Source: Nitrospirota bacterium
GTDB lineage: Bacteria > Nitrospirota > Leptospirillia > Leptospirillales > Leptospirillaceae
Reading direction: 5' to 3'
DNA: 64,000 nt
Assembly: GCA_021801345.1 (NCBI GenBank)
Contig: JAJYYA010000003.1
Coordinates: 1 to 64,000, forward strand
The position numbers were made by a program, and so were the translations under genes. The number at the start of each line of letters is the position of its first letter. The stretch's first letter is position 1. The notes below the pieces were generated by a model. The model did not search any database. It was not told the origin of the DNA and saw nothing but the letters and a program-made list of their open reading frames with translations. Of the stretch, positions 1 to 64,000 are shown in pieces.

Positions 1-203
1 TCTCCTCACGGCGGCAATCGCCGCCGGGGGCTCCACCATCCACTCCTACCGCAAGGAAGACGGAACGCCGGGGGGCTACCAGAAGCATCATGCCGTCTAC
101 GGAAGGGAGGGGCGTCCCTGCCCCCGGTGCGGACTCCCGGTCCAGAGAGTCGAGGCCAACGGCCGATCCCTTTATTTCTGCACCTTCTGCCAGCCCTTTC
201 GCA
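1..203 (+). repeat. Direct repeat, copy 1 (second copy at 1321-1523)
   Basis: Bases 1-203 match bases 1321-1523 at a constant offset of 1320 with only five substitutions and no gaps. The match stops just before the two stop codons. Homology to Fpg at the second copy reaches back to about 1274, so the repeat probably begins before this window. The two copies flank the AT-rich lipoprotein region. Confidence 0.9.
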
Positions 204-211
204 ACCACTGA
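2..211 (+). CDS. mutM: Formamidopyrimidine-DNA glycosylase, C-terminal end (partial)
   Basis: This is the last 69 codons of a gene that begins before the window. The reading frame carries the C-terminal zinc finger of the Fpg/MutM family of base-excision repair glycosylases: GGSTIHSY, then a GGYQKHHAVYGREG segment, then CxxC and CxxC pairs. In intact enzymes this finger grips DNA next to an oxidised guanine. The stop is TGA at 209-211. A near-identical copy of this stretch recurs at 1321-1528. The N-terminal catalytic proline and the helix-two-turn-helix lie outside the window, so whether this copy belongs to an intact gene cannot be judged. Confidence 0.8.
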   Translation, partial: LLTAAIAAGGSTIHSYRKEDGTPGGYQKHHAVYGREGRPCPRCGLPVQRVEANGRSLYFCTFCQPFRNH

Positions 212-353
212 ACCGCCCAATAGATTGGCAATGAAGTCCAGTCCAGCCATGTTTTCGTGTAGTACTACAACAAATACACTTTAAATCATTATATTATAAT
301 TTTAAGCAGTTAACGAAATGAAATTAGAGAATTATTCTTCCCGCACCTCCACT

Positions 354-382
354 TGACTGTTTTCAATAATCTGTGTAATAAA
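354..382 (+). promoter_or_regulatory. Sigma-70-like promoter of the lipoprotein gene
   Basis: A TTGACT -35 box at 354-359 and a TAATAA -10 box at 377-382 are separated by 17 bases, upstream of the lipoprotein gene at 456. The rest of 212-455 is strikingly AT-rich compared with the neighbouring genes and holds no other recognisable feature. Confidence 0.55.
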
Positions 383-455
383 TACCATGTATTTATGGTA
401 ATGTCGTGAGCATTTCATAATGACTTTATCCTTAACTTACGGAAGGGGTTCGCGT

Positions 456-818
456 ATGTACAAAAAGAAAATTCTTGCATTCGCAACATTCTTAGTTATT
501 ACATTAGTAACTGCAGGATGTTATTCCACTGAGTCTGGAAATACAAAAATTGTAGATGCATCATTAACCATGCAGTTAAAAAAAGGAAAAACGACTGAGC
601 AACAGGCTATTGCCTTGCTCGGACAACCAACCAGTTCAACAGATCTGCCTGATGGTGGACAGTCCATTTCTTACTCCTACACAAAATCAGAGGGTAAATA
701 TTTCGTCTATTACACCTCTGTTCATTCTCTTATCAAAACTTTGACTTTGACCTTCAATAAAGATGGAATTCTTCAAGGTAAATCATGGACGCAGAACGAG
801 TCAGGTGGGGCAGGATAA
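456..818 (+). CDS. Small AT-rich lipoprotein, SmpA/BamE-like fold suspected
   Basis: A 120-residue protein with a basic start, a hydrophobic signal segment and the lipobox LVTAGC, so it is predicted to be lipidated at Cys and held in the envelope. The mature part has the pattern of small SmpA/BamE or OmlA-type lipoproteins: a helix followed by LLGQPTSS and a YxYxxxxG strand region. That assignment is only a resemblance. The start at 456 is chosen because GGAAGGGG lies about 8 bases upstream. An in-frame ATG at 420 would put extra residues before the signal peptide. Its base composition is much more AT-rich than the surrounding genes, which suggests transfer. A promoter lies upstream and a terminator downstream, so it is a monocistronic cassette. 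Confidence 0.75.
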   Translation: MYKKKILAFATFLVITLVTAGCYSTESGNTKIVDASLTMQLKKGKTTEQQAIALLGQPTSSTDLPDGGQSISYSYTKSEGKYFVYYTSVHSLIKTLTLTFNKDGILQGKSWTQNESGGAG

Positions 819-903
819 GCCAAGCCTCGACCGGCGGCTGGAAGGTAACACAAGAACCTCACATGATCTCTATTGATTCATCCACATGATACTTATCCCC
901 CCG

Positions 904-936
904 TCCCGGATCTAATTTTGGATCCGGGATTTTTTT
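904..936 (+). terminator. Rho-independent terminator of the lipoprotein gene
   Basis: A perfect 9-bp stem (tcccggatc at 904-912 and its complement at 921-929) closes an 8-base loop and is followed by seven T residues. It closes the lipoprotein transcription unit. Confidence 0.85.
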
Positions 937-1273
937 CCTCCTCATCTAAAGGCCTGTTTAAAAGTGATCACCTCAGCCAAAGTTTAGGTCTCAAAAGAGT
1001 GGGACCCGCTCAAAACGGCATGCTCAAGAGATCATCTCCCTCCCAAAGGGAGCACCGAGGCTCTTGATCTGATCTGACAAACACTTTTTCGGGCCCACTT
1101 TCATTCATGGCAAAGCCGGAACCCAACGCGAATCGAACTCTCGAACCCTGTTTTGTCTTGCTGGGTTGGTTCTGTGCACACGACTGAATTCCACGGATTG
1201 ACAGTATGATTGCGAATTCTTTCCACCAATATTCGGGAAGTCCTCGACAGGTTTTTACCGGATTCCCTCCTAT
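937..1273. other. Non-coding stretch between the lipoprotein cassette and the second fpg copy
   Basis: No convincing gene is seen. A TCAAGAG/CTCTTGA stem near 1023-1070 encloses a smaller CTCCC/GGGAG hairpin but lacks a T-run. The minus strand around 1110-1160 has a GTTCGATTC word like a tRNA T-arm, but no cloverleaf can be built around it. Confidence 0.4.
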
Positions 1274-1531
1274 TTGCTCTCTCGAGCCGAGACCGTGCGT
1301 CTGGAGGTTTCCATGAAAAGTCTCCTCACGGCGGCAATCGCCGCCGGGGGCTCCACCATCCACTCCTACCGCAAGGAAGACGGAACGCCGGGGGGCTACC
1401 AGAAGCATCATGCCGTCTACGGAAGGGAGGGGCGTCCATGTCTCCGGTGCGGACTCCCGGTGCAGAGAGTCGAGGCCAACGACCGATCCCTTTATTTCTG
1501 CACCTTCTGCCAGCCCTTTCGCACCCCTTAA
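1274..1531 (+). pseudogene. Second copy of the Fpg/MutM zinc-finger end (gene fragment)
   Basis: From TTG at 1274 the frame reads LSRAETVRL, then the same GGSTIHSY and zinc-finger residues as the window's first bases, ending at TAA. All four zinc cysteines remain. The catalytic N-terminal half of an Fpg protein is absent upstream: the same frame before 1274 gives residues with no Fpg character. It is therefore a 3' fragment produced by duplication, or the displaced original end after insertion of the intervening DNA. No Shine-Dalgarno sequence supports its own translation. It could still encode an 85-residue finger protein, but a fragment is the simpler reading. Confidence 0.65.
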
Positions 1532-1612
1532 ATTTTCCTTGCCTCCCTCCCCGGTTTTCCGACGATTTTAGAGAGTTTCCTTCACCTGCCTCCCGCGCCG
1601 TTTTTGAAAATA

Positions 1613-1621
1613 TGCTACAAT
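1613..1621 (+). promoter_or_regulatory. Extended -10 promoter candidate for rnc
   Basis: TGCTACAAT fits an extended -10 (TGnTACAAT) about 115 bases before the RNase III start. No good -35 is visible, as is usual for extended -10 promoters. Confidence 0.35.
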
Positions 1622-1736
1622 GGAGAAATCTTCCTGCAGACAACAGTCGCGCGGACCGAAGAGTCGTCATCAATTTCATAAATTATTCGAGAAAGTTCCG
1701 GGCTTTCCCGGAATTTTCATGCACCGCCAACTTCGA

Positions 1737-2828
1737 ATGGAGGTCCCGTTGGGAGATGTGAGGCAGGGAAATACCCCCAAACCCGCGGAGACTTTGATCC
1801 GGATGCTCGGCCTCCCTTTCAAGGAGAGTTTCCGCATTGAGGAGGCCCTGACGCACAGGTCGGCCTCCCACGAACGGGGACGCAAGAAGCCCATCCCGAA
1901 CTATGAGCGTCTTGAATTTCTTGGAGACCGCGTCGTCGGACTCATCGTCAGCGAATATCTTCTCAACATGTGGCCCCAGGCGACCGAGGGAGAGGTCGGA
2001 CAGGTCTTCTCGACCATTGTCAGCACCCAGACTCTCGCCTCGATCGCCCGCCGCATGGATCTCGGCTCCTACATGATCCTAGGAAAGGGCAGCAACTCCT
2101 CGGGAGAACGCGAAAACACCTCTCTTTTGGCCGACACCTTCGAGGCCCTGACCGCCGCCATCTACTGCGAGTACGGCCTCGAAACCACCCGCCAGATCCT
2201 GATTCCCTGGTTTGCCCAGCCTCTCCAGGAGATCCTTCGCGCCATCGAATCCGCCCCGCCGCGCGAGCCCAGAAAACCCGCGGCCCCGCCGGTTCCGGTC
2301 GCAGAAACCCCCGCCCCGGCGCCCCCGCCCCGATCTCGCGAGAGGCCGAAGAACCCGCCGAACTACAAACTCCTCATCCAGAAATGGGCCCAGCAGAACT
2401 TCGGCCTTCAGCCGGAATCGACCCTTGTCAGCGAGTCGGGCCCCTCCCACCAGAAGCGATTCGTCATGGGGCTCACCCTCGGCGGTATCCTTCTGGGAGA
2501 GGCCGAAGACAAGACCAAGCGAGGGGCTCTCTTCGCGGCGCTCGAACATGTCTGGGAGAAGATTGGCCAGGGCTACATGCCCGACCTTCCCAGAAAGTCT
2601 CCCCCCGCTCAGACAGAGCCTCTCCGAACGGAGAAGACGGAAGACCTCCCGGCTGTCACTCCGGCTCACTCCGACTTTGAACGTGAAGAGCAGCCTGCGC
2701 TCCCGACAACTCCCTTTGTCTCCGTCTCTCCGGAGCCTTCGAAAGAGCCGGTCCACGACGGACCCCACAAGGTTCCCGACCTGCCCGAATGGGCGCGAGT
2801 CAACTGGCCTGGAGACAATACCGACTGA
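1737..2828 (+). CDS. rnc: Ribonuclease III
   Basis: Double-strand-specific endoribonuclease that matures rRNA precursors and some mRNAs in the cytoplasm. The nuclease domain has the signature ERLEFLGDRVVG and the second acidic helix LADTFEALTAAIY, which supply the metal-binding Glu and Asp residues. A double-stranded RNA-binding domain follows (NYKLLIQKWAQQ through GALFAALEHVWEKIG). An unusually long Pro/Ala/Arg-rich linker separates the two, and a Pro/Glu-rich tail of about 75 residues follows, so the protein is longer than the usual 220-250 residues. The start is uncertain: ATG 1737 is given, while GTG 1758 has GGGAG just before it and ATG 1719 is also in frame. Confidence 0.9.
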   Translation: MEVPLGDVRQGNTPKPAETLIRMLGLPFKESFRIEEALTHRSASHERGRKKPIPNYERLEFLGDRVVGLIVSEYLLNMWPQATEGEVGQVFSTIVSTQTLASIARRMDLGSYMILGKGSNSSGERENTSLLADTFEALTAAIYCEYGLETTRQILIPWFAQPLQEILRAIESAPPREPRKPAAPPVPVAETPAPAPPPRSRERPKNPPNYKLLIQKWAQQNFGLQPESTLVSESGPSHQKRFVMGLTLGGILLGEAEDKTKRGALFAALEHVWEKIGQGYMPDLPRKSPPAQTEPLRTEKTEDLPAVTPAHSDFEREEQPALPTTPFVSVSPEPSKEPVHDGPHKVPDLPEWARVNWPGDNTD

Positions 2829-3123
2829 GGCATGGTTTTGGTCGACCCTTTGAAAAAATGCGGGTCGCAGTGTGGAAGGAAGCTTCTCTCTCAGGTTTTT
2901 TCAGGAAGGCAAAGAAAAAACGGGCCAGGGAGAAAAACGTACCCTCCTCCACCGACCCGTCTTGCCTTATGGAACCGATTCCCCATGGAAGGGGCCGGGA
3001 TGGTTTCTTCCGCAGACTACCTGTGCAACCTACCTGGCGCAGTGATGCGGATGGGACGGAAGCTCGCCAAAAACCGAGTCCAGAATCCGGAGTTCCGCCC
3101 CCCTCGGAGGAGGCTCCATCGGA
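2829..3123. other. Intergenic region between convergent rnc and a small minus-strand gene
   Basis: Overlapping open frames on the plus strand here show no recognisable domain or ribosome-binding site. No clear terminator hairpin with a T-run is seen. Confidence 0.4.
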
Positions 3124-3387
3124 CTAAAGCGGAACATCGACATACGGCTGGGTCAGAATCAACTCCTTGAACCCCGCTTTCATGGCAGAGAGGATTTCCG
3201 GGCGAAGCTCCTCTCCGGCCTTGACCTCAGTCATTAGGTTGTCCGCGGCGCATCCAAAATATGTCAAAAGGTCTTCCTTCCAGAACTCAAGACCTTCTTC
3301 CGTGAAGTCCGGGACAGTCTCGACCGGTGCTCTCATTCCTATCGTTTTGGCCCAATTGAGGACCCTGCTCTTTTCTATGACAGTCAT
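3124..3387 (-). CDS. Small conserved-looking protein of unknown function
   Basis: An 87-residue acidic protein (MTVIEKSRVLNWAKTIG...). It starts at an ATG preceded by GGGAGGG at good spacing, which is the main evidence that it is real. It has no signal peptide or membrane segment and one internal Cys. It is probably mostly helical (LEFWKEDLLTYFG and EILSAMKAGFKELIL). I do not recognise the family. It stands alone between rnc and the DUF151 gene. Confidence 0.6.
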   Translation of the reverse strand: MTVIEKSRVLNWAKTIGMRAPVETVPDFTEEGLEFWKEDLLTYFGCAADNLMTEVKAGEELRPEILSAMKAGFKELILTQPYVDVPL

Positions 3388-3681
3388 TTTGTCCCTCCCG
3401 GGCTGAAACAGCCCTCCGGGACCGAATATCCTACGAAACCCTCATTCCGGGAGACCCTTCCGGACCCTTCCGGAAAAAGCCGTCTCCCTCCTTCGGACCC
3501 GTAGTTGAACCTTGCACCCCCACAGGAGACCCGTCAAGGCTGCAAAAACTCCTTTTCGCATGCACCTCAACCTTTTTTTTCAAACTCACACTCCAAGTGG
3601 TAGAATATACCTGTTCCCTTTCTCCCTTTGTGCTTTTCCCCGGTCCTGTGGGGGAGACGTTTTTTGCCCCAGGAGTCTCTC
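3388..3681. other. Intergenic region with divergent starts
   Basis: This separates the small minus-strand gene from the DUF151 gene. Imperfect ccttccgga repeats occur around 3450-3480, and a TAGAAT -10-like word lies at 3601 without a clear -35. No coding sequence is seen. Confidence 0.35.
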
Positions 3682-4119
3682 ATGATTGAAGTCTTTGTCC
3701 GGGAAATATTTTTTGATTCGGCAAACCAGGCCTACATCCTTATTCTCCAGGACGAGTCCCGGGAGTGGACCCTGCCCGTCTGGGTCGGCCCCTTCGAGGC
3801 TCAGGCCATCTCCATGGGCCTCGCCCGCTCCCGACCCGACAGGCCGCAGACCCATGACCTTTTCATCTCCCTCCTCGACTCCATCACGGCGAAGCTTTTG
3901 TCGGTGGTCATCAGCCGGATCGAAGGGGAGACCTACTTTGCCTCCCTGCACCTTCTCTCGGAGAATGCCGAGTTCTCGATCGACGCCCGGCCGAGCGACG
4001 CGGTCGCGATCGCCATCCGCGGCGGCGCCCCCATATTCGTCAAGGAGGGGATTCTCAAGAAAACTCCTCCCAACATGGACTTTCTTCAACTCTCGGACCG
4101 GTCGGATGATCCTGAATAG
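3682..4119 (+). CDS. Bifunctional nuclease family (DUF151) protein
   Basis: A 145-residue protein beginning MIEVFVREIFFD, with the family core VWVGPFEAQAISMGL, the helix HDLFISLLDSI and the strand pair FDARPSDAVAIAIR-type (here FSIDARPSDAVAIAIR). These mark the DNase-RNase/DUF151 family found widely in bacteria and plants. Members have been reported to cleave DNA and RNA, but the cellular role in bacteria is unsettled. The start is fixed by AGGAG six bases upstream of ATG 3682. Its last 14 bases overlap the next gene, a lipoprotein, implying translational coupling. Confidence 0.88.
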   Translation: MIEVFVREIFFDSANQAYILILQDESREWTLPVWVGPFEAQAISMGLARSRPDRPQTHDLFISLLDSITAKLLSVVISRIEGETYFASLHLLSENAEFSIDARPSDAVAIAIRGGAPIFVKEGILKKTPPNMDFLQLSDRSDDPE

Positions 4120-4729
4120 CCGTTTTTCCGGAAGCGTCCTTCTTTTTGGGATGCTCCTGCTCCTCGCCTCCTGCAACGACTCCATCAACAATCTCTCCTC
4201 CGAGATCTACGCCATGGGAGGTTTCTCCCCCGCAGCCCTTTCCCGGGACGGGATGGCCATCGCCCCCGTGGTCCCCGGAGACGATACGAAGGAGGAGGCC
4301 TCGACGCTCTCGAGGCTTCTCGATATGGAGCTTGAAAGAAGACTTGCCAAGGGTCCTCTTCTAACCTCGGACGCGCTCAAAAAACGGATGGCCTCCGACG
4401 CCGCCCTCACGGCGGAGTGGAAGGCGATCTCCCCGCACATCTCCGCCCACAGCATCAAGGGGATGGAGACCACACGGGCCTTTACCCGGCGCCTGGGAGT
4501 CCGCTACCTCCTCGAGTCCCAGATCCAGTACGCCGAGGTCGGCGGAGGGGCGGAGCAGGTCCGATTCTTTTCTCGCATCTACGATTCCCGCCTTCACCGG
4601 ATCGTCTGGGAAGGCACCGGGGAGAGCCGGGGGTACGAAACGCTCTTCTTCCCGGCAACCCCGGCGCCCTTTCTCACGGTAGCCCGCTCCGCCGTGAAGG
4701 GACTGGCAGACCGGCTGTTCGGCTACTGA
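4106..4729 (+). CDS. Lipoprotein of unknown function
   Basis: A 207-residue protein with a signal peptide (about residues 5-20) ending in the lipobox LLASC, so it is predicted to be lipidated on Cys. The mature part contains GVRYLLESQIQYAEVGGG and a strand-rich segment with RIYDSRLHRIVWEGTGES. That resembles the pattern of envelope lipoproteins that adopt an alternating strand fold, but I cannot name a family. The ATG overlaps the end of the DUF151 gene (GATGATCCTGAATAG), so the two are probably co-translated. A [2Fe-2S] ferredoxin gene follows after 57 bases. Confidence 0.8.
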   Translation: MILNSRFSGSVLLFGMLLLLASCNDSINNLSSEIYAMGGFSPAALSRDGMAIAPVVPGDDTKEEASTLSRLLDMELERRLAKGPLLTSDALKKRMASDAALTAEWKAISPHISAHSIKGMETTRAFTRRLGVRYLLESQIQYAEVGGGAEQVRFFSRIYDSRLHRIVWEGTGESRGYETLFFPATPAPFLTVARSAVKGLADRLFGY

Positions 4730-4786
4730 TGCGATCAGTCAGAGTCTCCCGGAACAACACTCTCCTTCCCTGAAAGGCCGCCACTT

Positions 4787-5089
4787 ATGCCCTCAGTCCG
4801 GATCATCGAGGTCGACTTGGTCATCGAGATTCCCGAAGGGAAGACCCTCCTTCAGGGAGCTTTGGACCATGGCCTCCCCTTCGGCTTCGTCTGCGGAGGG
4901 AACGCCGCCTGCGGCACATGCCTCGTCAGGGTCATCGAAGGGCTCGACTCCCTCCCCCCGAGAAATCCCATGGAGGACTTCCTTGCCAAGGCCATGCTCC
5001 TCGAGGCCGAGTTTCGCCTTGGATGCCAGACCCCGGTCGGCTCCGCCCCTCTCGTTCTCTCCATTCCCTCTCTATCTCGCCAAAAATAG
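4787..5089 (+). CDS. [2Fe-2S] ferredoxin
   Basis: A 100-residue soluble electron carrier. The cluster ligands are visible as C36, C42 and C45 in FVCGGNAACGTC (C-x5-C-x2-C spacing, as in adrenodoxin-type and Isc ferredoxins) and the distal C80 in GCQ. The N-terminal strand pair and the C-terminal GCQTPVG region fit the beta-grasp fold. The physiological partner is not shown by the neighbours. It may carry low-potential electrons in biosynthesis. No Shine-Dalgarno sequence is obvious, so transcription with the upstream lipoprotein is plausible but not proven. Confidence 0.9.
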   Translation: MPSVRIIEVDLVIEIPEGKTLLQGALDHGLPFGFVCGGNAACGTCLVRVIEGLDSLPPRNPMEDFLAKAMLLEAEFRLGCQTPVGSAPLVLSIPSLSRQK

Positions 5090-5143
5090 CCCCTTCTCCC
5101 CGACCCCGGAAGACCGCACGCCATTGGGAAAGCGTTAAGGCTT

Positions 5144-5400
5144 CAGCGATTGCGACCCTTCCAGATGCCGGACGAGGCCTGTTTCCAGTTTCCGCTCGGG
5201 AAGGGGTTCGGGTGAGGGAATCGACCAGATACGGGTTTTTGAGCAGTTGTTCGGCAAGGCCGGATTGTCAGGGTCGGAAGACGACTGGCGAAGTTGGTCA
5301 GCGCCGTGCCCTGCCGTTCGTGCGTCGAGATCCTGATTATGGCGGCCAAAAAACGCAACTCTAGCCTTGACGGATCACTTGCTGGGCGTACCAGATTGTC
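5144..5400 (-). pseudogene. Remnant of a DUF1016 (YhcG-type) nuclease gene
   Basis: On the minus strand, short peptides in different frames line up in order with the middle of DUF1016 proteins: WYAQQVIRQG, then a TAG where the family has Trp, then ERQGTALTNFASRLP, then after a frameshift GLAEQLLKNPYLVDSLT, then after another shift ERKLETGLVRHLEG. The order and spacing match the family, in which a winged-helix-like region leads into the C-terminal PD-(D/E)XK nuclease. The start, the catalytic core and the end are missing. These proteins are often associated with defence loci or mobile DNA. The identification comes from recalled family sequences. Confidence 0.7.
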
Positions 5401-5924
5401 CATGTTTTCCGAACTGACGACAAGCCCATTTTTGTCCGAAAAGTGTCGTTTTACTTCGGACGCAAAAATCCAGGGCAGTCTGTCCTCCCGGAAGCTGGTG
5501 CCGCTGGGCGTTCAAGCGTTGCCCCGCGCCCCGTGCCGAGGGGGCCTTTCCATGGGATAAAGCTGGGATGAGAGATCCACGATACCCCCTGTACTGTCTT
5601 CTTCGAGGAGCCGAGGGGAAGGCTCATTCAATCTGCCATGTCAAGATTCCCGATACCCCCGAGGAGCCGACTGCGCTTCGGATGACGGCCCAGCAAGGTG
5701 GGCGGGTTCCTCTGAGCCAGGGGGGACGGGGACCTGGAACCGAAGGCCACTGGAGGGGGATCCAAGACCTCGAGAAAATAGCCGAATTTTGGGAAATTCT
5801 TGAGAGGCTGAGCCGGAACGGTCAGAAAAGGAAGAAAGGCGCTTACGATTGAGGAAAGTCAGCAATTGAAGTCGATGGGGCTGGGGAAGCCCGTCCGACC
5901 CTTCGGAGACGAAGACCGCTCCTT
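5401..5924. other. Decayed intergenic DNA upstream of the DUF1016 remnant
   Basis: No intact gene is seen. Two gataccccc words lie about 70 bases apart. Open frames on both strands are low-complexity and lack ribosome-binding sites. The left part may hold more of the decayed DUF1016 gene, but I could not align it. Confidence 0.4.
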
Positions 5925-6857
5925 TTAGCGAAGGACCGGACGCAGAGAGGCCGAACTCTTTTTCGCAGGGGAGGAGGACCTGTCTCCCGGGAGGACAGAA
6001 GAGGAGGCTGTCGGGCCGACAAGGGCGAGATTGCCGCTCTCCCACAGGGAGCGTAGGCAGTCGGTATGGAAGGCGTGTCCGCCGCGGCGGACCACAAACC
6101 GGCCGAGGACCGGACGATCGAGAAGGCGCATGTCGCCGAGAAAGTCTAAAATCTTGTGGCGGACGAACTCGTCGGCATAGGTCTGCTGCTCGGGGTTGAG
6201 GAGAGATCCCTTCCCCATGACGAGGGCATTCGAAAGACTTCCTCCCTTGGCCAACCCCATCGAGCGCATCTTCTGGATATCGGACTCGAAGCAGAAGGTC
6301 TTGGCCCGGGAGATCTCCCGGTCGTAGCTCCCTTCGGAGAGAAGGAAGACAGCCCGCTGCACGAGCCCCGCCCCGAAGTCGATCTCGTAGTCGACCTCGA
6401 GCTGGTCCGCAGGCGTAGCGGAGAGAAAACGGCCCTCCGAACTGAACTCTGCCGCTTGGGAAAGACGATAGAAGGTCTGAGATTTTTTCTGCTCCCGGAC
6501 GCCTCCTTCGCGGATCGACTCGATCACATCTTTAGCGGAGCCATCGAGAATGGGCAGTTCGGCTCCATCGACCTCGGCAACGACGTTGTCGATCGAGAGT
6601 CCGGCAAGAGCGGACAGGAGGTGCTCAACGGTCTGGACCGTGGCCTGACCGTCGAAGAGAACGGTCGAGAGCGTCGAGCGCTCGCGGCTGACGAAGCGGA
6701 CATGGGCCGGGATATAAACGGAGCCAAGATCGGACCGATGGAAGACGATCCCGTGATTTTCCGGAGCCGGACGCAGAACGAGGGTCACCTCCCGCCCCGA
6801 ATGAAGCCCCACCCCCCGAATCTCGACCGGACGAACCAGCGTTCTCTGCAGTCTCAC
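5925..6857 (-). CDS. lpxC: UDP-3-O-acyl-N-acetylglucosamine deacetylase
   Basis: Zinc deacetylase that catalyses the committed step of lipid A synthesis, marking a Gram-negative outer membrane. The family signatures are present: the early VGLHSGREVTL, TVEHLLSALAGL with a zinc-ligand His, DGSAKDVI, and HKILDFLGDM carrying two more metal ligands and the catalytic Lys/Asp region. GGHAFHTDCL supplies the late His. The C-terminal tail is Ser-rich and extends beyond the usual end. GTG 6857 is preferred because AGGGAGGG lies just upstream. An in-frame GTG at 6899 would add 14 basic residues. It stands alone, divergent from a promoter-containing AT-rich spacer. Confidence 0.95.
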   Translation of the reverse strand: MRLQRTLVRPVEIRGVGLHSGREVTLVLRPAPENHGIVFHRSDLGSVYIPAHVRFVSRERSTLSTVLFDGQATVQTVEHLLSALAGLSIDNVVAEVDGAELPILDGSAKDVIESIREGGVREQKKSQTFYRLSQAAEFSSEGRFLSATPADQLEVDYEIDFGAGLVQRAVFLLSEGSYDREISRAKTFCFESDIQKMRSMGLAKGGSLSNALVMGKGSLLNPEQQTYADEFVRHKILDFLGDMRLLDRPVLGRFVVRRGGHAFHTDCLRSLWESGNLALVGPTASSSVLPGDRSSSPAKKSSASLRPVLR

Positions 6858-7078
6858 GACTCCCTCCCTTTCCCGGATCCGAATGTGTCTTTCCGTCACC
6901 CCCCCCTAATATATGCAATAATCCTGCCACTTTTAAGGATTTCTGTTTTCGTTTCATTGAAAACAGCTTGAGAGATTTTGTTCGCCTGACAATCCCCGAG
7001 AATCCGCAGAGATGTGTCATCTTCCCCCGCGGAAGTGTTGCATTTTTGCCACAACTCGTGGCATTCCGGGAACGACGG

Positions 7079-7387
7079 TCAGGGGTAGGAGGAGGGGGGC
7101 TTCGTGAACATCGTGACGATGGGAAGAACTCCCACCATGGTCAGAAAGAGGATGAGGACGGTAATCAGTGTGACGAAGAGCCAGGTGGGGACCTTAAAGT
7201 CCTCCTTCTCCTGCCACTGCTTGCGGAGGATGAAGAAGGAGAAGGCGCCGAAAAAAAGAAGGGCGACACCGGCCGCCCCTTTCATGAGGGGATCCTTGAC
7301 GGTGTAGAGAACCCACGAGATCACAATCAGGACCAGCGATGGCATGACGATCTTGAGAAAGAGCCTTTTTTCGAGAGACTTTGCCAC
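7079..7387 (-). CDS. Small membrane protein of unknown function
   Basis: A 102-residue protein with three likely membrane-spanning segments: IVMPSLVLIVISWVLYTV, GVALLFFGAFSFFIL and LFVTLITVLILFLTMVGVLPIV. A basic N-terminus suggests the start faces the cytoplasm. The GTG start at 7387 is supported by GGAG about nine bases upstream. It lies 32 bases downstream of the PEP carboxylase gene on the same strand and is likely co-transcribed with it. The family is not recognised. Confidence 0.7.
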   Translation of the reverse strand: MAKSLEKRLFLKIVMPSLVLIVISWVLYTVKDPLMKGAAGVALLFFGAFSFFILRKQWQEKEDFKVPTWLFVTLITVLILFLTMVGVLPIVTMFTKPPSSYP

Positions 7388-7419
7388 GTTTTTGCTCCTT
7401 TGACGGCCGGTCGCGGCGA

Positions 7420-8982
7420 CTACCCGAGGGAGCGGCGAAGGATCGCCGCGTTGAGCAGATACTCCGAAAAGTCCTTCTCTTCCTGCATGAGGAAGTAGAT
7501 GCTCGAGACGAAGTTCCGGTGGAGGTAGTGTTCGATCGTCACGGGTCCTAGGCTGATCTTGAAAAAGTCCTCGATAAGATCGATGTCTTCCTTCACGCTC
7601 CGCCACGCCTGATCCTCCGAGGCGAGAAAGTCGAGATTTTCCTTGTTCAGGAAGTGACCGGCCTCCTGCATGTCGTCCTTGAGGCGCCGATAGAAGAGGA
7701 GCAGATGGTCTCCCAGACCCTCCCTGATCGCCTGGGCAATGCCGCGACCGGTCCCGATAAGTTCGGGAGGGATCCCGAGCGAATAGAGGGAGGCCGTGAA
7801 GCCGATGGCGCGGGGGAGCTGCTTCTGACCGATCCCCCGGGAGTATCCGAAGAGACCGATGTGAAGCTTTCTCTCCCGGCGGGGGGGAATGCGCGACGAG
7901 ATCCGGTTGACCACATCGGCCACATCCTCGATCGTCTTTCGATAGTGGTCGGAGAAAATGGTGACGAGCCTCTCTCCGGCACTGACCTCCTCAGGGGTGT
8001 AGGCGAGGGGAACGGTTCCCGGAAGAGAGCGGTTGAGGAGGGTGATTGCCTCCCGGACATCTTCCTGGGGGTAGTCGTACCGGAAGGCAGACTGGACGGT
8101 CACCGTCCGGACCCCCGGATACTCCTCGATAAAGTGGGGAACGTTCCATGGAGAGAGCCCCCCCCGGAAGGGAAGCGACCCCACGCCCATGATCGGGAAG
8201 ACCGGGATGCCGGTCTCCTCTTCGAACCTGTAGTATTCGGAAAGGGCGACCTTGGCGGCGATGGTGGCCGGCACGATCCCGGCATTTAAAGCCGGGTCGG
8301 AACGGGCGATGAAGGGCCGGAGATAGAGGGGCTTTGTCCCGTACTCCTGATCGTGAAGGTCGACATAGTCGTGAAGGATCTTTCGCGAAAGAGTGAGTTC
8401 GGAAACCCCTTCGACAAGGGGGATGACCTGCAGGTAGGAGGAGTCCTTGACCGTTCCCTCCTCGTCGAAGACCTGGTTCTTGAGCTTGGCGATCTTGCGG
8501 AAGGTCTGCTGAAGGTAAAGCATCTTCTGGCCTTCGTCGGTCATGGGAAGGATCACTTCAAAGACCGGCGGAGTCTTGAGGGACAGATCCCGGGCCAGAT
8601 CTTCGAAGGTCAGGATCCCGATGTAGGCCCGGGCAATCCTGTACTCCTTCTCATACCAGATATTCGGAAGGCGGAAGGTGAGGAAAACATCCTTGCCGAT
8701 CTGGTTTTCCTTGAAGTAGTCATAGTGTGTGGAGAAGAGCTTTTCGACCACGCCCTCGTCGACATACTTCCCCTCCCAGTCCCACATGTATTCCTGACAC
8801 CCGATGTCGATGTAGCTCCGATAGCATTCCTCGATCTCGTCGAGGGTGCTGATGAAGGGGTCCTGATTGGGCTTCCAGTAGGGAGGAGCCGCGTTATCGG
8901 GATGCTGGGTCGCCATCGTCGTCGGGATCTTCCGGTCCAGCGGCTTTTTCTGAAGTTTCTTGCGGTCAAAAAAATAGGCCAA
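7420..8982 (-). CDS. ppcA: Phosphoenolpyruvate carboxylase, archaeal type
   Basis: Carboxylates phosphoenolpyruvate with bicarbonate to oxaloacetate, an anaplerotic or CO2-fixing step. At 520 residues it is far shorter than the roughly 900-residue bacterial enzyme and matches the archaeal-type (PEPcase_2) family: the N-terminal PTTMATQHPDNA, a DIGCQEYMWDWEGKYVDE segment, and GVGSLPFRGGLSP with the conserved Arg. The start is TTG 8982 with GAGGAG six bases before it. In an autotroph using the reductive TCA cycle this enzyme would supply oxaloacetate. The genes on either side encode small membrane proteins. Confidence 0.93.
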   Translation of the reverse strand: MAYFFDRKKLQKKPLDRKIPTTMATQHPDNAAPPYWKPNQDPFISTLDEIEECYRSYIDIGCQEYMWDWEGKYVDEGVVEKLFSTHYDYFKENQIGKDVFLTFRLPNIWYEKEYRIARAYIGILTFEDLARDLSLKTPPVFEVILPMTDEGQKMLYLQQTFRKIAKLKNQVFDEEGTVKDSSYLQVIPLVEGVSELTLSRKILHDYVDLHDQEYGTKPLYLRPFIARSDPALNAGIVPATIAAKVALSEYYRFEEETGIPVFPIMGVGSLPFRGGLSPWNVPHFIEEYPGVRTVTVQSAFRYDYPQEDVREAITLLNRSLPGTVPLAYTPEEVSAGERLVTIFSDHYRKTIEDVADVVNRISSRIPPRRERKLHIGLFGYSRGIGQKQLPRAIGFTASLYSLGIPPELIGTGRGIAQAIREGLGDHLLLFYRRLKDDMQEAGHFLNKENLDFLASEDQAWRSVKEDIDLIEDFFKISLGPVTIEHYLHRNFVSSIYFLMQEEKDFSEYLLNAAILRRSLG

Positions 8983-9021
8983 GAGCGCTCCTCGAAGGAT
9001 TGAAGTGTGTCGGCTGCGACC

Positions 9022-9564
9022 CTAGCGCAGGATCAAAAGCCCAAAGATGTTCTGGAGGACAGCCGCCCAGAGGAGGACAAAGATCCCGAGAACGACGTTG
9101 AGGTTCCGGAGAAGTCCCAGGGTATGGCGAAGACGGGTCTTTTTTTCTTCGAGCCGGCTGGTCTGGTCGGTGTCCGTCGCCACGGCGATCTGCTGGCGGG
9201 TGGTATGGCGGATCTCTCCCGACATCCTGGCGATGACGATCCCCAGGAGGGCGATCCCGCCGACGAAGCTGAGCTTCAGGAGCCAGAAGGTCTCGTAGGA
9301 GTTCTTGTAGGGGAAGACCATGTTCTCAAGGGAGACGAGACGGTCGAAGATCACGAAGGCCCCCGTGATGATAAGAAGGGAGAGACTGACCCAGAAAACC
9401 GGAAGATAGAAATCGGTGGCTTTCTTGGCAAGCTTCCCCCGAATTGACGGGTCGACCCACGACAGGAGCGGGCTCACCACAAAAAGCTGGAGCACCATCC
9501 CTCCGACCAAGGCCGCCGCCCCCACCAGGTGGAGCCATCGAATGAACGTGATCGTGACAAACAT
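9022..9564 (-). CDS. CopD-like four-helix membrane protein
   Basis: A 180-residue integral membrane protein. The first helix WLHLVGAAALVGGMVLQLFVV carries the WLH..GA..GG pattern of the CopD/DUF2269-like domain, and further helices follow at FWVSLSLLIITGAFVI, FWLLKLSFVGGIALLGIV and VVLGIFVLLWAAVL. A charged loop of about 30 residues (TRQQIAVATDTDQ...) separates helices 3 and 4. Members of this broad fold occur in copper handling and cytochrome-associated membrane proteins, but no copper ligand set is evident, so the substrate is unknown. GGAGGGAGG precedes the ATG. It reads toward the PEP carboxylase gene on the same strand, separated by 39 bases. Confidence 0.75.
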   Translation of the reverse strand: MFVTITFIRWLHLVGAAALVGGMVLQLFVVSPLLSWVDPSIRGKLAKKATDFYLPVFWVSLSLLIITGAFVIFDRLVSLENMVFPYKNSYETFWLLKLSFVGGIALLGIVIARMSGEIRHTTRQQIAVATDTDQTSRLEEKKTRLRHTLGLLRNLNVVLGIFVLLWAAVLQNIFGLLILR

Positions 9565-9718
9565 GAATCCTCCCTCCGAGAAAAATCAGACTCTTTCCAT
9601 TATCATACAAGAGGGCGTCCGGTGGATAGTCCTTTTTGCCCGGGAGGGGGCACGGCCCTTCTTCCCGGACTTTGGTCCCGCATCCGTTTCCATTGACAGA
9701 TCACTCTGGAGGTTTTTC

Positions 9719-10624
9719 GTGCCGACACGACCCGGAATGCCAGAACACACTGCCCTCCCAAAGAGTCGCCAGAACGAAGGACCAACTCTCTCCCCGAAGA
9801 TTCGCGAGGCTGCCCGGAAGGCGGCCTCCGTCGCCGGAGAGATCCTCCGGGAGGGTCTGACGCGAAAGATCGAGGTCGGATACAAGGGGCGCATCAATCT
9901 TGTTACCGAGATCGACATCGCCTCTGAGAAGGCGATCATCGGGATCCTCTCCGCCGCCTTTCCCGACCATGGATTTCTTGCCGAGGAGAGCGGAACCCGT
10001 CCCGGAACCTCCCCTGCTTCCTCGTCTCGTTCCCGGGGAGGACGGTGGATCATCGACCCTCTCGACGGAACGACGAACTACGCCCATCGCTACCCGGCCT
10101 TCTGCATCTCCATCGCCTACGAGGAGGAGGGACGCGTTCTCTACGGTCTTGTCTCCGATCCCCTCCGGAGAATGGACTTCGAAGCGGCTTTGGGCGAAGG
10201 GGCTACGCAAAACGGCGCCTCTATCGCCGTCTCCGGGGAGGCCGACCCCGAGAGATCTCTCCTGTGTACCGGATTTTCCTATCGGCAGGCCGACGGTCCA
10301 AAGATCCGGAATCTCGATCACTTCGAGGACTTCTCCCGAGCAGCCCAGGGCATCCGAAGGTCAGGCTCGGCGGCTCTCGACCTCTGCCATCTCGCCATGG
10401 GCGTTCTCGACGGCTTCTGGGAGATGGACCTCGCTCCCTGGGACACGGCGGCCGGGACCCTGATAGTCCGGGAAGCGGGCGGGACGGTGACCGATGGAGA
10501 AGGCGCGCCATTCGCTCTCGACTCCCCGATCGTGGTGGCAAGCAACGGTCCTCTCCACCGGTGGATGGTGGAGACTATCGTCGGGGCTCGAGAGGGTCAG
10601 AGACGAAGACCAGAACCAGAATAA
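9719..10624 (+). CDS. Inositol monophosphatase-family phosphatase
   Basis: A magnesium-dependent sugar or inositol phosphatase (SuhB/IMPase fold) of 301 residues. Motifs in order are FLAEESG with a metal-binding Glu, WIIDPLDGTTNYAHRYP holding the two metal Asp residues and catalytic Thr, and APWDTAAGTLIVREAGG for the third metal Asp. The start is GTG 9719 because GGAGG lies six bases upstream. ATG 9737 is an alternative. The substrate cannot be told from sequence: inositol phosphate, fructose bisphosphate and PAP are all used by relatives. The last 50 bases overlap the convergent M50 protease gene. Confidence 0.92.
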   Translation: MPTRPGMPEHTALPKSRQNEGPTLSPKIREAARKAASVAGEILREGLTRKIEVGYKGRINLVTEIDIASEKAIIGILSAAFPDHGFLAEESGTRPGTSPASSSRSRGGRWIIDPLDGTTNYAHRYPAFCISIAYEEEGRVLYGLVSDPLRRMDFEAALGEGATQNGASIAVSGEADPERSLLCTGFSYRQADGPKIRNLDHFEDFSRAAQGIRRSGSAALDLCHLAMGVLDGFWEMDLAPWDTAAGTLIVREAGGTVTDGEGAPFALDSPIVVASNGPLHRWMVETIVGAREGQRRRPEPE

Positions 10625-11441
10625 TTGCGGCCACGACGCCCCAGATCCGGCGCGATCTGGGCAGGACCTCCTCAGGCTCCCCCGCTCCTTCCGGATCGGG
10701 GTGCCGGGGCCCCAGGAGAAGGAGCAATCCCCCGAAGATCCACCATCCCTTCCATCCGACGAAGCCCAGGATCCCCATCGCGACGATAAAAGCCTGGGAA
10801 ACACGTCGGGACCGTCTCCCGAAAAGCGCATAGGAGATGTGCCCCCCATCGAGCTGGCCGACCGGAAGGAGGTTGAGGGCCGTCACGAGAAGTCCTACCC
10901 ACCCCGCAAATCCGACGGGAGAAAGGAGAAGGGTCTGTCCCGGCCCGGTCCCCGCTCCGAGAAGCGCTTCGATCCCTTTAAAAAGAAGCGATTCCCCCAG
11001 AATCAGCCCCTGGTGCCCTCCCCCGCTCTCCCCCACCACATGGGAAATCCTGATTCCTAAAGCCAGGGCCAAGATCGAGGGAACAAGTCCCGCAACAGGT
11101 CCCGCCAGAGCGATATCGAAGAGGGCGATGCGCGACACGGGCAGGCGGGGAAGACGGATCACCGCACCGAAGGTCCCGACGAGGGTGGGAGCGGGAAGAA
11201 ACCAGGGAAGCGGGGAGGAGACTCCGTATCGGCGGGCCATGAAAAAATGTCCGGCCTCATGGGCCGAAAGGATGAAAAGAAGCGTCAGGGAGTAGGGAAG
11301 TCCCTTGAGATACCCCGAAAGAGATGCCAAAGGATCCGCCCCGGCGAGAAGGGCTCCCGCAAAGGTGGTAGAGAGCACGGTCAAAAAAAAGAGCACCGCG
11401 GACAAGATTTTTCCCCGGCGGGACAGCGCGTTCTCTTCCAT
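10575..11441 (-). CDS. Site-2-protease-family (M50) membrane metalloprotease
   Basis: A 288-residue polytopic membrane protein. The zinc site HEAGH is at residues 61-65 inside a helix, and the second motif NLLPVGQLDGGH supplies the third ligand (NxxPxxxLDGG). Other helices are visible at ILSAVLFFLTVLSTTFAGALL, IALFDIALAGPVAGLVPSILALALG and the C-terminal pair. The family cuts transmembrane segments of regulatory or signal proteins within the bilayer. The absence of a PDZ domain points to the short S2P-like subclass. It lies four bases downstream of a small membrane protein gene, forming a two-gene unit, and overlaps convergently with the phosphatase gene. Confidence 0.9.
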   Translation of the reverse strand: MEENALSRRGKILSAVLFFLTVLSTTFAGALLAGADPLASLSGYLKGLPYSLTLLFILSAHEAGHFFMARRYGVSSPLPWFLPAPTLVGTFGAVIRLPRLPVSRIALFDIALAGPVAGLVPSILALALGIRISHVVGESGGGHQGLILGESLLFKGIEALLGAGTGPGQTLLLSPVGFAGWVGLLVTALNLLPVGQLDGGHISYALFGRRSRRVSQAFIVAMGILGFVGWKGWWIFGGLLLLLGPRHPDPEGAGEPEEVLPRSRRIWGVVAAIILVLVFVSDPLEPRR

Positions 11442-11445
11442 TCGG

Positions 11446-11766
11446 TCAGGAAATCTTTGGCTTTTTTTTCTTGAGCATGCGGCGGGGGCGGATCATAAAA
11501 ACATAGTATATGACGAAAAATCCACCCGCCAGATACGCTCCGCCACCCACGGTCCCAAAGTCGAAGGTCCCTCGTTTATGGTCGGGGGAGAAAAAGGTGT
11601 TGATATGCTGTCCGGTCCGGTTTCCCAGAATCGGAAGAGAGAGGATGATGGCCGTCGCATAGACGATGACGATCAGAATGACCATCCACCAGGGGATCGG
11701 CCCCTGGCTGCGCTCGATCTCCCGCGCCACCTCGTTTTGCTGTATCTCCCGCGGATCTTCGCGCAT
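11446..11766 (-). CDS. Small two-helix membrane protein of unknown function
   Basis: A 106-residue protein with a charged N-terminus (MREDPREIQQNEVAREIERSQ), one helix at WWMVILIVIVYATAIILSLPIL and a second at GGGAYLAGGFFVIYYVFMI, ending in a basic tail. The layout is reminiscent of small accessory subunits of respiratory oxidases, but no diagnostic motif is present and the family is not recognised. It precedes the M50 protease gene by four bases and is divergent from the hyf cluster. Confidence 0.7.
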   Translation of the reverse strand: MREDPREIQQNEVAREIERSQGPIPWWMVILIVIVYATAIILSLPILGNRTGQHINTFFSPDHKRGTFDFGTVGGGAYLAGGFFVIYYVFMIRPRRMLKKKKPKIS

Positions 11767-11969
11767 CGTCCCTCCTCTCGTATCATCCTAAGCCCCCCCC
11801 CTGACTTTTTTCAAGTCGCCGCGCTTCGCCCCGGAAGGCACTCACTCTCCCGGCAAGGAAGATGATATGGTATAATGAACACACATGGTGAACAATTTCG
11901 AACACGCACACTTTGATCGGATCACGATCGCAGGGGGACGCTCCCGGATCAGGAAATGACAACGAACCC

Positions 11970-14018
11970 GTGAACTCTCTTCTCACATCCCCTCTTCTCG
12001 ATAGTCTCTGGATCCTGGCCGCCTGGGCGACGACGGGTCTTGTCGGCGCATGGCTGCTTCTCCGGATCCCATCTTTGTCGAGACTTTTCTACGGTCTTCT
12101 CGCACTCGAGAGCCTTTTCATGGCTCTCTCCGGACTTCAGGGGCTCGCCGGGAGATCGGACACCCGGCTCGTTCTGGCCGGGGGAATTCCCGGCCTTCCC
12201 TTTCACTTTCGCCAGGATCCCCTGTCGAGTTTTTTCCTTCTTCTTCTGGGGGCGGCCTCCGTCGGAACCCTGATCTACACCGGGGGATTCATGAAGGATG
12301 AGCCCCCCCGGACAAACGCACTATTTCTCCTGAGAACGGCGCTCTTTCTCTCCTCCATGGGAGGGGTCTTTCTCGCCGACGACGCCTATCTCTTCATGCT
12401 CTCTTGGGAGCTGATGGCCCTCGTCTCCTTTTTCATGATTCTCACGGACCGCAAAAGGGAGGATGTCCGCCGGGCTGGCTACCTCTATCTCCTCATGGCT
12501 CACGGGGGAAGCCTTCTGATCCTCTTTGCCTTCGCCCTCCTGGCCTCCCACGAGAGCCTTTCCGGTCCCCTTTCCCTTGAGAACTTCTCCTTTGGCCGCA
12601 TGGGACAGACGATTCTCTCCCCCCCCGTTGCTCTTCTAGTCTTTCTTCTTTCCGTACTCGGGTTCGGGGCCAAGGCGGGAATTCTTCCCCTTCACGTCTG
12701 GCTCCCCTTGGCCCACCCGGCCGCCCCGGCTCCTGCCTCTGCGCTCCTGAGCGGAATCATGCTGAAGACCGCCGTCTATGGACTTCTCAGGATCCTTTTC
12801 GGCCTTGAAGGACTTCCTCAGCTTCACGCCTCCTTCGGCATCGGACTCCTTCTCGCCGGAGGGGTCATGGCCCTGTTCGGAATTCTTTATGCCCTGCTTC
12901 AGTCGAACCCCAAGTCTCTCTTGGCCTACTCCTCCATCGAAAATATTGGAATCATCCTGCTGGGGATCGGTCTTTCGATCCTCTACCTGAAGACCGGTCA
13001 CTTCGCGGCGGGGGCGATCGCCCTTTCGGCCGCTCTCTACCACTCACTCAACCACGCCTTCTTCAAGAGCCTTCTCTTCCTCGGGGCCGGAACCATGGTC
13101 CATGCTACGGGAGAGACAAACCTCAACCGCATGGGGGGTCTTCTCCACAAGATGCCCCTCTCGGGGCTTCTCGTTCTCGCAGGCGTTCTTTCCATCTCGG
13201 GACTCCCTCCCACAAACGGCTTCGTGTCGGAATGGCTTCTCCTGCAGGCGACCCTCCAGGCACCCAGCCTTACAGGGACCCTCCTCCGGAGCGCGGTCCT
13301 TTTTGGAGCCGCACTTCTCGTCCTCTCTTCGGCACTGGCCGCCATGGGATTTCTGAAGTTTTTCGGGATCGGATACCTGGGACAGCCTCGCTCCGACGGA
13401 GCCCGGTCCGCCCATGAATGCTCCCTCGCCGAACGGATGGGAATGGGCTGGCTGACCCTCGGAACACTTTTTCTCGGCTTCTTTCCCGCCTTTGTCCTCT
13501 CCGGGATCCGCGGGGCAGTCTTCTCCCTCTCGGGGGCCGACCTGCCGTCTTTTTCCCACGAGTTCGGATGGACCTGGCTTCTCCCCTTCCCCCCCCATGG
13601 ACCTTCGACATCCCCGATTTTTCTCGCAGGACTTCTTCTCCTTCTCGGGCTTCCCGTTTTCTGGCTGGCCCGACTCCCGGGCCGGGGGAGGCGACGTGTC
13701 CCCGCATGGGGCTGCGGCACTCGTCAGACCCCAGAGAGATCGCAGGCCTCTGCCGAATCCTTCGCCCAGCCGATCCGCCACTTCTTCCCAGTGTTCTTCT
13801 CCATGAAGCGCCACATTCCGACCCCGGACGATCCCGACCCCGTCTTCTCTCTGGCCGTCGAGGATCCCCACTGGCCGCTACTCTACCGTCCCCTTTTCCG
13901 GCTCTTTTCCCTGGCGGCAGAGTCGGCGGAAAAGGTCCGGACAGGACGCATTTCGGTCTATCTCGTCTACAGCTTCGCGACCCTTCTCTTTCTTCTCTCG
14001 GTGCTCCGGTGGCGATAA
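11970..14018 (+). CDS. hyfB: Hydrogenase-4-like membrane subunit B (NuoL/MrpA-type antiporter module)
   Basis: A large polytopic subunit of about 682 residues homologous to proton-pumping NuoL/M/N and HyfB/HycC subunits. Recognisable core features are LSWELMALVSFFMI with the conserved Glu, GFGAKAGILPLHVWLPLAHPAAPAPASALLSG with conserved Lys and His-Trp-Leu-Pro, SSIENIGIILLGIG, and HSLNHAFFKSLLFLGAG with a broken-helix Lys. The long C-terminal extension fits HyfB rather than NuoN. It is the first gene of six in a Hyf-like unit. GTG 11970 is the likely start; the frame is open upstream to 11913. Its stop overlaps the hyfC start. Confidence 0.9.
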   Translation: MNSLLTSPLLDSLWILAAWATTGLVGAWLLLRIPSLSRLFYGLLALESLFMALSGLQGLAGRSDTRLVLAGGIPGLPFHFRQDPLSSFFLLLLGAASVGTLIYTGGFMKDEPPRTNALFLLRTALFLSSMGGVFLADDAYLFMLSWELMALVSFFMILTDRKREDVRRAGYLYLLMAHGGSLLILFAFALLASHESLSGPLSLENFSFGRMGQTILSPPVALLVFLLSVLGFGAKAGILPLHVWLPLAHPAAPAPASALLSGIMLKTAVYGLLRILFGLEGLPQLHASFGIGLLLAGGVMALFGILYALLQSNPKSLLAYSSIENIGIILLGIGLSILYLKTGHFAAGAIALSAALYHSLNHAFFKSLLFLGAGTMVHATGETNLNRMGGLLHKMPLSGLLVLAGVLSISGLPPTNGFVSEWLLLQATLQAPSLTGTLLRSAVLFGAALLVLSSALAAMGFLKFFGIGYLGQPRSDGARSAHECSLAERMGMGWLTLGTLFLGFFPAFVLSGIRGAVFSLSGADLPSFSHEFGWTWLLPFPPHGPSTSPIFLAGLLLLLGLPVFWLARLPGRGRRRVPAWGCGTRQTPERSQASAESFAQPIRHFFPVFFSMKRHIPTPDDPDPVFSLAVEDPHWPLLYRPLFRLFSLAAESAEKVRTGRISVYLVYSFATLLFLLSVLRWR

Positions 14019-14971
14019 CCTCCCCCTCCCCCGCCATGGTCGCAGTCGAAGCCGTCCAGCTTCTCTTCGTCCTTCTCTTTGCCCCCGTCCTGTACGGATG
14101 GATCGCCATCGTCCGGGCGTTTCTCTCGAACCGCACTCCTGCGGGACTTTTCCAGCCCTGGAGAAATCTTCTGAGACTTTTCAAAAAGGAGACGCTCCTG
14201 CCCGAGGGACATTCGATCCTTTTTGTTCTGGTTCCCCCCGCCTTTTTTTCCGTCATTGCGGGGGCCTCTCTTCTTGTGCCTTTTCTTTCGGTCTCCCCCC
14301 TCTTGGCCCCCGTCGCCGATGCGGTCACGCTGGTGGGTCTTTTCTCGCTTGCCCGCATGACGATGGCACTCGGCGCCATGGACGTCGGCACCCCCTTCGG
14401 AGACATGGGGGCTCGCCGGGAAATGATGGTCGCCTTTTTGACAGAGCCGGCAACGCTCATGATCCTTTTCACCGTCTCTCTCTGGTCAGGGTCGACCTCC
14501 GTTCCCTCCATCATCCGTTCCCTGAGCGATGGCCACGACCTGTTCCATCCGAGCCTTCTGATTGCCGCGCTGGCCTTCATTCTTGTTTTTCTCGGAGAAA
14601 ACGCGCGCCTTCCCATCGACAATCCGACCACCCACCTTGAACTGACGATGATCCACGAAGCCATGCTCCTCGAATATTCGGGTCCGCTCCTGGCCCTCAT
14701 GGAGTGGGGATCGATGCAGAAGCTTCTTCTTTACCTTCTCATCGGGATCGACTTCTTCGCTCCCGCGGGAATTCCCGAAGCCCCTACGTTTCTTTCCGTT
14801 TTGGCCGGGTCTGGGATTCTGGCCGGAAAACTTTTTCTTTTGGGATCGGGAATTGCCCTGATCGAATCTCTTTTTGCCAAGCTCCGCATCTTCAGGGTTC
14901 CGGAATTCACCGCGCTGGCCTATCTTCTCTCCACGCTCGGATTTCTTCTTCACTTCGTTCTCGAGGTCTAG
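14009..14971 (+). CDS. hyfC: Hydrogenase-4-like membrane subunit C (NuoH-like)
   Basis: A membrane subunit that anchors the soluble arm in Hyf/Hyc/NuoH-type complexes. The N-terminal cytoplasmic loop RTPAGLFQPWRNLLRLFKKETLLPEG, the loop FGDMGARREMMVAFLTEPA and the acidic ENARLPIDNPTTHLELTMIHEAM match the quinone-site or coupling loops of this family. About eight helices are visible. The start could be GTG 14009, which overlaps the hyfB stop, or ATG 14036. Neither has a good Shine-Dalgarno sequence, so coupling to hyfB translation is likely. Confidence 0.9.
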   Translation: MAITSPSPAMVAVEAVQLLFVLLFAPVLYGWIAIVRAFLSNRTPAGLFQPWRNLLRLFKKETLLPEGHSILFVLVPPAFFSVIAGASLLVPFLSVSPLLAPVADAVTLVGLFSLARMTMALGAMDVGTPFGDMGARREMMVAFLTEPATLMILFTVSLWSGSTSVPSIIRSLSDGHDLFHPSLLIAALAFILVFLGENARLPIDNPTTHLELTMIHEAMLLEYSGPLLALMEWGSMQKLLLYLLIGIDFFAPAGIPEAPTFLSVLAGSGILAGKLFLLGSGIALIESLFAKLRIFRVPEFTALAYLLSTLGFLLHFVLEV

Positions 14972-14972
14972 C

Positions 14973-15644
14973 ATGGCCCCCCACACACATCTCCTTTTGA
15001 ACAGACTTGTCGGCTTTCTCGGAAGCGCCCTTCTCCTCTCCTCCTTTGCCATGCTCTCGATGCGGCGGATGTCCTCGCTCGTCAGGATCTTCGCCCTTCA
15101 GGGGCTCCTTCTGACCCTGGGCACCCTCTCGGTCGCAATCGTTGCAGGAGAGCCCCACCTTCTCTTTTCAGCCCTCTTCACCTTTATCTTCAAAGTTCTC
15201 GTTCTTCCGATCATCCTCTTCCGCCTCCTCGAACGTCTTCGAATCCGGGGAGAGGTCGAGGTGCTGCTCAACGTTCCGACGACCATGGTCGTGGGGCTTT
15301 TCGTGGTGGTCTTTTCCTTTGCCCTGGCCTCTCCCATCTCCGAGCTCGCCAGCACCGTCTCCCGCGGACTCATCGGGGTCGGCCTCGCGGCCCTCCTGCT
15401 TTCATTTCTTATGATGATCACCCGCAAGAAGGCGATTACCCAGGTTTTGGGATTTCTTGGGATGGAAAACGCCCTTTTCTTTTCGGCGATCAACGCCACC
15501 TATGGCATGCCCATGGTTGTGGAGCTGGGGGTCGCCTTCGATGTTCTCGTCGGGACATTCGTCTTCGGGATCTTCTTTTTCCAGATCCGGGAGACCTTTG
15601 AAAGCTTCGACTTAAAACACATGGACAACACCCAGACGGAGTGA
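14973..15644 (+). CDS. hyfE: Hydrogenase-4-like membrane subunit E
   Basis: A 223-residue membrane protein of six or seven helices, with LVRIFALQGLLLTLGTLSVAI near the start and the conserved QVLGFLGMENALFFSAI helix typical of HyfE. HyfE resembles NuoK-like small subunits fused in tandem and forms part of the proton-translocating arm. ATG 14973 lies two bases past the hyfC stop, with GAGG about six bases before it. The end overlaps the hyfF GTG (GTGA), consistent with one operon. Confidence 0.87.
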   Translation: MAPHTHLLLNRLVGFLGSALLLSSFAMLSMRRMSSLVRIFALQGLLLTLGTLSVAIVAGEPHLLFSALFTFIFKVLVLPIILFRLLERLRIRGEVEVLLNVPTTMVVGLFVVVFSFALASPISELASTVSRGLIGVGLAALLLSFLMMITRKKAITQVLGFLGMENALFFSAINATYGMPMVVELGVAFDVLVGTFVFGIFFFQIRETFESFDLKHMDNTQTE

Positions 15645-17119
15645 CCGTGGCCCTCGTATCCCTGATCCTTTCCCCGCTGGCCGGAGCCCTTGTCCTGGCC
15701 TTTTGGGGACACAAGAAGGTCGCCCCCGCCCTCAACATTCTCTTCTCCCTTCTGACCTTCGCCCTCTCGATACTTCTGGCCGACGAGGTCTACCGGAGCG
15801 GACCCCGGCTCGCGCTCGACGAACAGCTCTTCTCGGACGGGCTCTCCTCTCTCTTCCTCGTCGTCACCGGAGGGGTCGCGGCCACGACCTCCTTCTTCTC
15901 CTTTCGTTACATGGCCATCGAGGCGGCACACGGCCATCTCTCTCCGGAGAGGTCCCGGCTCTACCTTGCCCTCTACCAGGTTTTTGTTCTGGCGATGATC
16001 GTCGTCCTGGCCAGCAACAATCTCGGTCTTCTCTGGGTTGCCCTCGAGGGGGCAACGCTTGCGACCGTCCTTCTCGTGGGGTGGTCCCGCACCCCCTCGG
16101 CCATCAAGGCGTCCTGGAAGTACTTTATTCTTTGCGGCGTCGGCATCGCACAGGCGCTCTTCGGAACCATACTTCTTTACTTCGCCTCCGAGAAAACTCT
16201 CGGCCCGGGCGGTACGGCCCTTCTCTGGACGCATCTTGCGATGGTCAAGTCCCAGCTCGAGCCTACCGTCATCGGGCTAGCCTTTGTCTTTTTCGTCGTC
16301 GGCTACGGAACGAAGGTTGGACTGGTTCCTCTACACAACTGGCTCCCGGACGCCCATGCCGAAGGGCCCACCCCCATCTCCGCCGTCCTCTCCGGTCTTC
16401 TTCTGAATGTGGCTCTCTACGCCATCCTCCGGGTCAAGGTGCTGGCCGACGGAGCGCTTCACAGCGCCATGCCCTCCCGCCTTCTCATCGGATTCGGTCT
16501 GGTCACCCTCCTTCTGGCCTCGATCTCGATGTGGAAACGCCAGGACATCAAACGGCTCTTCGCCTACTCCTCCATCGAGCACATGGGGATTGCCACCTTG
16601 GCGTTCGGGATCGGCGGACCCCTCGCCACCTTCGCCGGCCTTCTTCATATGACCGCCCACAGCCTTGTGAAATCGGCGATATTTTTTGTGGTGGGGCACA
16701 TTGTCCAAACCTCCGGATCGCAGAAGATCCTTTCGATCCGGGAGGTGGCTGCCCGGACTCCTGGGCTTTCCCGGGCTCTCCTGGCCGGCGGCTTCGCGAT
16801 CACCGGCCTGCCCCCCTTCGCCCTCTTCGCCAGCGAGTTCCTGATCGTCTCCGAGGCGGCACGCCGCGCCCCCTATACTGTCCCTTTCTTGCTTTTTGCG
16901 CTCTTTGTCACCTTCGGGATCATTCTTTTCAGGATTCTCGAGATGAACGGAGGGGGACCGCCTCTTGAGAGCCCGGTGCTCCCGTCCCCCCCGCTGACCT
17001 TCTTTCCGGTCTGGATCCACCTGGGGGTCGCTCTTGTTATGGGCCTTTTCTTTCCTGCGCTTCTTGCATCCGTTTACCAAAAAGCCCTTCTTTCCCTCGG
17101 GCCGCTTTATGGAGGGTGA
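15641..17119 (+). CDS. hyfF: Hydrogenase-4-like membrane subunit F (NuoN/L-type)
   Basis: A second antiporter-like subunit of 492 residues. Core motifs are LLWVALEGATLATVLLVGW with the conserved Glu, GYGTKVGLVPLHNWLPDAHAEGPTPISAVLSG with the conserved Lys, SSIEHMGIATLAFG and HSLVKSAIFFVVGHI. These match HyfF and the NuoM/N superfamily, each predicted to move one proton. GTG 15641 overlaps the hyfE TGA. With hyfB this gives two antiporter-type pumps in the complex. No hyfD is present between E and F. Confidence 0.9.
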   Translation: MTVALVSLILSPLAGALVLAFWGHKKVAPALNILFSLLTFALSILLADEVYRSGPRLALDEQLFSDGLSSLFLVVTGGVAATTSFFSFRYMAIEAAHGHLSPERSRLYLALYQVFVLAMIVVLASNNLGLLWVALEGATLATVLLVGWSRTPSAIKASWKYFILCGVGIAQALFGTILLYFASEKTLGPGGTALLWTHLAMVKSQLEPTVIGLAFVFFVVGYGTKVGLVPLHNWLPDAHAEGPTPISAVLSGLLLNVALYAILRVKVLADGALHSAMPSRLLIGFGLVTLLLASISMWKRQDIKRLFAYSSIEHMGIATLAFGIGGPLATFAGLLHMTAHSLVKSAIFFVVGHIVQTSGSQKILSIREVAARTPGLSRALLAGGFAITGLPPFALFASEFLIVSEAARRAPYTVPFLLFALFVTFGIILFRILEMNGGGPPLESPVLPSPPLTFFPVWIHLGVALVMGLFFPALLASVYQKALLSLGPLYGG

Positions 17120-17120
17120 T

Positions 17121-18668
17121 GTGAACGAACGGCCATTCGATGAGGGAGGTCTCTGTCTCATTCCCTCGGAGGAGGGGATTCCCCGGGCGCTCCTTCCCCT
17201 CGACCTTCCTGAGAACTACCTGAGGGAGGCCCGATTTTTGAAGAGTTCCGGAGCCCGTCTCAAAGGAATCTGGGGCGCCACGTCAGAGACCCCCTCTCTT
17301 TATGCCGCCTTCCTTCTGAAGGAGGGGCTCGTCGTTCTCTCCCTCTCTCTCGCGCGTTCTACCCTTTCCTTCCCGTCTCTTTCAGGACTCTTCCCTGCGG
17401 CCGGGCGCTTCGAACGGACGGTGCGGGATCTCTTCGGATTCCGACCTGAAGGGCTTTCCGATCTTCGTCTTCAGACAAACCATGGACTCTGGGCCCGCCC
17501 GCCCCTTTCTGATCCCGACAATCCTCTTGCTTCTGATTCCCCTTCCTCCCCCCCGGAAAACTATCCCTTCGTTCGGGTCTCGGGCGAGGGGGTGCACGAG
17601 ATTCCAGTGGGACCAGTCCATGCCGGCATTATTGAACCCGGACATTTCCGATTTTCCGTTGTGGGGGAAAAGGTCCTCCGACTCGAAACCCGAATGGGCT
17701 ACACCCACAAGGGAATCGCCTCTCTCTTTCACGGGAGGAGTCTTGCGGAGGGGGCGAGACTCGCCTCTCGCATTTCGGGCGATTCTGCGGTGGCCTGCAG
17801 TCTGGTTTTTTCCCAGGCAGTCGAACAGGCGGCAGGAATCGCGCCTTCCGAAGGGAGCCGATTCGTTCGGGCGATTCTTCTCGAGAGGGAGCGCATTGCC
17901 AACCACCTCGGAGACCTTGGCGCTCTGGGAAATGATGCCGGTCTTGGGGCGGCCCTCTCCCTTTTTAGCCGCCTTCGAGAGAGACTGCACCGCACCAGTC
18001 TCACTGTTTTTGGCCACCGTCTTCTCTTTGATACCATAGTCCCCGGGGGCGTCTCCGCATCCCTTTCCGCATCGGCAATCGGACACCTCCTCGGGGAGTG
18101 CGACGATCTCACCCGGGAGATCTCTCAACTCGAGAGAATCTACGCCGACCATGGAGGGCTTCAGGATCGCTTCCAGAATACGGGAATCCTCCTTCCCGAA
18201 GTGGCTCATCTCTATGGGGTCGGCGGGGTCGCAGGACGGGCCAGCGGACAGGCCTTTGACGCCAGGGTCGACCACCGGGGCGATCCCACCCACCGTTTTG
18301 CCCCCGCGCTTTCCCTTGACCATACAGGCGATGTGGCCGCACGGGTCCGGATCCGATTTCTCGAAATTTTCGAGTCCCTGATCTTTACCCGCTCCCTTCT
18401 CCTTCACCTTCCCGAGCCCCCCCTCTCCATGGCTCTCCCGGATGCACCCGAGCCCCGGGAAGGGTGCGCCCTCGTCGAAGGTTTCCGGGGCGAGGTCATC
18501 GGATGGGTCCGTCTCCTTCAGGGAGAAGTCCTTGAGTCGGTCCATATCCAGGATCCTTCTCCCCTTCTCTGGCATGCGCTGGAGGCTGCGACGCCGGGGA
18601 ATCTCGTCGCGGACTTTCCCCTGATCAACAAGTCCTTCAACCCGAGCTACAGCGGAACCGACCTCTAG
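17121..18668 (+). CDS. hyfG: Hydrogenase-4-like large subunit G (NuoCD-like) lacking NiFe ligands
   Basis: A soluble large subunit of 515 residues: a NuoC-like region (about 1-125, ending VRDLFGF) fused to a NuoD-like region starting near residue 150 (VHEIPVGPVHAGIIEPGHFRF). In NiFe hydrogenases two CxxC motifs hold nickel. Here the first site reads RISGDSAVACS (residues 218-227) and the last reads SFNPSYSGTDL at the C-terminus, so the cysteines are replaced, mostly by Ser. It therefore cannot bind a standard NiFe centre and resembles NuoD in that respect. GTG 17121 follows GGAGGG by four bases; ATG 17109 is also in frame. Confidence 0.9.
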   Translation: MNERPFDEGGLCLIPSEEGIPRALLPLDLPENYLREARFLKSSGARLKGIWGATSETPSLYAAFLLKEGLVVLSLSLARSTLSFPSLSGLFPAAGRFERTVRDLFGFRPEGLSDLRLQTNHGLWARPPLSDPDNPLASDSPSSPPENYPFVRVSGEGVHEIPVGPVHAGIIEPGHFRFSVVGEKVLRLETRMGYTHKGIASLFHGRSLAEGARLASRISGDSAVACSLVFSQAVEQAAGIAPSEGSRFVRAILLERERIANHLGDLGALGNDAGLGAALSLFSRLRERLHRTSLTVFGHRLLFDTIVPGGVSASLSASAIGHLLGECDDLTREISQLERIYADHGGLQDRFQNTGILLPEVAHLYGVGGVAGRASGQAFDARVDHRGDPTHRFAPALSLDHTGDVAARVRIRFLEIFESLIFTRSLLLHLPEPPLSMALPDAPEPREGCALVEGFRGEVIGWVRLLQGEVLESVHIQDPSPLLWHALEAATPGNLVADFPLINKSFNPSYSGTDL

Positions 18669-18676
18669 GAGCCCCT

Positions 18677-19168
18677 ATGTGGAAACTTCTCTGGAAGATA
18701 CTGAAAACGGGCAATCTTACGGAGGCACAGAAAACAGACCCCGGATGCGCCACTCCTTCCGAGTATCGACACAGCGCCGCCATCCGCCATCTCGACGCCG
18801 GCTCCTGCAACGGCTGTGAGCTTGAGCTCTCGGCTCTTGAGAATCCCGTCGTCTCTCTTGGAAGCCGGGGTCTCTCCTTCGTGGCCTCTCCCCGCCACGC
18901 CGATATTCTTCTTGTCACCGGCCCGGTCACCTGCCATATGCGAGAGGCGCTTGAAATCACATCGGAGGCCATGCCTTCCCCAAAGCGGACCGTTGCCGTC
19001 GGGGACTGCGCAAAAGACGGCGGGATTTTTCGTGGAAGCTATGCCGTCTTGGACGGTCTCCCTCAGGTCATGGAGGTCGATGTCTTCGTTCCCGGATGCC
19101 CCCCCAAACCTGAGGAGATCGTCGAAGGCCTCCTCCGGGCCTTTGCCGAAAAGAAACAGACTACCTGA
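18677..19168 (+). CDS. hyfI: Hydrogenase-4-like small subunit I (NuoB-like, 4Fe-4S)
   Basis: A 163-residue iron-sulfur subunit equivalent to NuoB/HycG. The four cluster ligands of the N2-type centre are intact: C44 and C47 in GSCNGCELE, C111 in VGDCAKDGG and C141 in PGCPPKPEE. This is the terminal electron relay next to the large subunit. ATG 18677 has AGGAG upstream and follows hyfG by eight bases. Because this cluster is kept while the NiFe ligands in HyfG are lost, the complex probably remains an electron-transfer device. No polyferredoxin (hyfA/hyfH) or NADH-binding gene is in the window. Confidence 0.92.
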   Translation: MWKLLWKILKTGNLTEAQKTDPGCATPSEYRHSAAIRHLDAGSCNGCELELSALENPVVSLGSRGLSFVASPRHADILLVTGPVTCHMREALEITSEAMPSPKRTVAVGDCAKDGGIFRGSYAVLDGLPQVMEVDVFVPGCPPKPEEIVEGLLRAFAEKKQTT

Positions 19169-19355
19169 ACGATGTGCGTATTTTCGTTGTGTCCTGTCCC
19201 TCCGACATTCCTTATTTTCAAGCGGCTTGATTTGGTGCCGATCCCCCCTTACCATAGAAGAAGGTGCAGAGAAGACCGGGGGAATGACTTTTTCCCCTGC
19301 GATGTTCGGCCTCCTCTTTCCCGGATCAGTCCACCCCCCACAAAGCGAGACGACA

Positions 19356-19955
19356 ATGCCTCCAGCTTCAGAGATCTCTCACGATATCAAGTCCATCGCA
19401 CATCTTGTCCTGTCCTCGGAAAGACCTTTTTTGATGGTGGGATCCTCCACCTGTTGGGGTTGGAATGACACAGACGATACCCGACTGACCCTTATTGCCC
19501 GCCTTGAGGAGAATCTTCCAGGACTGTTCCGCACGCATGTTCCCGACGGGACACCCCTCGAAAGCCTCACCTTTTCTCCAGGACTCTCCATCCTGGCAGG
19601 CATTCCCAGACCCCGTCTGGAGGCCCTACTTGACCATCTCGACAAAATCCGGGACTCTTGCGGAAAAATCATTGTATACGACAATTTCGGCCTCACGCCC
19701 CGAAGAGGACACATCCACCTCGAGGCGCGAACCACGAGCTTTCTGGACGAACTTCTCGACACGATCGAGTTTATTCACGAGAAAAAGACCCTCGTTCCCT
19801 GGGGATTGACTCCCGAAGGACGCGCCTACAGAGAGAGCCTGAGAAGCTCTCCCGAAAAACGTCCCGACTGGAAATGGGACGAGACGAGAGCCGTCAATAT
19901 TCCGGAGGAGTTTCGCCACGATCTCGCCGCCGGACTTGACGAGCATGCGGAATAG
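19356..19955 (+). CDS. Protein of unknown function between the hyf and oxidoreductase operons
   Basis: About 199 residues from ATG 19356, or 223 from ATG 19284; neither start has a strong Shine-Dalgarno sequence. It has no signal peptide or membrane helix. Visible features include a Cys-Trp-Gly-Trp segment (GSSTCWGWNDTDDTRL), ARLEENLPGLFRTHVPDGTPLESLTF, an IIVYDNFGLTPRRGHIHLEART strand-loop region and an acidic C-terminus. I do not recognise a family. It lies about 190 bases after hyfI on the same strand and upstream of the oxidoreductase promoter, so it may belong to either system or to neither. Confidence 0.65.
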   Translation: MPPASEISHDIKSIAHLVLSSERPFLMVGSSTCWGWNDTDDTRLTLIARLEENLPGLFRTHVPDGTPLESLTFSPGLSILAGIPRPRLEALLDHLDKIRDSCGKIIVYDNFGLTPRRGHIHLEARTTSFLDELLDTIEFIHEKKTLVPWGLTPEGRAYRESLRSSPEKRPDWKWDETRAVNIPEEFRHDLAAGLDEHAE

Positions 19956-20098
19956 GGACCGCTGAATCTCCGGACCTTTATCCCCATCGCTCCCCAAAGA
20001 CAATTATCTGGAATGCTTTGCCTTTTTTTAAAGCACTTATGAAGCCTGACCGGCAGCTTTTTCCCCAGATTTTTCCGGTCGCATGCTCACGAGAGAGT

Positions 20099-20131
20099 TT
20101 GACTTGACTAAAGAACTGGTGATAGTGTATT
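20099..20131 (+). promoter_or_regulatory. Promoter candidate for the 2-oxoacid:ferredoxin oxidoreductase operon
   Basis: TTGACT at 20099-20104 and GATAGT at 20121-20126 are 16 bases apart. A second, overlapping TTGACT at 20104-20109 pairs with TGTATT at 20126-20131, also 16 apart. Transcription from here would give a leader of roughly 275 bases before the first gene. Confidence 0.5.
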
Positions 20132-20170
20132 CGGACGCTGGATCATAGTTGATTGCAGACCGCATTCATT

Positions 20171-20300
20171 GCGCGGGCTCGTTTTCGGTGCCCCACCGGG
20201 AACATCGTCGTCCGGAGCGTGCAAACGGTTGGTGGAAGTCAGCCATAAGAGGCCAACCGCAACACGGGACAACCGGACGAGCTCATCAGAGGGCCGCTCC
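20171..20300 (+). ncRNA. Candidate structured leader or small RNA upstream of the oxidoreductase genes
   Basis: Nested complementary segments form a rod. The outer stem is 20173-20180 with 20291-20297 (one bulge). A local hairpin CGGTG/CACCG lies at 20186-20198. An 8-bp perfect stem TCGTCCGG (20208-20215) pairs with CCGGACGA (20273-20280). GTG/CAC pairs at 20219-20221 and 20263-20265. A 7-bp terminal stem CGGTTGG (20226-20232) pairs with CCAACCG (20253-20259), leaving a 20-base loop. No credible open frame uses the region. It may be a cis-acting leader or an independent RNA with a 6S-like rod shape. It matches no riboswitch consensus that I recall. Confidence 0.4.
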
Positions 20301-20307
20301 AAGCTTT

Positions 20308-20340
20308 CTCGGGCCTTCTGGGGGCTCGGGCCTTCTGGGG
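20308..20340 (+). repeat. Tandem 16-base repeat in the leader
   Basis: The word ctcgggccttctgggg occurs at 20308-20323 and again at 20325-20340, a 17-base period, directly after the structured element. Confidence 0.8.
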
Positions 20341-20413
20341 AAATAAGTGAAAGTGTTTCGCACGTTTCTTCATTTTTTCATTACCGACCATCTTCCATAT
20401 CAAGGAGTCATTA

Positions 20414-21658
20414 ATGTCTGATTCGGCAGGAGTCAAGGACGTCCAGGCAGGAAAAGCCGCCGAGACAAAGAGTGCGGGCGATATCGAGCTGTCTGCGGGA
20501 GATCGCCAGAAGATCGTTACTCCTGAATACATGTTCTTCGAAGCTCCCCGCGAAAGGGCCTTCATCACAGGCTCTGAAGCCGCAAAGGAGGCCATTCGCC
20601 GCTCCAACGTGGACGTCGCCATCTCCTACCCGATCACTCCCCAGAGCGAGACCATGCAGCAGGTGGGCTCCCTCTGGGCCGAAGGATATGTCAAGGAATA
20701 CTTTCGCGGGGAAGAAGAAATCGGCGTGATGTCAGCCATTGCCGGATCTTCTCGCGCAGGAGCCCGCTCAATGACCGCGACCGCAGGACCTGGCCTTATG
20801 CGCGGAATGGAGGTCATTGCCTCATGGCCCGGAGGTCGCATTCCAGCCGTCCTCCTTATCATGTGCCGCGTGGTCAACGCCCCTCTCGCCATTCAGCCCG
20901 ATAACGTCGAGCTCGCCTACCTCCTCAACTGCGGTATCATCCTTTTCCACGGTGAAAACCAGCAGGACTTTTTCGACTACACCATGAAGGCTTTCATCAT
21001 TTCCGAGCGCCCCGAGGTCACGCTTCCTGTGGCCGTGGCTGTCGACGGATTCTTCGTCACGCACGCCCGCGGATATGTCAGCATGCCCTCAAAGGACATC
21101 AAGCTTCCGCCCAGAGATCCCTACGCCGAAGCCGTGCCGACGATGGACAACGAGAATCCTCCGGCCCGCCTCTCCCGTGACGCGCCGATCCAGAAGAGCA
21201 ACTTCATCAGCTACCAGGTCCACGCCTCTTGGCAGCAGGAGGTTTGGGCCGCCAACGAACGCTCTCGCCGGTACATCGAAAAGTACATGGGCGGGCTCAT
21301 CGAAGTCATCAATCCCGATGCCGAGGTCATGCTGATCGCCTCCGGGAGCGCCGTATCCCAGTCGCGCGAAGCTGTTCGCCAGGCGGAGGAAGAACACAAC
21401 ACGAAGATTGGCCTTATCAAGGTTCGCTCTCTCCGTCCGTTCCCGACTCCCGAGCTTCGCGCTGCCTGCAAGCACGCAAAGCGGATCATCGTCCCCGAGT
21501 TCAACTATATGGGATGGCTGCATCGGGAGATCGTCACCGCCCTCTACGGGTACTCGAAGGCGGAGATCGTTCCCGGACCCAGGGTGTACGGAGGGATGTC
21601 CATGCCGACCGAGATGATCCTCCAGACGATCTTCCCGAACAAGAAGTTCGTGTTCTAG
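20414..21658 (+). CDS. porA: 2-oxoacid:ferredoxin oxidoreductase, alpha subunit
   Basis: A 414-residue alpha subunit of a pyruvate- or 2-oxoglutarate:ferredoxin oxidoreductase, which reversibly links ferredoxin oxidation to reductive carboxylation of an acyl-CoA. The family entry SYPITPQSETMQQVG and the segment RGEEEIGVMSAIAGSSRAGARSMTATAGPG are clear, and the C-terminal FNYMGWLHREIVTALYG fits domain II. An N-terminal extension of about 40 residues precedes the fold. AAGGAG is seven bases before the ATG. It is the first gene of an alpha-beta-gamma-delta operon resembling the multi-subunit For/Por enzymes of Hydrogenobacter. Pyruvate versus oxoglutarate specificity cannot be read from the sequence. 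Confidence 0.93.
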   Translation: MSDSAGVKDVQAGKAAETKSAGDIELSAGDRQKIVTPEYMFFEAPRERAFITGSEAAKEAIRRSNVDVAISYPITPQSETMQQVGSLWAEGYVKEYFRGEEEIGVMSAIAGSSRAGARSMTATAGPGLMRGMEVIASWPGGRIPAVLLIMCRVVNAPLAIQPDNVELAYLLNCGIILFHGENQQDFFDYTMKAFIISERPEVTLPVAVAVDGFFVTHARGYVSMPSKDIKLPPRDPYAEAVPTMDNENPPARLSRDAPIQKSNFISYQVHASWQQEVWAANERSRRYIEKYMGGLIEVINPDAEVMLIASGSAVSQSREAVRQAEEEHNTKIGLIKVRSLRPFPTPELRAACKHAKRIIVPEFNYMGWLHREIVTALYGYSKAEIVPGPRVYGGMSMPTEMILQTIFPNKKFVF

Positions 21659-21737
21659 GGAACGCGATACGGCCCCCTTGGGGGGCGAAAGACTCACTTT
21701 GACAAAAACGCCTGTACGGACAATGTGGAGCTGAAAA

Positions 21738-22604
21738 ATGAGTTTGAAAAATATGACGATTACTCCCGGCTGGGAGAAGTACATGACCAAGGAATACATC
21801 GACCTCGTCGAGCGCGGACCCTATGGGAAGCAGAAGAAGGTCTCGGAGATGGGCTCCTTCAAGGAGGTTCTCGAAGAACACCCCATGTGCGCGGGCTGTG
21901 CCATGACCCTCTTTATTCGTCTGACCATGGTCGGTCTTCCCAACCCCGAACACACCATTCTTATCGGAACGGCCGGTTGCGGACGTCTCGCCCTGACCCA
22001 GACATCGATTCCCTTCATCTACGGAAACTACGGGGATACCAACGCCGTCGCCTCCGGTCTCAAGCGCGGCCTTGAAGTTCGATTCAAGGACCAGGCGAAG
22101 GATGTCGTTGTCATGGCCGGAGACGGCGGACTGGCCGACATCGGCTTCAGCGCGGTCATGCATTCCTGGTTTCGCAAGGAGCGCTTCACCACCATCATGC
22201 TCGACAACGAGGTCTACGGAAACACCGGCGGGCAGGAGAGCGGCATGACCGAACGCGGTGCACTCCTTAAGATGGCCCCCAAGGGAAAGCTTTTCGACAA
22301 GATGGACATGATGGGACTGGCCCAGACCTCGGGAGTTGCCTACATCGCCCGGCTGACACCAACCAACCCCACCCGGGTGGCTTCCGTTGTCCGGAAGGCC
22401 GTCATGATTGCTCGTGAAGTGGGGCCGACTTTCATCCAGGCCTACACCTCTTGCAACATCGAGTATGCCATTCCGACTCCCAAAGTTCTCGACGATGCCC
22501 GTGACATCGAATCCAAGCGCTACGGATTTATGGAGATCATCTCCGACGAAGCCAAGGCCTACCTTGACTCTATCGACACGGCAAAGAAGGCCAAGAAGGA
22601 GTAA
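21738..22604 (+). CDS. porB: 2-oxoacid:ferredoxin oxidoreductase, beta subunit (TPP-binding)
   Basis: A 288-residue subunit that binds thiamine diphosphate and one 4Fe-4S cluster. The cluster cysteines are visible in HPMCAGCAMTL, TAGCGR and the late TSCNIEYA. The TPP/Mg motif reads VMAGDGGLADIGF followed by MLDNEVYGNTGGQ. This is the catalytic core where CO2 is added to or removed from the hydroxyethyl-TPP intermediate. It lies 79 bases after the alpha gene, with GGAG shortly before the ATG. Confidence 0.94.
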   Translation: MSLKNMTITPGWEKYMTKEYIDLVERGPYGKQKKVSEMGSFKEVLEEHPMCAGCAMTLFIRLTMVGLPNPEHTILIGTAGCGRLALTQTSIPFIYGNYGDTNAVASGLKRGLEVRFKDQAKDVVVMAGDGGLADIGFSAVMHSWFRKERFTTIMLDNEVYGNTGGQESGMTERGALLKMAPKGKLFDKMDMMGLAQTSGVAYIARLTPTNPTRVASVVRKAVMIAREVGPTFIQAYTSCNIEYAIPTPKVLDDARDIESKRYGFMEIISDEAKAYLDSIDTAKKAKKE

Positions 22605-22663
22605 CAACGATCCGCAGGGAGCATCCGAACGCGCTCCCTGCCCTCTCTGAAGGAGATCTTCCC

Positions 22664-23359
22664 ATGCAACTCAAGCGTTACAACATCCGTATGGCCGGCA
22701 TCGGAGGACAGGGCGTCGTGACCGCGTCCCACATCCTGAGCAACGGCATGGTCATCAACGGTGGCGAGAGCACCCTCGTTCCCTTTTTTGGCTCGGAAAA
22801 GCGTATGGCCCCCGTTGAATCCTATGTTCGTATCGCCATAGACAAGATTTATGAGATCGGCGAGATCATCTACCCCAACGTTATCATGATTTTCCACCCC
22901 CAGGTGATTACCCACGGCAAGTCCTACACGATGCCGTTCTACTCCGGTCTCAAGCAGAAGGGCGTCGTGCTGATCAATTCTGACACGCCGATCCCCCTGC
23001 AGCCCGATGAGGTGCGCGAGCTTAAGGAGAGAGAGGCCCGCATTCATTATCTTCCTGCGACTACGATGGCCCGCGAGGTCGGAGGAACGGATTTGGCCAC
23101 AAATATGGCCATGGTGGGTGCTATCGCCTCCATCCTTGGGATCCCCACAATGGAGTCTCTTGAACAGTCCGTCCGCGAGCGCTTTCTCGGAAAGGGCTTC
23201 GTGGTCTCGGGAGGAACGGCGGCTCTCGACAATGTCATCGAGAAGAAGTTTGCCAAAAAGGAGCAGCTTCTCAAGAGCAACATGGCCGTCATCTCCGCCG
23301 CATACCAATATGCCCAGGATCACGGCTGGGCCGCAAAGTCCCAGAAGGCCCCTGTCTGA
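22664..23359 (+). CDS. porG: 2-oxoacid:ferredoxin oxidoreductase, gamma subunit
   Basis: A 231-residue gamma subunit with the family start RMAGIGGQGVVTASHIL and the FFGSEKRMAPVESYVRI segment. This domain contacts coenzyme A in related enzymes. The C-terminus extends with a helical KKFAKKEQLLKSN segment. GGAG lies before ATG 22664, 59 bases after the beta gene. Confidence 0.92.
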   Translation: MQLKRYNIRMAGIGGQGVVTASHILSNGMVINGGESTLVPFFGSEKRMAPVESYVRIAIDKIYEIGEIIYPNVIMIFHPQVITHGKSYTMPFYSGLKQKGVVLINSDTPIPLQPDEVRELKEREARIHYLPATTMAREVGGTDLATNMAMVGAIASILGIPTMESLEQSVRERFLGKGFVVSGGTAALDNVIEKKFAKKEQLLKSNMAVISAAYQYAQDHGWAAKSQKAPV

Positions 23360-23381
23360 TCTAACGTAAAGGAGAGCTCCC

Positions 23382-23666
23382 TTGTATCTTGTCGCCCATA
23401 TCGACCAAGCCATTTGTAGCGAGACCGCCTGCCGTCTCTGCACCCAGTATTGCCCCGAGGCGAATACCATTCTCTACGACAATGCCGCAAAGACGGCTTT
23501 TGTCGCAGTCGATCGCTGCAAGGGATGCGAGATCTGCGTCGGAATCTGCGACGACCTCGCCAAACATCATGCCATCAAGATGATTATGATCACCGATCTT
23601 CAGGACACCTTCGAGCTTTCAAAGGAGGGCTTTCGCCCCGAAACATGGACGGGCAAACATCCCTGA
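23382..23666 (+). CDS. porD: 2-oxoacid:ferredoxin oxidoreductase, delta subunit (2x[4Fe-4S])
   Basis: A 94-residue ferredoxin-like subunit. The first cluster motif is CSETACRLCTQYCPE (one wider gap than the textbook C-x2-C-x2-C-x3-C) and the second is CKGCEICVGIC. It relays electrons between the TPP site and external ferredoxin. The start is TTG 23382, with AAAGGAG about eight bases upstream. It is the last gene of the operon before a terminator. No separate epsilon (forE) gene follows. Confidence 0.9.
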   Translation: MYLVAHIDQAICSETACRLCTQYCPEANTILYDNAAKTAFVAVDRCKGCEICVGICDDLAKHHAIKMIMITDLQDTFELSKEGFRPETWTGKHP

Positions 23667-23692
23667 GCTCTGACTCAATATCGGAAAGACGG

Positions 23693-23730
23693 GAAAAGGA
23701 GGGCTCTCGGGCCTTCCTTTTCTTTTTTAA
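23693..23730 (+). terminator. Terminator after the oxidoreductase operon
   Basis: A stem of gaaaaggagggc with gggccttcctttt, followed by cttttttaa, gives a slightly imperfect hairpin with a T-run just downstream of the delta subunit gene. Confidence 0.7.
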
Positions 23731-23760
23731 AACTCACCGTCAATTTTTTGGAGCCCTCCC

Positions 23761-24789
23761 ATGAAAGCCTCAGCGGGATTTTTCTTACGGCTCTTTTTCC
23801 CCCTCCTTTCGCTTTCGTGGATTCTTGTTTTTTCTCCTGTCCGGGCCAACGCCCTTTCGCTCGAAGGAAACGGAGGTTGGGTGGACGGGAAGGGAACGGT
23901 CTCTCCCCCTGTCCTTTCCGGAAAGGTCGTGCTTTACGACTTCTGGGACTACACCTGTATCAACTGTCTCCGGACTCTTCCCCACCTGGAGAGGCTATAT
24001 CAAAAGTATCACGACAAAGGTCTCGAGATCGTCGGAATTCATTCCCCCGAGTTTGACTTTGCCGCAAAACCCGAACGGGTCGAAAAGGCCATCGCCCTGT
24101 ACCACGTGAACTTTCCCGTCGTCCTTGACCGCAACCAGATCCTTTGGAACCGTTTTCGAAACCACTACTGGCCTTCGGACTATCTGTACGCCCAGGATGA
24201 GACACTTCTCTATCACTCTATCGGGGAAGGAGACTATGAGGAACTTGAGAGCCACATTGTCGCCGCTCTTCACCTCACTTCTGCGGCCTCTTCCTCTTCC
24301 TCTTCCGCCGATTTTCCGGAGAATCTGACCCCTGAGCTTTATGCCGGAACCGACCGGGGCCATCTCGGAAACCCAGGTGGTTATCGCTCTGAAAATTCCT
24401 ATTATTTAGGCCATACACAAACAGAAAACTCTATTATACTTAGTGGTTTATGGTCATCAAAAAAGGATCACGTTTTGTCGGGAATAAAGAGCCAACGCTC
24501 TTATCCCCGGATGACCGTCTATTACCAGGGAACAGGGGTTAATGCCGTCATGAGACAGCCTGCCGGTCATTCTCGGGGAACGGTTCTCGTGACCATCGAC
24601 GGACACCCTCTTCCCCGTCTGCAGGCCGGAGCGGATGCACGGATCGAAAATGATGGGTCGGCAACGGTCGCAGTCTCCGGATCCCGGATGTACTCTTTGG
24701 TCACCGGGCAACCTTTCGGTCCTCACCGCCTCGACCTCGTCTTTTTCTCTCCTGGAACTTCTCTTTACACACTTACCTTCAACCCCTGA
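23761..24789 (+). CDS. Exported thioredoxin-like protein with DipZ-type C-terminal domain
   Basis: A 342-residue secreted protein. The signal peptide is about residues 1-30, ending SPVRANA. A TlpA/redoxin domain (about 45-180) has the active site WDYTCINCLRTLP. A Ser-rich linker follows, then a C-terminal beta domain (about 200-342) resembling that of DipZ and NHL-type thiol-disulfide proteins: SENSYYLGHTQTEN, ALSGLW-like IILSGLWSS, and GSRMYSLV near the end. It is likely to act on periplasmic disulfides or cytochrome maturation. The DipZ membrane (CcdA) domain is absent. A terminator separates it from the upstream operon. Confidence 0.85.
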   Translation: MKASAGFFLRLFFPLLSLSWILVFSPVRANALSLEGNGGWVDGKGTVSPPVLSGKVVLYDFWDYTCINCLRTLPHLERLYQKYHDKGLEIVGIHSPEFDFAAKPERVEKAIALYHVNFPVVLDRNQILWNRFRNHYWPSDYLYAQDETLLYHSIGEGDYEELESHIVAALHLTSAASSSSSSADFPENLTPELYAGTDRGHLGNPGGYRSENSYYLGHTQTENSIILSGLWSSKKDHVLSGIKSQRSYPRMTVYYQGTGVNAVMRQPAGHSRGTVLVTIDGHPLPRLQAGADARIENDGSATVAVSGSRMYSLVTGQPFGPHRLDLVFFSPGTSLYTLTFNP

Positions 24790-24796
24790 GGTCGCC

Positions 24797-25675
24797 ATCT
24801 CTTCTCCTTCCTCTCCCCCGACCTATCTATCCGTCTCCTTATCCTGCGAGGCATCGGACCTTTCCCGAATTCTTGAATGGCTTTCCGGGAGGCTCTCTTC
24901 GAGCGTCCTTGTGGAGGAAGGCGATCCCTGCCGTCTCGTATTCGTCCCCCCGGACCCCACCTCGACCGAATGGCTTCTGATCGAGAGCGCCCTTGTTTCC
25001 TTGGGAGCGGTTGAGATTCATATCGAGACCACATTGCAGGAAAACTGGCAAGAGATTTGGAAGGAGCAGGGGTTTAAACGATTTTCCGTGGGAAGGCTTT
25101 CTGTCGTCCCGGCATGGGACGACACCGCCGAAGAACCCGGCGGCCCTGAAATCCGGATCGACCCGCACATGGCCTTCGGAACCGGTCTTCACGAAACGAC
25201 CTTTCGCTGTCTTGAGCTCCTCGTCGGGATTTTGGAGGGCTTTTCCGGCCCCGCTCCGGCAATTCTCGACTTCGGTTCCGGTACGGGGATCCTGGGGATT
25301 GCGGCCTTGAAGCTCTCCGAAAAGGCGACGCTTGTTGCGGTGGACAACGACCCTTATGCGGTCGAGGCCACGCGGGAAAATCTTCTTGCCAACGGGATGG
25401 AACACCGATCCATGGTCTTCTTGTCCCTTGAGGACTGGGAGGCCGAATATACGCCAGCGCCCTTCACGATTATCGTGGCCAATGTGACCGGAGGGGTCAT
25501 TGCCTCCCAGGCAGGATTGCTCTTCGACCGACTCGTGCCGGGGGGAAGGATGATATGTTCGGGGAGTTCGCGGGAGGAGACGGCGCGGACCGAAGAGGCT
25601 CTAAGAAAGCTTCCGGCCACCCTTCGGACCCTTCCCGGCGAACGCTACGATACGTTCCTTCTGGAAAAGGCCTAA
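24797..25675 (+). CDS. prmA: Ribosomal protein L11 methyltransferase
   Basis: A SAM-dependent enzyme that trimethylates ribosomal protein L11. The motifs present are ENWQEIWKEQGFKRF, IDPHMAFGTGLHETT, the SAM loop LDFGSGTGILGIAALKL and IVANVTGGVI (family NI/NVxA-type). The N-terminal domain starts near TYLSVSL. No ATG, GTG or TTG lies in frame between the end of the previous gene and this domain. The nearest in-frame ATG codons (24635-24653) are deep inside the upstream gene. GAGG at 24788-24791 sits five bases before an ATC at 24797, which is used here as a tentative start. The stop is 17 bases before pyrF. Confidence 0.85.
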   Translation: MSSPSSPPTYLSVSLSCEASDLSRILEWLSGRLSSSVLVEEGDPCRLVFVPPDPTSTEWLLIESALVSLGAVEIHIETTLQENWQEIWKEQGFKRFSVGRLSVVPAWDDTAEEPGGPEIRIDPHMAFGTGLHETTFRCLELLVGILEGFSGPAPAILDFGSGTGILGIAALKLSEKATLVAVDNDPYAVEATRENLLANGMEHRSMVFLSLEDWEAEYTPAPFTIIVANVTGGVIASQAGLLFDRLVPGGRMICSGSSREETARTEEALRKLPATLRTLPGERYDTFLLEKA

Positions 25676-25692
25676 GGAGAGGAGAGGAGAGC

Positions 25693-26439
25693 GTGGGAGA
25701 GATAAGAAGCCGTCTTCATCTAAAAAACCCGCTGTGTCTGGCCCTCGACCTGGCGGACAGGGATCGGGGCCTTGCGATTCTGGCCTTAGTCGGTCCCCAC
25801 GTCGGCATGGTCAAATGCGGCTCCGTTCCCTTTCTTTCATGGGGAAGAGAGTTTCTCTCCGCTGCCGAAGAGGCGGGAGTCCCAGTCTTTCTCGATCTCA
25901 AATGGCATGATATTCCCAACACGGTCTTCGAGGTTCTCTCAAGTCTGCCTTCGCCCGCAATCCGGATGGTCACCCTTCATGCACAAGGGGGAGAGGGCAT
26001 GATTGCCTCGGCCCGCCAAGCCCTCAATGCCATGGGAGAGAACGCCCCAGCGTTGATTGCTGTGACCCTTCTGACCCATCTCACTCTCGACGAAGTGCAG
26101 AGACTCGGGTACAAAAGTCGTGAGGACGGGGTCTCCCGATTGGGGAAGATGGCGCTCTCCTCGGGTGCCGACGGTCTGGTCATGGCACCGGGAGAGCTTC
26201 GGCAGGCGAGAAATCTTTGGGGCCCGACACCCTTTCTCGTTACTCCCGGGATTCGCCCTTCGGGTCCGGCGGGATCAAAGGACGACCAGGCCAATGCCAA
26301 AACTCCCCGAGAAGCCTTAGAGGACGGCTCCGACCTCCTCGTGGTCGGCCGGCCCCTTCTTTCAGCCCACGATCCTCTCGAAGCCACGATGACACTCCTC
26401 GCGGAGATCGGCGCGGCTCCTTCTCCTCACCGGGGATAG
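25693..26439 (+). CDS. pyrF: Orotidine 5'-phosphate decarboxylase
   Basis: The last step of UMP synthesis: decarboxylation of OMP. Recognised by LALDLADRD at the start of the barrel, VKCGSVPF, the catalytic segment FLDLKWHDIPNTV (DxKxxDIPNT), the VTLHAQGG strand, TPGIRPSG and VVGRPLL phosphate-binding loops. It is 248 residues, the normal length for the short bacterial class. The start is GTG 25693 with GGAGAGGAG upstream. It ends 13 bases from the convergent def gene. Confidence 0.95.
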   Translation: MGEIRSRLHLKNPLCLALDLADRDRGLAILALVGPHVGMVKCGSVPFLSWGREFLSAAEEAGVPVFLDLKWHDIPNTVFEVLSSLPSPAIRMVTLHAQGGEGMIASARQALNAMGENAPALIAVTLLTHLTLDEVQRLGYKSREDGVSRLGKMALSSGADGLVMAPGELRQARNLWGPTPFLVTPGIRPSGPAGSKDDQANAKTPREALEDGSDLLVVGRPLLSAHDPLEATMTLLAEIGAAPSPHRG

Positions 26440-26452
26440 AGCTCAACCTGGA

Positions 26453-27007
26453 TCAGACCTCCTCGACCTCATCCTCTTCCTTGACCCAATATCGCCGAAA
26501 TTCTCCAAGGTGCGTCAAGGTCGACATGTCTTTCATCCGGTCGACGAAAAGATGCCCCCTCAAATGATCGATTTCATGCTGGAGCACCACCGCGGGAAAC
26601 TCCTCCCAGTCCAGGATGACCGGCTCTCCATTTCGGTCGAGAGCCTCAAGCTTGACGGCGCGGGAGCGGGGGACTCGTCCTCGGAGATTGTCGAGGGAGA
26701 GGCACCCCTCCCAACCGGTGCGCAACTCTTTGGACATATACTTGAAGACCGGGTTGATCAGTACCAGCAGGGGCATTCCCGGTCCCTCCTCGGACCGCGC
26801 ATCGTCCAGGCTTTCAATGACGACAACCTGCTTTGAGACATGAACCTGCGGTGCCGCGAGTCCCAGTCCGTCCTCGTCTCTCATCGTCTCGATCATGTCG
26901 TCTAGAAATCGCTGAAAGTCCGGGGTGCTGATCTCCTCTTTCGTGACCGGCTCGGAGATCTTTCGGAGAACCGGATTTCCCATCTTTGCAATTTTAAGAA
27001 GAGCCAT
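26453..27007 (-). CDS. def: Peptide deformylase
   Basis: A metalloenzyme that removes the formyl group from nascent N-terminal methionine. The three family motifs are present: GLGLAAPQV, EGCLSLDNLRG (the usual EGCLS with Cys ligand) and QHEIDHLRGHLF with the HExxH zinc site. It is 184 residues. It is the last gene of the minus-strand cobalamin operon: its ATG overlaps the cobO stop by one base. No functional link with cobalamin synthesis is evident beyond co-transcription. Confidence 0.95.
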   Translation of the reverse strand: MALLKIAKMGNPVLRKISEPVTKEEISTPDFQRFLDDMIETMRDEDGLGLAAPQVHVSKQVVVIESLDDARSEEGPGMPLLVLINPVFKYMSKELRTGWEGCLSLDNLRGRVPRSRAVKLEALDRNGEPVILDWEEFPAVVLQHEIDHLRGHLFVDRMKDMSTLTHLGEFRRYWVKEEDEVEEV

Positions 27008-27546
27008 TAAAAGTCGACCCCTTTCCTGGCGAGTATTCCCTTGTCAAAGGGATGCTTGATCATCTTCATCTCCGTGACGAGATCGGCACGGTCCACGATG
27101 GCCTCCGGGGCGTTTCTTCCGGTCAGGACGGCATGCTGGAATTCAGGACGCTCGTCGAGCCAGGCCAAAACCTGGGGAACATCGATATAATTGTATCGAA
27201 GAGCAATATTGATTTCATCGAGAACGACCAGATCGTACCCCCCAGAGAGGGATTCTTTGCGGGCATAGTCGAAGGCCTGCTGGGCTACGGCCCGGTCTCT
27301 GGCGGCATCCTTCGTCTCCCAGGTAAACCCCTCCCCCAATGGAACGATCGTTACAAGTCCCTCAGGAGAACAAGCAGCAGCCTCGCGTTCCCCGGAATGC
27401 ATCCGCCCTTTCATGAACTGGACCATGAGGCTTTTCAATCCGTAGCCCGAGGCCCGGTAAAGAAGTCCGAGGGCCGCCGTCGTCTTGCCCTTTCCGTCTC
27501 CGGTGTAGACGATGACCAGCCCCTTTTCTTTCTCTTCCCCACTCAT
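27007..27546 (-). CDS. cobO: Cob(I)alamin adenosyltransferase, CobA/CobO type
   Basis: Transfers the adenosyl group from ATP to cobalt in corrinoids. The P-loop reads VYTGDGKGKTTAALGLLYRA, followed by MVQFMKG, DLVVLDEINIALRY and TGRNAPEAIVDRADLVTEM, all characteristic of the CobA/CobO/BtuR family. It is 179 residues. It overlaps cbiH by four bases (ATGA) and touches def downstream. Confidence 0.95.
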   Translation of the reverse strand: MSGEEKEKGLVIVYTGDGKGKTTAALGLLYRASGYGLKSLMVQFMKGRMHSGEREAAACSPEGLVTIVPLGEGFTWETKDAARDRAVAQQAFDYARKESLSGGYDLVVLDEINIALRYNYIDVPQVLAWLDERPEFQHAVLTGRNAPEAIVDRADLVTEMKMIKHPFDKGILARKGVDF

Positions 27547-28379
27547 TCCGGACGCCCTCCCCCTCCTTTGGCGATCCGGGCTCCGGTCTCAAGATCGTAC
27601 TTGTTCCGATATCCTCTCGGGGTCACCATCCGGCCGGCAAGAAGTCGCGTCTGCGAGTTCCCCACGAGAATCGTCGTCAGCATGCCGATCGGGTGCTCAA
27701 GCATCTGATCGAGCGTTGTGATGACCACCGTCTCTCCGTCGCGCATGGCACTTTTTACGATTCCGACCGGCGTCTCCTTGGGGCGATTGGCCAGAAGAAT
27801 CTCTCTCGCCTCCTCCACCTGACGGACGCGCTTTGAAGAGCGCGGGTTGTAGAGAGCGACCACAAAGTCCGCCGAGGCCGCTGCTACGAGCCGTTTTCTG
27901 ATCACCTCCCAGGGAGTGAGGAGGTCGGAGAGACTGATCGAGGCAAAATCATGCATGAGAGGAGCTCCGAGAAGGGACGCACAGGCCGACAGGGCGGTGA
28001 TTCCCGGGAGAACCCGCACCTCGATCTCGCTCCCCGTCCACCCTTTTTCGCCGAGTACCTCGAAGGCGAGTCCGGCCATCCCATAAATACCCACGTCCCC
28101 ACTGCTTACGAGAGCGACTTCGTGTCCCTGATAGGCCAGTTCTACCGCCTGTGTCGCCCGGTCGATCTCCTCGGTCATCCCGGTCTCCACGACCGTTTTC
28201 CCGTTTACGAGGTGGCGGACGAGATCGATGTAGGTTCGATAGCCGATGACGACATCTGAGCGTTCGATCGCTTTTTTGGCAACCGGGGTCAGATGCTCCT
28301 CCGCTCCTGGTCCGAAGCCCACCAGATTGAGGGTTCCACCCTTTTCATGTGAAGGTCCTGTCAGATAGGATTTTGTCAT
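27543..28379 (-). CDS. cbiH: Cobalt-factor III / precorrin-3B C17-methyltransferase
   Basis: A SAM-dependent tetrapyrrole methylase that performs ring contraction and C17 methylation. Family marks are LNLVGFGPGAEEHLTP, VIGYRTYIDLV, VALVSSGDVGIYGMAG and VRVLPGITALSACASLLGAPLMHDF, then a YNPRSSKR segment. The neighbouring cbiG and cbiD imply the anaerobic, cobalt-early route, hence CbiH rather than CobJ. ATG 28379 is chosen, though the AAAGGAG upstream is about 14 bases away, which is long. It sits between cbiG and cobO in the operon. Confidence 0.92.
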   Translation of the reverse strand: MTKSYLTGPSHEKGGTLNLVGFGPGAEEHLTPVAKKAIERSDVVIGYRTYIDLVRHLVNGKTVVETGMTEEIDRATQAVELAYQGHEVALVSSGDVGIYGMAGLAFEVLGEKGWTGSEIEVRVLPGITALSACASLLGAPLMHDFASISLSDLLTPWEVIRKRLVAAASADFVVALYNPRSSKRVRQVEEAREILLANRPKETPVGIVKSAMRDGETVVITTLDQMLEHPIGMLTTILVGNSQTRLLAGRMVTPRGYRNKYDLETGARIAKGGGGRPE

Positions 28380-28399
28380 TTTTGTATTCGTTCGCTCCT

Positions 28400-29572
28400 T
28401 TATGCGTTTTTTCCGGAAGGGGCTCCCGACATCTCCGGAAGCCATCTCGATATGGCTATGGTCGCCTCTTTCGATTTGACCTTTTCGATTACAAGCCTCG
28501 CCGCTCCCGGCCAGGGAGGGGGAGACATGGCAAGAGCCAGGAGGGAAGCCGGCTCCGCCACGGAGGGTGTTCCGACGTATTGCATGACCACCCCGGAGGG
28601 ATTGGGGACGCTGACCTCCCCCAACTGCTCCCGGGAAAAGAAAAAAAGAGGAACCCCCAGGCGGGAGGCAAGGCCGACAACTCCCTCTTCGTCGCGCTTT
28701 AAGTCGATCGATCCGAAGGCCCGGATCGCTCCCACATGCCAGCCCTTCTCCTCGAGAATCTCCATCAGAAGTTTTTCAATCTCATATACGCTTGTTCCCC
28801 TGTTGCAACCGAGTCCCACACCAAAGACCCGCGGAATGATCTGGACGGTCTCAACCCCCGGCCCGAGCGCGGGAAGTGAGGACATCACGCTGATATAGAC
28901 CCCGGCCCGAAGTAAAGGAAGAGGGTCCGGAAGAGTCGTTTCCATCAGTATGTTTGGTTTTCTCGGACCCGCAAGGGAGGGAACAGGGAACCCCTCAGAG
29001 TTCAGGAACAGGACGGGATCTCCATCGACAATGGCGGAGCTGACACGCTTGAGATTGTCGAGGGGAGTCAGGAGCCCTCCAATTTCCTGGGCGATGATGT
29101 CGGGAGCCACTGTTTTCGAGACATCGGTTCCTGTGGTCACCACCGGGGTGGCCCCAATCGTCCTGGCAATCTCCTCTGTAAGGCTGTTCGCCCCTCCGCT
29201 ATGCCCCGAAAGGACGCTGATGAGAAATCGTCCCTGAACGTCACCTACGATGACGGCAGGATCGCGCGTTTTGTCCTCGGCGAGACGCGCGATCGAACGG
29301 ACCACGATTCCGAGCGCCATGATGAGGATGATCCCATCGTAGGCGGCAAACAGCTCCGGAAGGAGGTTTTTGATAACGCCATCGAAGGGTTTGGCCGTCG
29401 CTTTCAGGTCTTCAGGTATATTCGTTTGATACCGTTCCGATACGAACAGATCCGCCCCGTGCGCTTTCGCAATCCGTGCCGCAACAAGAAGCCCCGGCCT
29501 GGTGATTGTTGCCACAGCCAGCCGCTTCGATCCCCCCTCAATGGTGTGGTTCTGCGTTGTCTCCTCTTTCAT
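28400..29572 (-). CDS. cbiG: Cobalt-precorrin-5A hydrolase
   Basis: Opens the delta-lactone of cobalt-precorrin-5A and releases acetaldehyde in the anaerobic pathway. The N-terminal domain has IILIMALGIVVRSIARL, DPAVIVGDVQGRFLISVLSGHSGGANSLTEEIA and PVVTTGTDVS. The C-terminal domain has VFGVGLGCNRGTSVYEIEKLL and IDLKRDEEGVVGLASRLG, both typical. It is 390 residues. ATG 29572 overlaps the cbiT stop as TGATG, with GGAGG just upstream. Confidence 0.95.
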   Translation of the reverse strand: MKEETTQNHTIEGGSKRLAVATITRPGLLVAARIAKAHGADLFVSERYQTNIPEDLKATAKPFDGVIKNLLPELFAAYDGIILIMALGIVVRSIARLAEDKTRDPAVIVGDVQGRFLISVLSGHSGGANSLTEEIARTIGATPVVTTGTDVSKTVAPDIIAQEIGGLLTPLDNLKRVSSAIVDGDPVLFLNSEGFPVPSLAGPRKPNILMETTLPDPLPLLRAGVYISVMSSLPALGPGVETVQIIPRVFGVGLGCNRGTSVYEIEKLLMEILEEKGWHVGAIRAFGSIDLKRDEEGVVGLASRLGVPLFFFSREQLGEVSVPNPSGVVMQYVGTPSVAEPASLLALAMSPPPWPGAARLVIEKVKSKEATIAISRWLPEMSGAPSGKNA

Positions 29573-30174
29573 CAGGCCTCCTCTTCTCGAAAGAGGGAGA
29601 GGATCATGACAGGATTCTGGGCCTCGATCCGCATGAGGCCGACGATCGGCACCCCCCTGCCAACCTGCACGTGGAGAAGGTCCGGAGTCATCTTTTGTTT
29701 TTTTGCCCACTCGAGGGCCTCAGCCAGATTTTCGATCGTCGCAAAGTTTGCGACGATTCCCGGGTTATTTCCCTTTTCCTGACAGTAGTCAAGCAGACTC
29801 GTCATCCTTCCCCCCGATCCTCCAACAAAGATCCTGTCGGGGGCCGGCGCCTCATTGAGTGCCTCCGGCGCCTTTCCGAGGATAGGCGTGATTCTTCCCG
29901 AAAGACCGAAGGTCTCGATGTTTTTGAGAAGGCATTCATAGTCAGCCGGATCCTTTTCTACCGCCACGACCTTAAGGTCGGGAAAGAGTCGTGCAGCCTC
30001 AATTCCGACCGATCCTGATCCCGCCCCGATATCCCAGAGAGTCTGTCCTGGCCTCAAATCGAGTTTCATTAGCGAAAGAACGCGTATCTCTGTTTTCGTG
30101 ATCAAACCCTTTCGCGGGACGGTGAACTCAAAAGCCTCTTCCGCCAATCCAAAGAATTTTTCTTTTCTTTTCAT
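29572..30174 (-). CDS. cbiT: Cobalt-precorrin-6B/8W C15-methyltransferase (decarboxylating) subunit
   Basis: A SAM-dependent methyltransferase that methylates C15 and decarboxylates the C12 side chain, working with CbiE. Marks are the N-terminal GLITKTEIRVLSLMKLDL, the SAM loop LWDIGAGSGSVGIEAA, VVAVEKDPADYECLLKNIE and RIFVGGSGG. It is 200 residues. It is coupled to cbiG downstream by a one-base overlap. A 270-base gap separates it from cbiE upstream, where a fused CobL-like protein would be continuous in some genomes. Confidence 0.94.
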   Translation of the reverse strand: MKRKEKFFGLAEEAFEFTVPRKGLITKTEIRVLSLMKLDLRPGQTLWDIGAGSGSVGIEAARLFPDLKVVAVEKDPADYECLLKNIETFGLSGRITPILGKAPEALNEAPAPDRIFVGGSGGRMTSLLDYCQEKGNNPGIVANFATIENLAEALEWAKKQKMTPDLLHVQVGRGVPIVGLMRIEAQNPVMILSLFREEEA

Positions 30175-30232
30175 ATTTTGCGCGCATTCAAAGCCCCGCC
30201 CTTCATGGCGTGGAGGAATGCCCTCTCCTTTT

Positions 30233-30451
30233 TCATTTAGCGGACGGTTTCTTCCGTGCCCTCTCGGTTGTCTCCTCCCCGCCTTCCGGGGCCCAAGTCT
30301 CTCGGAAGCCTTCCGAGGAGGGATTCTTCCCTATAGGAAACGATGTCCGCTCGCGGGCTTTGTCTCCCCAGCCTGAGTTATCAACCCTGCCCTGCTTTTT
30401 GGGTGTCGGTGAACTGATCGGCCCCATGGCAGTGGGCATCAAGATTTTCAA
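30233..30451 (-). CDS. Possible small protein in the cobalamin operon
   Basis: A 72-residue frame starting at TTG 30451 (overlapping the cbiE stop) or ATG four codons later. GGGAGG lies just before the TTG. Its composition is hydrophilic and Lys/Glu/Gly-rich (for example TERARKKPSAK at the end), with no cysteine and no hydrophobic core. It may be spurious. It is reported because it fills the only sizable gap in an otherwise tightly packed operon. The family is unknown. No cobalamin riboswitch could be built from this gap. Confidence 0.3.
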   Translation of the reverse strand: MKILMPTAMGPISSPTPKKQGRVDNSGWGDKARERTSFPIGKNPSSEGFRETWAPEGGEETTERARKKPSAK

Positions 30452-31140
30452 GATCCTCCCGGTTGCCGAGGGGTGATTCTCCCCACCCTTTCTTCTATCG
30501 TCATCACCACCATGTTGAGTGCCTTGACATCATCGGGCAGTCTATTGATCCCTTCCACAGCCTCAAAATGCCTGACTCGCTCTCCCGCCATTCCTATTTC
30601 TTCGAGAATGGACATCTTTCTGATCGCAAATCCCTTTTCCAGAACGAGAGAACATACCTCCCGAACCCCCGAGATCCCCCCTGTATAGAAGGCCCATCGC
30701 CCCGGATGAAGCTTCGGGCTCTCCTTCTTGCTGTGGAGACTTCCGACACTGACCTTGTCCCAAGGTTCTCCCAGCAAGGCAAAGGATCTCTGGACGAGGG
30801 TCGTAGCCGGATGAACCCTAAAGCTTCCCGCCGGAAGGGCCGCGGCGATCGGTCCTCCGATTCCATAGTAAAGGGGGTCGCCTGTCGCCAGAACGAGGGC
30901 TTTTTTGTCCCCGTTTTCCTCTTTGATAAATCGGAGGAGTCTTGCGACCACATCCGGGATATTGGCTGTCACTGCCAGACTCTCGACCTCATCCGGCAGA
31001 ACCCCCCGGAGGGACTCTAAATGTCTTTTTCCTCCGATCACGAGTGCTGTCTTGGGAAGGTATTCACACAGTGGCGCGCGACCTGGGTCGATCCCTTCCG
31101 GCTCGACACCGACAATATGGACGAAGGGTTTTCCTGTCAT
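30448..31140 (-). CDS. cbiE: Cobalt-precorrin-7 C5-methyltransferase
   Basis: A tetrapyrrole methylase that adds the C5 methyl group. Recognised by VHIVGVEPEG, LVIGGKRHLESL, ALVLATGDPLYYGIGG, FRVHPATTLVQRSFALLGEPWDKVSVGSLH and the C-terminal EAVEGINRLPD region. It is 230 residues. Its start overlaps the end of cbiD by four bases. Together with cbiT it replaces the fused CobL of the aerobic pathway. Confidence 0.93.
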   Translation of the reverse strand: MTGKPFVHIVGVEPEGIDPGRAPLCEYLPKTALVIGGKRHLESLRGVLPDEVESLAVTANIPDVVARLLRFIKEENGDKKALVLATGDPLYYGIGGPIAAALPAGSFRVHPATTLVQRSFALLGEPWDKVSVGSLHSKKESPKLHPGRWAFYTGGISGVREVCSLVLEKGFAIRKMSILEEIGMAGERVRHFEAVEGINRLPDDVKALNMVVMTIEERVGRITPRQPGGS

Positions 31141-32243
31141 CCTTTATTCTGCTTTCTCGTGGCTTTTCCCACCAATTCTCCGGTGAAGTTCGTCAGAAGG
31201 ACCTCAATTCTTTCCGGACGGGGAGAGAGTCTCTCCAGATGCGAGAGAATCTTTTGGCATACCAGTGAAAAAAACTCTTTGTTTCCGGATTTTTCTATAA
31301 TTTCACCGACATGTCTTGCGGTATTCGCCTGCGCAATTTCATGGCATGTCGTTTCGTCGGACCCCGTCTCCCGGGCTAACTCCGAAAGAAATCCCAGGTC
31401 TACCTGAGATCCCGCCGCATGGGTCTGAGTCACCCCTTTGGCAAGCTTCGAAAACTTTCCGAGAAATCCTGCCATCACAACTTTCTCAATCTTTTTCTTT
31501 CCCGCCTCTTTTACCGAAAATCCCGTAAAATCGCCGATCTGGACGAAGGCTTCCGGGGGAAGTTCTGGGTAAAGCTTCATGGAAAAGGCTTCGCTTTGTC
31601 CCCCCGTTGTGAAGACAACCGTTCCAATACCCCTCGCCTTCGCAACGTCGATCGCCTGGGAGATACTCGCCCTGTATGCGGCGGTACTGAAGGGAACGAC
31701 GATTCCCTTTGTTCCCAGAATCGAAAGCCCTCCGACAATCCCCAGCCTTTCATTTAACGTCTGCTTCGCTCTCTCCACTCCGTCCGGGATTGAAATTCGG
31801 ATTGAAGCCCCCAGATTTTTCTTATTAAAACGCTTTTCAAGATCTTCTTTTACCTGAAAAAACTCTTTCTCCATGGATTTCCTGGGAACGGGATTGATCG
31901 CCGGCTCACCCACAGAAAGAGAGAGGCCTGGCTTTGTGATCGTCCCGATCCCTCTTCCTGCAAAGAATTCGACGCCTCCCGTCTCCTTCAGGACGACTTC
32001 GACTTCGATCTCCGCCCCATGGGTACAGTCCGGGTCATCTCCTCCGTCCTTGATGATCGAACAGGAGGCCTTCGGCTCCCACTCCATGGAATGGGCCAAT
32101 GTCCGATGGATCACGAATGAGGCCATCCTTCCGTTCGGGAGAGTGATTTTGACACTCTCTCCAAACGACCCATTTTTCAGTGAATCAAGGCATGCCCTGA
32201 CTCCCGCCTGGGCACAGGCTCCTGTCGTAAAGCCCGTCCGCAA
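31137..32243 (-). CDS. cbiD: Cobalt-precorrin-5B C1-methyltransferase
   Basis: Methylates C1 of the corrin ring in the anaerobic cobalamin pathway. The start RTGFTTGACAQAGVRACLDSL is diagnostic for CbiD. Other marks are DGGDDPDCTHGAEIEVEV, GGLSILGTKGIVVPFSTAAYRASI and FTTGGQSEAFS. It is 368 residues. The start is TTG 32243 with GGGAG six bases upstream. It is the first gene of the minus-strand cobalamin operon, divergent from the rplI promoter. No B12 riboswitch is visible ahead of it. Confidence 0.94.
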   Translation of the reverse strand: MRTGFTTGACAQAGVRACLDSLKNGSFGESVKITLPNGRMASFVIHRTLAHSMEWEPKASCSIIKDGGDDPDCTHGAEIEVEVVLKETGGVEFFAGRGIGTITKPGLSLSVGEPAINPVPRKSMEKEFFQVKEDLEKRFNKKNLGASIRISIPDGVERAKQTLNERLGIVGGLSILGTKGIVVPFSTAAYRASISQAIDVAKARGIGTVVFTTGGQSEAFSMKLYPELPPEAFVQIGDFTGFSVKEAGKKKIEKVVMAGFLGKFSKLAKGVTQTHAAGSQVDLGFLSELARETGSDETTCHEIAQANTARHVGEIIEKSGNKEFFSLVCQKILSHLERLSPRPERIEVLLTNFTGELVGKATRKQNKG

Positions 32244-32362
32244 TTGTCACTCCCGGAATGAGACCTCTGAAGTTTTGTCCTCTGAGTGTACCCTCCTTCT
32301 TTCCTTCTCTTCAACGAGGGGGAAAGGTTCTCGCTCTTTATTTTTCATTTACTCGAATTTCG

Positions 32363-32391
32363 TTGATTTAGACATTTTCCTCTGTTATATT
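32363..32391 (+). promoter_or_regulatory. Sigma-70-like promoter for rplI and the rpmH block
   Basis: TTGATT at 32363-32368 and TATATT at 32386-32391 are separated by exactly 17 bases, in an AT-rich gap 36 bases before rplI. Confidence 0.65.
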
Positions 32392-32426
32392 ATTCAAGTT
32401 TAACTCTTAAAAACTGTGGAGAAGCC

Positions 32427-32888
32427 ATGGGCAAGACGAACGTTATCCTTAAGCAGCACATTGAGAATCTCGGCGATGCCGGCGATCTCGTCTCCGTTTC
32501 CGCCGGTTACGCCCGCAATTTTCTTTTACCGAAGAACCTTTGCATTCCTGCAGGCAAAGCGGAACTTGCCGCCCTTGAAGTTCATAAGGAAAAGCTTCGC
32601 AAGGCCGCAGAGAAAGAAAAGGAGAGTCTTCAGATCAAGGCCGGAAAAATTTCCGATCTTCTTCTTCCTGTGACAGTCAAGGTCGGGCAAAACGGAAAGA
32701 TCTTTGGATCCGTAACTTCGATGCATTTGGTCGACCTTCTCCTCACCCACGATATTGTTCTCGACAAGAAGCAGATTCATATTGAAGCGCCTCTTCGAGA
32801 GACCGGCGAGTACTCTCTTCCTGTCAATTTAGGTCATGGCGTCCATGCGACCCTTCGGATTCAGATCCTTCCGGAAGTCGTTCAATAA
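32427..32888 (+). CDS. rplI: 50S ribosomal protein L9
   Basis: L9 binds 23S rRNA and its long connecting helix spaces two domains. The N-terminal domain VILKQHIENLGDAGDLVSVSAGYARNFLLPK is diagnostic, followed by the Lys/Glu-rich helix and a C-terminal domain ending ATLRIQILPEVVQ. It is 153 residues. L9 usually sits with rpsF and rpsR; here it stands directly upstream of rpmH, in the place where dnaA is found in many genomes. The strong promoter upstream suggests high expression. Confidence 0.96.
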   Translation: MGKTNVILKQHIENLGDAGDLVSVSAGYARNFLLPKNLCIPAGKAELAALEVHKEKLRKAAEKEKESLQIKAGKISDLLLPVTVKVGQNGKIFGSVTSMHLVDLLLTHDIVLDKKQIHIEAPLRETGEYSLPVNLGHGVHATLRIQILPEVVQ

Positions 32889-32915
32889 CCGTATTATTTT
32901 GAAAAGGAGTTTTTG

Positions 32916-33050
32916 ATGTCATTGACATTTAACCCCAGCAACCTTCGCCGGGCCAGAACTCATGGCTTTAGGAAGCGTATGTCGACCGCTGCCGGACGCA
33001 AGGTTCTTAAAAAACGCCGCGCAAAAGGTCGCTACAAGCTTTCTGTCTGA
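32916..33050 (+). CDS. rpmH: 50S ribosomal protein L34
   Basis: A 44-residue basic protein starting [20 protein letters not shown] and ending AKGRYKLSV, a clear L34 despite being very short. AAAAGGAG lies six to seven bases before ATG 32916. The first residues MSLTFNPSN vary from the common MKRTFQPSN. It lies between rplI and rnpA, as expected for the classical rpmH-rnpA-yidD-yidC order. Confidence 0.97.
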
Positions 33051-33061
33051 AATTTTTTCGC

Positions 33062-33385
33062 TTGAAACCGGTCCCTCTTACGCGCGGAGAGATCCAGCGC
33101 ATTATTGAAACTCCCGGTATAAAGGTCGTCTCTTCGTCCTTTGTTCTCCTCTGCCAATTATCAAGCGAAATTCGCCTGAGCGTTCTTGTCGGGAAAAAAA
33201 TTGGAAAAGCCGTCTCTCGTAACCGGGTTCGAAGGAGACTGAAGGAAGCGTATCGCCTGACTTCTGGGTTTCCTTCAGGGCACTATATCATTATGGGTCG
33301 AAACCCGGCCCTTTCCTCTTCCTTTGACCAGCTTCTTGAGCAAATGGTCCAGGCCAGGAGAACGCTCGCTAGACTGAAGGCATGA
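33062..33385 (+). CDS. rnpA: Ribonuclease P protein component
   Basis: The protein cofactor of RNase P, which trims tRNA 5' leaders. The RNA-binding signature [14 protein letters not shown] and the preceding [11 protein letters not shown] are present. It is 107 residues. It starts at TTG 33062, eleven bases after the rpmH stop. No good Shine-Dalgarno sequence is visible, so translation may be coupled to rpmH. Its end overlaps yidD by four bases. Confidence 0.94.
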
Positions 33386-33582
33386 CGATGCAGGGTCTGA
33401 TATCACTTTATCAACGATATGTCTCTCCCTTCCTGCCACAATCCTGCCGATTCTATCCCTCCTGCTCTGAGTATGCCCGTTTGTCTTTTCAACGCTATCC
33501 TTTTTTCAGGGCTTTACTGAAATCCGTGTACCGGGTTTTTCGGTGCCACCCTTTTCATCCTGGCGGTATCGATTTTCCCTGA
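33382..33582 (+). CDS. yidD: Membrane protein insertion efficiency factor YidD
   Basis: A 66-residue protein with the YidD signature [27 protein letters not shown] followed by [12 protein letters not shown]. It assists insertion of membrane proteins with YidC at the inner membrane. It is coupled to rnpA through ATGA and lies 40 bases before yidC, the conserved order. Confidence 0.95.
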
Positions 33583-33622
33583 AGACCCTTTTTCGATTTC
33601 CCTTTTTGGAAAGTGATTTTCA

Positions 33623-35182
33623 ATGTTTAAAAAAATGCTTCCTCTTGTCGCCATCGTCCTTGGCTTTAATTTTCTTCTTTACTATTACTTTTCTACCCAT
33701 AACCCTTCTTCCGCTCCCGCACCTGCCCCTGCCGGAAAGGGGATTATCTCTTCGAATCTTATCTCTGTCCCTATGATCAACGATATGGAGTCTTCCCTTG
33801 TATCTTTTTCGAACAAGGACATTCGGCTTACATTTTCCCGTGTCTCGGGGACAATGACCGGGTGGAAACTGTTGTCCTACTTCACCGCCGATAAAAAAGC
33901 CAATATCGATCTTTTGACATCAAAGCCTGGATTTATGGGGGGAGGTCTTGTCGTTCGGGACAAGTCTGGCTTTCTTCCGCTGACTCTCGAGCGCTTTGAC
34001 TTTAACGGCTCACCCATTTCCAGTTCCGATATTTCCTCCTCACAAGAATCATTGCTTAAAATCCATTACTTATTTAACAATCATCCCGTCACACTTTCGT
34101 ACACCCTTCCCCCTTCGGGCTATCGCGTCGGGATTACGATCGACAACCCTGACCACCTTTCACTCGTCTTTCTTCCCGGACTTAATTTTGGCATGTCTGA
34201 TGAAGCCCAATTTATTGGTACAGAATTCCAGGGTCCCATTTATGGATCCCCTGATGGCAAAATGAACGAGTTCAAGAAGGATATCTCGGAGGTTTTTCCG
34301 CCAGCTTCCTTATCCTGGGTCGGTAATGAGACCAAATATTTTATCGGGTATATTTCTCTTAAAAACTTATCGGCTTCCACTGAAATCATCAAGGATAAAA
34401 CGAATTCTTTTATTCGTCTTTCCACCGACTCTGTTCGTTCCTCTTTCTTCATTACCGGTGAACCCAAACGCTACTCTCTTCTCAAATCGGCAGAACCTGG
34501 ACTTCTCGATACGGTAGACTTTGGCTGGTTTCTTTTTGGACGGATTACCCTTGTAAGTTTTCTGGCCAAGTTCCTCTTCCTTTTTCTTTCCTCTCTTTAC
34601 GCCCACATGGCAAACTACGGGTTTGCGATTATCTTTGTGACCCTTTTAATCAAAATTCTTTTTTCACCCTTGGCCTATATGTCTTTTCGTTCGATGAACC
34701 AGATGCAACAGCTTCAACCTGAGATCAAAAAACTGCAGGCCAAGTTCAAAGACGATAAAGCACAACTCAATGCCGCAATGATGGAGCTTTATAAGGAACG
34801 CCGGATCAATCCTCTCGGAGGCTGTCTTCCGGTTCTCGTCCAAATACCTGTTTTTGTGGCTCTCTACAACATTCTTAACAATACCGTCGAACTTCGTCAG
34901 GCTCCATTTCTTTTCTGGATTCACGATCTTTCGCTTAAGGATCCCTACTATATCTTCCCCATCATTATGGGGATTACGATGGTAATTCAGACGAAGCTGA
35001 CACCCTCGACACCCGACCCCATGCAACGGCGCATAATGCTTTTTCTTCCCGTTGTCATGACCTTTTTCTTTCTAAACTTTCCCTCCGGTCTCGTTCTTTA
35101 CTGGATCGTCAACAACCTTCTTACTATTGGCCAGCAATATGTTCTTATGCGCTATGTTTTCAAGACGATCCCTGCCAAATAG
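33623..35182 (+). CDS. yidC: Membrane protein insertase YidC
   Basis: A 519-residue insertase. An N-terminal anchor (PLVAIVLGFNFLLYYYF) is followed by a large periplasmic beta-rich domain typical of Gram-negative YidC. The conserved insertase core spans roughly residues 310-515: YGFAIIFVTLLIKILFSPLAY, a coiled hairpin QQLQPEIKKLQAKF, NPLGGCLPVLVQIPVFVALYNIL and the final helices FFFLNFPSGLVLYWIVNNLL. It follows yidD. A jag gene, often next, is absent. Confidence 0.96.
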   Translation: MFKKMLPLVAIVLGFNFLLYYYFSTHNPSSAPAPAPAGKGIISSNLISVPMINDMESSLVSFSNKDIRLTFSRVSGTMTGWKLLSYFTADKKANIDLLTSKPGFMGGGLVVRDKSGFLPLTLERFDFNGSPISSSDISSSQESLLKIHYLFNNHPVTLSYTLPPSGYRVGITIDNPDHLSLVFLPGLNFGMSDEAQFIGTEFQGPIYGSPDGKMNEFKKDISEVFPPASLSWVGNETKYFIGYISLKNLSASTEIIKDKTNSFIRLSTDSVRSSFFITGEPKRYSLLKSAEPGLLDTVDFGWFLFGRITLVSFLAKFLFLFLSSLYAHMANYGFAIIFVTLLIKILFSPLAYMSFRSMNQMQQLQPEIKKLQAKFKDDKAQLNAAMMELYKERRINPLGGCLPVLVQIPVFVALYNILNNTVELRQAPFLFWIHDLSLKDPYYIFPIIMGITMVIQTKLTPSTPDPMQRRIMLFLPVVMTFFFLNFPSGLVLYWIVNNLLTIGQQYVLMRYVFKTIPAK

Positions 35183-35206
35183 CGCTTACCTTGTGCATGC
35201 GTGACC

Positions 35207-36532
35207 ATGGATCCGATCGTGGCTCCTGTCACTGTCCTGATCCCCCAACCCGTGGGTATACTCAGGATCTCCGGAGAAAAGGTTTGGCCTTTTCTTGCCC
35301 CCTTTTTTCCCGGAGTCGACTCTCCACCACCCGCGAGAACGGCAACACTTCTTTCCTTTTCGGTTAACGGCCATTGTGTTGATCAGGTTCTCCTTTTGTA
35401 TTTTCCCTCTCCTCATTCCCTGACCGGGGAAGATGTCGTCGAAATCCATGCCCATGGCAATCCTCACAACGTGCGGTTTCTTCTCTCTCAGATTCAGAGT
35501 CGTGGTATTCGCCTAGCCAATCCAGGCGAGTTTTCTCTTCGGGCCTATAAAAACAAAAAGTTGTCTCTTCTTAAAGCCGAATCTCTTCACAGGATGATTT
35601 CTGCCCCCACGTACTCCGAATTTTTGGCAGCGCACACGTCTTTTTCTAATCCCAAGACTCATCCTCTTTTTGAGATAAAATCTCTTTTCCTAGAGACTCT
35701 TGCTCGTCTTTACTCCTTTTTGGACCACCCGGAAGAGCTTGACATGCCGTCCTATGACGCGACAAAGGAGGCTCTTATTTTCGCGATTACCTCCTTACTT
35801 TCCAAGTCATCGACACAACTCTCCCGTTTCAAAAAATCCCGTCGTTTCTTTCCGGCTTACTCCATTCTCCTGGCCGGAGCCCCCAACTCCGGGAAGTCTT
35901 CTTTATTTAATCGTCTTCTTCGGGAAAACAAAGCGATCGTCTCCTCTCTTCCAGGAACGACACGGGATCTTCTCGAAGGAAGGATTTCTTGCCCGTTTGG
36001 AGACATTATCCTTCTCGATTCGGCAGGATTTAGAGCTTCGAACGATCTTATTGAGGGGATGGGTATTGCCAAGGCTCGACAGACGATTTCTCGCGTAGAC
36101 CTTCTTCTTTGGATCGCTTCACCGGATCATCCTAATGCGTTTCCGCTGAAGACACGGACACCGACTCTCACTGTCTGGAACAAAGCGGATCTTTCTCCTG
36201 CTCCTTCCTCCCTGAAGCCTGACTTTTCCGTGTCAGCCCGAACTCGCAGGGGCCTCTCTTCCTTGATAACTTCTCTTCTTGCTCGCGCGGAAATATTTTA
36301 CTCTCACTCGGCCGGTTCTGATCCTTTGCTCGACTCTTCTCGTCAAGCCTCTTCCCTTTCCGGATTTTCCAAGGCTCTTTCTAAGGCGCTTTTTTTTCTT
36401 TCTGCTGGCTCTTTTGATTTGGCTCTTTCCTCCCTTGAAGAGGCACGTCTTATGTTGGAAGATGGAATGGGAATGATTCCTTCGGAAGAAATTTATGACC
36501 GTGTTTTCACGCTGTTTTGTTTAGGAAAATGA
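35207..36532 (+). CDS. mnmE: tRNA modification GTPase MnmE
   Basis: Works with MnmG to install the cmnm5 group on wobble uridine 34. The N-terminal folate-binding domain has [36 protein letters not shown]. The G domain has the P-loop [15 protein letters not shown], the switch LPGTTRD, the G3 motif DSAG (DTAG in most homologues) and WNKADL. The C-terminal CLGK motif is the conserved CxGK. ATG 35207 is given; GTG 35201 is in frame two codons earlier. It overlaps mnmG by four bases. Confidence 0.95.
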
Positions 36533-38376
36533 CAATGGTCTCTCTTTCTTCTTCTCCTTTTTGGGATGTGGTTGTCGTTGGTGGCGGCCATGCCGGCATC
36601 GAAGCGGCATTTGCCTCTTCACGCATGGGCGCTCGCACTCTACTTCTCACTCTCCATATCGACCTTATTGGCCAGATGTCTTGCAACCCGTCGATTGGCG
36701 GCATTGGAAAAGGCCATATCGTCCGAGAGATCGATGCGATGGGGGGCGCAATGGGACGTCTTGCCGACGCCTCCGCTCTTCAGCTCAAGATGCTTAATAC
36801 TCGTAAAGGGGCGGCTGTCCAGGCGATCCGAGCTCAGTGCGATCGATATCGCTATCGGATGGAAGCGCGCCGTCTTCTCGACTCCCAACCGTCACTTTTT
36901 TTACGTCAAGGCGAGGTCGCCTCAATTTCTGTTGAGGGAGGGATTCTCAAATCTCTTGATCTTTCTGACGGTTCCCGTCATTTTTTTTCCTCTCTCGTTT
37001 TAACCACAGGGACTTTTCTGAATGGTCAACTCCATATCGGGCTTTCCTCAACCTCTGGTGGACGCGGAGGGGAGCGCGCCTCTCTCTCCCTTTCAGAGTT
37101 TCTTTCCCAGGACTGCGGGCTTTCTCTCGGGCGTCTTAAGACTGGCACTCCTCCCCGACTTCTCGGACGTTCACTCGACTTTTCACGCATGGAGATCCAG
37201 CCGGGGGATTCTCCTTCTCCCTTTTTTTCTCAGCTTTCTCCGCCTCTTTCCAATTTATTTTTGGGGACGACCCCTCTTCCCTGCTATCTGACCTCGACTA
37301 CCTCTGAAACCCGCGAAATCATCATGAAAAACCTTGACCGGTCGCCTCTTTATTCAGGGAAGATTCACGGGATCGGTCCTCGCTATTGCCCTTCTATCGA
37401 AGACAAGATTGTCAAATTTCCTGACCGTCTCTCCCACCACATTTTCGTCGAACCGGAAGGGATCGATGTTGACGAATATTATCCCAATGGCATTTCCACA
37501 AGCCTGCCGGTCGATGTTCAGGAAGCTATTCTTTCGACAATTCCAGGTCTTGAAAAAGCCGTTATTATGCGTCCCGGCTATGCGGTCGAGTACGACTTTG
37601 TCTTTCCTGATCAGCTTCGCCATACTTTAGCGACAAAGACCGTTTCGAACCTTTTTCTCGCCGGTCAGATCAACGGCACCACCGGGTATGAAGAGGCCGC
37701 CGGTCAAGGTCTTGTCGCCGGAATTAATGCCGCCCTCTCCTCCCAGGGGTCAGGGTCATGGGTTCCCGATCGACAGAGCTCTTATCTTGGGGTCATGGTC
37801 GACGATCTCGTGACGCACAGCGTCGACGAACCCTACAGGATGTTTACAAGTCGTGCCGAGAACCGCCTCTATATCCGAAACGACAATGCCGTCGAACGCC
37901 TTTCTTCACAAGCATTGGCCCTCGGCCTTCTTACCTTCGAACAGGTCCAATATATCTCCTCCCGATTCGATTTTTTTGAAAAGACCCGAAAGATTCTTCA
38001 TTCAACCCGGCGTTCAGGAAAGTCCCTTTTAGCCCTTCTTCGTTCCCCGGACATCTCTCTTTCTTCTCTTCTCGTCGAACTGGGATTTGAGCTTTCCTCT
38101 ATCCCTTCGCTTTGGGTTGATGCCCTTGAGCAGGAGATAAAGTACGAAGGCTATGTGCAGATCTCTTCGGATCGCTGGAACCGAATGGAGGATCTTCCTA
38201 TCCCCCCCAACTTCCTTGACAGGGATTTTCCCGGACTTTCCCTCGAGGTTCGCTCTCGGCTTAAAAAATCACGTCCATCAACCCTTAGAGAGGCCCGTTC
38301 CCTTCGTGGGATGACACCGGGAGCGATCGATCTTCTCAGGATCTATCTTAAAAAGGATCACACCTCCCTTCCATGA
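36529..38376 (+). CDS. mnmG: tRNA uridine 5-carboxymethylaminomethyl modification enzyme MnmG
   Basis: An FAD- and NADH-dependent partner of MnmE in U34 modification. The FAD motif [21 protein letters not shown], the segment [24 protein letters not shown] and [14 protein letters not shown] are diagnostic. [27 protein letters not shown] and the C-terminal helical domain follow. It is 615 residues. ATG 36529 overlaps the mnmE stop (ATGA), and AGGA lies just upstream. Confidence 0.97.
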
Positions 38377-38978
38377 CACCATTTCTGTCTTGCACACTCT
38401 CTCCGACACTCTCCACAGTCACCTATACATCTTTAATGCGCTACGTAGAGATGCTTCAGGAATGGAACCCCCGAATTCGATTGACTGGCTTTCGATCCGA
38501 AGAAGAGATCTGCCGCCATCTTCTTCTTGAACCAATTCTTGCGTATCATTACTTGCAAAACCGACTTCCTGATTCCCTCCAAAGAGTCGACTTTGGCTCG
38601 GGGAACGGCTCCCCAGGATTGATTCTGGCACTTCTTGACTCCAATCATCACTATATTCTTGTTGAGAGAAGCGGTAAGAAAAGGGCCTTCCTCGATTATG
38701 CCGCCCGACATCTCAACCTTACCAACGTCAGCATTCTTCCCGCCTTTGACAGACCCCTTTTATTCCCGATCGTTTTCATGAAAGCTATCACAATAAAAGA
38801 TTTTCTTTCTGATCCAATGGTAAAAAAATTTTCTATCACCTCCTGTTTTTTCGTTCGTTTTGGAGAAGACTCCTGTCAATCTTGCTATTCTCTCTGCTCC
38901 TGTGTCATAAATGGAGGGATTTCTCAGTGGACCCAGACCGCCTTATTCTCTCTCTCCCTTAACGCTTTCAGGGGATGA
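38373..38978 (+). CDS. rsmG: 16S rRNA (guanine-527-N7)-methyltransferase
   Basis: Methylates G527 of 16S rRNA. The SAM loop reads [17 protein letters not shown] and is followed by [21 protein letters not shown], as in RsmG. The early segment [22 protein letters not shown] also fits. After about residue 125 the sequence drifts from the family (four cysteines in [12 protein letters not shown]) and the usual RA motif is not evident, so the C-terminal half is unusual. It overlaps mnmG by four bases in the conserved mnmE-mnmG-rsmG-parA order. Confidence 0.85.
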
Positions 38979-38987
38979 TCTTACAAA

Positions 38988-39003
38988 TGTTCCACGTGGA
39001 ACA
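38988..39003. promoter_or_regulatory. parS: parS centromere site
   Basis: A perfect 16-base palindrome, tgttccacgtggaaca, lies between rsmG and parA. It differs from the common consensus TGTTTCACGTGAAACA only at the two symmetric positions and is the expected loading site for ParB. Confidence 0.93.
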
Positions 39004-39022
39004 TTTTCAAAGGAGTGACCCA

Positions 39023-39793
39023 ATGGCGCACGTTGTAGCGATCGCGAATCAAAAAGGAGGAGTGGGAAAGACGACGACAACAATCAATCTTGCCGCCTCT
39101 CTGGCGGTCGAAGAAAAAAAAGTGCTCGTCATCGACCTTGACCCCCAGTCCAACACATCAAGCGGATTTGGAATCTCTGCCGGAATCCCCCCCCTCTCTT
39201 CTTACGAGCTCCTTTCGGGCTCGAAGACGATCGAAGCTCTGTCTCGAAAGACAGACCTTCCCTTCCTTGATGTTATCCCATGCTCGGTAGCAATGGCCGG
39301 ATTCGAACCGGAAGTGGCAAGTGCCGATCCAAATGACAGGGCGAAAATACTTAAAAGCAGCTTAACTCCAGGGGATCTTAAAAAGTACGATTATGTTCTT
39401 CTCGACTGCCCCCCGTCTCTTGGATTTATTACACTCAATGCGCTCGTTGCGGCAGATTCCGTCCTTATTCCTGTTCAATGCGAATTCTTTGCCCTGGAAG
39501 GACTCGGGCAACTGATAAAAACAATGGAGAGGGTCCGTCAAAAGTGGAATCCAGATCTTAAAATTGAAGGAATTCTGCCCACAATGTACGATAAAAGAAA
39601 CAAGCTTTCGACCTCTGTCCTTGAGGAGCTCAAAAAACACTTTCATAAAGAGGTTTTTTCAAGCATTATCCCAAGAAACGTCACATTGGGGGAGGCCCCC
39701 AGCCATGGGAAACCCGCCGTTCTCTACGATGTGATGTCAAAAGGCGCTCAGTCTTACATGAGCCTAGCTAAGGAGATACTGGCCTATGGCTAA
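39023..39793 (+). CDS. parA: Chromosome partitioning ATPase ParA (Soj)
   Basis: A deviant Walker A ATPase that drives origin segregation with ParB. IANQKGGVGKTTTTINLAASLA is the deviant P-loop, followed by VLVIDLDPQSNTSSGFG, YDYVLLDCPPSLGFITLNAL and PVQCEFFALEGLGQL. It is 256 residues. ATG 39023 is preferred because AAAGGAG precedes it. An ATG at 38975 would translate through parS. It overlaps parB by eight bases. Confidence 0.96.
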   Translation: MAHVVAIANQKGGVGKTTTTINLAASLAVEEKKVLVIDLDPQSNTSSGFGISAGIPPLSSYELLSGSKTIEALSRKTDLPFLDVIPCSVAMAGFEPEVASADPNDRAKILKSSLTPGDLKKYDYVLLDCPPSLGFITLNALVAADSVLIPVQCEFFALEGLGQLIKTMERVRQKWNPDLKIEGILPTMYDKRNKLSTSVLEELKKHFHKEVFSSIIPRNVTLGEAPSHGKPAVLYDVMSKGAQSYMSLAKEILAYG

Positions 39794-40655
39794 GATCAGC
39801 CTGGGACGAGGCTTCGAATCCCTCTACGGAAACGACGAACCTGGGGGGGGGCCGCCCTCGTCGAAAATTCCCGTGGCAGAGATCAAGCCAAACCCCTTTC
39901 AGCCAAGAAAGACCTTCTCTCCAGAATCCCTCGAAGAACTGACAGAGTCGATCGGTCGGCATGGACTCCTTCATCCCGTCCTCGTTGTCAAGAGAAACGA
40001 CCAGTTCACGCTCGTCTCGGGAGAAAGACGGCTCAGAGCTGCAGAAAGTTTGGGATGGAAGGAGATTGAAGCGGTCGTTAAGGATTTCACGGACCAGGAA
40101 CTTCTTGAGATTGCACTTGTTGAAAACTTAAAAAGAAGTGACCTCAACCCGCTTGAAATTGCCGAAGGTCTCGAACAGCTCTCCCGGGAATTTGAGTGGA
40201 CCCAGGAAACAATCTCCGAACATCTTGGGATAAAAAGATCTTCCGTTGCAAACTACCTGAGGCTTCTCGACCTTGAACCAGATGTCAAAAAATCTCTACG
40301 GGAAGGGTCTCTGAGCTTTGGTCATGCCAAAGTCCTCTCGGGGCTGGAAGGGAAAGATCAGAGAAAATGGGCAAAAATAATCATTGCCAAGGGTCTCTCG
40401 GTACGGGCATTAGAAGAAAGGCTTGCCAAAAAACCAGCGCTCCCAAAGACAAAAGACAGCTCCGTTGAAAAATGGATCGGGGAAAATTCTCAGGTTCTGA
40501 GTTCGACCCTCCATTGTCAGGCAAAAATTAAAAAACAGAATAAAGGCTGGAAGGTCGAGCTAAGTTTTAATAGAATGGACGAGCTCGAAGAGATGATCAC
40601 GAAACTGTCGGAGAAATCGACACTCCAGGAGGAAGGCTCAAACGATGAAATATAA
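39786..40655 (+). CDS. parB: Chromosome partitioning protein ParB (Spo0J)
   Basis: A parS-binding CTPase clamp. The N-terminal part contains IKPNPFQPRKTF and LVSGERRLRAAESLGW, the latter being the GERRxRA CTP-binding motif. ALVENLKRSDLNPLEIAEGLEQL and the helix-turn-helix WTQETISEHLGIKRSSVANYLRLL follow, and the C-terminal dimerisation domain ends the protein. It is 289 residues. It is co-transcribed with parA upstream and overlaps the bactofilin gene downstream by 11 bases. Confidence 0.96.
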   Translation: MAKISLGRGFESLYGNDEPGGGPPSSKIPVAEIKPNPFQPRKTFSPESLEELTESIGRHGLLHPVLVVKRNDQFTLVSGERRLRAAESLGWKEIEAVVKDFTDQELLEIALVENLKRSDLNPLEIAEGLEQLSREFEWTQETISEHLGIKRSSVANYLRLLDLEPDVKKSLREGSLSFGHAKVLSGLEGKDQRKWAKIIIAKGLSVRALEERLAKKPALPKTKDSSVEKWIGENSQVLSSTLHCQAKIKKQNKGWKVELSFNRMDELEEMITKLSEKSTLQEEGSNDEI

Positions 40656-41034
40656 TGGACAAGAGAACGGAAAAGGCAATATTATTGCCTTTCTGGGAAA
40701 GGAAACACTTTTCAGGGGCTATCTCCAGTTTGAAGGGACGGTCAGGATCGACGGAGTCCTTGAGGGAGAGATCCACTCGGAAAACACACTGATCGTCGGA
40801 GACGGTGCCTCGATTACGGGAACGGTCAATGTGGGACGGATCGTCTGCGGAGGGACTGTCAATGGAAAAATCGTCGCGCAGGAGGCGATTCAATTCGTAA
40901 AACCGTCCAATATCAAGGGAGAGATCAAGACCCCGGTTCTGATGATCGAAGAAGGGGTTATATTCAATGGGCAATGCGAAATGAGTACCGGGATAAAGAA
41001 GGAAAAGACCTCTGAGGGCAATGAGAAAAAGTAA
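40645..41034 (+). CDS. Bactofilin-family cytoskeletal protein
   Basis: A 129-residue protein with the bactofilin (DUF583) beta-helix: FLGKETLFRGYLQFEGTVRIDGVLEGEI, then IVGDGASITGTVNVGRIVCGGTVNGKI repeats. Flanking tails are short and charged. Bactofilins self-assemble into filaments without nucleotide; in other bacteria they organise cell shape, poles or ParABS components. Its overlap with parB here suggests a role linked to chromosome segregation, which is inference. It overlaps mnmA by 14 bases. Confidence 0.92.
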   Translation: MKYNGQENGKGNIIAFLGKETLFRGYLQFEGTVRIDGVLEGEIHSENTLIVGDGASITGTVNVGRIVCGGTVNGKIVAQEAIQFVKPSNIKGEIKTPVLMIEEGVIFNGQCEMSTGIKKEKTSEGNEKK

Positions 41035-42121
41035 AAAAATCATCATTGGAATGAGCGGAGGAGTCGACTCCGCCGTCTCGGCTTGGCTGCTTATGAAAGC
41101 CGGATACGAAGTGACCGGGGTCATCCTGAAACTGTGGGAAAAGACAGACGAAGAGGGAAAAAGCTGGGGAGAACGCACGTGCTGCCATGTTCCGATGGTC
41201 GGATACCTCTGCGATCGTATCCTCGGAATTCCCCACGTCATTGTTGATGCCGAAAAATCATTCAGAAGCGACGTCGTAGAGGAATTTAAAAACGCCTACC
41301 AAAACGGCGAGACACCCAATCCTTGTATTGCCTGCAATGAACATGTGAAACTACCCCTTCTCCGAAAATACGCCCAAGAGTCAGGGATCTCTCTCGTGGC
41401 TACCGGCCACTATACCGCATGGAAACGTTCTCAGGATTTCGAGTGTACAGGACTCTCGATCGCGAAGGATCCCGCGAAGGACCAGTCGTATTTTCTCAGT
41501 CGAACAAAAGGAATCGACAGGGAGAATACACTCTTTCCCATCGGAACAATGACAAAGGCCGAGGTCCGGCTCTTGGCCGAATCCGCAGGATTTCCTGTCG
41601 CCGGTTTGCTGGAAAACCAGGAAGCATGCTTTATCTCGGAGAAAAGGGTCGCAGGCTATTTGGCGCAAAGTGAGACGCAGAAAGGCCAAAGTCCTTGGGC
41701 GGTCAAGACTGTCGATGGAGAGCAGATCGGATCGATTCCCACAGGAGTGGGTCTTACCCGGGGACAAAGACGGGGGCTGGCCGTGTCCGGAGGGAGGAGG
41801 CTCTATGTCCACACTGTGAATATGGAAAAAAAGGAGCTTCTTCTTTCTGAGAAAAAAGAACTTCTTGAGGATACCTTTTGGGTAAAGAATCCCATGGGCC
41901 CCCTTTTCGATTCAAAGAGATCTTATGAAGGGGAGATTCAAGTGAAATTTCGCTCGACGATGTCTCCGGTTTCCTGCCAACCAACATCTAGAGCCCGTTC
42001 AGAATTTCATCTCTCAACCCCAAACGACGGCATTGTCGAAGGTCAGATTGCCGCCTTCTATGATAGAATGAACGTCCTCGTAGGGTCGGGAATCATTACT
42101 CGTAAAGGACGTTCACGCTGA
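41021..42121 (+). CDS. mnmA: tRNA-specific 2-thiouridylase MnmA
   Basis: Transfers sulfur to C2 of wobble uridine in Lys, Glu and Gln tRNAs. The PP-loop IIIGMSGGVDSAVSAWLL, the catalytic NPCIACNEHVK, ATGHYTA, KDQSYFLSRT and the second cysteine in NQEACFIS are present. It is 366 residues. In combination with mnmE and mnmG in the same block, it covers the mnm5s2U wobble modification. Its stop overlaps the next gene through CTGA. Confidence 0.95.
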   Translation: MRKSKKIIIGMSGGVDSAVSAWLLMKAGYEVTGVILKLWEKTDEEGKSWGERTCCHVPMVGYLCDRILGIPHVIVDAEKSFRSDVVEEFKNAYQNGETPNPCIACNEHVKLPLLRKYAQESGISLVATGHYTAWKRSQDFECTGLSIAKDPAKDQSYFLSRTKGIDRENTLFPIGTMTKAEVRLLAESAGFPVAGLLENQEACFISEKRVAGYLAQSETQKGQSPWAVKTVDGEQIGSIPTGVGLTRGQRRGLAVSGGRRLYVHTVNMEKKELLLSEKKELLEDTFWVKNPMGPLFDSKRSYEGEIQVKFRSTMSPVSCQPTSRARSEFHLSTPNDGIVEGQIAAFYDRMNVLVGSGIITRKGRSR

Positions 42122-42918
42122 GACCGGAGCGAGAGGAGGGAGAAGAAGACCTCCTCATTGTCGACGTCGAAACGACCGGCCTTCTCTTCCAGAGGGAGGC
42201 CCGGATCGTAGAGATCGCGCTTTCGACATGGAACCGTTCGGGCAAAAATAAACAAATCTCCTCTCTCATCAACCCCGGGGAGCCAATACCCGCTCTCTAT
42301 ACGAAGATTCATGGGATAGACGATGAAATGGTCAGAGATGCTCCCAGCTTCAGTGAGTTTTGGGAGGAGCACAAAGAGGAGTTTCGCGGCAAACTGATCG
42401 TTGCCCATAATCTTTCCTTCGATCTGGGAATGATCAATCGTGAACTCATGAGATTAGAAAAAAGACCCTTGGGAAATCCTGGGATCGACACCGTTCCTGT
42501 ATTAAAGACTCTCCTTCCCAAGGAAAAAAGCCATCGGCTTCAAAATCTGGCAAAGTCGCTCGGAGTCTCCCAAGAGAGAGGACATCGGGCAGAAGACGAC
42601 GTAAGGGCGCTCGAACAGGTCCTTGCCATCGGGCTGGGAAAACCGCTCGACGAAATCTTCGGAAAACTCTCCATCGAGCTTTCCTTCTGGGGTGGGGCCG
42701 CCTCCCACCGCTACTTCAGGGACAATGTCTATTGGTGCCAAAAGACAGAGTCACCCCTCGAACTCGTCGTCGCTTTAAAGGGGACCGAAGGGGAAATGTC
42801 TTTGGAACTGATGAGATTCGAACGACCTGTCTGCACGGCAAAAAGAGTGGGAGAAGAAAAAGACGCCGTCAAACTTCCCTGGCTTTGGAAGGACGTGAGA
42901 AGAATTGAAGAGGCATAA
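42118..42918 (+). CDS. DnaQ-like DEDDh 3'-5' exonuclease
   Basis: An exonuclease-domain protein related to DNA polymerase III epsilon. The catalytic acids are in LLIVDVETTG (Asp and Glu), IVAHNLSFDLGMI (Asp) and ERGHRAEDDVRAL (His-x4-Asp). A C-terminal region of about 90 residues follows the nuclease fold and has no recognised domain. The frame has a stop at 42103 and then no ATG, GTG or TTG before the catalytic motif. The only plausible start is CTG 42118, which overlaps the mnmA TGA, with AAAGGA about nine bases upstream. Starting at the first ATG (42328) would remove the catalytic DxE. Confidence 0.85.
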   Translation: MRPEREEGEEDLLIVDVETTGLLFQREARIVEIALSTWNRSGKNKQISSLINPGEPIPALYTKIHGIDDEMVRDAPSFSEFWEEHKEEFRGKLIVAHNLSFDLGMINRELMRLEKRPLGNPGIDTVPVLKTLLPKEKSHRLQNLAKSLGVSQERGHRAEDDVRALEQVLAIGLGKPLDEIFGKLSIELSFWGGAASHRYFRDNVYWCQKTESPLELVVALKGTEGEMSLELMRFERPVCTAKRVGEEKDAVKLPWLWKDVRRIEEA

Positions 42919-42940
42919 AATAAAGACAAGATGAAAAAGA

Positions 42941-43015
42941 TGGTGGGCGATACAGGTTTCGAACCTGTGACCCCTGCCGTGTGAAGGCAGTGCTCTACCG
43001 CTGAGCTAATCGCCC
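42941..43015 (-). tRNA. tRNA-Val (anticodon CAC)
   Basis: Read on the minus strand, the acceptor GGGCGAT pairs with ATCGCCC and an encoded CCA follows. The D-arm is AGCTCAGCGGTAGAGC, the anticodon stem CTGCC/GGCAG has loop TTCACAC, and the T-arm is CAGGTTCGAAACCTG. The anticodon CAC reads GUG valine codons. It lies between the dnaQ-like gene and ileS, on the opposite strand. Confidence 0.96.
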
Positions 43016-43126
43016 GGATGGGGATTTAAAAGAGCCGGAAAAAACATCCGTTATCCGGAAGACTCATTCTAGAAAAACCGGCCGAAAGTTTCAAGAAAAA
43101 AAACAGGCATCCGAGAAGGAGTGGCA

Positions 43127-45982
43127 GTGGAATTCAAAGAGACCCTCAACCTCCCCAAAACAGACTTTCCGATGAAGGCCGATCTCGCGAAAAAGGAAGA
43201 AGAGTACCTCAAGTCCTGGGAAGAGGCATCGATCTACCAGACAGTGAAAAACGCGCTGGAGGGGCGTCCACTCTTTATGTTGCACGACGGCCCCCCCTAT
43301 GCCAACGGTCATCTTCATATGGGACACGCCCTCAATAAAATCCTGAAGGATATCCTTAACCGGGTGATGATTAAGAAGGGGATGTCGATCGCCTATATTC
43401 CCGGATGGGATTGCCATGGGCTTCCCATCGAACACAAAGTCCTGAAAGACTTGGGGAAGAGGCGGGGAGACCTCTCCGATACAGAGATCCGGGCACGATG
43501 CCGAGAGTCGGCGGACACATTTGCCACAATCCAGGCGCAGGAATTTCAGAGAATGGGAGTCCTTGGCGACTTCGCAAACCCCTATCTCACAATGAGCTGG
43601 GATTATGAGGCAGAGATCCTGCGGACACTTGCGCGCATGGTCGAGGATAACAGGGTCTACAAAGGGGAAAAACCCGTCCTCTGGTGCGGCGTCTGCGAAA
43701 CGGCCCTTGCCGAGGCCGAGGTCGAGTATGCCCCCCATCGATCAAGCGCCGTTACCGTCCTCTTCGAATCCTCGAACATGGCAAGAAAAAGATACTATCC
43801 TATCTGGACCACGACCCCATGGACACTTCCGGCCAATCAGGCGGTCGCGGTGGGCCCCGACATTCCCTATACCATTCTTCAGATCAGCGAGAAGGTCGGA
43901 CCCCTCCTTCAAGGGGTCGAGATTGTCGTGTCTTCCGAGATCTTTGAAAAAGTCAAAAATCAACAGAACTCCGTATGGAAAGAGATCGGGGAAAAATCAA
44001 AAAAAATCACGGAAATTAAGGGGAAAGATCTCGTATTGGATAACCCGTCCCTGACACACCCGGTCATCAAGGGAAAGCGGGTCCCACTCGTCGGAGCAGA
44101 GTTTGTCGGAACGGACCAGGGAACCGGTCTTGTCCATATAGCTCCGGGACATGGAGAGGAGGACTTTCAGGTAGGAGAAGAGTACAAATTAAGCCGCGAA
44201 ACTCCAGTCGACGAAAAGGGACGATACGGGGACGCAATTAAGGAACATGTCGTCGAATGGGTCGGAAAAAAAATTGGAGAACTCTCCCCAGAAATCATCT
44301 CCTTTCTCGAAAAGGGGCAGATTCTTCTTCAGAGCGAAACGATAGAACACTCCTACCCCCATTGCTGGAGATGCAAAAACCCTGTGTACACCCGGGCGAC
44401 AGCGCAATGGTTTTTGTCGTTGGAAAAAAAGAACCTGAGACAAGACACTCTCAAAGCCCTTGGAACGGTTGAGTGGATCCCGGAAAAAGGAGAAAACAGA
44501 ATCCGGGGAATGATCGAAACAAGGCCGGACTGGTGTCTTTCCAGACAGAGAGCGTGGGGAGTGCCCATCCCAGCGATCCACTGCAGAACATGCAACAAGA
44601 CGTCACTGGATCCGCTTCTGGTCAATAAAATGGCAGACAAAACGGAAAAGGAAGGGCTCGACTTCTGGTTCGACGACAGAAAACGGACATTGTTTCTTGA
44701 GGACTATCACTGCATCCATTGCAAAGGAACGGAGATCGATCGCGAAAAGGATATCCTCGATGTCTGGTTCGATTCGGGAGTCTCTCACGAGGCGGTACTC
44801 AAAAAAAGAAAAGACACAAAATGGCCAGCAGATCTCTATCTCGAAGGATCGGACCAGCACCGGGGATGGTTTCACTCCTCCCTTCTGACCTCGATGTCTC
44901 TTGAAGGAGCGCCCCCGTATCGTTCCGTGCTGACGCACGGTTTTGTCGTCGACGGTCAGGGTCGCAAGATGGCCAAAACTCTTGGAAATGTCATCAGCCC
45001 CAAGGAGATCACAGAAAAATATGGCGCCGATGTCTTGAGGCTTTGGGTCGCCTCGGCCGATTACCAGGAGGACACGAGACTTTCTCCTGAAATCGTCAAT
45101 AACATGGTTGATTCGTACAGAAAGATCCGAAATACAATCCGGTTTATACTGGGGAATATCAACGACCTGAAGGAGAACACACCAGGACAGCTCTCGAAAG
45201 ATCCTCTGGACCGCTGGGTCCTCTCAGTTTGGGAACGAACCAAAAAAGAGATCCTCTTCTCCTATAATGAAAAGAGGTTTTCCCAGGTTATCAGTCAGCT
45301 GAACAATTTTTGCGCAGTCACCCTTTCGGCGCACTACTTCGACATCGTAAAGGATCGACTCTACGCCGAGGCCCCCGAGGCCCCTTTACGAAAGGACACA
45401 CAGAAAACGCTCCGCCTACTACTCGACGAAATCCTCCCTCTCATTCACCCGATCCTCCCGTTTACGACGACGGAGATCGTTCTCCACGACAAAACGGGAG
45501 CGGATTACGAGAAAACGAAGGACCGCCCAGAGGCGGCACTCCTCGACATCGTAACAAGACCCTTTCCCGCACTGGCCCCGGAAAGAGAGTGCCCCTCTCT
45601 CGAAGAATCCATTGAAAGGCTCCTTGAAATCAGGTCTGTCCTGGGAAAGATCTCGGACGAGCTCAAGAAAGAAAAAATTCTCAGGACAACAATGGAACTC
45701 TGGCTCGATCTGAGCGGAGAATTACAGACCCTCAATACAGAAAATTTCGGAGAGGATTTCCTGAAGAGTTTCTTTATCGTGTCACGGCTGACCTGGAACG
45801 AAAAAAGCACACCTCAGGCACTGGGCGAATCCGAACTCGGATTTACCGAAGGAAAAATCCGGCTGTTTAAGGCTCCGGGGAAAAAATGCGAACGGTGCTG
45901 GCTTATCCGGGAGAACACCGGGAAGAATCCGGAGAGTCTTCCCATTTGCCAGAGATGCCATGAGGTTGTCAAACATTCATGA
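43127..45982 (+). CDS. ileS: Isoleucyl-tRNA synthetase
   Basis: A class Ia synthetase charging tRNA-Ile. The HIGH box reads HLHMGHALN within LHDGPPYANGHLHMGHALN, and the KMSKS box reads KMAKTLGNV. The editing domain contains TTPWTLPANQAVAVG, and GWFHSSL is conserved. The C-terminal zinc ribbon is CERCWLIRENTG...CQRCHEVV. It is about 951 residues. GTG 43127 has AAGGAG five bases upstream; the GTG at 43121 overlaps that site. Confidence 0.96.
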   Translation: MEFKETLNLPKTDFPMKADLAKKEEEYLKSWEEASIYQTVKNALEGRPLFMLHDGPPYANGHLHMGHALNKILKDILNRVMIKKGMSIAYIPGWDCHGLPIEHKVLKDLGKRRGDLSDTEIRARCRESADTFATIQAQEFQRMGVLGDFANPYLTMSWDYEAEILRTLARMVEDNRVYKGEKPVLWCGVCETALAEAEVEYAPHRSSAVTVLFESSNMARKRYYPIWTTTPWTLPANQAVAVGPDIPYTILQISEKVGPLLQGVEIVVSSEIFEKVKNQQNSVWKEIGEKSKKITEIKGKDLVLDNPSLTHPVIKGKRVPLVGAEFVGTDQGTGLVHIAPGHGEEDFQVGEEYKLSRETPVDEKGRYGDAIKEHVVEWVGKKIGELSPEIISFLEKGQILLQSETIEHSYPHCWRCKNPVYTRATAQWFLSLEKKNLRQDTLKALGTVEWIPEKGENRIRGMIETRPDWCLSRQRAWGVPIPAIHCRTCNKTSLDPLLVNKMADKTEKEGLDFWFDDRKRTLFLEDYHCIHCKGTEIDREKDILDVWFDSGVSHEAVLKKRKDTKWPADLYLEGSDQHRGWFHSSLLTSMSLEGAPPYRSVLTHGFVVDGQGRKMAKTLGNVISPKEITEKYGADVLRLWVASADYQEDTRLSPEIVNNMVDSYRKIRNTIRFILGNINDLKENTPGQLSKDPLDRWVLSVWERTKKEILFSYNEKRFSQVISQLNNFCAVTLSAHYFDIVKDRLYAEAPEAPLRKDTQKTLRLLLDEILPLIHPILPFTTTEIVLHDKTGADYEKTKDRPEAALLDIVTRPFPALAPERECPSLEESIERLLEIRSVLGKISDELKKEKILRTTMELWLDLSGELQTLNTENFGEDFLKSFFIVSRLTWNEKSTPQALGESELGFTEGKIRLFKAPGKKCERCWLIRENTGKNPESLPICQRCHEVVKHS

Positions 45983-46021
45983 TCCCCTCCCTGCCGCTCA
46001 TGCATGAAGGGGAGGGAGTAT

Positions 46022-46029
46022 GGTAGAAT
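46022..46029 (+). promoter_or_regulatory. Extended -10 promoter candidate before lspA
   Basis: TGGTAGAAT fits an extended -10 (TGnTAGAAT), 33 bases upstream of the proposed lspA start. No clear -35 is present. Confidence 0.3.
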
Positions 46030-46061
46030 GAATCAAGGGATAAAACGGCAAGGAGAAAAAA

Positions 46062-46568
46062 ATCGCAAAGAGATGGATTGTCTACGGAGGGATTTCAGCC
46101 ACGGTTTTCATGATCGACCAGCTGACGAAGTCCCTTGTTCAATCAAGACTTGACCTTTTTTCTAGCGTCCAGCTCATCCCCCACTTTTTCAGAATTGTCT
46201 CTGTAAGAAATACTGGAATCGTCTTCGGTCTCTTATCGGGAAGGGGCGAGGGAGGACACCAAGGCTTCTTGATTGTCTTTACCATTCTGGCGATGCTTGC
46301 AATCCTTTTCTATAGCCGAAAGAAGCTCCAACAAGGCGCCCTTGAAGTATACCCTCTCGCCCTCATTTTAGGAGGGGCCGCAGGAAATCTTTTTGACAGA
46401 ATTGAACACGGCAGAGTCATTGACTTCCTGGATTTTTATATAGGAAATGCCCATTGGCCGGCATTCAATATTGCCGATTCATGCATCGTCGTCGGGGTAG
46501 GATCCCTTCTCTTCCTTCAATGGAGGGAGGAGAAGGTCAGGACCGGCTCATCCGCCCGGCCGGAATAA
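46062..46568 (+). CDS. lspA: Lipoprotein signal peptidase (signal peptidase II)
   Basis: A membrane aspartyl protease that cleaves prolipoproteins after lipidation, matching the several lipoproteins in this window. MIDQLTKSLVQ, VRNTGIVFGLLSG, GGAAGNLFDRIEHGRVIDFLDF and FNIADSCIVVG carry the conserved motifs, including both catalytic Asp residues. No ATG, GTG or TTG is found between an in-frame stop at 46041 and ATG 46110. Starting at 46110 would delete the first membrane helix. An AAGGAG at 46050-46055 is six bases before ATC 46062, giving IAKRWIVYGGISATVFMIDQ, so ATC is used as the tentative start. Confidence 0.88.
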   Translation: MAKRWIVYGGISATVFMIDQLTKSLVQSRLDLFSSVQLIPHFFRIVSVRNTGIVFGLLSGRGEGGHQGFLIVFTILAMLAILFYSRKKLQQGALEVYPLALILGGAAGNLFDRIEHGRVIDFLDFYIGNAHWPAFNIADSCIVVGVGSLLFLQWREEKVRTGSSARPE

Positions 46569-46609
46569 CAAAAAAACTCGCTACGACACGAGCTAAGGAG
46601 GAGATGGGC

Positions 46610-47515
46610 ATGGACCAGAACGCAAAAAGCCGCATCACCCGCATACAACTGGCTCTTGAAAACAATGAATGGCTAAAAGCCTTTCATCTGGCCGAATCGG
46701 GTGTCACAGACAACCCCGACATAATGCCGTTCAAGTACCTGATGATCGATGCGCTTATCGCAGGAGGGCGCTTTGACGAGGCCTCAAAAAAGATTACCCT
46801 CTGGAGAAAAGATGTTCCCAAGGATCGAAAACTTGGGATCTATGCCCTTCACCTGCTGATTTACTTCAAGGAATTCGACGAGGCGGAGCGCCTTGGAGAG
46901 ACACTCCTTGAAGGCTCCCAAAACATCGTCGAAAAACGGGATATTATCCTGCATCTGGCTTTTGCCGCCCACGGGAAGGGGAATCCAAGAGGGGCCATTC
47001 TCCTCTTGAACGACCTTCTTTCCGAGGACCCGCTCAACACCGATGCCTACGAGACCATAGGAAAGATTTACTTCGAACATGCCCGATTTGAAGAGGCAGA
47101 ACGCTATCTCTTGGCTCTCACCGACATCGACCCCCTTCACCCGAGGGTCCACCAGCTTCTAGGGCTCCTTTATTCGGAACAGGGAAAGTGGGACGAGGCG
47201 ATCATGGAGCTTGAGGAGGCCGTCGAAATCGAGCCGAGCGATGAAACGATGCGGGAGTTGGGGTGGACCCTCAACATGGTGGGCGACAAGGATGGAGCGA
47301 TTAGCGTTCTTGAAGAGGCCCTCGACATGAATCCCATGAACCTCCAGGCACGAATCGACCTCGGGACAATTTTCATGGACCAGGAAAATTACGAGCGAGC
47401 CCTGGCCGAATGGAAAATCGCCCAGAAACAGGATCCCGGGAATTCGGCCATCAAGTCCAACATGGAAAAGGCCAGGGAAAAGGTTGAAAAGGATCGATCC
47501 ATCAGCCGGCATTGA
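46610..47515 (+). CDS. TPR-repeat protein
   Basis: About 301 residues of helical repeats with TPR patterns, clearest in the C-terminal half: AYETIGKIYFEHARFEEAERYLLALTDIDP, RVHQLLGLLYSEQGKWDEAIMELEEAVEIEP and ARIDLGTIFMDQENYERALAEWKIAQKQDP. There is no signal peptide, so it is probably a cytoplasmic or membrane-peripheral scaffold for protein contacts. ATG 46610 is preferred because AAGGAGG lies eight bases upstream; ATG 46604 is too close. It sits between lspA and rluD. Its partners are unknown. Confidence 0.85.
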   Translation: MDQNAKSRITRIQLALENNEWLKAFHLAESGVTDNPDIMPFKYLMIDALIAGGRFDEASKKITLWRKDVPKDRKLGIYALHLLIYFKEFDEAERLGETLLEGSQNIVEKRDIILHLAFAAHGKGNPRGAILLLNDLLSEDPLNTDAYETIGKIYFEHARFEEAERYLLALTDIDPLHPRVHQLLGLLYSEQGKWDEAIMELEEAVEIEPSDETMRELGWTLNMVGDKDGAISVLEEALDMNPMNLQARIDLGTIFMDQENYERALAEWKIAQKQDPGNSAIKSNMEKAREKVEKDRSISRH

Positions 47516-47585
47516 CCGTCTAAGACACATGCTCCCGACCGGACCGGACGGAGAACTATCGACCGATCTGTCAACCCAATGCCGC

Positions 47586-48530
47586 ATGTACCAAGTCGAC
47601 CCGGGAGAATCAAAAAAAAGGCTCGATCACTTCCTCGCTCAAAGCTGCCTTCCCTTTTCCCGGTCACGAATACAGAAAATCCTCGACGAAGGGCTCATCA
47701 CCGTCAACGGTTGCATCGAGCCCGCATCCTATCGGATTCGAGGAAATGACCTCATTACCGTCCACATCCCTCCTCCCTCGCCGGCCGAAGACACGCCAGA
47801 GGAGATGGATCTCGACATCCTCTACGAGGATGCGTCGCTTCTGGTCATCAACAAACCTCCGGCCCTTGTCGTGCACCCTGCGCCGGGACATCCGAACGGG
47901 ACACTGCTAAACGGTCTTCTGGGCTACCTCACAAAAGGGCATCACAACGAGTCCGAGGGACCTGCGAGAGCCGGACTCGTCCATCGCCTCGATCAGGATA
48001 CGTCCGGACTCATGGTTGTGGGAAAAACCTCCGAAGTCGTGGACGGGCTTATGGTCCAGTTCCGAGACCGTCAGGTCTCAAAAAGCTACCTGGCCCTGGC
48101 CATCGGCATCCTTCCCTCGAAGAGGGGTCTGATCGATGCCCCCATTGGGCGATCGACCGGTGACCGAAAAAAATTCGCCGTAACGGCCTCAGGAAAACCC
48201 TCTCAAACGCGTTACCGTGTCGTGAACAGTTATCTTGAGGGCTACTCCCTGCTCGATATCACCCTCCTCACCGGACGCACCCACCAGATCCGCGTCCATA
48301 TGCATCACCTCGGCCACCCACTGGCAGGAGACCCTGTATACAAAAAACGGGGAAGAAAGGAGTCACACCCCTTCCCCAGGATCATGCTCCATGCCGCAAA
48401 GCTAAGCTTTACCCATCCCGTCACACAAGAAAGACTCGACTTTTCGGCTCCCCTCCCGAAAGATATGGAGGAAGCCCTCTCGACCCTCCATCCCCTTCCC
48501 CAGGAACCTACACCCGACCCGAAACCCTGA
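47586..48530 (+). CDS. rluD: Ribosomal large subunit pseudouridine synthase, RluD type
   Basis: Converts specific uridines of 23S rRNA to pseudouridine. An S4-like RNA-binding domain (KRLDHFLAQ...SRSRIQKILDEGLITVNG) precedes the catalytic domain with LLVINKPPALVVHPAPGH, the catalytic HRLDQDTSGLMVVGKT and TGRTHQIRVHMHHLGHPLAGDPVY. It is about 314 residues from ATG 47586. Earlier in-frame starts (47484, 47529) would overlap or approach the TPR gene; no start has a convincing Shine-Dalgarno sequence. Confidence 0.93.
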   Translation: MYQVDPGESKKRLDHFLAQSCLPFSRSRIQKILDEGLITVNGCIEPASYRIRGNDLITVHIPPPSPAEDTPEEMDLDILYEDASLLVINKPPALVVHPAPGHPNGTLLNGLLGYLTKGHHNESEGPARAGLVHRLDQDTSGLMVVGKTSEVVDGLMVQFRDRQVSKSYLALAIGILPSKRGLIDAPIGRSTGDRKKFAVTASGKPSQTRYRVVNSYLEGYSLLDITLLTGRTHQIRVHMHHLGHPLAGDPVYKKRGRKESHPFPRIMLHAAKLSFTHPVTQERLDFSAPLPKDMEEALSTLHPLPQEPTPDPKP

Positions 48531-48540
48531 TAAAGAAAAA

Positions 48541-48577
48541 AACGGGTGCCGCACAACGTACGACACCCGTTAAAAAA
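48541..48577 (-). terminator. Terminator for the DUF1015 gene
   Basis: Read on the minus strand, an AACGGGTG/CACCCGTT stem is followed by a run of seven T residues. On the plus strand the stem is followed by A residues instead, so it mainly serves the minus-strand gene, though the hairpin lies between convergent units. Confidence 0.8.
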
Positions 48578-48597
48578 GAACCGCTAATAAGGTCAGG

Positions 48598-49881
48598 TTA
48601 AAGCTTTGCCATCACCATTCCCGTCAGCGGTTTTGGATAGAAGTAGGTCGACTTCTGCGGCATAAGCTCGCCTCTTTGAGAGACTCCCTCGATCACCTTG
48701 GCGGAGACGGGCCGGATGAAGAAGCCTAGGGCATATTCCTTCGCGACAAAAACCTTTTCCATGACCGAACGGTCCGACTTGTCGTACCGGAGGAGATCTT
48801 CGGTGCGAATACGTTCAGGTGTGATAGAAAGAAGGGGTGACAGAACCGCTTCCTGAAGCCAATAGGTGTCGAGTCCCTTGACTCCTTCCCCGCGGGTTAC
48901 GTTCAACCGGCAAACAAGAAGCTCCTCGGTATCGCGCACAGCAACCCCAATCACCGTCTCCCGGGGATCGGAGTGGCGAAGCTCCGTGAGAAAACGGTCA
49001 CCGTCAGATTTTGGCATTCGCGTGATCGTGGCACGCGCGGCAAGCGCATCGAGAAATCCGGAGATTCCGTCGGAGCCGGGGTTTCGCACAAGCCTGTGAG
49101 TGGGAAGAACTGAAAGATTTTCGTCCTCCATCGCCGCAAGAAAGACAGTCACAAACTCGTAAGGCGCATTCGGATCCGGAGAGACCTCGAGACTCCTGCG
49201 ATAGTTTCTGTAAGCCAGATAGGTTTCGTAGCGGTGATGGCCATCGGCAATGTAGAGAGACTTTTTTCGAAAAAGATCAACGACCTCTTTTAAAACAGCG
49301 GAGTCGGTCACCGCTCCGAGTTCGTGAAGAACCCCATCGCCATCGGTACAGCGGAACCTCTCGACGGATTTCGCTGAAAGAAGACTCACGACCTCGCGGG
49401 AAGCATCAGGGTAGAGCAGATAAATCTGGCTGAAGGAGCAGGCTGTAGCCTTAAAAAGAGCCATCCTGTCCTCCTTCGGTCCCTGAAGAGTCCGCTCGTG
49501 GGGATAGACAATTTTCTTCTCCCATTCCTCAAGGCGTATACGACCGACAAAGCCCCGGATCTTTCGGGCGTTACCGGTGAGCGGATCGGTAAAGGTCATC
49601 GTATAAGGGTAGAGAGCGGGAACGGGATCAACTGTCAAAACATGTGCGGCAAGCATCCTGTCGAGATCCTTCCTGGCCCGGGTATACCGGTTCGACTCGG
49701 GGGTTTCCGGATCGGGCGGGAGGGGGAGCTCAAGACGAATGACATTATCGGGATGCTTGTCGTGAAAACCTTTCTGGGCTTCCTTGGAAATGATGTCGTA
49801 AGGGGGGGTCGTCAAATTTCCGATCGCACTTTTGAGAGACTCCGCGTACACCAGCCCGTTAAAGGGAATCAGGTCGGCCAA
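48598..49881 (-). CDS. DUF1015 family protein
   Basis: About 427 residues with the family marks LTTPPYDIISKEAQKGFHDKHPDNVIRLELP, YPHERTLQGPKEDRMALFKATACSFSQIYLLY and the conserved YIADGHHRYETYLAYR. Members of this family (SerK-like/DUF1015) contain a ParB/sulfiredoxin-like fold, and some phosphorylate free serine. Activity here is not established. TTG 49881 is chosen because GGAGG lies four bases upstream; the frame stays open further upstream. It is the last gene of a minus-strand set and is followed by a terminator. Confidence 0.88.
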   Translation of the reverse strand: MADLIPFNGLVYAESLKSAIGNLTTPPYDIISKEAQKGFHDKHPDNVIRLELPLPPDPETPESNRYTRARKDLDRMLAAHVLTVDPVPALYPYTMTFTDPLTGNARKIRGFVGRIRLEEWEKKIVYPHERTLQGPKEDRMALFKATACSFSQIYLLYPDASREVVSLLSAKSVERFRCTDGDGVLHELGAVTDSAVLKEVVDLFRKKSLYIADGHHRYETYLAYRNYRRSLEVSPDPNAPYEFVTVFLAAMEDENLSVLPTHRLVRNPGSDGISGFLDALAARATITRMPKSDGDRFLTELRHSDPRETVIGVAVRDTEELLVCRLNVTRGEGVKGLDTYWLQEAVLSPLLSITPERIRTEDLLRYDKSDRSVMEKVFVAKEYALGFFIRPVSAKVIEGVSQRGELMPQKSTYFYPKPLTGMVMAKL

Positions 49882-49945
49882 CGTTCCTCCATTGATAGTC
49901 GCGTGAAAGGTAAATGAGGAGAAAGTTCCTGGTATTCTCCGGTGG

Positions 49946-50944
49946 TTAGGTCTCCCTGGAAATGACAAATTCCGAGAGAGAGAGAAGATGCTGCTTCGGA
50001 AGAGAGTCTGGAAAACAGGAAAGGCTTTCCTGCGCTTTTCGGGTAAACTCCCGGGCCCGGGAAAGCGAGTAGTCGATCGAACCGGTCTCCCGCATCAACT
50101 GAAGAACCTCTTCGAGATCCCCGTTTTTGACAAGACCCGAACCGATCTTCGACACGATCCGGGCCCGTGATGGTTCGGAGGCCTTAGAAAGGCAATGAAT
50201 CAAGGGGAGAGTCATCTTCCCTTCGGCAAGATCCCTTCCCAGGGTCTTGCCCAACTTTTCCTCGCTCGCCATGTAGTCGAGAGCATCATCGGCCACCTGA
50301 AAGGCCATCCCTACGAAATAGCCAAAACTGTCAAGAGCGTTCTTTTCCTCGTCCGAAACTCCGCCAAGGACTCCACCTAGCCGGCATGTGCTCGCTGTCA
50401 GGGTCGCTGTCTTGCAAGCAGCCACATTGTAATACTGCTCTTCGGTCGCATCGAGGTTGCCGTCGAGAAAGAGTTCGAGGATCTCTCCCTCGGACATTTT
50501 CTTGCAGGCAAGTGTCAGGGAGTCGTTGATCTCGTGGCTGTGAAGCCCCATGGCAAGCCAGAGGGAGTTCGCATAGAGAAAGTCTCCGACGAGAATAGCC
50601 GACTGATTACCCCAGCGCTGATGAGCTGCCCTCTTGCCCCGGCGAACATCCGCATTGTCCACGACATCATCGTGGAGAAGGGTCGCCGTATGGATCATCT
50701 CGACGACCGCAGCCAAAAGAATAGGGTCGGGCCCCTCCGCATCCGACAGGCGAGAGGAGATCACCATAAGAAGAGGACGAAGCCGCTTGCCCCCCCCGGA
50801 GACGATATAAGAGGTCATCTCACTGGCCAGGGGAACAATACCGGTCAGCAATTCGCGTAGTTTAACCTCAACGGACTCCATCTGGTCGCGATAGGAGGTC
50901 CAAATGCTATTGACGCCCGACTCAATAAGTGGATTCATGCCCAT
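49946..50944 (-). CDS. ispB: Polyprenyl diphosphate synthase (octaprenyl/heptaprenyl type)
   Basis: Builds the long isoprenoid chain for a respiratory quinone from farnesyl diphosphate and IPP. Features in order are GGGKRLRPLLM, the first Asp-rich motif LLHDDVVDNADVRRG, GDFLYANSLWLA, and the second Asp-rich motif AFQVADDALDYMA followed by GKTLGRDLAEGKMTLPLI. It is 332 residues. The chain length and the quinone type cannot be told from sequence. It is in line with a VOC gene upstream and DUF1015 downstream. Confidence 0.93.
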   Translation of the reverse strand: MGMNPLIESGVNSIWTSYRDQMESVEVKLRELLTGIVPLASEMTSYIVSGGGKRLRPLLMVISSRLSDAEGPDPILLAAVVEMIHTATLLHDDVVDNADVRRGKRAAHQRWGNQSAILVGDFLYANSLWLAMGLHSHEINDSLTLACKKMSEGEILELFLDGNLDATEEQYYNVAACKTATLTASTCRLGGVLGGVSDEEKNALDSFGYFVGMAFQVADDALDYMASEEKLGKTLGRDLAEGKMTLPLIHCLSKASEPSRARIVSKIGSGLVKNGDLEEVLQLMRETGSIDYSLSRAREFTRKAQESLSCFPDSLPKQHLLSLSEFVISRET

Positions 50945-50989
50945 AAGATTAAGCTTTGCCTTCGATTATTGTCAAGAAAACGTGAGCCT

Positions 50990-51382
50990 TCACGGCTCTC
51001 TCCCCGGCCGGTAGGAGGTAATTTCGATCCAGTGACCATCCGGATCCTGAAAATAGAGAGAGTGCGCAACCCCATGGTCATCGCAGCGATAAGGAATCCC
51101 TTCCGCCTTCAGGGTTTCCGTTGCCGAAACAAAGGAGTTTTCATCGGTACGAAAGCAAAAGTGCCGAATCGATGGCTCCACGGAGGGCGGAACGGCCCCC
51201 TTGGCGTCGAGGAGCGCAAGGCAGGTTCCTCCGATACAAAGAAAGGCCGGGTCAGTCCCCCATTCCGGGGCAAACGTATGGACCAGCCCAAAGAGTCTCC
51301 GGTACCATAAGAGGGAAGACTCGACATCGGAGACAGGAATGGCCACATGGTCCAGCCCGCTGACCCTAATCATCGGAGACAA
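50990..51382 (-). CDS. Glyoxalase/VOC superfamily protein
   Basis: A 130-residue single-domain vicinal-oxygen-chelate protein. GLDHVAIPVSDVESSLLWYRRLFGL begins the first beta-alpha-beta unit with a metal-binding His. The second unit ends YFQDPDGHWIEITSY with the Glu ligand, and RHFCFRT gives another His. It is similar in length to methylmalonyl-CoA epimerase or glyoxalase-like enzymes, so the exact reaction is unclear. It begins two bases before the end of the outer-membrane protein gene and is co-transcribed with it. Confidence 0.85.
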   Translation of the reverse strand: MSPMIRVSGLDHVAIPVSDVESSLLWYRRLFGLVHTFAPEWGTDPAFLCIGGTCLALLDAKGAVPPSVEPSIRHFCFRTDENSFVSATETLKAEGIPYRCDDHGVAHSLYFQDPDGHWIEITSYRPGREP

Positions 51383-51384
51383 CC

Positions 51385-52152
51385 TCAGAACAGGGTGATA
51401 TATCCCACCTTGACAGGGATAAGGGTGACCGAGGATGATGAGAGCCCGGAGCCGGAAAAGGGTCCTGACTGATTTTCATAGTCTATTTCGAAGAAAAGTC
51501 CCTGGTGCTTCACCGTCCCGAAGGGAATCATAATTCCCGGACCGACGCGAAAGGCAAAAGCAGTAGCGCCGACACTTTGTCCGTTGCTCGCCGTCGAGGC
51601 ATTGAAGGCGGGACCGAAAGCAAACTCGAGATAGGGAATGATATTGACAGGATTTCCGGCCACCACAAGAGGAAAACCACCGCCATTGGCAAAGAAATAT
51701 TGGGCTCCAAGCAAAACAGGAATGTTGGTGTCATTTCCGAAGGCATGGACCGCAATGCTTCCTGTCAAAGCGAGATTCTTGTAGACGGTATACCCGCCTT
51801 CGAGCCCAACAAGAAATCCTGTACCCAGACCGGTATTTCCGATCGCACCTGTCACTTGGGGGCCAGAAGCCGGAACAAATCCCATGTCGGCCTGAAAAAG
51901 GATTTGTCCGGGAGCGCCGAGCGGGTTCACTGTCTCGGGGGAGCTGGCATCGGTCTGACCTGAAAAATCGGGCAGACCGTCCTGGTTATCTATGTCAATG
52001 GCCCAGGAAGGCGAGGAAAGAAAGATCGCCAGAAAAAAGAGTCCGAGGAGGGGGGAAAGGAGGACCCTCCCTGCCGACCATCGTCGTCGACTGGCGATCC
52101 GGGACGCGGGGCTGGACGAAAAGCGCTCGGAAAGGATGTTCCTCTCCTCCAC
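51385..52152 (-). CDS. Outer-membrane beta-barrel protein
   Basis: A 255-residue exported protein. After a basic N-terminus a hydrophobic signal (VLLSPLLGLFFLAIFLSSPSWA) is cleaved near residue 50. The mature part alternates polar and apolar residues in strands (GFLVGLEGGYTVYKNLALTGSIAVHAFG, IPYLEFAFGPAFNA, GLFFEIDYENQSG) and ends in an aromatic residue, KVGYITLF, as outer-membrane barrels do. The family is unnamed. GTG 52152 is in frame but lacks a Shine-Dalgarno sequence. A GGAGGAG directly after it stands six bases before ATC 52137, an alternative start. Confidence 0.8.
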   Translation of the reverse strand: MEERNILSERFSSSPASRIASRRRWSAGRVLLSPLLGLFFLAIFLSSPSWAIDIDNQDGLPDFSGQTDASSPETVNPLGAPGQILFQADMGFVPASGPQVTGAIGNTGLGTGFLVGLEGGYTVYKNLALTGSIAVHAFGNDTNIPVLLGAQYFFANGGGFPLVVAGNPVNIIPYLEFAFGPAFNASTASNGQSVGATAFAFRVGPGIMIPFGTVKHQGLFFEIDYENQSGPFSGSGLSSSSVTLIPVKVGYITLF

Positions 52153-52280
52153 AATAAAAAACCTCGTCTACTATTAAAGGCCGGCATTTTGAAAAAAGCC
52201 AGGCCCCCGGACCATGATAGAATGGCTCCATGTTATCACGAGTTCAGAAAAACGACAATCTTTTAAAGGAGAGTCCCCTG

Positions 52281-53117
52281 ATGCAAAACTCTGGATCGAT
52301 TCGAGTGACCATCGTTCAGAACAACCCAGACTTTGGTCAGGTGGAAAAGAACATGACCTCCGTCGAAAGCCTCATTTTGGACCAGAAAGACCCGACGAGC
52401 AATCTGGTTGTCCTCCCTGAGCTCTTTGCCACGGGATACCAATTCTTAACGAAAAAAGAAACGTCAGACTTGTCCGAGCCGGAGGATGGGCCCACATTCA
52501 AGTTTCTGTCGAGGCTTTCCCGGGAAACGGGGGCGGTGGTGGTAGGCGGAGTCCCGATCCGAAGACCGGACGGGGTATCAAACGGAGCGCTGGTCGTCTC
52601 GAAAGACCGTCTCCTCGTCTCCTACGACAAGGTCCACCTCTTCGACAGGGAGAGAGACCTTTTTATCGAAGGTCGCTCTCCCCTTCCCGTGGTTGAGACC
52701 CCCTTCGGCCTCCTCGGAGTCATGATCTGCTTCGACTGGCTCTTTCCCGAAGCCCTCAGGTCTTTGGCACTTTCGGGGGCGACCGTTGTCGCCCACCCTT
52801 CCAACTGGGTGCTTCCTTTTGGCCCTCAGGGAATGATTCTTCGTTCTGTGGAAAACCGGGTCTTTACCGTCACGGCCAACCGGGTCGGGACGGAGGCCAG
52901 AGGAGGGCTCCCTCCCCTAAGATACATCGGAGAAAGCCAAATCGTTAGCCCGAAAGGCGAGGTTTTGGCTCGGGCCAGCCAGTCCGAGGCTCAAATTATC
53001 ACGGCCGCGATCCGCCCATCCGAGGCACTTTCAAAAAAGGTCGCGGAAAGAAGCGACTTTTTCGCGCAAAGACGGCCGGAGCTCTATCACCCTGGACTTT
53101 CGAAAAAAGAAGACTGA
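52281..53117 (+). CDS. Carbon-nitrogen hydrolase (nitrilase superfamily)
   Basis: A 278-residue amidase or nitrilase-fold enzyme. The catalytic triad is visible as Glu in LVVLPELFATGY, Lys in YDKVHLFD and Cys in VMICFDWLFPEALR. The segment RSVENRVFTVTANRVG is also typical. The omega-amidase/YafV branch seems closest in character, but the substrate is uncertain. The start is ATG 52281 with AAAGGAG about nine bases upstream. It is transcribed divergently from the outer-membrane protein gene and convergently with trmI. Confidence 0.9.
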   Translation: MQNSGSIRVTIVQNNPDFGQVEKNMTSVESLILDQKDPTSNLVVLPELFATGYQFLTKKETSDLSEPEDGPTFKFLSRLSRETGAVVVGGVPIRRPDGVSNGALVVSKDRLLVSYDKVHLFDRERDLFIEGRSPLPVVETPFGLLGVMICFDWLFPEALRSLALSGATVVAHPSNWVLPFGPQGMILRSVENRVFTVTANRVGTEARGGLPPLRYIGESQIVSPKGEVLARASQSEAQIITAAIRPSEALSKKVAERSDFFAQRRPELYHPGLSKKED

Positions 53118-53120
53118 TCC

Positions 53121-53957
53121 CTAGAAAGGGGGCTCAAAGGGAATATAGGGCAGGGAAGACGGAGAAAAGCGGGAGGTTGTCACAAAACCCGTATGCCCGA
53201 TGATCCTATGGGCTGGGCGAACGCTCTGGGCCCCAAACTCCCAGTCCCGGACAATCGACTCGACTGTCCGGACGAGATGAAAACACCCTGACTCCTGGAG
53301 TGTCAGAGAGAGAGTATGAACCTGCAAAGGGGTCGGCACATAGGTGAGGAGGATGCCGCCCGGACGAAGAACCTTCTTGACATTATCCAGCGCCTTCCAA
53401 GGCTCGGGAAGATCCAGAATGACCCGATCGAAGGAAGACTCCTGAAGCCTCTCCCCGGAAAAGAGCTCCGGATCATACATATCACCCGTCATCAGTGAAT
53501 GGTCGGGCACCCCCCCCGGATCAAGGGTCCGAAGATTCGCCAGCGCCTCCTCGGAATGCTCGGGACGACGCTCGATCGACAGAACCGCCCCCCCGGGACG
53601 AACCATGCGGAGAAGGGAGACGGTGAGCGCTCCGCTCCCGATTCCGGACTCAAGGACCCTGTGGCCAGGACGAATGTCCGCCCACATGAGAATCAGTCCC
53701 TGATCTTTCGGATAGATAATCTGGGTCCGGCGCTTGAGGTTGGAGAGGGACTCGGCATGGGTGGGGCGAAAAGGAAGAACCCAGCCCCCTTTGGGAAGCA
53801 TCAGGGGGAGGCCTTCGGAGGCCGTTTCCATCAAAGTGATATGGGGAAGGGGAGACCCGTCGATATGAGTCTTTTTCCCCGGGGAAAGCGCCGGGATAGA
53901 GACCGTACGTCCGTTGGGCATATAGAGGATGAGGGGTTCACCGGCGAGAAAGGGCAT
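53121..53957 (-). CDS. trmI: tRNA (adenine-58-N1)-methyltransferase
   Basis: Makes m1A58 in the T-loop of tRNA. An N-terminal beta domain leads to RRTQIIYPKDQGLILMWADIRPGHRVLESGIGSGALTVSLLRMV, the diagnostic SAM-binding stretch of TrmI. FDRVILDLPEPWKALDNV and GGILLTYVPTPLQVHTL follow. It is 278 residues, close to the bacterial and archaeal norm. It ends three bases past the convergent nitrilase stop. Confidence 0.92.
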   Translation of the reverse strand: MPFLAGEPLILYMPNGRTVSIPALSPGKKTHIDGSPLPHITLMETASEGLPLMLPKGGWVLPFRPTHAESLSNLKRRTQIIYPKDQGLILMWADIRPGHRVLESGIGSGALTVSLLRMVRPGGAVLSIERRPEHSEEALANLRTLDPGGVPDHSLMTGDMYDPELFSGERLQESSFDRVILDLPEPWKALDNVKKVLRPGGILLTYVPTPLQVHTLSLTLQESGCFHLVRTVESIVRDWEFGAQSVRPAHRIIGHTGFVTTSRFSPSSLPYIPFEPPF

Positions 53958-54052
53958 GAGCGGATCATACAGGAACTCTCAGGGAAAATGAAATCCCTCT
54001 GCGGACAACAACCCCTCGCCTTTCGGAGAAGCTTGCGATTCAAGCGTTAAAT

Positions 54053-54400
54053 TCAGACCGCAATAGGCGTATTGACGGAATCCCTTGAAGCAATGTTGAT
54101 GGCGGCATTCCAGTCGGCATTCAGGGAGAAATCGCATTGGACGCATTGAAATTCGGATTGGGACTTTCGATTCTATTTGGCGATGTGTCCGCAACAGAAA
54201 CATGGCCGGGACGTATTTCGCGAATCGACAAAGAGGATCGGAACCCCGCACATCATGGCCTTGTAAAGGAGGCCGCATTCCTCCCTGTCTTGAAAAACGA
54301 GCTTTCCAATGCGCTCAGAGGATGAAAGACGTTGGTCCACCCCGGTGGAACCGAACCAGGCAATGAAGCGCGACAATAGCCAGTTGGTTCACAGAACATT
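54053..54400 (-). pseudogene. TnpB (IS605-family OrfB) C-terminal remnant
   Basis: The minus-strand frame reads LVFQDREECGLLYKAMMCGVPILFVDSRNTSRPCFCCGHIAK, then one TAG, then NRKSQSEFQCVQCDFSLNADWNAAINIASRD and a stop. This is the end of the TnpB RuvC-like nuclease with its zinc ribbon: two CxxC pairs and the final Asp in ADWNAAINI (ADxNAA in the family). The N-terminal two thirds and the tnpA gene are absent. The in-frame TAG at 54173-54175 lies between the two zinc-finger halves. Confidence 0.85.
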
Positions 54401-54452
54401 TTTCCCGCCTCCCGACCGGATCCCGAAAAACTTTCGGCAGATTCACGGACGA

Positions 54453-54488
54453 CTCTCTCTTGACAATGAGAGAGGGGGATGATGTAAT
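54453..54488 (+). promoter_or_regulatory. Strong promoter with the -35 box inside an inverted repeat
   Basis: TTGACA at 54460-54465 and TGTAAT at 54483-54488 are exactly 17 bases apart. The -35 box lies in the 8-base centre of a perfect 7-bp inverted repeat (CTCTCTC at 54453-54459 and GAGAGAG at 54468-54474), a likely operator. It is on the cytochrome strand, about 150 bases upstream of that gene. Confidence 0.6.
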
Positions 54489-54575
54489 GTGCCGTGTTTC
54501 TCAAACAAATCATCGCAAAAATCCGGAAGTCATCATGCCATCCTCTCTGATTTTCGTTTGAGAAAGCGATCTTAA

Positions 54576-54603
54576 TTGACTCCGTTCATTTGCGATGCAA
54601 TTA
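54576..54603 (+). promoter_or_regulatory. Second promoter candidate of the cytochrome gene
   Basis: TTGACT at 54576-54581 and CAATTA at 54598-54603 are 16 bases apart, ending about 33 bases before the cytochrome ATG. Confidence 0.4.
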
Positions 54604-54635
54604 ATTTTTGATCAACTCTACGGAGGGTCCGTCTT

Positions 54636-55190
54636 ATGAAAACATGGAAAATGGCAGTTCTCGGTGTGGCCGCCATCGGTTTCTCCGCGATGTCCGCCAA
54701 CGCTGGCGAGCTCGACATTCTGAAGCCCCGCGTCCCTGCCGACCAGATCGCCGCAGCCAAAGCAATGAAGCCTCCTTTTGCCGTGACCGCTGACATGATT
54801 GCCAAGGGCAAGGATGTTTTCAACGGTGCCGGAACATGCTATACCTGCCACGGTGCAGCCGGTGACGGAAACGGACCGGGCGCAGCTGGAATGGATCCCG
54901 CTCCCCGTAACTTCACCAACTCCAAGTTCGAGCAGGCCCGCACGGCTGGCGAAATGTACTGGGTTGTCGCCAACGGCTCTCCCCTCCAGCCCGCCATGGT
55001 CGGATTCGTGACCGCAGGCCAGATCACCGAGAAGCAGGCTTGGGAAGCTGTCGTTTATGAAAGATCCCTCGGATGCGGCGGCGACATGTCCTGCGTCGAA
55101 GGTTCCGCCGACTGGGTCAGCAAGCAGCCCGTCAAGGAAGAGGCCGCCGGGAACCTGAAGCCCGAATTCCTCAACACCGCAGCCAAGTAA
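54636..55190 (+). CDS. Periplasmic mono-heme c-type cytochrome
   Basis: A 184-residue exported cytochrome. The signal peptide is residues 1-23, ending SANA. The heme-binding CYTCH is at residues 68-72, followed by GAAGDGNGPGAAG. Met121 in QPAMVGF is a candidate sixth ligand. A Cys pair at 147 and 153 (GCGGDMSC) lies outside the heme motif. It probably carries electrons in the periplasm, in an iron oxidiser possibly between the outer-membrane cytochromes and terminal oxidase; that role is inference. GGAGGG precedes the ATG. It is a single-gene unit with its own promoters and a perfect terminator, suggesting high expression. Confidence 0.92.
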   Translation: MKTWKMAVLGVAAIGFSAMSANAGELDILKPRVPADQIAAAKAMKPPFAVTADMIAKGKDVFNGAGTCYTCHGAAGDGNGPGAAGMDPAPRNFTNSKFEQARTAGEMYWVVANGSPLQPAMVGFVTAGQITEKQAWEAVVYERSLGCGGDMSCVEGSADWVSKQPVKEEAAGNLKPEFLNTAAK

Positions 55191-55208
55191 TCTCTCTATA
55201 TTCAGGGA

Positions 55209-55245
55209 GTACAGGGGGGAATTCCCCCCTGTACTTCTCTTCTCT
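55209..55245 (+). terminator. Terminator of the cytochrome gene
   Basis: A perfect 11-bp stem, gtacagggggg at 55209-55219 and its complement at 55224-55234, with a 4-base loop, followed by ttctcttct. Confidence 0.85.
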
Positions 55246-55708
55246 ACTCTCAAAATATCTTGACAAACCGAGAGGAATTGATATTTAATCGTCATTGACT
55301 CAGTCTTTTAGGTGGTCCCAAGCATCCAATTGCATGAACGTTTCCCCAAAAGCCTCCTTTTCGGAACCAACCTTCCGGCAAAGGGATCGCTTCACGATCA
55401 CCCATCCAAGAGAAAACTTCATCGGCCAACCACGCCTTTCCCTTCCGAAAAAGTCCTTGGAAAAGACCTGAAAGTACAGGCTCTCTCTGGAAATATTCCG
55501 GCCGATTCTTCTGTCAATGCAGGGTGCACAAGAACGCCAAAGAAATGTCTTTAAAGGCAAGCTGCAGTCCTCCGGTCACGGCAGATGCAGGCAGTTCATA
55601 GTCGTAAAGAACCATTGCTTCCCTGCTGAAGCTTGCCGGAAACAATAACGCACCGAACCCGCCACCCGAACCACGTCTTCCAAAAGACGACGGAGGAGCT
55701 CCAGAAAG
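55246..55708. other. Intergenic region upstream of rho
   Basis: About 460 bases without a convincing gene. Minus-strand frames at 55300-55560 (86 residues) and 55514-55795 have no recognisable domain or clear ribosome-binding site. A stretch reading AMVLYDYELPASAVTGG could be a remnant, but I could not place it. The region may serve as a long rho leader, since rho is often autoregulated by leader attenuation. Confidence 0.4.
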
Positions 55709-56980
55709 ATGGACGACAAAGAAAACTGCGTGAACCTCGCAGAACTGAAGGAAAAGAGCATTGCCGACCTGACAGATGTGGCCAAGGCCTACCACATCGA
55801 GGGCGCGGTCAACCTCCGAAAGCAGGATCTCATCTTCGCCATCTTGCAGGCCCAGTCAGAAAAGAATGGGGTCATCTATGGAGAAGGCGTGCTCGAAACC
55901 CTTCAGGACGGGTTCGGATTTCTTCGCTCTCCCCTCTACAACTATCTTCCTGGACCGGACGACATCTATGTCTCTCCCTCCCAGATCCGCCGATTCAACC
56001 TTCGCACGGGGGATACCATATGGGGACAGATCCGACCCCCGAAGGAAGGGGAGCGGTATTTTGCGATGCTCAAGGTCGAAAAGGTCAATTTCGAGGACTC
56101 GGAGGTCGGACGCGAAAAGATTCTCTTCGACAACCTGACCCCCCTGTACCCCATGGAGCGAATCCGCCTCGAGAACTCTCCGGAGGATCTTTCGATGCGG
56201 GTCATCGACCTCCTGACTCCCATCGGAAAGGGACAGCGGGGACTGATCGTCGCCCCTCCCCGTACGGGAAAGACCGTCCTTCTACAGGGGATCGCCAAGG
56301 CCATCGCCAAAAACCACCCGGAAATCTCGCTGATCGTGCTTCTGATTGACGAACGTCCGGAAGAGGTCACCGACATGATCCGCCAGGTCAAGGGAGAGGT
56401 CGTAAGCTCAACCTTCGACGAGCCCCCTCAAAGGCATATTCAGGTGGCAGAGATGGTTCTTGAAAAGGCAAAGCGCCTGGCCGAGTCCCAGAAAGATGTC
56501 GTCATCCTTCTCGACAGCATTACCCGTCTCGCCCGCGCCTTCAACATCATCACCCCTCCCTCGGGCAAGGTTCTTTCCGGCGGTCTCGACTCCAACGCTC
56601 TCCAGCGGCCGAAACGCTTTTTTGGATCGGCCCGGAACATCGAGGAGGGGGGAAGCCTCACCATCATCGCCACCGCGCTCATCGATACGGGAAGCCGGAT
56701 GGACGATGTCATCTTCGAGGAATTTAAGGGGACAGGCAACATGGAACTCCATCTCGACCGAAACCTGGCCGACAGGCGCATCTTCCCGGCGATCAACGCG
56801 ACGACCTCCGGCACCCGGAAAGAAGAGCTCTTGCTGGACAAGGACGATATCAATAAAATATGGATACTTCGCAAGGCAATGAACTCCAACAACGCGCAGG
56901 AAGATATGGAGTATCTCCTGAGCAACATGAAGGGGAGCCGAAGCAACAAGGACTTTCTCGAAAAGATGATGAAAGGCTGA
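55709..56980 (+). CDS. rho: Transcription termination factor Rho
   Basis: A hexameric RNA helicase that ends transcripts. The N-terminal helix bundle contains [11 protein letters not shown], and the RNA-binding domain has [16 protein letters not shown]. The ATPase core shows the Walker A segment [25 protein letters not shown], the Walker [13 protein letters not shown] and the late [10 protein letters not shown]. It is 423 residues. GGAGGAG lies about ten bases before the ATG. It heads a long same-strand run with rpmE, prfA, prmC, murA and his genes. Confidence 0.97.
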
Positions 56981-57040
56981 GGAAACCCTCTCTCAACAAT
57001 CACCGCCTAAGGCCGATGGCCAATTCAGGGAGATTTTGCG

Positions 57041-57256
57041 ATGAAAAAAGGAATCCATCCGAACTACAGCACCGCCCAGGTCAACTGCGCCTGCGGAAAT
57101 GTTTTTGAAACCCGCACCACCGTCGGCAATCTTCACCTCGATATCTGCAACATGTGTCATCCCTTCTTCACCGGGACGCAGAAAATCATTGATACCGAAG
57201 GCCGCGTGGAGCGCTTTATGAAGAAATACCGGAAAGAAGACGCAAAAAAAGGCTGA
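57041..57256 (+). CDS. rpmE: 50S ribosomal protein L31
   Basis: A 71-residue L31 of the zinc-binding type: MKKGIHPNY, then [12 protein letters not shown] and [15 protein letters not shown] supply the cysteines, ending with a basic tail. The rho-rpmE-prfA-prmC order is conserved across many bacteria. AGGGAG lies upstream of the ATG. Confidence 0.97.
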
Positions 57257-57269
57257 GGACTGTCGCTTC

Positions 57270-58358
57270 ATGGATGTCACACCCGGAATTCTTGAAAAAA
57301 TTATCCCGAGGCTTCAGTCGATGCGGGACCGCTTTGACGAGCTCTCAGGAAAGATGGCGAGTCCAGAGATCGCCCGTTCGCCCGACCAATACCGGAAACT
57401 TGCCCGGGATCAGGCAGAGCTCGCGCCGGTTGTCGAGCTCTACGATCAGTGGAAAAAGCTTCGCAAGGAACAGGATGAACTCGATCAGATCCGGGACGAT
57501 CCACAGATGGCGGATCTCGTGTCGGGAGAGGACCGCAGACTCCGTGAAAGCCTCGAAGGAACGGAACTCCGCCTCGTCGATGCCATTCTTCCCAAGGACC
57601 AGAGGGACGAACGCAATCTCTTTATCGAAATCCGGGCAGGCGCAGGAGGAGAGGAGGCCGCCCTCTTCGCGGCCGAACTCGGACGAATGTACCTGCGTTT
57701 TGTCGAGAAGGCGGGCTATCGCGCCGAGGTTATGGAGTCCAATGAAACGGACATAGGCGGAACCAAGGAATTCATCATTTACATCCAGGGAAAGAACGCC
57801 TTCAGCCGTCTTAAATACGAAAGCGGCGTCCACCGGGTACAGCGCGTCCCGCTCACCGAGGCGGGAGGGCGAATCCATACCTCGACCGTCACAGTGGCGA
57901 TTCTCCCTGAGGCCAGCGAGGTCGAAGTGGCCATCGAACAGAAGGATCTCCGCATAGACACCTTCTGTTCCTCCGGCGCCGGCGGCCAGAGCGTTAACAC
58001 CACCTACTCCGCAGTGCGCATCACCCATATTCCGTCAGGGATCGTGGTGAGCTGTCAGGATGAGCGCTCCCAGCTGAAAAACAGAGCCAAGGCCATGGCC
58101 GTTCTCAGATCGCGCCTCCTCGAGCAGGAGGTTTCCCGACAGAACCAGGAGATCGCCTCGCAGAGAAAAACCCTGGTCGGGTCGGGCGATCGATCCGAAC
58201 GGATCCGAACCTACAACTTTCCCCAGAACAGAGTGACCGACCACCGAATCGGTCTGACGCTCTACCAACTCGACCGGGTGATGGAAGGGGAGATCGACCC
58301 TCTCGTTGACGCTCTCCGGGCCCATGACCGGGCCGAGGAAATCAAGAATTTCTCCTGA
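57270..58358 (+). CDS. prfA: Peptide chain release factor 1
   Basis: Reads UAA and UAG stop codons and triggers peptide release. The GGQ catalytic loop is in DTFCSSGAGGQSVNTTYSAVRI, and the GAGGEEAALFAAELGRMY segment precedes it. The PxT-type anticodon-mimic region lies near VPLTEAGGRIHTSTVTVAI (P-x-T as PLTEAGGR is not diagnostic). The C-terminal RSERIRTYNFPQNRVTDHRIGLT is typical of RF1. It is 362 residues. GAGGA is upstream of ATG 57270. The next gene, prmC, modifies the GGQ glutamine. Confidence 0.95.
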   Translation: MDVTPGILEKIIPRLQSMRDRFDELSGKMASPEIARSPDQYRKLARDQAELAPVVELYDQWKKLRKEQDELDQIRDDPQMADLVSGEDRRLRESLEGTELRLVDAILPKDQRDERNLFIEIRAGAGGEEAALFAAELGRMYLRFVEKAGYRAEVMESNETDIGGTKEFIIYIQGKNAFSRLKYESGVHRVQRVPLTEAGGRIHTSTVTVAILPEASEVEVAIEQKDLRIDTFCSSGAGGQSVNTTYSAVRITHIPSGIVVSCQDERSQLKNRAKAMAVLRSRLLEQEVSRQNQEIASQRKTLVGSGDRSERIRTYNFPQNRVTDHRIGLTLYQLDRVMEGEIDPLVDALRAHDRAEEIKNFS

Positions 58359-58365
58359 AGAGCCT

Positions 58366-59235
58366 ATGATGGGGCAAGGCTCCGTCGGAGACTGGCTCCT
58401 GTGGGGAAAGAAAAGACTCTCGGCCCTCGACGAACCGGAACGGGAAGCGCGCGCCCTGATGGCCGCGCTTCTCGGCTCAGAAACGGCTCCCTGGACACGA
58501 TCGAGGGAATCTCTTGACCCTGGTGCCGCACGCCAGTACCGGGACTGGATCATCCGGAGGTCGGACAGGGAGCCCCACCATCGGATCACGGGGCAGGTCT
58601 CCTTTTTTGGCCGAACCTTTTCCGTCTTCCCGGGGGTTCTCATTCCCCGCCCCGAGACAGAACATCTTGTCGAACTGGCCCTCCGGCACCTCGCTTCCCG
58701 GCACTCCCCCTTCCCGCCTCGCATCCTCGACCTGGGAGCCGGAAGCGGCGTGATTGGAATCTCCGTCCTTCTCGAGCATCCGGATGCTTGGGGTCTGGCT
58801 GTGGAACGGGAGCCGGAGGCCCTTAAGGTCCTGATCGAAAACAGACGTCGTCACGGCCTTTCAAAACGGCTGGCCATCGTCAGGGGCCATTGGGGAGAGA
58901 TGCTCGCCGAGCATCCCTCGTTCGACTGCATCCTTTCGAATCCTCCCTATGTTCCCGAAGGGGAGATCCCCTTCCTTGCCCCCGAGGTCAGGGACTACGA
59001 GCCAAGGAGCGCCCTCGACGGAGGACCGGACGGTCTGGACCCCTATCGATCGATTCTCCCAAGGGTCCTGAGACTAGTCCGCCCGGGAGGCCTCGTCGCC
59101 CTAGAAATCGGGGACAAAATGAAGGATCCATCCGTTTTTTCTGAAATCGTTGCCCTTCCGGAGAGGGGGAAGACTCTTCCCACAATCATCGAGGACGTTT
59201 CCGGACGAAACCGGGTCGTCTTCTGGACCAGATAA
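58366..59235 (+). CDS. prmC: Release factor glutamine methyltransferase
   Basis: Methylates the Gln of the GGQ motif in RF1 and RF2. The SAM loop is ILDLGAGSGVIGISVL, the catalytic motif is ILSNPPYVPEGEI, and IPRPETEHLVE and ALDGGPDGLDPYR are also characteristic. It is 289 residues. ATG 58366 lies seven bases after prfA, with GAAGAG upstream, consistent with the conserved prfA-prmC pair. Confidence 0.95.
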   Translation: MMGQGSVGDWLLWGKKRLSALDEPEREARALMAALLGSETAPWTRSRESLDPGAARQYRDWIIRRSDREPHHRITGQVSFFGRTFSVFPGVLIPRPETEHLVELALRHLASRHSPFPPRILDLGAGSGVIGISVLLEHPDAWGLAVEREPEALKVLIENRRRHGLSKRLAIVRGHWGEMLAEHPSFDCILSNPPYVPEGEIPFLAPEVRDYEPRSALDGGPDGLDPYRSILPRVLRLVRPGGLVALEIGDKMKDPSVFSEIVALPERGKTLPTIIEDVSGRNRVVFWTR

Positions 59236-59244
59236 GGATCCTTC

Positions 59245-60543
59245 TTGGACGCATTCAGAATAGTCGGAGGCCACCCCCTCCGGGGATCGGTAAGGATCTC
59301 CGGATCGAAGAACGCCGCCCTTCCCATTCTCTTTTCCTCTCTCCTCGGCGGATCCTTTACCCTCGGGAGGGTCCCCTGCCTCAGAGACGTCAAAACGACG
59401 CTTCTCCTGCTCGAGCAGCTGGGCATCAAAAACTCCGGGTGTCACCCTGCAAAAGCCTCAGAAGAGCGGGAGGACCGGTGGTCGGAGTCCATCGCCCTGC
59501 ACGAGGGGGACACCTCCGCCTTCGAAGCTCCCTACGACCTCGTCCGGACGATGCGCGCCTCGGTCCTTTGCCTGGGACCTCTCCTCGCTCGACGGCGAAG
59601 AGCCCGGGTCTCCCTTCCGGGGGGATGCCTCATCGGAGCTCGTCCCATCGACATGCACCTCAAGGCCTTCGAGCGCATGGGGGCGCGCATTACAATCCAC
59701 CACGGATACATCGACGCCGAGACCGACGGCCTCGAGGGGTGCGAGATCTCCCTTCCCTATCCCACCGTGACGGGCACCGAAAACATCCTCATGGCCGCCG
59801 TTCTCGCCAAAGGAACGACGACGATCGTCAATGCCGCCGAAGAGCCTGAGGTCACCGATCTTGCACGATTTCTCGTGGCCCGGGGAGCAAAGATCTCCGG
59901 AGAGGGAAGCTCCACCATCCGGATCGAGGGAGTCGACCGCCTCGATTCGACTGACTACACGGTGATGTTCGACCGGATCGAGGCGGGAACCTTCCTCGTA
60001 GGGGCAGCGCTCCTCGGCCAGGGAGTCCGGATCGAAGGAGTCGAACATGCCCCCATCGCCTCCATCCTCGACCTCCTCTCCGCAATGGGGGCCGAACACG
60101 AAAGCACGCCTTCCTCCATCACCCTCGAAGCGATCAGGCGCCCCAGGGGAACCTCTCTGCGCACCCTTCCCTATCCGGGGTTTCCGACCGACATGCAGGC
60201 CCAGATTCTTCCGCTCATGGCGATCGCGGAGGGACCCTCGTCGGTCGTCGAGACCGTCTTTGAAAATCGGTTCACCCATGTCATGGAGATGAACCGGATG
60301 GGGGCAAATATCGAAATCCATGGCTCCCAAGCGACAGTGAGAGGCGGAAGCCGCCTCGAGGGGGCAGCTGTCATGGCATCCGACCTTCGGGCGTCGGCCG
60401 GGCTTGTCCTGGCAGGACTTATCGCCGAAGGCGAGACGGAGGTCCGTCGCGTCTACCATATTGACCGGGGCTATGAGGCCATCGAGAAAAAGCTCGAAGC
60501 CCTCGGAGCCCGTATCAAGCGCGTCCAGGAGGATCAGCCATAA
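59245..60543 (+). CDS. murA: UDP-N-acetylglucosamine 1-carboxyvinyltransferase
   Basis: The first committed step of peptidoglycan synthesis: enolpyruvyl transfer from PEP. GSVRISGSKNAALPILFSSLL carries the conserved Lys-Asn, and RARVSLPGGCLIGARPIDMHLKAF carries the catalytic Cys that fosfomycin targets. FPTDMQAQILPLMAIA and ENRFTHVMEMNRMGANIEI follow. It is 432 residues. The start is TTG 59245, with AAGGA a few bases upstream. It is followed directly by hisG. Confidence 0.96.
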   Translation: MDAFRIVGGHPLRGSVRISGSKNAALPILFSSLLGGSFTLGRVPCLRDVKTTLLLLEQLGIKNSGCHPAKASEEREDRWSESIALHEGDTSAFEAPYDLVRTMRASVLCLGPLLARRRRARVSLPGGCLIGARPIDMHLKAFERMGARITIHHGYIDAETDGLEGCEISLPYPTVTGTENILMAAVLAKGTTTIVNAAEEPEVTDLARFLVARGAKISGEGSSTIRIEGVDRLDSTDYTVMFDRIEAGTFLVGAALLGQGVRIEGVEHAPIASILDLLSAMGAEHESTPSSITLEAIRRPRGTSLRTLPYPGFPTDMQAQILPLMAIAEGPSSVVETVFENRFTHVMEMNRMGANIEIHGSQATVRGGSRLEGAAVMASDLRASAGLVLAGLIAEGETEVRRVYHIDRGYEAIEKKLEALGARIKRVQEDQP

Positions 60544-61199
60544 AAGCTCCCGCTCTCGTTTTGGCCCTTCCCAAAGGCAAGATGTTCGACGATATCCTGA
60601 CCCTTCTCGAAAAAGGAGGGTACGGATTCGAAGACATCCGGAAAAATCCCCGGGCCCTCACCTCGCATTCAGACTGCGGGACGATCGGCATCCTTTTGGT
60701 CCGATCGACCGATGTTATTCCCTACGTCGAATTCGGGGGAGCCGACGGAGGCATCGTCGGCCTAGACCAGATCGAGGAGCAGAACCGGGAGATTATCTCC
60801 CCGCTCGACCTCAACATCGGTTACTGCCGCCTGGTCGTTGCCCGGCCGGTCGAAGACCGCCCAGATGGCGGGGAGAAGAGGACTCTCCGGATCGCGACGA
60901 AATACCCGAGACTGGCGGAGACACACTTTCTCCAGCGGGGAGTCCCCGTCTCGATCCTCAAGCTCTATGGCTCTCTTGAACTCGCTCCACGGACAGGGCT
61001 GGCCGACTGGATCGTCGACCTCGTCGCCACGGGACGGACCCTGAAGGAAAACAGGCTGGAGATCGAGGAGGAGATACTCCCCTCGACGGCGCGTCTGATC
61101 GTCAATCCGTCAGCGTGGGCCATCAAAAACGAGGCCATCCGAAACCTCATCGAACGGATCCGGCCTCACATTCCAGAAACCCCCGTGATCTCGGGTTAG
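60540..61199 (+). CDS. hisG: ATP phosphoribosyltransferase, short form
   Basis: The first enzyme of histidine synthesis, joining ATP and PRPP. Family marks are LALPKGKMFDDILTLL, VDYVEFGGADGGIVG-like VIPYVEFGGADGGIVGLDQI, KYPRLAETHFLQRGVPV and DWIVDLVATGRTLKENRLEI. It lacks the C-terminal regulatory domain, so it is the short form that needs HisZ, which is not in this window. Two starts are possible. TTG 60561 has no Shine-Dalgarno sequence and removes the first strand. ATA 60540 overlaps the murA TAA and follows GGAGG by seven bases, so it is used here tentatively. Confidence 0.92.
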   Translation: MKAPALVLALPKGKMFDDILTLLEKGGYGFEDIRKNPRALTSHSDCGTIGILLVRSTDVIPYVEFGGADGGIVGLDQIEEQNREIISPLDLNIGYCRLVVARPVEDRPDGGEKRTLRIATKYPRLAETHFLQRGVPVSILKLYGSLELAPRTGLADWIVDLVATGRTLKENRLEIEEEILPSTARLIVNPSAWAIKNEAIRNLIERIRPHIPETPVISG

Positions 61200-61212
61200 A
61201 ACGGAAGCCCCG

Positions 61213-62529
61213 ATGCCAACCCTCGTAACGAGAGTCCGCGATCTCGGCCAGGCCAAGAAAATCCTGGCGCCCATTATCGCCCGGGGACAAGACGATGAGG
61301 CTCTTTCTGTCAGAAACCGGGTTTCGGAGATCATCGCGTCGGTGCGGACGGGAGGAAACGCCTCCCTTCTCAATTGGGCCCGGACACTCGACGGGTTCCA
61401 GGGAGAAGAGGAAGATCTCGAACTTCCCTCCGACATCGCCGCAAAGGCTTGGAAGACCCTGTTGCCCGAGCTCCGTGAAGCTCTCTCATTCGCCCATGAC
61501 CGGATCAAAAAAACCCATGAAACCGCCCGGGAAGGCCTTCGAGACATTTTCCCCGGACCCCGGGGAGGCTCCCGCTGGACACCCATCGACCGGGTCGCGG
61601 TCTACGTCCCGGGGGGGACAGCCCTCTATCCCTCGACCGTGCTCATGACGGCCACCGTAGCGCGGGTGGCAGGAGTCCGGGAGATCTCGGTCCTGACCCC
61701 GGGAGGCCCCCAGGGAGTCTCGCCCGTCATCCTCGCCGCCTGCCACGCCGCCTCCGTCGACCGTATCTTTCCCGTCGGGGGAGTCCACGGACTGGCCGCC
61801 CTGGCCTTTGGGACCGAGACCCTTCCGGCCGTCGACCAGATCGTCGGGCCCGGAAACCGCTATGTCGCCGAGGCCAAGCGCCAGCTTTACGGAACGATCG
61901 CCATCGACATGATCGCCGGACCCACCGAGGTCGTGGTGATCGCCGACCGATCGGCCAACCCTCGATGGGTGGCGGCCGATCTTCTTGCCCAGGCCGAACA
62001 CGACAAACAGGCCTCGGCAGTCCTTCTCACCGACTCGGAGGAGCTCGCAGGTAAGGTCGCCGGGGAGATCGAGAGCCAGCTTGCGACCCTTCCCCGGGCA
62101 GAGATCGCCCGGGGGGCGCTTGAGCGTTTCGGAGCCCTTCTCGTCGTCGATTCGATCGATATGGCCGCCGCCCTCTCCGACCTTCTCGCGCCGGAGCATC
62201 TCGAACTCTGTGTCGGCGACCCCGGCGCCCTGGCGAAAAAGATTAAAAATGCCGGGGCGATCTTCATGGGCTCAGGCGTCCCCGAGGCCGCCGGAGACTA
62301 CTGCTACGGTCCGAGCCACGTCCTCCCCACAAACGGAACGGCCCGTTTCGCCTCGCCCGTAGGTGTCGAGACCTTCATGAAGCGAACCAGCCTCCTGGGA
62401 CTCCCGGAAAGCTCCGGGACGATCCCCGACCTCGACCGGATCCTTGAGGTCTCGGAGATCCTGGCCCGAGCCGAAGGCCTCGAGGGCCACGCCCGATCGG
62501 CCGGACTCAGGCGCCGGACGACACCATGA
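61213..62529 (+). CDS. hisD: Histidinol dehydrogenase
   Basis: Oxidises histidinol to histidine with two NAD and zinc. VAVYVPGGTALYPSTVLMTA, FPVGGVHGLAALAFGTETLPAVDQIVGPGNRYVAEAKRQLYG, IAGPTEVVVIAD and LLAQAEHDKQASAVLLT are diagnostic, and the late APEHLELCVGD region completes the fold. It is 438 residues. It lies 13 bases after hisG and overlaps hisC by four bases. Confidence 0.97.
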   Translation: MPTLVTRVRDLGQAKKILAPIIARGQDDEALSVRNRVSEIIASVRTGGNASLLNWARTLDGFQGEEEDLELPSDIAAKAWKTLLPELREALSFAHDRIKKTHETAREGLRDIFPGPRGGSRWTPIDRVAVYVPGGTALYPSTVLMTATVARVAGVREISVLTPGGPQGVSPVILAACHAASVDRIFPVGGVHGLAALAFGTETLPAVDQIVGPGNRYVAEAKRQLYGTIAIDMIAGPTEVVVIADRSANPRWVAADLLAQAEHDKQASAVLLTDSEELAGKVAGEIESQLATLPRAEIARGALERFGALLVVDSIDMAAALSDLLAPEHLELCVGDPGALAKKIKNAGAIFMGSGVPEAAGDYCYGPSHVLPTNGTARFASPVGVETFMKRTSLLGLPESSGTIPDLDRILEVSEILARAEGLEGHARSAGLRRRTTP

Positions 62530-63611
62530 GCCCCTCCGACCTCGCTTGGCTGCGCCGGACCTCCCCGACGACCGCCAGTCGCCCCAGGACCCTTCGGACC
62601 GAGACCCGAGGGATCGCAAGACTCGACCTTCTCGAACACGCCTCCCCCCTTTCGCCCCGGCTCATGCGACGGATCGGAAGGGCATTTTCTTCCCTCGATC
62701 TGAACCGTTACCCGGACAGCGAGGCCGGCGAGTTAAAGAGAGAATTCTCAAAAAGACTGGCAATCTCTACGGATCACATTTTGCTGGGAAAAGGATCGGA
62801 TGAACTTCTTCAAATTCTTTTTCTTTCGATCTCGGGACCGATCCTCATCGTCGAACCCTCCTTTCCCATGTACCGGAACATCGCGGAGACAGTGGAGCGA
62901 AACGTCCACTCGGTTCTTCTCGACGTCGACCTGACCCTGAACATGGACCGCCTCCTCGAATCGGTCCATCTCCATGCCCCCGCTCTCGTCGTCCTCTCCC
63001 ATCCGAACAACCCCACAGGGGCAGGGCTCTGCCCGGAGGAGGTCGCACGCCTTGCCTTTGCGGCCCCCGGAGGAGTCCTGATCGACGAGGCTTACCACCC
63101 GTTTGCCGGAAGCACGCATCTGCCTCTCATGGAAAAGTTTCCCAACCTGATGATCCTCAGGTCTCTCTCCAAGGCCGGACTTGCGGCCATCCGGATCGGA
63201 CAGCTGATCGCAGCCCCCGAGATCATCCGGCGTCTCGACGAGATCCGGCTTCCCTACAATATCGACGGAATGGTCCAGTCGGCCGCCCGTCTTCTCTGCC
63301 GGGAGGCCCTTCCCGCCCTCGAGGTGAGAGCCCGGGGAGTTGCCGCGCGCCGGGATCTCCTGTTCGAGGCACTGAAAAAAATACCGGGAATCACGCCCTT
63401 TCCCTCCCGGGCCAACTTCATTCTCTTCCGGACGGGGAGAGCTCCTTGCTCCGAGGTTTTTTCAAAACTCAAGGAGCACGGGATCCTCGTCCGGGAAATG
63501 TCCGGAGACCACCCTCTCCTTGAAGGCTGCCTGCGCGTGACCGTGGGACCAAGGGCCGAAGTCCGGCTCTTCCTAAGGGCCCTCGACTCCATCATGAAAG
63601 GATTCCTATGA
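62526..63611 (+). CDS. hisC: Histidinol-phosphate aminotransferase
   Basis: A PLP-dependent aminotransferase of histidine synthesis. ILLGKGSDELLQILFL, VLSHPNNPTGAGLCPEE, VLIDEAYHPF and the PLP-lysine site LRSLSKAGLAAIRIGQLIA are all present, and FPSRANFILFRTG fits the C-terminal domain. It is 361 residues. It is coupled to hisD by a four-base ATGA overlap and to hisB in the same way. Confidence 0.95.
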   Translation: MSPSDLAWLRRTSPTTASRPRTLRTETRGIARLDLLEHASPLSPRLMRRIGRAFSSLDLNRYPDSEAGELKREFSKRLAISTDHILLGKGSDELLQILFLSISGPILIVEPSFPMYRNIAETVERNVHSVLLDVDLTLNMDRLLESVHLHAPALVVLSHPNNPTGAGLCPEEVARLAFAAPGGVLIDEAYHPFAGSTHLPLMEKFPNLMILRSLSKAGLAAIRIGQLIAAPEIIRRLDEIRLPYNIDGMVQSAARLLCREALPALEVRARGVAARRDLLFEALKKIPGITPFPSRANFILFRTGRAPCSEVFSKLKEHGILVREMSGDHPLLEGCLRVTVGPRAEVRLFLRALDSIMKGFL

Positions 63612-64000
63612 CCCCCTCCCCCTCTCCCCGGACGGCCACCCTTGTCCGGGAAACCCGGGAAACCCGCATCGAAGGAACTCTCTTTCTCGATGGCACGGGA
63701 AAGACGAAGATCGCCACAGGGATGCCCTTTTTCGACCACCTTCTCGACCAGGTGGGACGACACGGCCTCTTCGATCTCGAGCTTTCCGCCAGAGGAGACC
63801 TCGAGGTCGACTGGCACCACACAGTCGAGGATACGGGGCTTCTTCTGGGAAGCCTTCTCGACCTGGCCCTCGGAGAGCGGACCGCCATCAGCCGGTACGG
63901 CTATTTTTACGCTCCTCTCGACGAGGCGATGGCCCGCACGGTGGTCGACCTGTCGGGACGCCCCTACCTCGTCTGCGACCTTCCTCTCGAGCGCGGAGAG
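63608..64000 (+). CDS. hisB: Imidazoleglycerol-phosphate dehydratase (5' part)
   Basis: The gene runs off the right edge after 131 codons. The manganese-binding marks are visible: MPFFDHLLDQVGRHG and DWHHTVEDTGLLLG (the HHxxED signature), followed by RYGYFYAPLDEAMA. There is no fused phosphatase domain at the N-terminus, so it is the monofunctional enzyme. ATG 63608 overlaps the hisC stop by four bases. Confidence 0.94.
   Translation, partial: MTPSPSPRTATLVRETRETRIEGTLFLDGTGKTKIATGMPFFDHLLDQVGRHGLFDLELSARGDLEVDWHHTVEDTGLLLGSLLDLALGERTAISRYGYFYAPLDEAMARTVVDLSGRPYLVCDLPLERGE

Follow-up and report, generated by a model that had tools for sequence, protein, structure and literature searches.

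Little is known of how carbon fixation is regulated in iron-oxidising bioleaching bacteria. In a genome of the Leptospirillaceae (Nitrospirota; assembly GCA_021801345.1), a long stretch of DNA between a promoter and a ferredoxin-dependent oxidoreductase operon can be folded into a rod of nested helices, which raises the question of whether this leader is a new structured RNA or an ordinary long 5' untranslated region (UTR). The window referred to below is the whole stretch of DNA that was analysed, 64,000 nucleotides of contig JAJYYA010000003.1 (positions 1 to 64,000, forward strand). An earlier sequence-only reading had described a rod, loosely resembling 6S RNA, and had suggested either a cis-regulator tied to redox or carbon status or an independent small RNA. 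Our answer is that the rod-bearing leader probably belongs with ordinary long leaders and does not represent a new RNA class: the rod, striking in one genome, drops out once one close relative is aligned. What is left are two conserved ends, for which a cis-regulatory role is possible.

The por operon and the genomes compared

The leader region (20099-20414) is bounded on one side by a gene that ends at 19955 and on the other by the start codon of the oxidoreductase operon, the genes of which are as follows.

20414..21658, + strand, 2-oxoacid:ferredoxin oxidoreductase alpha subunit (PF01855, 1.4e-57; PF17147)
21738..22604, + strand, beta subunit, TPP-binding (PF02775, 3.5e-18; PorB-like models)
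22664..23359, + strand, gamma subunit (TIGR02175, 8.6e-31, over the cut-off)
23382..23666, + strand, delta-type ferredoxin subunit, weak (TIGR02179, 2.7e-8, below the cut-off)

These genes form a porABGD-type 2-oxoacid:ferredoxin oxidoreductase operon for a carbon-fixing pyruvate:ferredoxin oxidoreductase. Directly upstream, at 15641-19168, lies a hydrogenase-4/complex-I-like cluster with a HyfF-like antiporter subunit and NuoC/D-like and NuoB-like subunits; ferredoxin from the por enzyme could plausibly have it as a partner. The frame just 5' of the leader (19293-19955) has no Pfam or NCBIfam match. The leader sequence is present as a single copy in its own genome, which rules out a dispersed repeat.

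Seventeen further genomes in the family supplied the regions upstream of the orthologous alpha gene (79-97% protein identity) for comparison, and these were sorted by leader type into clades. Clade A comprises the window and L047, the one close relative with the window's leader type; clade B consists of L048, L050, L051 and L052, clade C of seven genomes, and clades D, E and F are three groups from other genera. The C-terminal GLDE(H/N)AE of the frame upstream of the leader is kept in clade C right up to the promoter.

The promoter and the predicted start of the leader

20099..20104, + strand, -35 element TTGACT, kept in 18/18 orthologous upstream regions compared
20123..20128, + strand, -10 element TAGTGT after an 18-nt spacer; its TA...T aligns with TATCTT in other genera
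20134..20136, + strand, predicted transcription start, inferred from the -10 element

Scanning the + strand of a 1.5-kb stretch for promoters gave a single site, TTGACT/GATAGT at 20099-20126. A TA...T follows TTGACT by 18 nt in all orthologous upstream regions except L055 (strict pattern), and because this spacing is common to the relatives we assign the -10 element to 20123-20128, which puts the start near 20134-20136. The promoter-like pair that had been read at 20099-20131 is present, the comparison with the 17 relatives moving its -10 element (GATAGT in that reading) by 2. Judged by its elements, the conserved promoter at 20099-20128 is of the sigma-70 type.

Searches of the literature did not turn up a transcript map for Leptospirillum. 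For L. ferriphilum, a study by RT-PCR (PMC2607301) obtained products across the 207-nt for-por region and saw no evident terminator in it, so the region before por is transcribed in that species, where the upstream gene differs from that in the window. The earlier description of a long leader before the oxidoreductase operon is well supported by comparison: wherever the upstream region of a relative is readable, a promoter and a long leader (161-373 nt in all relatives) are found.

The rod in the window and its loss in the closest relative

20171..20348, + strand, variable middle containing the rod (59% identity and 29 gap columns against the nearest relative)
20177-20182/20277-20282, + strand, outer 6-bp helix of the rod, seen in the sequence
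~20180-20202, + strand, side hairpin, in the minimum-energy fold
20208-20215/20273-20280, + strand, 8-bp helix of the rod, TCGTCCGG/CCGGACGA, perfect pairing
20226-20232/20253-20259, + strand, 7-bp hairpin stem CGGTTGG/CCAACCG, perfect pairing
20308-20323 and 20325-20340, + strand, 16-nt tandem repeat CTCGGGCCTTCTGGGG, two exact copies, seen in the sequence

All parts of the rod that had been described (the nested perfect 8-bp and 7-bp helices, the outer helix and the side hairpin) are present in the window sequence, as are both copies of the repeat. The 8-bp Watson-Crick helix alone occurs in 22% of dinucleotide shuffles, the nested 8+7 helix pair in 2.8%, and the 16-nt repeat in 0/1000. The folding energy of 20138-20345 is only mildly low (z -1.9; 9/200 shuffles as good). 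For the whole window leader z is -2.6, and among 18 leaders it ranges from -2.6 to +0.9 with a mean of about -0.85. The assertion that the leader holds no coding frame is borne out: it contains no ATG, and although TTG-started frames of 65 and 81 aa exist, a 26-nt deletion in L047 puts both out of frame.

Drift was gauged on L047 itself, which has 97% protein identity to the window and is 71% identical to it at four-fold degenerate codon sites. Against this yardstick, positions 20134-20170 are 92% identical (P = 0.002 against four-fold sites) and positions 20349-20413 are identical at 63/65 (97%; P = 6e-8), whereas the middle, 20171-20348, falls below the four-fold sites, at 59% with 29 gap columns. 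Within the middle, a core at 20196-20238 is weakly conserved (84%, P = 0.04). One 26-nt gap in L047 (window 20273-20298) takes away the entire 3' arm of both the 8-bp helix and the outer helix, and L047 also lacks the tandem repeat. The 7-bp stem reads CGGCCGG/CCGACCG in L047, with 6/7 pairs kept, one compensatory change and one pair broken. Alignment between clades succeeds at the promoter, over the first ~15-40 nt and at the Shine-Dalgarno (SD) region; the rest of the leader sequence is not kept. The best motif common to different clades, GTCCGGAGCGTGCA (window 20210-20223) against GTCCGGAGTGTGCA (L057/L058, another genus), scored no higher than in shuffles.

Consensus folds tell the same. 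RNAalifold consensus energies gave no signal beyond column-shuffled alignments in any of four groupings (z -0.1 for the window with L047, -1.5 for clade B, -1.0 for clade C and -0.2 for A+B), with structure conservation indices of 0.13-0.43. No covarying conserved structure was found in the middle among the few close relatives aligned, and pair-preserving changes are confined to a 21-nt hairpin at the 5' end. Because the 3' arm is lost in L047 and the consensus folds do not exceed shuffles, the rod is probably a property of one sequence, that is, a lineage-specific fold of a spacer and not a conserved ligand- or protein-binding RNA; its reading as a conserved RNA does not survive the comparison, since a lack of covariation and weak conservation among relatives are the very outcomes that the earlier reading had named as refuting it. 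A structure specific to the window and L047 may nevertheless exist in the middle, since a single close relative has the window's leader type and the 7-bp stem keeps 6/7 pairs.

Two local structures were seen in other clades. In clade B, a long-range closing helix, GCUGAUUG with CAAUC-AGC, is kept around a variable middle of ~190 nt. In clade C (e.g., L095:2930-2975), the por start codon is preceded at ~45 nt by a terminator-like hairpin, UGUCGG..CCGGCA, with a U-run after it; the hairpin is kept by wobble changes and is absent from the window.

These findings bear on the possibility that the leader is a cis-acting regulatory RNA (a riboswitch, a protein-binding leader or an attenuator) that controls por in response to redox or carbon status and has a structure too diverged for the alignments. 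The mildly low folding energy in the window, the weakly conserved core, and the clade B helix and clade C hairpin speak for it. We consider it distinctly unlikely, as the main arm of the rod is lost in the closest relative, no consensus fold exceeds shuffles across or within clades, and the window leader has neither a terminator nor a conserved upstream frame nor an ATG, to which the lack of an Rfam match described below is added.

The conserved 5' hairpin

20138..20158, + strand, 5' hairpin CTGGATCA-TAGT-TGATTGCAG with one bulged G, 8/8 pairs in 6 species

This hairpin lies 2-4 nt from the predicted 5' end, the start being inferred from the -10 element. In the six genomes of clades A and B the first 25 nt form it and all eight pairs are kept, through three pair-preserving changes: G-U to G-C and U-A to U-G (both by wobble) and C-G to A-U (a double change). 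The pairs preserved by wobble favour an RNA helix, which tolerates such changes, over a DNA operator palindrome. The covariation score over both helices tested was reached by 33/500 shuffles, and the support amounts to essentially one set of changes between clades A and B, with one double change. The hairpin is weak or absent in clades C-F.

A simpler account holds that the leader is a plain long 5' UTR in which only the promoter and the ribosome-binding region matter, the 5' hairpin being due to chance or to promoter or initially transcribed DNA, which might act as a repressor operator directly behind the start. It gains from the absence of the hairpin outside clades A and B and from a middle that changes faster than silent sites. 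In the same genome, a frame follows some other TTGACTT promoters at a distance of 250-480 nt as well, and long leaders are widespread, bacterial mRNAs commonly having a long structured 5' UTR (PMC3936740). We judge this account rather unlikely: hairpin pairs are preserved through wobble changes, a long leader is found in every relative despite its sequence not being kept, and conservation at the 3' end extends well beyond the SD sequence (63/65).

The 3' block and the Shine-Dalgarno hairpin

20349..20413, + strand, conserved 3' block, a pyrimidine-rich tract and the SD region, 63/65 identical to L047
20386..20409, + strand, SD-sequestering hairpin GAC-CA-UCUU...AGGA-GUC, core present in clades A and B, variant form in clade C
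20402..20407, + strand, Shine-Dalgarno AAGGAG, seen in the sequence and conserved

In the window, the 45 nt before the SD sequence are 73% pyrimidine, against 47% upstream, and clades A and B have 69-78% pyrimidine over these 45 nt; in clade C the figure is 58-73%. In stability the SD hairpin hardly exceeds shuffles (about 1 sd), and its wider stem is broken outside the core between clades A and B.

Known RNA families and small RNAs

Searching 19950-20450 with the Rfam 15 covariance models matched no family, even at E<=10, in agreement with the earlier failure to recognise a riboswitch or an RNase P, SRP or tmRNA consensus. Known riboswitch and cis-regulatory families were rejected on this ground, with no match at the gathering score and none at E<=10. 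A leader-peptide attenuator was likewise rejected: the leader has no ATG, no terminator and no conserved upstream frame. In the literature, a search for an RNA motif upstream of ferredoxin oxidoreductases yielded work on the Moco riboswitch only.

The likeness to 6S RNA fares no better. The leader has no RF00013 match, and the genome's only 6S candidate, at full length, lies elsewhere (G000:C69:121145-121329, locus L121; 41.2 bits, E 6e-7, against a gathering score of 46.4). 6S RNA was rejected also on structure, a conserved rod with a large central bubble not being found: L047 lacks the arm, and the consensus fold equals shuffles. More generally, an independent small RNA, 6S-like or otherwise, might start at 20134 and end before 20345, and the leader's own promoter and rod-like fold would suit it. 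Such an RNA is most improbable here, for no terminator-like site was found on the + strand at 20345-20414, where the 3' end of the rod would call for an intrinsic terminator; the RNA body is not conserved; and conservation continues through the SD sequence into porA. The 6S candidate elsewhere in the genome counts against it as well.

The leader of the second oxidoreductase operon

The genome has a second, paralogous 2-oxoacid:ferredoxin oxidoreductase (OFOR) operon (G000:C22, about 17200-17503, minus strand; L110, L125), probably of the 2-oxoglutarate type by analogy with the Leptospirillum operon literature. It has a TTGACTTGAC (TTGACTT) promoter and a ~290-nt leader, which is long in nearly all relatives. 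In clade A this leader and that of G010 share 91% identity (78% at four-fold sites), and the consensus fold of the leader scores better than shuffled alignments (z -3.0, SCI 0.82); in clade C the consensus fold has a z of -2.2. A terminator-like hairpin changes from AAAAATGG/CCATTTTT to AAAAAGGG/CCCCTTTT between two species, in a compensatory manner. No Rfam family matched. From these alignments, the second OFOR leader appears to be a better structured-RNA candidate than the por leader.

The two leaders are alike in having a TTGACTT promoter and a long leader before paralogous enzyme operons, and differ in that the second is much better conserved and has the better consensus fold. This better structural support in a sister operon, likewise with a long leader, is a further point for a cis-regulatory RNA before por. 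It is very unlikely that the two leaders share a regulatory task (e.g., redox or carbon control) by means of ends that are conserved and a middle that is rewired quickly; if they did, they would make up a new lineage-specific leader class on both ferredoxin-dependent CO2-fixing operons of the family.

A probable long 5' UTR with two conserved ends, and its known analogues

We favour, by a modest measure, the reading of 20134-20413 as the long 5' UTR of the por operon mRNA, with a stabilising hairpin at its 5' end, then a spacer that evolves fast, and finally a module for translation initiation. The 5'-terminal hairpin would make the mRNA less prone to 5'-end-dependent decay (by RppH/RNase E or RNase J); in other bacteria, mRNAs are stabilised by 5' hairpins, which hinder 5' conversion (PMC3997798), and the genome encodes both families of 5'-end-sensitive RNases (RNase E/G, 344 bits; RNase J, 563 bits). 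The middle of the leader would serve as a spacer, the unstructured pyrimidine tract may be a landing site for the ribosome (S1), and the weak SD hairpin may set the translation rate. The outcome would be a long-lived mRNA with tuned translation for a heavily used CO2-fixing enzyme. If the conserved ends do set the stability and translation of the por mRNA, they would be points at which carbon fixation through the reductive TCA cycle is controlled.

Three kinds of known system invite comparison. The leader resembles 6S RNA (RF00013) in its predicted rod-like fold of about 200 nt, and differs from it in lacking a covariance-model match, in standing directly before a gene and in the presence of a separate 6S candidate in the genome. 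With the riboswitches and cis-regulatory leaders of Rfam 15 it shares a place between a promoter and a metabolic operon, whereas it matches no family and has no conserved core fold. The 5' UTR of E. coli ompA is of the type that carries a 5'-terminal stabilising stem-loop. Long 5' UTRs with such a stem-loop (PMC3997798) are like the por leader in being long, in the hairpin (predicted for por to lie 2-4 nt from the 5' end), in the pyrimidine-rich stretch before the SD sequence and in a host with RNase E/G and RNase J; the por leader differs from the ompA type in being about twice as long and in having a hairpin that is not kept family-wide.
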